DNA from: Desulfovibrio sp.
Lineage (GTDB): Bacteria > Desulfobacterota > Desulfovibrionia > Desulfovibrionales > Desulfovibrionaceae
Length of the DNA: 12,382 nucleotides
Direction of reading: 5' to 3'
NCBI GenBank assembly: GCA_020217165.1
Contig: JAIWOE010000114.1
Location: 1 to 12,382, forward strand
Position numbers and translations under genes: made by a program
The notes under the pieces: model-generated
What the model was told of the DNA's origin: nothing
The model's input: the letters and a program-made list of their open reading frames with translations, nothing else
Databases searched by the model: none
Part shown: positions 1-12,382 of the stretch, piece by piece
Layout: the number at the start of each line of letters is the position of its first letter
Numbering within the stretch: the first letter of the stretch is position 1

Positions 1-1
1 G

Positions 2-538
2 CCCGGGCCTGCGGGTGCGCCACCCCAGGTGCAGGCCATGTGTCAGGCCGCAGCCTTGTGCGGTGTGGGTCCCATGGCCGCCGTGGCCGGCGTGGTGGCG
101 GAGCACGTGGCCCGCGCCCTGGCAGCCGCCGGGTGCCGCACGGCTCTGGTGGAAAACGGTGGGGATCTTTTCTTGATGGCCGACTCCTCCCGGGTGGTGG
201 CCGCCCTGCCGGATCCCTCGGGCCAAGCCCGGCTGGGCCTGCTGCTGCACCCGGGGGACCTGCCCTGCTCCCTGTGCAGCTCCTCGGCCACCATCGGCCA
301 CTCCCTGTCCTTTGGCAAGGCCGAGCTGGTGGTGGTGCGCAGCCCTGCCGCGGCCATGGCCGATGCCGCCGCCACGGCCCTGTGCAACCGCCTGCGCTCC
401 GGCAAGGACATCCCCGCCGTCCTCCGGCACGCGCAAACGCTGGCCACCCTGCCACCTCCCTTGCGTGTGGAGGGCGTGCTGGCCGTGTGCCAGGGACGGA
501 TCGGGGTCTGGGGAAAAATGGAACTGTGCGGATGCTAA
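2..538 (+). CDS. UPF0280 family protein (ApbE-like fold), 5' end cut off by the window
   Basis: The reading frame is open from the window edge to a TAA at 536-538, giving 178 residues of the C-terminal part. No start is assigned: a GTG at 29 and an ATG at 38 are in frame, but residues before them (...APPQVQAM) look like continuing family sequence, and the family is usually longer (roughly 240-280 residues), so the true start lies outside. Recognisable blocks in order are GVGPMAAVAG, VENGGDLFL, SSATIGHSLSFGKAE and MADAAATAL, which together are typical of UPF0280 proteins related to ApbE flavin transferases. Biochemical function of the family is not established, so none is assigned. No membrane segment is seen. 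It is convergent with dnaA, with 106 bases between the two stop codons. Family assignment is from remembered motif pattern; fairly sure. Confidence 0.82.
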   Translation, partial: PGPAGAPPQVQAMCQAAALCGVGPMAAVAGVVAEHVARALAAAGCRTALVENGGDLFLMADSSRVVAALPDPSGQARLGLLLHPGDLPCSLCSSSATIGHSLSFGKAELVVVRSPAAAMADAAATALCNRLRSGKDIPAVLRHAQTLATLPPPLRVEGVLAVCQGRIGVWGKMELCGC

Positions 539-565
539 AGCGCCGGGGATAAGCCCTGCGACTAC

Positions 566-594
566 AGCATGTTAAACTATATCTAGAGCATGTT
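566..594. repeat. 8-bp direct repeat AGCATGTT, 21-bp period
   Basis: AGCATGTT occurs at 566-573 and again at 587-594, exactly 21 bases apart (two helical turns). Both copies run on into A/T-rich sequence (TAAAC and TTAAAA). The stretch 566-601 is strikingly A/T-rich for this GC-rich window. It lies in the gap between the convergent UPF0280 gene and dnaA. The same-face spacing could suit a dimeric DNA-binding protein, but no such protein is identified, and the repeat may be chance. Confidence 0.4.
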
Positions 595-595
595 T

Positions 596-642
596 AAAAA
601 ATGTGGAGAACCGTCGGGAATCCCATTGCCTTCCGGGCCCGA
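596..642 (-). terminator. possible terminator downstream of dnaA
   Basis: Starting 2 bases past the dnaA stop codon, the minus strand has the inverted repeat TCGGG (642-638) and CCCGA (618-614), with an inner GGAA/TTCC pairing (634-631 with 620-617) as an alternative. A run of six T residues on the minus strand (601-596) follows about 12 bases later. The gap between stem and T-run is longer than in a standard intrinsic terminator, and the stem is short, so this is only a candidate. Nothing better is visible in the 106-base gap. No clear terminator for the plus-strand UPF0280 gene was seen. Confidence 0.28.
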
Positions 643-644
643 GA

Positions 645-2126
645 CTATCGCCCTCCCACCCGGCAATACGCCTTGGCCATCTCCACGGTGCGGGAAAGCT
701 GACGCCCCACCGGGGTCTGTAGATTCATCTCGCGTTCTATGTTGGTGATGCCCTTGATGACGGTGGAATGTTTGCGATTGAAGCGGTCGCCTATGTCCTG
801 CAGGGAGAGCTCCGTGTATTTTCGCGCTAGAAAATAGGCGGCGTTGCGGGCCTGCACAATCTGGCGCTGCCGACTCTTGGACCGCAGTTCCCCCGGGGAG
901 AGCTCAAAGGCATTGCACACGAATTCAATAATTCGATCCATGGAATATTGCGGCGTCTCGGGCTCGTAATGGCTGAGCACCTCGCAGGCCAATTCCAGGG
1001 TGATCTTGTGGTTGAGCAGCCGGGCTTTGAGGATGAGGTTCTGCAGACAGGCTTCCAGTTGGCGAATATCCGTATTGATGCGCTCAGCCAGCAGATCTGT
1101 CACCTTGTCGGGCAGGGCCACATGGAAGCTCTTGGCCTTCTGCTCCAGGATGCGCTTGCGGGTCTCGAAGCCAGGCTTCTCGATAACCGCCAGGAATCCC
1201 GAACAGATACGCGAAGCCAAGGTGGAATCCACGTCTTTAAGTTCACGCGGCAGGAAGGAAGAGGTGAGAATCACTTTGGCGCCGCGATTGCGCAGGGCAT
1301 TCATGGTGGCCAGCAATTCGTCCTGCATCTTCTCCTTGCCCTGGAAAAAATGCACATCTTCCAGCAGCAACAGGTCCACCCCCTCACGAAACCGGGCCTT
1401 GAAGCGCTCCACTTCGTTGCTGCGCAAAGACTGCACCCAGAGTCGGCCAAACTCTTCGGCCGTCAGGTATTCAACCCGCACCTGCTGGCGATTGGAGTAG
1501 GAACACAGGTTGCGCCCCACAGCCTGCAGCAAGTGGGTCTTGCCCAGGCCAGGGGTGGACGACAAAAACACCTGATCGGATTCCAATTGCTTGTCACACA
1601 AGGCTCGAGCCGCGGCATAGGCCAGCTGGTTGCTGGGGCCGACGACGAAGTCGTCGAAGGAGAATTGCCAGCAGGGGCGGGAACGAGGCGCATCCGTGGA
1701 CTGCAGGGGCAGTCCGAGCTGCCGCGGGCCAGTGGCGGGGGAACACGCGGGGACGGCGCCGCGGGGCAACGGTGCCGGACGGGCGATGGCGGATCCGGAC
1801 GGCGCGGCAGACACGCCGGTCACCGTCCCGGCAATGCCAGCCTGCGCAATGGCGGATGCGGCCACCACCGCAGCATCCCCGGCTTCGCCGACGGGGTCTG
1901 CGGTCACAACCACTTCCACCTGTTTGCCCAACACGGCCACCGCTGCCTGCCGGATCTGGTCCAGCAGGCGGTCACGAACCCAGATGGCTACAAACTCATT
2001 CGGTGCCTTAAGGCATAGTTTGGAGCCGTTTAGAACGGCCGTCAGTGGAGCGATCCAGACTTGAAACAAGCCAGGATTGACCGTTTTCTGCAGGATTTGA
2101 CGAATCTGGTCCCAATGCGTGTTCAT
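645..2126 (-). CDS. dnaA: chromosomal replication initiator protein DnaA
   Basis: DnaA is the AAA+ ATPase that binds DnaA boxes and opens the origin. From the ATG at 2126 the product has 493 residues, a little longer than most (about 440-470). Domain I is residues 1-75 (NPGLFQVWIAPL, APNEFVAIWVRDRLL). Residues 76-150 are an Ala/Pro/Gly-rich linker. The AAA+ core carries Walker A STPGLGKT (190-197), a Walker B region LLLLEDVH (252-259), sensor 1 VILTSS (285-290), the box VII arginine in ASRICSGF (304-311) and the sensor 2 arginine in DIRQLEACL. Domain IV (about 395-493) ends in the signature RFNRKHSTVIKG (448-459). The frame stays open to an ATG at 2255, but family similarity begins at MNTHWDQIR, so 2126 is preferred; its ribosome binding site is weak (GAG inside a palindrome). 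Walker A lacks the usual first Gly, and Walker B reads ED instead of DD. It sits behind thyX without dnaN nearby. The family is certain; whether it is the only dnaA of the genome cannot be seen. Confidence 0.95.
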   Translation of the reverse strand: MNTHWDQIRQILQKTVNPGLFQVWIAPLTAVLNGSKLCLKAPNEFVAIWVRDRLLDQIRQAAVAVLGKQVEVVVTADPVGEAGDAAVVAASAIAQAGIAGTVTGVSAAPSGSAIARPAPLPRGAVPACSPATGPRQLGLPLQSTDAPRSRPCWQFSFDDFVVGPSNQLAYAAARALCDKQLESDQVFLSSTPGLGKTHLLQAVGRNLCSYSNRQQVRVEYLTAEEFGRLWVQSLRSNEVERFKARFREGVDLLLLEDVHFFQGKEKMQDELLATMNALRNRGAKVILTSSFLPRELKDVDSTLASRICSGFLAVIEKPGFETRKRILEQKAKSFHVALPDKVTDLLAERINTDIRQLEACLQNLILKARLLNHKITLELACEVLSHYEPETPQYSMDRIIEFVCNAFELSPGELRSKSRQRQIVQARNAAYFLARKYTELSLQDIGDRFNRKHSTVIKGITNIEREMNLQTPVGRQLSRTVEMAKAYCRVGGR

Positions 2127-2130
2127 GGGG

Positions 2131-2140
2131 TAGAGCTCTA
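2131..2140. promoter_or_regulatory. palindrome TAGAGCTCTA over the dnaA ribosome binding position
   Basis: TAGAGCTCTA is a perfect 10-bp palindrome located 4 bases upstream of the dnaA ATG (2126). Its GAG is the only Shine-Dalgarno-like element in front of that start. It could be an operator half-site pair or simply chance; a 5-bp stem with no loop cannot fold as an RNA hairpin by itself. Confidence 0.3.
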
Positions 2141-2302
2141 CAAGGGAGCACGACTTGGAGCAAGGGTCGAAAAACGAGGGCGGAACGAAGTTGCGGCAAG
2201 TGGCTTTCCATAGGCAAATCAAAAAACAACCACCTGAAATATCATGCATAGTCACTAAAACCTTTGGCCACCGTCACCTGGCTGAAGCCTCGCGGAGCAA
2301 GG

Positions 2303-2357
2303 GTTTCCACATCACCCGCCGCAAAAAATCCACATATGTGGACAAATTTTTTCCACA
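2303..2357. promoter_or_regulatory. cluster of DnaA-box-like sites upstream of dnaA
   Basis: Measured against TTATCCACA (relaxed form TTWTNCACA), the sites are: GTTTCCACA at 2303-2311 (plus strand; 8/9 to the relaxed form), AAATCCACA at 2326-2334 (plus; 7/9), TTGTCCACA at 2337-2345 (minus; 8/9) and TTTTCCACA at 2349-2357 (plus; full match to the relaxed form). The two middle sites are head-to-head and form the perfect 14-bp palindrome TCCACATATGTGGA (2329-2342). The cluster is about 180-230 bases upstream of the dnaA start in A/T-rich sequence. In many bacteria such boxes serve dnaA autoregulation or belong to the origin; which applies here cannot be decided from the window. Confidence 0.65.
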
Positions 2358-2442
2358 GGCAAATTACTTCAGATGATGATTTTCTGATGGTGATGCATTT
2401 TTTCGCCACCAAATGGGGGTTGATACCGGGTGACGCTTGAGC

Positions 2443-2462
2443 AAAACCGGAACAAGCTCCGG
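2443..2462 (-). terminator. possible intrinsic terminator for the ruv-thyX operon
   Basis: On the minus strand CCGGA (2462-2458) and TCCGG (2451-2447) form a 5-bp stem, extendable by a G-T wobble to six pairs with a four-base loop, followed directly by TTTT (2446-2443). It lies about 105 bases past the thyX stop and before the dnaA control region. The stem and T-run are both short, so efficiency would be modest. Confidence 0.38.
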
Positions 2463-2536
2463 AGGGCAGCGCCTCGCATTTACTGGTTTCCCAGGCAAAA
2501 TCGAAGATTCTCCCCCAGGGCAGGGGCGTGTTTTCA

Positions 2537-2560
2537 CCGTGCGCAACCTGTGCGCTTCGG
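2537..2560 (-). other. stem-loop just downstream of thyX
   Basis: GCGCA (2541-2545) and TGCGC (2551-2555) pair around a five-base loop. The stem is extended by CCG (2537-2539) with CGG (2558-2560) across a small internal loop. It begins 7 bases past the thyX stop codon. No T-run follows on either strand, so it is not an intrinsic terminator by itself. A second perfect 7-bp stem, CGGGCGC (2577-2583) with GCGCCCG (2592-2598), lies inside the last codons of thyX. Together they could protect the 3' end of the mRNA or slow transcription; GC-rich DNA also forms such stems by chance. Confidence 0.4.
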
Positions 2561-2567
2561 GGGGATT

Positions 2568-3299
2568 TCAGGATGCCGGGCGCAGGGGATAGCGCCCGCA
2601 GGTAAAGCGCTCGCCTTCGGGGCAGAAGCCCAGATGCTCGCAGCGGGCTCCGGCCGTGGCAAAGAGCTCTGGCAGGGCCTCCCGGCACAGGCCCAGCATT
2701 TCATTGGCCAGGCCACGCACTTCCCACTGGGCGCGGCTGCAGCAGCGCAGGGCAAAAAAGTGCAACAATGCCCGGCAATTCATGGTGGTGACGATCTTGG
2801 ACTCCGCAGCCTGCGGCAGCACGAAGCGTGCATCTTCCTTGGCCTTGGCTCCGCGGCCGGCCTCCTCCAGCAGGGCTTTGAGCTCCTGGTAGGCGCCGGC
2901 GATTTCGGTCATGCAGGCCTCGAAGCGCGCCAGGGCCACCGGATTTCTGGCGATGGCCGGTGGCACGATGTAGTGGAAGTCCGTCTCGTCCACGTAGCGC
3001 TGGCTTTGCTGGGAATAGGAGGCGATACGGTGGCGCACCAGCTGGTGGGTGCAGGCCCTGGAGATCCCCTCGATGGCAAAGGTGAAGCTCACGTGCTCCA
3101 CGGGGCTGTCGTGCCCGGATTCCAGCACCTGCCGGACAAAATCGGCCTGTTTGTCCCGGCCGATGTCTCCGGCCAGCAGCCTGGGCCACATGTCGCCAAC
3201 GAACCCGGCGTGATAGCATTGGCGGAAGGCAGCGTAAATCAAGGACAACGCATCCGGGGTGACGGCCAAAAGCCGTACCCGGCGTTGGGCGCAGGGCAT
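2568..3299 (-). CDS. thyX: FAD-dependent thymidylate synthase ThyX
   Basis: ThyX converts dUMP to dTMP using methylenetetrahydrofolate as carbon donor and NADPH through FAD; it is the flavin alternative to ThyA. The 243-residue product (family about 210-260) carries the defining RHRX7S motif at residues 89-99 (RHRIASYSQQS), followed by QRY, preceded by SPVEHVSFTFAIEGISR (65-81), the conserved segment before the active-site loop. The C-terminal half has NCRALLHFFALR (174-185) and ends in a cysteine-containing tail (C220, C226, C234) also seen in ThyX of other anaerobes. The ATG is one base beyond the ruvB stop (TGA-C-ATG) with GGGAG six bases upstream, inside ruvB, so it is probably translated by coupling to ruvB. 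It is the last gene before the dnaA control region. The assignment is firm. Confidence 0.95.
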   Translation of the reverse strand: MPCAQRRVRLLAVTPDALSLIYAAFRQCYHAGFVGDMWPRLLAGDIGRDKQADFVRQVLESGHDSPVEHVSFTFAIEGISRACTHQLVRHRIASYSQQSQRYVDETDFHYIVPPAIARNPVALARFEACMTEIAGAYQELKALLEEAGRGAKAKEDARFVLPQAAESKIVTTMNCRALLHFFALRCCSRAQWEVRGLANEMLGLCREALPELFATAGARCEHLGFCPEGERFTCGRYPLRPAS

Positions 3300-3300
3300 G

Positions 3301-4266
3301 TCAGGCTCCCATCAACAGGCCAAGGTGCTTGTACGCCCGCGCGGTGGCCACGCGGCCGCGCGGGGTGCGCTTCAAGAAGCCGCGCTGAATGAGGAAAGGC
3401 TCGTAAATATCTTCGATGGTTCGCACTTCCTCCCCCACGGCCACGGCCAGGGTTTTGACGCCGGCCGGTCCCCCGCCATAGTGGTGGATGAGTACTTCCA
3501 GCAGCTTGCGATCCATCTGGTCCAGGCCGTGTTCGTCTACGTCCATGCGTTCCAGGGCCTGACTGGCGATGTCCCTGGAGATGACTTCCCGGCCCTGCAC
3601 GGCGGCAAAATCCCGCACGCGCCGGAGCAGGCGGTTGGCGATGCGCGGGGTGCCGCGGGAGCGTCGGCCAATTTCCAGGGCGCCCTCCTCGTCCACCCTG
3701 GTTTGCAGGATTCTGGACGCCCGGTGGACGATGCGGGCCAGCTCCTCGGGGCTGTAGAACTCCAGGCGCAGCAGGGCGCCAAAGCGGTCCCTGAGGGGCG
3801 AGGTGAGCAGCCCCAGGCGCGTGGTGGCCCCCACCAGGGTGAAGGGCTCCAGGTCGATCTTCACCGTGCGGGCGGCGGGCCCCTGGCCGATGATGAGATC
3901 CAGGCTGTAATCCTCCATGGCCGGGTAAAGAATTTCCTCCACGGCCGCGGGCATGCGGTGGATCTCGTCCACAAAAAGGATATCGTTGCGGGCCAGATTG
4001 GTCAGGATGGCGGCCAGGTCGCCCCCACGCTCCAGCACTGGGCCGGAGGTACACACCAGGTTCACCCCCAGTTCCGAGGCCATGATGCGCGCCAGGGTGG
4101 TCTTGCCCAGGCCGGGGTTGCCATAGAACAAGGTGTGGTCCATGGCCTGGCCGCGCTCGCGGGCGGCCTGCAGGTACACGGCCAGGTTGGCCCTGAGCTC
4201 CTCCTGGCCAATGAAATCCTCAAGCCGTTGCGGGCGGATGTGATCGTCTGGGCAGGCGAGTTCCAT
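3301..4266 (-). CDS. ruvB: Holliday junction branch migration ATPase RuvB
   Basis: RuvB is the hexameric AAA+ motor that pulls DNA through RuvA-bound Holliday junctions. The 321-residue product (family about 320-350) has, in order, [19 protein letters not shown] (10-28), Walker A GNPGLGKT (49-56), Walker B LFVDEIH (97-103), sensor 1 GATTR (146-150), the arginine-finger segment SPLRDRFG (156-163), sensor 2 [16 protein letters not shown] (204-219) and a C-terminal winged helix (about 245-321; [27 protein letters not shown]). All ATPase residues expected are present. The start lies 3 bases past the ruvA stop (TAGcccATG) with a moderate GAAGAAG ribosome binding site. The short N-terminus before the AAA+ core is within family range. 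RuvB works with the RuvA and RuvC made from the genes upstream. Assignment firm. Confidence 0.97.
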
Positions 4267-4269
4267 GGG

Positions 4270-4881
4270 CTACTTCTTCATGAGCCGCTTGAGCACGGCG
4301 CGCAGGGCGGCGGAGACGTCTAGATCCGGCTCGTCCTTGAGCACGGCGTCCAGGTGCGGGCGGATCTCCTCCTCCCCGTATCCCAGGTTGGTCAGGCCCG
4401 TCAACGCGTCCCTGTATACCATTGATTTTCCGGCAAGAACCGGCGACGCTCCAAGGGATTTTCCCTTGCGCCCCACCGGCGCCTTGAGCTTGTACGAGAG
4501 CTCAAAAAAGATGTGTTCCGCGCTTTTCTTGCCGATGCCCGAGACCACCGTCAGCGCCCCGGCATCCTGCTCCAGCACCAGGCGATGCAGGTCTTCCGGG
4601 GTGAAGACCGAGAGGATGTTCACGGCCGTCTTGGGCCCCAGCCGGGCAATGGAGATGAGCAGGGCAAAGCAGTCCCGGGTTTCCCGGTCCAGAAACCCGA
4701 ACAACTCGATGGCGTCTTCCCGCACGATGGTCTGCACGTGCAGGGTGGCGTCCTGGCCGTGTTTGAGACTGGCCAGCACCGGCGTGGGGCAGTTCAGCTC
4801 GTAACCCACGCCGCCGGGGGTGAGGAGCACGCAGGATTCATCGTCGCAGCCAGCAACGGTGCCGCGCAGGTAGGCAATCAT
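4270..4881 (-). CDS. ruvA: Holliday junction branch migration protein RuvA
   Basis: RuvA binds four-way junctions as tetramers and recruits RuvB. The product from the ATG at 4881 has 203 residues, the usual size. Domain I (1-65) is the OB fold beginning MIAYLRGTV, with the acidic pin pair E55-D56 in IVREDAIELFGF at the same positions as in E. coli RuvA. Domain II has two helix-hairpin-helix motifs, SIARLGPKTAVNIL (77-90) and VVSGIGKKSAEHI (112-124). A flexible linker (133-150) leads to the RuvB-binding domain III (about 155-203; ALTGLTNLGYGEEEI). The frame is open further upstream to 4932, but 4881 begins at the conserved N-terminus and has GGGAGGG about nine bases in front; it lies 4 bases past the ruvC stop. 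Assignment firm. Confidence 0.97.
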   Translation of the reverse strand: MIAYLRGTVAGCDDESCVLLTPGGVGYELNCPTPVLASLKHGQDATLHVQTIVREDAIELFGFLDRETRDCFALLISIARLGPKTAVNILSVFTPEDLHRLVLEQDAGALTVVSGIGKKSAEHIFFELSYKLKAPVGRKGKSLGASPVLAGKSMVYRDALTGLTNLGYGEEEIRPHLDAVLKDEPDLDVSAALRAVLKRLMKK

Positions 4882-4885
4882 GGCG

Positions 4886-5443
4886 TCATGGCCCTCCCCG
4901 TCCGCCCCCCGCCGTGGCCGCCAAGCGGGCAAAGCGGCGGTGGTTCAGGTGACACACGGCCACGGCCATGGCGTCCGTGGCGTCCGTGGCATAGGGGGTG
5001 GTGTCCGGCAGGCCCAGGATGCGCCGGACCATGAAGGCCACCTGTTCCTTTTCCGCCCGGCCGGTACCCACCAGGGTCTTTTTGACCACCGACGGCTCAT
5101 AGCTGGCCAGGGGCACGGCGTGCATGCCGCAGGCAGCCAGGATGGCGCCCCGGGCCTGCCCCAGCACCAGGGCCGAGGCCGCATTCTTGGCGGTAAAAAT
5201 CTCTTCCATGGCCGCTTCGTCCGGGGTGTACTGGTCGATGAGGTCGGCGATCCCGCGGTACAACCGGGCCATGCGCTGGGCCATGGGCAGGGCCGGATCT
5301 GGTCGCAGGGTGCCAGCCTGCACCAGGCTGACCGTGCCCGAGCGTTCCTCCACCAGGGCGTACCCGGCCACGCGGCTGCCGGGATCGATCCCCAGGACCC
5401 GAACACCCGCCTCGCCCGTCGGCTCCGGCTTCTTCACCGTCAT
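4886..5443 (-). CDS. ruvC: crossover junction endodeoxyribonuclease RuvC
   Basis: RuvC is the dimeric, metal-dependent resolvase that nicks Holliday junctions symmetrically. The 185-residue product has the RNase H-like fold pattern: GIDPGSR with D20 first, AMEEIFTAKN with E80 second, and TDATDAMAVAVCH with D154 and D157, so all four acidic catalytic residues are in place. Further family blocks are SALVLGQARGAIL (90-102) and GTGRAEKEQV (126-135). The ATG at 5443 overlaps the stop of the radical SAM gene by four bases (ATGA) and has GAGGAAG seven bases upstream; an in-frame ATG at 5545 would add 34 low-complexity residues and is rejected. The C-terminus (AATAGGGRGGP) is a short Gly-rich tail. 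Assignment firm. Confidence 0.97.
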   Translation of the reverse strand: MTVKKPEPTGEAGVRVLGIDPGSRVAGYALVEERSGTVSLVQAGTLRPDPALPMAQRMARLYRGIADLIDQYTPDEAAMEEIFTAKNAASALVLGQARGAILAACGMHAVPLASYEPSVVKKTLVGTGRAEKEQVAFMVRRILGLPDTTPYATDATDAMAVAVCHLNHRRFARLAATAGGGRGGP

Positions 5444-6789
5444 GCCGCTTCCTCGGTGGTAGCCGGCGGCCCTTCCGTTCCCAGGCAGGACACAAGGCCC
5501 AGGGGCCAGGGACAATGGCCGCAGGGCACCCCGCCCCCCAGGCAATCACAGGCGTCGCCGTAGGCAGCCTGGATCAGCTCGCTGCAGGGGGAGGCAGCGC
5601 AGTCATAGCACCGCGGGGAGGCGTTGGCCAGGGCATCGGCCCGGAAGGTGCGCGCTGGGGCGCTGTTCCAGAGAGTCTGCATGGAGTCCTGGTGTTCCTG
5701 GCCAAGCCGCCCCAGAAAGGTGGCGGCAATGCGCTTGGCCCTGCCCTGCTCCGCCGTCACATGCGTATGCCAGAGAAAATGACAGGGAGCGACATTGCCA
5801 TGGGCATCCAGGCAGGCGATGTGCCGGGCCAGAAAGGGGCATTGGCGCTCGTCCGCCGCCGCCAGGGAAGGCAGATGCAACCGCAGGCCATGCCGCCGGG
5901 CCCGTTCCCGGGTCCGTGCGAACAGGGCTGGCAATTCCTGCATGGCTTCGTCCGCTGCCCACTGGGTCAGGGATTTGAGATTGAAGGGCACACCGCGGCG
6001 GCGGGCCTCCTCCCGCAGGGCGGTCTCCACGGCCTGCAGCCGGCGGTCCTCCTCGGACAAGGTCAGCCGGAATTTCAGCTGCAGCCTGGGGGCCTCAAGG
6101 ATATTGAGGCCCTGGGCGCGGGCCTCGGCCTCGGCCTGCCGGAAGAGGGTCACGGCAGCAGCGGCATTGGGATTGGAGAGGGACTCCCCGGCCCACAGCG
6201 CCGCAGGTGGCAGCAGATGACTCACCAGCACAAAGTCCGCGCCCCGGCCTCCGGCCCAGTCCACCAGGGCAGGCAGGGCCCGGCGGTTGCTGCGCATGAG
6301 CACGCATTCCACCCCCAGTTCCATGGGGCGGCCAGCCCGCGCCCCAGCCTCCCGAAACCAGGCGCACGCCTGTTCGATGGCCGGCAGAAAGGAACCGCCA
6401 TGCAGGGGCTGGCCCGGGGTGGTATCCAGGGCATCCACGGAAAAACAGACCTGATCCAGTCCGGCGGTTGCCAGGCGGACGGCGAGGTCCGGCGTGGCCA
6501 ACAGGCCGTTGGTCTGCAGGCCAATGCGAGCTGTGGCTGGCAGACGGGCGCGCAGCCAGGCCACGATGTCCACCAACTGCGGATGCAGCAGGGGTTCGCC
6601 CAGGCCGGCCATGCTCACCCGCTCCACGCCGGGCAACACGTCCTCCAGGGCGGCCAGGGTTTCGAAGGAAAGATCGCCATCGGTCATGACACAGCCCGGC
6701 GTCTGACGCGGGCACATGCCGCAGGCGAGGTTGCAACGGGAGGTGGGCTCGATGAGCAACACCCGGGGGGTCTCGAGGGAAACAGTCAT
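5440..6789 (-). CDS. radical SAM enzyme with cysteine-rich SPASM-like C-terminus
   Basis: The 449-residue protein has the radical SAM cluster motif CNLACGMC (C19, C23, C26), which binds the [4Fe-4S] cluster that cleaves S-adenosylmethionine, followed by GLGEPLLHP (62-70, the GEP segment) and LQTNGLLA (91-98). The C-terminal third holds eleven cysteines: C317, C326, C336, C394, C397, C402, C414, C416, C423, C426 and C435, including CLDAHGNVAPC and CYDCAASPC, resembling a SPASM region that binds auxiliary Fe-S clusters. Such proteins modify peptides or help mature metalloenzymes; the substrate is not evident, and no small precursor peptide gene is seen beside it. From memory, related proteins are often labelled putative metalloenzyme maturases. 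The start at 6789 has GGAG seven bases upstream and leads straight into the conserved core; an ATG at 6843 is less likely. Its stop overlaps the ruvC start, so it is the first gene of the tightly packed ruv cluster. Confidence 0.85.
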   Translation of the reverse strand: MTVSLETPRVLLIEPTSRCNLACGMCPRQTPGCVMTDGDLSFETLAALEDVLPGVERVSMAGLGEPLLHPQLVDIVAWLRARLPATARIGLQTNGLLATPDLAVRLATAGLDQVCFSVDALDTTPGQPLHGGSFLPAIEQACAWFREAGARAGRPMELGVECVLMRSNRRALPALVDWAGGRGADFVLVSHLLPPAALWAGESLSNPNAAAAVTLFRQAEAEARAQGLNILEAPRLQLKFRLTLSEEDRRLQAVETALREEARRRGVPFNLKSLTQWAADEAMQELPALFARTRERARRHGLRLHLPSLAAADERQCPFLARHIACLDAHGNVAPCHFLWHTHVTAEQGRAKRIAATFLGRLGQEHQDSMQTLWNSAPARTFRADALANASPRCYDCAASPCSELIQAAYGDACDCLGGGVPCGHCPWPLGLVSCLGTEGPPATTEEAA

Positions 6790-6850
6790 GGGCGCTCCGG
6801 CGGACACGAGGGGAAGCAGCCGCACCCGGTGTCGCGTCGCCATACGAAGC

Positions 6851-6878
6851 GGCCCAGGGAAAGAAGATCCCCCGGGCC
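6851..6878 (-). other. stem-loop between ssb and the radical SAM gene
   Basis: GGCCC (6851-6855) pairs with GGGCC (6874-6878), and the inner GGG (6857-6859) with CCC in the opposite arm, around an A-rich loop. It lies 10 bases past the ssb stop, in a 99-base gap that holds no gene. No T-run follows on the minus strand, so it is not a standard intrinsic terminator; it could be an mRNA processing or stability element that separates ssb from the ruv genes. Confidence 0.4.
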
Positions 6879-6888
6879 TGATGCATCA

Positions 6889-7518
6889 TTAAAATGGCAC
6901 GTCGTCCATGCCGCTGGCCTCGGACGGGAAGGCCGGGCCGAGGTCTTCGTCCTGGCGTTGCTGGGCTGCCGGTTGGGGCCGGCGGGGTTGTTGTCCGCCC
7001 GGCCCGCCCTGTTGGGGGCGAGGCAGCTGGGGCCTACCGCCCTGCTGATAGCCGCCCTGCTGATAGCCACTCCCCTGTTGCCGGCCACCGCCGCGCTGGC
7101 CGGGAGGCGGCGGGAACTCGCTATCATCGCCGTAGCCGCCATGCCCACTGGGGGTCTCGGGGCCGTCATATTGTTCGCGCGCGCCCTTGGGATCCAAAAA
7201 CTGCACGCGTTCAGCCACCACTTCCGTGGCCTTGCGGGTGTTCCCCTGCTGATCCTGCCACTTGCGGGTTTGCAGGCGGCCCTCCACATAGACCAGGGAG
7301 CCCTTGCGCAGGTAGTTGGCGCAGTTTTCGCCAGACCGGTCCCAGACCACGATGTCGTGCCATTCGGCGCGATCCACGCGGTTGCCATCCCGGTCGGTAT
7401 ATGACTCGTCCGTGGCGATGGAAAAATTGGCCACGGGCTTGCCGCTGTTGGTGTAGCGCAGTTCCGGATCACGGCCCAGGCGGCCGATGAGCATGACCTT
7501 ATTGAGGGTGGGCGCCAT
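6889..7518 (-). CDS. ssb: single-stranded DNA-binding protein
   Basis: SSB coats single-stranded DNA during replication, repair and recombination and recruits partner proteins through its C-terminal tip. The 209-residue product has an OB fold at 5-110 (NKVMLIGRLGRDPELRYT, AEWHDIVVW, GSLVYVEGRLQTRKW) with the aromatic residues W53, W59 and W87 that typically stack on bases. Residues about 111-200 are a disordered Gly/Gln/Pro-rich linker with GYQQG repeated in tandem. The acidic tip is MDDVPF at the end, as expected for interaction with repair proteins such as RecO and exonuclease I. The ATG has AAGGAG eight bases upstream. It lies 39 bases beyond the 118-residue protein gene and 99 bases before the radical SAM gene. 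The linker is longer than in E. coli SSB (178 residues), within the range of the family. Confidence 0.97.
   Translation of the reverse strand: MAPTLNKVMLIGRLGRDPELRYTNSGKPVANFSIATDESYTDRDGNRVDRAEWHDIVVWDRSGENCANYLRKGSLVYVEGRLQTRKWQDQQGNTRKATEVVAERVQFLDPKGAREQYDGPETPSGHGGYGDDSEFPPPPGQRGGGRQQGSGYQQGGYQQGGRPQLPRPQQGGPGGQQPRRPQPAAQQRQDEDLGPAFPSEASGMDDVPF
7041..7070 (-). repeat. 15-bp tandem repeat in the ssb linker
   Basis: Two copies of a 15-bp unit (7041-7055 and 7056-7070) differ by a single base and encode GYQQG twice in the disordered linker of SSB. Such in-frame units can expand or contract by slippage without breaking the gene. Confidence 0.7.
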
Positions 7519-7557
7519 GGGATTCTCCTTGTAAAATAACGAACAACGGACAGCACA

Positions 7558-7914
7558 TTAATCGATCAGGGGCGGCGCCAAGGCTTCCAGCTCGGCCAAG
7601 ACATCCTCCAATTGATCCGAGAGTGCATTGGCCTCCCCCGGCTTCCAGTCGGCCAGGGCGTTTTCCAGGCTGCGCTTGCGGCTCTTGGCCACGGCCAGCT
7701 TCGGTTCCAGGGTTGCCTTCATGTCCTTCGGATGGTTTCCAAAGAGCAGGGCATCGCCAAGGGCATCCACCAGTTCCAGTACGCCCTTCTTGGGCTGGGG
7801 GCCGGCGGCGGGCACCTCCCCCCAGGCCAGATGATGCAGCTTCGGCCAGACTTTTTCAATGTCTTCAGGACGATAGGTATACGCGCTGACGATGACCTGC
7901 AGGTGCTTCCCCAT
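7558..7914 (-). CDS. 118-residue protein of unknown function
   Basis: I do not recognise the family. The start codon overlaps the stop of the carrier protein gene by one base (TGATG), with GGAG ten bases upstream, so translation is probably coupled to the carboxylase genes. An in-frame alternative at 7932 would add six residues. The N-terminal 35 residues (MGKHLQVIVSAYTYRPEDI, WPKLHHLAWGE) look like a small alpha/beta start. The middle is rich in Leu/Ala/Asp (GVLELVDALGDALLFGN, 44-60), and the C-terminal half (65-112) is charged and probably helical, with a leucine-rich end (QLEDVLAELEALAPPL). There is no signal peptide, membrane segment or cysteine. Its position, directly after the biotin-type carrier, makes a carboxylase-associated or regulatory role possible, but that is inference. 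The next gene, ssb, is 39 bases away. Confidence 0.8.
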   Translation of the reverse strand: MGKHLQVIVSAYTYRPEDIEKVWPKLHHLAWGEVPAAGPQPKKGVLELVDALGDALLFGNHPKDMKATLEPKLAVAKSRKRSLENALADWKPGEANALSDQLEDVLAELEALAPPLID

Positions 7915-8564
7915 CAGCCCTGCTCCTGCCACTCGGTCTGCACCCGGACCACCACATCCTCAATGAGGGGAAGTTGCTCCGGCGGACACACGCCCACCAG
8001 GGGGTCACCGGCGTCCACGTTCTGGTTGTGCTGGAAATAGACCGCATAGATGACGCCTTCCGGCCCCTGGTAGCTCACCGGGGCCTCGCGCTTCATGCGG
8101 GACATGATGAACAGCTCCAGCCCCTCATACACGGTGACGGAGCGCGGCCCCGAGGCCTTGATCTTCAGGTCCACTTCCGGGGTAAAGTAGTACTTGGCCC
8201 GGTCCGGCGCCCGGAACAGGTGCAGGGCTTGCTTGAGGATGATCTGCTGCACTTCATCCTTGGAAAGATAGTGCCGGATGCGGGCGATGGGCGTGCCAGC
8301 CTCCACAAAGGTGCCGGCCAGGTCCGTGGCCAGCCAGGCCAGATCCCCGGCCTGTGAGGCCATGATGGGCTTGGCGTTGCGTTCCCGCTCCAGGGTGGCC
8401 AGGATAGTGCCGGGCACTTCCTTCCAGGTGCCGCGGGGGCCGTACACCTTGGCGCCGGGGGAGATGTCCGGGAAGCTGACCACCCCGGTGTGGGGGGCCA
8501 GAATATCCATTTCCTCAAAGGGAGAGGCTTTGATCTCTTCCAGGAGGGCGGTGACGTCGAGCAT
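7914..8564 (-). CDS. biotinyl/lipoyl-like carrier protein of the acyl-CoA carboxylase, no AMKM motif
   Basis: The position right behind the carboxyltransferase, with TAGGAGG overlapping that gene's stop and the ATG 12 bases later, suggests the carrier subunit. The 216 residues show two biotinyl/lipoyl-like halves. The first (about 20-96) runs ILAPHTGVVSF, VPGTILATLERERN, ASQAGDLAWLATDL, GTFVEAGTPIARI; at the place of the biotinylated Lys (11 residues before the second-half Gly, G73) stands R62. The second (about 128-195) contains IMSRMKREAP and GPEGVIYAVYFQHNQNVDAGDPLVGV; here the comparable position is R159 with K158 beside it. A canonical AMKM is therefore missing. K158 is the best candidate for biotin if the protein is modified; otherwise it may be a structural subunit. 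Helices join the two halves (100-118). Family naming as biotin attachment protein rests on fold-like pattern and context. Confidence 0.72.
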   Translation of the reverse strand: MLDVTALLEEIKASPFEEMDILAPHTGVVSFPDISPGAKVYGPRGTWKEVPGTILATLERERNAKPIMASQAGDLAWLATDLAGTFVEAGTPIARIRHYLSKDEVQQIILKQALHLFRAPDRAKYYFTPEVDLKIKASGPRSVTVYEGLELFIMSRMKREAPVSYQGPEGVIYAVYFQHNQNVDAGDPLVGVCPPEQLPLIEDVVVRVQTEWQEQG

Positions 8565-8576
8565 GGTCCTTTCCTC

Positions 8577-10841
8577 CTAGCGATAGTACACGTTGCGGCC
8601 GCCCATGGTGAGCAGGGCCTGGATGCAGTTGGCGCGCAGTTCCCGGCGGTCCCAGATGCCTTGGATGTGCCCGCGGGAGAGAGCGCGGTAGGCGCGGTGG
8701 TAATCTGGCGGAATATCCATCCCGGTGGTTTCCTTGATGACCCCCGGCCCGGCGAAGCCGATGTTGGCCGAGCGCACGCTGAACTGGTAGGGCGAGCAGC
8801 CCAGGAAGCTGGCCACGGGGCCGGCATAGGAATTGGTGTCGTAGATGACCATGTAGAGCCCGCCGGCATCGATGTACCGCCGCACGGCCATGGTGCAACG
8901 CGGCATCTGGATGACGCCGTTGGTGCCTTCCTGGATGCGGATGCCGGCCGTGCCGTGCACGTAGGCGATGAAGGGGAAGCGCTTCTTCAGGGCCCGTTCG
9001 GCAGCCTGGAAGAACTTTTCGCCTTCGGCCGCGCCCACGGAACCACCGCGGAAGGTGCCCGTGAGCATGGCCACCACCACGCGGGTATTGTCGATGCGCG
9101 CTTCAAAGGTGCGGCAGGCGCTCTTCATGCCCGTGCGCTGTTTGGCTTCGTCCAGCTTCTTGTCCAGACCGGGATAGCCCAGGGGGTTGCCAGCCTCGAT
9201 TTCCGCATTGAATTCGTAGATGGACCCGGCATCGCAAATGTTGTTGACGAACCACTGGGGTTCCATGGGGAAATGATGCCCGCAGTAGCTGCAGACACCG
9301 GCATGGTCGCCAAAGAGGTCCGGGGCCCAAAGGTCCAGACAGCCGTGGGTGGTGGCATTGGGGCAGGTGATGGCCTTGTCTTCCTTGGCTCTGGGGCTCA
9401 CCCACCGCCAGCCGCTGCCGGCGGCCGGGTCTTCCCAGTAGGACAGTTCGGTCAGTTCCTTGGCCTTGCCGTGGTTCAGGGCCGGCTTGGAGTTGAACAT
9501 GCCTCGCAGGGCGCGCCAGGGCGACAGGAGCTTGCCCACCACGTACTGCACTTCCGCGGCCACTTCTTCCAGGGTGTGGACCACCACTTTTTGATGCTTG
9601 CGCAGGAAGTCGTATTTGAAAAAGGAATAGACGCTCCAGCCCACGTCATGCACGCTGGCCATGAATTTTTCCTTGGCTGGCCGCGAATCCCGGGAGGCCC
9701 AACGGCTCATACGGGCATGGCGGGCGTAGCGCCGGGCCACCAGGTCTTCCTTGGCGGCGGCGTTGAGGCCCCAGCGGACATAGAAGTTCTCGGTGGTGTA
9801 GGCGCCCTGCCTGCGGCGGCGTTCCATGCGGCGCACGCCCATGGCCCGGAAGAACTTGATCCCCTTGAATTTGAGGAACACCTCGTCGGTGGCGGCCACC
9901 ACTTCCTGGCGCAGCAATTTGAAGAAGTCGTAATGCTCGGGCCGTGCGCCCAAGGGCGGTTCCTGGATGATGCGATCAATGTAGCCAAAGCGCAGGTTGT
10001 CTTCGGCGGTGATTTTCAGGTTCTTGGCGCAGGATTCGATGAGTTCCGGCGTGGCTCGCTGGCCTTGACGCAGCCGGCCTTCGATGGCCGCGCCGCCTTC
10101 GGGGGAGATGACCGAGTAATAGCCGTGGGAGAGCATGAGCCGCATGTCTGCCAGGGCAATGGCCTCGGCCCCGCCGGAGCCGCCTTCGGAAAACACGGCC
10201 ACCACCGGCACCTTGAGGGCCGCCATCTCGTACAGATTCTTGGCGATCTGCTGGGCTGCGCCGGGATAGTCTTCCACGGGATAGGCGCCGGGAGTGAACA
10301 CGTAGGTGTGGATGGGGATGTTCTCCGTCTCGGCCACCTTCATGTAATGCAAGGCCTTGGCGTTGCCCCAGGGCTTGACCGAGCCGCCGTTGCGGAACTC
10401 CTGCCCGTGGCCCTTTTCCTGCCCGATGACCATGACCGGCTGGTGCACGGCCTTGCCGCGGGAGCGGCGGGTGATGTAGGCCCGGGCGATGACGATGGAG
10501 GGATCGATGGAGTATTCGTCCTGCCCGCCAATTTCCGTATAGTTGTCGTAGACGTTTTCCAGGATGTCCTTGAGACAGATGCGCTGGGGGTGCCGCACGA
10601 TGCGCACCCGGTCCATGGGCGTGAGCTCCTGTTCGAGCTGCTTTTCGGCAAAGTCAAAGAGCTCTTCCAGGGTTTCCAGGGCCTTGACTTTGCGCTCCTG
10701 GGCCCAGTTTTTTTCCAGGGACTGGATTTCCGCCAGTTCGGAAGCCAGGAGGCGGGAGTGATCGTTTTCGCGGTGACCGAGGATGTCCTGAATGTAGCGC
10801 AGGCGCTCGGCCAGAATCTGCAGTTTCTTGTCGGTATCCAT
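8577..10841 (-). CDS. accA/accD: acetyl-CoA (acyl-CoA) carboxylase carboxyltransferase, AccA-AccD fusion
   Basis: The enzyme moves the carboxyl group from carboxybiotin to an acyl-CoA, most likely acetyl-CoA to give malonyl-CoA for fatty acid synthesis. The 754 residues contain an AccA-like half (about 35-300): a helical start, GGQDEYSIDPSIVIA, VIGQEKG (138-144), TPGAYPVEDYPGAAQQIAK (183-201), SEGGSGGAEAIA (218-229) and YSVISPEGGAAI (242-253). Residues 300-488 are a basic linker without recognisable domain. The AccD-like half (about 490-754) begins with a zinc ribbon (C493, C501, C517, C520), then GGSVGAAEGE (599-608), IRIQEGTNGVIQM (634-646) and ANIGFAGPGVI (692-702). The halves are in alpha-beta order, opposite to PccB-type proteins. 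In the AccD half the usual GGARMQEG reads AGIRIQEG. The ATG at 10841 has only a weak ribosome binding site (AGAG). It lies 65 bases past the biotin carboxylase gene and 12 before the carrier gene. Confidence 0.9.
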   Translation of the reverse strand: MDTDKKLQILAERLRYIQDILGHRENDHSRLLASELAEIQSLEKNWAQERKVKALETLEELFDFAEKQLEQELTPMDRVRIVRHPQRICLKDILENVYDNYTEIGGQDEYSIDPSIVIARAYITRRSRGKAVHQPVMVIGQEKGHGQEFRNGGSVKPWGNAKALHYMKVAETENIPIHTYVFTPGAYPVEDYPGAAQQIAKNLYEMAALKVPVVAVFSEGGSGGAEAIALADMRLMLSHGYYSVISPEGGAAIEGRLRQGQRATPELIESCAKNLKITAEDNLRFGYIDRIIQEPPLGARPEHYDFFKLLRQEVVAATDEVFLKFKGIKFFRAMGVRRMERRRRQGAYTTENFYVRWGLNAAAKEDLVARRYARHARMSRWASRDSRPAKEKFMASVHDVGWSVYSFFKYDFLRKHQKVVVHTLEEVAAEVQYVVGKLLSPWRALRGMFNSKPALNHGKAKELTELSYWEDPAAGSGWRWVSPRAKEDKAITCPNATTHGCLDLWAPDLFGDHAGVCSYCGHHFPMEPQWFVNNICDAGSIYEFNAEIEAGNPLGYPGLDKKLDEAKQRTGMKSACRTFEARIDNTRVVVAMLTGTFRGGSVGAAEGEKFFQAAERALKKRFPFIAYVHGTAGIRIQEGTNGVIQMPRCTMAVRRYIDAGGLYMVIYDTNSYAGPVASFLGCSPYQFSVRSANIGFAGPGVIKETTGMDIPPDYHRAYRALSRGHIQGIWDRRELRANCIQALLTMGGRNVYYR

Positions 10842-10906
10842 GCGAGGCTCTGTGTGGCGTGGCTGGTGCGTAATGGGTACGGGGCCGAAAATCGGCGGAG
10901 CGGCGG

Positions 10907-12340
10907 CTAGAATTCCAGGATGGTGTCTGTCCTGGCATGCAGGAACGCCAGGTTGGACTGCATGGAGCCGCCGGCGTTATCCCGGCCTTCCAGCACCGTG
11001 TGTTGGAGGAATTCCTTGCCCCGGGCCTTGACCTCGGCCAGGTCCTTGCCCCAGATGATGGCCAGGGCGAGGTTGGGGTCGTACTCCGTGGGGATGTCGT
11101 ACGGGGTCTCGGGATCGTACCAGGTGGGCACCTGCGTGTGCAGGTGCACCCAATCCCGCGTGGGGGTCTCGAAGCGGGTGATGCGGCCCACCCAGGGCGT
11201 GAACTTGTTCTCCGGGCATTCCGCGATGATGCGGTACTCGATGCCCACACCCTCAAAGATGATGTCGTCCTGGGTGTAGCCCATGGGCTCGCCCAGACCC
11301 ATGCGGATCTGCTCGGCGATGATGTTCACGTCCGCCATGGAGCCGTCCTTCTTGCGAATGCGGCTGATGGTGGCGGAGACGCCGTTTTCCACCTGAATAC
11401 GGGTGTTTACTTCCATGAGGAAGGGGTTGCCAGCGGGGGTGACAATCCACTCCCAGGTGCCCACGTTGTCGTATTTCACTTCCCGGGCCATGGTCAGGGA
11501 ATGCTGGGTGATCTCGTCCAGCACCTTGGCGGCGTCGAAGTTGTACGTGATGGTGGAGGGATCGAACCCCGGGGCCACCTCGATGCGCTTTTGCCGCCCC
11601 GTGGACTGCACGGTGCAGTTGCGCGTGCCAAAGTGGGCCACGTGGCCGTGGCGGTCGGCCGCCACCTGCACTTCCAGGTGGTTGAAGGTGTGCACCCGCT
11701 GCTCGATGAGCACGCCTTCATCCCCGAACTGACGTTTGGCATAGTTGCGAATGCGGCGGTACACGGTGCGGAAGAGGTCGATATCATGGACTTCTTCAAT
11801 GCCCATGCCCCCGCCCCCTGCCGAGGCCTTCACCAGCACCATGGGCCGCTCGATGCCCTGCTCTGCCTGGAAGGCGAACAGGCTCTCGGCAATCTCCTCG
11901 GCTTCCAGTTCGTCGTAGATGGGCTTGTCGGATCCCGGCACCGTGGGTACGCCCAGGGCGCGGGCCAGACGTTTGGTGTTGATCTTGTCCCCCAGCTCGC
12001 GGATCACCCGCCAGGACGGCCCGATGAACGCCAGCTTGCGGGTGCGTTCCGTCACCCGGCGGGCGAAACGGAAGTCCTCGGCAAAAAATCCGTAGCCCGG
12101 GTGTACGGCGGTGGCGCCGGTGGCGTCGGCCACGGCCATGAGCTCGTTGGCGTCGGTGTACGAGCTGATGCGGCACACGGCGTTGTCCCCGCCCAGCTTG
12201 CGGGCCAGGGCCACGTGCCCGCAGTGGACGTCCACCGGGGTATAGACGCAAACAAAGTCCACCCCGAGCTTTTTGCAGGATTCAATGATCCTGACGGCGA
12301 TTTCCCCACGATTGGCCACAAGGACCTTGTGCGTATCCAC
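10907..12340 (-). CDS. accC: biotin carboxylase-like subunit of acyl-CoA carboxylase
   Basis: Biotin carboxylase uses ATP and bicarbonate to carboxylate carrier-bound biotin. The 477 residues match the ATP-grasp fold: KVLVANRGEIAVRII (5-19), HPGYGFFAE (80-88), LGDKINTKRLARALGVPTVPGSD (116-138), the glycine-rich loop KASAGGGGMGI (171-181), NHLEVQVAAD (220-229), EVNTRIQVE (310-318) and IEYRIIAE (367-374). Counterparts of E. coli E276, E288, R292, E296 and R338 are E297, E310, R314, E318 and R370. The loop that in E. coli reads QRRHQK is QSTGRQK (245-251): one residue longer, with Arg in place of His236, while Lys238 is kept as K251. HPVTE after the last motif becomes NGVSA. The start is GTG at 12340, directly preceded by an in-frame TAG, with GGAG about ten bases upstream. 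No biotin carrier domain is attached. First gene of the carboxylase block within this window. Confidence 0.88.
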   Translation of the reverse strand: MDTHKVLVANRGEIAVRIIESCKKLGVDFVCVYTPVDVHCGHVALARKLGGDNAVCRISSYTDANELMAVADATGATAVHPGYGFFAEDFRFARRVTERTRKLAFIGPSWRVIRELGDKINTKRLARALGVPTVPGSDKPIYDELEAEEIAESLFAFQAEQGIERPMVLVKASAGGGGMGIEEVHDIDLFRTVYRRIRNYAKRQFGDEGVLIEQRVHTFNHLEVQVAADRHGHVAHFGTRNCTVQSTGRQKRIEVAPGFDPSTITYNFDAAKVLDEITQHSLTMAREVKYDNVGTWEWIVTPAGNPFLMEVNTRIQVENGVSATISRIRKKDGSMADVNIIAEQIRMGLGEPMGYTQDDIIFEGVGIEYRIIAECPENKFTPWVGRITRFETPTRDWVHLHTQVPTWYDPETPYDIPTEYDPNLALAIIWGKDLAEVKARGKEFLQHTVLEGRDNAGGSMQSNLAFLHARTDTILEF

Positions 12341-12382
12341 CTATTCTTGCTCCACTCTGCCGCAGCCCGGGGCCGGGGGGTG
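12341..12382 (-). other. leader of the biotin carboxylase gene, to window edge
   Basis: These 42 bases contain the ribosome binding site GGAG (about 12349-12352 on the minus strand) and an in-frame TAG just before the GTG start. The promoter and any upstream gene lie outside the window. Confidence 0.6.

Follow-up and report, generated by a model that had tools for sequence, protein, structure and literature searches.

The carrier subunit of the heteromeric acetyl-CoA carboxylase of the E. coli type (AccB or BCCP, profile TIGR00531) is a biotinyl barrel with a lysine after a methionine in a hairpin turn, and it is encoded with a biotin carboxylase (BC) and a carboxyltransferase (CT). The lysine that receives biotin has been located in an AMKM motif (PMC2964542) and in an E-X-M-K-M motif (PMC11077971). 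These motifs are usual but not universal. The Aquifex motif is given as ALKV, and the lysine in the AMKS of Sulfolobus is described as not being biotinylated by E. coli BirA (PMC3048393). In yeast pyruvate carboxylase, mutating the residue before the lysine is reported to compromise biotinylation, and the same source gives D-K-A as the motif for lipoylation (PMC2753649). An unusual subunit arrangement is found in the heteromeric acetyl-CoA carboxylase of the bacterium Chloroflexus aurantiacus, in which BC and BCCP are described as fused, the CT subunits as separate, and E-X-M-K-M as kept (PMC11077971). Our search of open-licence papers, judged by title and the start of the abstract, found no study of the acetyl-CoA carboxylase or its carrier in Desulfovibrio or the Desulfobacterota.

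Here, we describe a locus of Desulfovibrio sp. contained in a stretch of 12,382 nucleotides, which we call the window (contig JAIWOE010000114.1 of assembly GCA_020217165.1). Its division of subunits differs from that of Chloroflexus: one polypeptide contains both CT halves, and the carrier is a protein of its own. From the sequence and the structure models, we consider it very likely that the cell has a single acetyl-CoA carboxylase and that the third gene of the locus encodes its biotin carboxyl carrier subunit, with biotin on K158 of the second of two barrels and with a degenerate first barrel. Some relatives, orthologues of the carrier in Desulfovibrio, already bear the NCBI name "biotin attachment protein" and are known by that name only; what is new is the variant site, MKR, and the tandem barrel.

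A carboxylase trio and its neighbors

The carrier gene is an intact open reading frame of 216 amino acids on the minus strand (7914 to 8564). It is preceded on this strand by a fused carboxyltransferase of 754 amino acids, with an AccA-like half followed by an AccD-like half (8577 to 10841; PF03255 and PF01039; best PDB matches, 2f9i A and B), and a divergent biotin carboxylase of 477 amino acids (10907 to 12340; PF00289, PF02786, and PF02785). A reading made from the sequence only had held that the gene sits at the place of a carrier subunit, and this agrees with what we found: it is the third gene of a trio whose adjacent partners stand in conserved order. The order BC, CT, carrier was present in all 40 phylum loci for which flanks were given. 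The 56 named loci yielded CT in 55 cases and BC in 52, with the misses on short or cut loci.

In the window's own genome, PF01039 matched the carboxyltransferase frame of the window and nothing else, and the biotin carboxylase C-domain matched two frames, the one in the window and a pyruvate carboxylase of 1241 amino acids. The biotin carboxylase is divergent, with a score of 328 bits where the cut-off is 597, but in a 91-row alignment that includes one pyruvate carboxylase it keeps the motifs GGGGMGI, HlEvQ, QKR.E, EVNtRIQVEn, and E.R..AE. We take these motifs, by comparison with E. coli BC, to hold the ATP-binding, catalytic, and biotin-contact residues.

The carrier itself matched PF00364 (Biotin_lipoyl) over residues 144 to 190 with 29.8 bits, above the curated cut-off of 22.1; in a six-frame search its score was 21.6 bits, just below that cut-off. 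The canonical AccB profile, TIGR00531, did not match the protein at E up to 1, nor did it match the carrier position in the search of the own genome at E up to 10. Among the relatives listed for the carrier, the closest is from Megalodesulfovibrio gigas, with 94% identity over the full length, and the listed ones named "biotin attachment protein" are 67 to 70% identical.

Downstream of the carrier are a 124-amino-acid open reading frame and a single-strand binding protein gene. The 124-amino-acid protein (7558 to 7932, minus strand) had no family match at cut-off; its relatives follow the carrier in many named loci and in 0 of the 40 phylum loci searched. A radical SAM/SPASM protein follows the single-strand binding protein gene (5440 to 6843, minus strand), and among 96 loci, many of which are too short to reach it, tblastn with a threshold of E 1e-6 turned up no relative of this protein.

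Two barrels and the position of the lysine

The AlphaFold model of the carrier (mean pLDDT, 90.1) consists of two biotinyl-like barrels. Barrel 1 comprises residues 16 to 99 (8268 to 8519), and its tip has no conserved lysine. Barrel 2, the putative biotin-bearing domain, comprises residues 115 to 193 (7986 to 8222) and is followed by a C-terminal helix of residues 195 to 211 (7932 to 7982), past the point at which biotinyl domains usually end. Because matches to barrel 1 filled the fold search with the whole model, we made a separate model of barrel 2 and searched with that. Its top rows were biotinyl domains, including 4hr7_G and 1bdo. Matches to RNA polymerase, BesA, and CusB were taken as common-barrel matches. 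Thus, models and fold searches bear out the two biotinyl-like halves that had been claimed from the sequence, with structure prediction as the suggested check.

The claim that AMKM is missing also stands, as the local sequence is MSRMKREA. The sequence-only reading had gone further and placed an arginine at both expected lysine positions, R62 in the first half and R159 in the second, with K158 one residue off. For barrel 1 this was correct: strands 54 to 60 and 63 to 68 leave the two-residue turn E61-R62, with R62 as its second residue. For barrel 2 it was off by one. Two AlphaFold models, one of the whole protein and one of barrel 2 alone, have strands 150 to 156 and 159 to 164, which leave the turn M157-K158; a lysine after a methionine is thus found in an exposed hairpin turn (M157-K158-R159, 8088 to 8096; K158, 8091 to 8093). 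The profile alignment places the lysine at the same residue. Among solved structures, the best sequence match is the BCCP of P. horikoshii (methylmalonyl-CoA decarboxylase gamma chain, 2d5d and 5gu8), which differs from the carrier in having a single barrel and EAMKM. The family profile aligns srMKreaplkysGpeGv with its eaMKmeneip-sprdGv, with one gap after the motif, and K158 falls on the lysine of EAMKM; the match is weak (E 0.016), as are the profile matches to the PDB throughout (E 0.016 to 0.03). Alignment and strand boundaries both point to K158 and exclude R159 as the equivalent residue. R159 was obtained because an ungapped count back from G170 misses one extra hairpin residue. The length of the hairpin loop varies, with one further residue in 9 of 71 phylum rows (L145 to L153), and the hairpin glycine itself is missing in 15 of the 71; counting back from this glycine fails where loop length varies. 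Of the two lysines that seemed to be lost, only one is, and its place is a tip that varies across the whole family.

We aligned close relatives in 177 rows (the query, the best 120 of 1050 hits, and 56 named loci, redundant rows included). R156, M157, K158, R159, and E160 were invariant, S155 was present in 176 rows, and K134 was the only other invariant lysine. A phylum alignment of 71 rows was made from 70 carrier genomes in a 395-genome sample, with the window's own genome represented twice. Here too M157, K158, and R159 were invariant, and K158 was the only invariant lysine; position 155 held S in 58 rows, T in 9, Y in 3, and A in 1, and position 156 held L in 30, R in 25, and F in 16. MKR was present in 121 of 121 relatives listed (the query and the best 120 of 1050) and in 83 of 83 listed when the lowest-scoring member served as the query, and SRMKRE was present in 22 of 22 further family loci. 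Such invariance indicates that the lysine matters and by itself is no proof of biotin. In-frame stops were flagged in 4 of the 70 carrier matches of the phylum sample (G029, G129, G228, and G218).

Two departures from E-X-M-K-M weigh against a biotin site: the arginine after the lysine and the loss of the glutamate at position -3. The methionine before the lysine fits the motif tolerance reported in the sources cited above, whereas the arginine after it is unusual. The end of the domain is where it would be expected, since residue 193, the last of the final barrel 2 strand, is 35 residues past K158, with the extra helix behind it; 35 residues is the distance given for the biotinyl domains reported so far (PMC3048393). 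Compared with the E. coli-type AccB, the carrier shares the barrel, the Met-Lys turn, and the company of BC and CT genes. It differs in having MKR[E/D] rather than EAMKM, a second, N-terminal biotinyl-like barrel, and a helix behind the barrel, and in being invisible to TIGR00531.

The tip of barrel 1 is R60-E61-R62-N63 (8376 to 8387). R60 and N63, which flank it, were invariant in 71 of 71 phylum rows, while residue 62 varied (R in 41, K in 16, G in 10, N in 3, and H in 1). The 177 close-relative rows had R in 144, H in 22, Q in 3, two each of G, K, and N, and one each of S and C at this position. The invariance of R60 and N63 suggests a retained binding role of barrel 1, other than biotin attachment.

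Candidate carriers elsewhere and alternative readings

The sequence-only reading had offered two explanations, that K158 is biotinylated in an unusual IMSRMKRE context or that the protein is a structural subunit, never biotinylated, while the enzyme relies on a separate carrier with AMKM encoded elsewhere. The missing AMKM and the missing conserved lysine in barrel 1 speak for a scaffold, which we nevertheless consider improbable. The search for another carrier that had been suggested, run with PF00364 and TIGR00531, found none for acetyl-CoA carboxylase. As the earlier reading had said, the window's carboxylase and carboxyltransferase contain no carrier domain (no PF00364 match at E up to 1). 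In the window's own genome, which is 87% complete, no TIGR00531 match exceeded the cut-off, and the three PF00364 matches that did were the C-terminus of the pyruvate carboxylase (SIMKQEK), a protein that by eye is GcvH-like, and a 409-amino-acid frame that matched in part. A scan of this genome for ATGAARATG was uninformative, with 89 hits counted over all frames. In a genome of the same genus that is 99% complete (G409), PF00364 gave three matches with E no higher than 0.01, namely a 1301-amino-acid frame with SIMKQEK, which has the length of a pyruvate carboxylase, a 128-amino-acid GcvH-like frame, and the carrier, with no further acetyl-CoA carboxylase carrier among them. The carrier was found in 186 of 199 family genomes (147 of 149 good ones), and TIGR00531 exceeded its cut-off in 0 of the 199. 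At E up to 1e-10, the carrier was not matched in two good family genomes, G418 and G486 (99% and 91% complete); G449 had two carrier matches. In the phylum sample of 395 genomes, 70 had the carrier, 86 had TIGR00531 over cut-off, 239 had neither, and no genome had both (Fisher p 9e-9, kinship ignored). One carrier genome, G145, had a TIGR00531 match below cut-off. Canonical biotin sites do exist in carrier genomes. Extra small frames with EAMKM or EAMKL were present in G145, G414, and G528, and 10 of 21 carrier genomes (30 loci examined) had EAMKM or ESMKM in frames of 640 to 715 amino acids. However, the extra, EAMKM-type carriers of the family genomes G414 (L185) and G528 (L186) adjoin another biotin carboxylase frame, by eye, and the long frames presumably encode subunits of pyruvate carboxylase or oxaloacetate decarboxylase. 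Also by eye, an AMP-ligase-like frame is near the extra carrier in one of these two genomes and a carboxyltransferase-like frame in the other. None of these sites, as far as seen, is the carrier of the trio enzyme. A scaffold would also leave unexplained why the sole invariant lysine of the 71 phylum rows lies at the biotin turn. Thus, alignment, predicted structure, invariance, and the lack of another carrier for the enzyme all support biotinylation of K158.

Two other assignments of the modification carry still less weight. Relatives with K at position 62 could have a second biotin site in barrel 1, but this is very improbable: the preceding residue is E or Q rather than M, R, G, N, and H occur at position 62 as well, and the window itself has R62. 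That K158 bears lipoyl or some other group instead of biotin can almost be dismissed. The fold is common to biotinyl and lipoyl domains, and lipoyl domains were also among the structure matches. However, the carrier lacks the D-K-A motif, with MSRMKREA in its place, the top rows for barrel 2 are biotinyl domains, and the conserved neighbors are a biotin carboxylase and a carboxyltransferase.

Proposed reaction and the biotin ligase

In the reading that we prefer, biotin on K158, in the beta-turn M157-K158 of barrel 2, would be loaded with CO2 by the upstream biotin carboxylase, and the fused AccA-AccD carboxyltransferase would hand the CO2 to acetyl-CoA, giving malonyl-CoA. The site motif would be x-x-M-K-R-[E/D], with S or T mostly as the first x, in place of E-x-M-K-M, and barrel 1 would be a degenerate biotinyl domain retained for a structural or docking role. 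The window's family, and probably other families of the phylum as well, then seem to depend on the trio enzyme for malonyl-CoA, and a genome search that uses the canonical AccB profile overlooks its carrier. As the tandem barrel suggests, a biotinyl domain that is inactive can persist as a structural part.

A more specific proposal is tentative. The trio may represent a widespread branch of acetyl-CoA carboxylases in the phylum in which the MKR[E/D] barrel is read by a co-adapted, divergent ligase, and in which the pseudo-biotinyl barrel, with its invariant R60 and N63, is a permanent placeholder on the carrier-docking site of the carboxylase or the carboxyltransferase. If this were true, the MKR site would be orthogonal to AMKM-specific ligases. 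The conserved MKR site would be a variant of biotin ligase specificity. The only PF03099 match in the window's own genome is a biotin-ligase-like frame of 435 amino acids (L079, on C300, 898 to 2202). It scored 81 bits against TIGR00121, just under the cut-off of 83.1, and for this reason the ligase may be divergent too. The pyruvate carboxylase frames of the family (L001, which is C79 of the own genome, L171 to L176, and L212 to L214) have SIMKQEK or SVMKQEK, not AMKM. Because these enzymes likewise depart from AMKM, the ligases of the clade probably accept motif variants.
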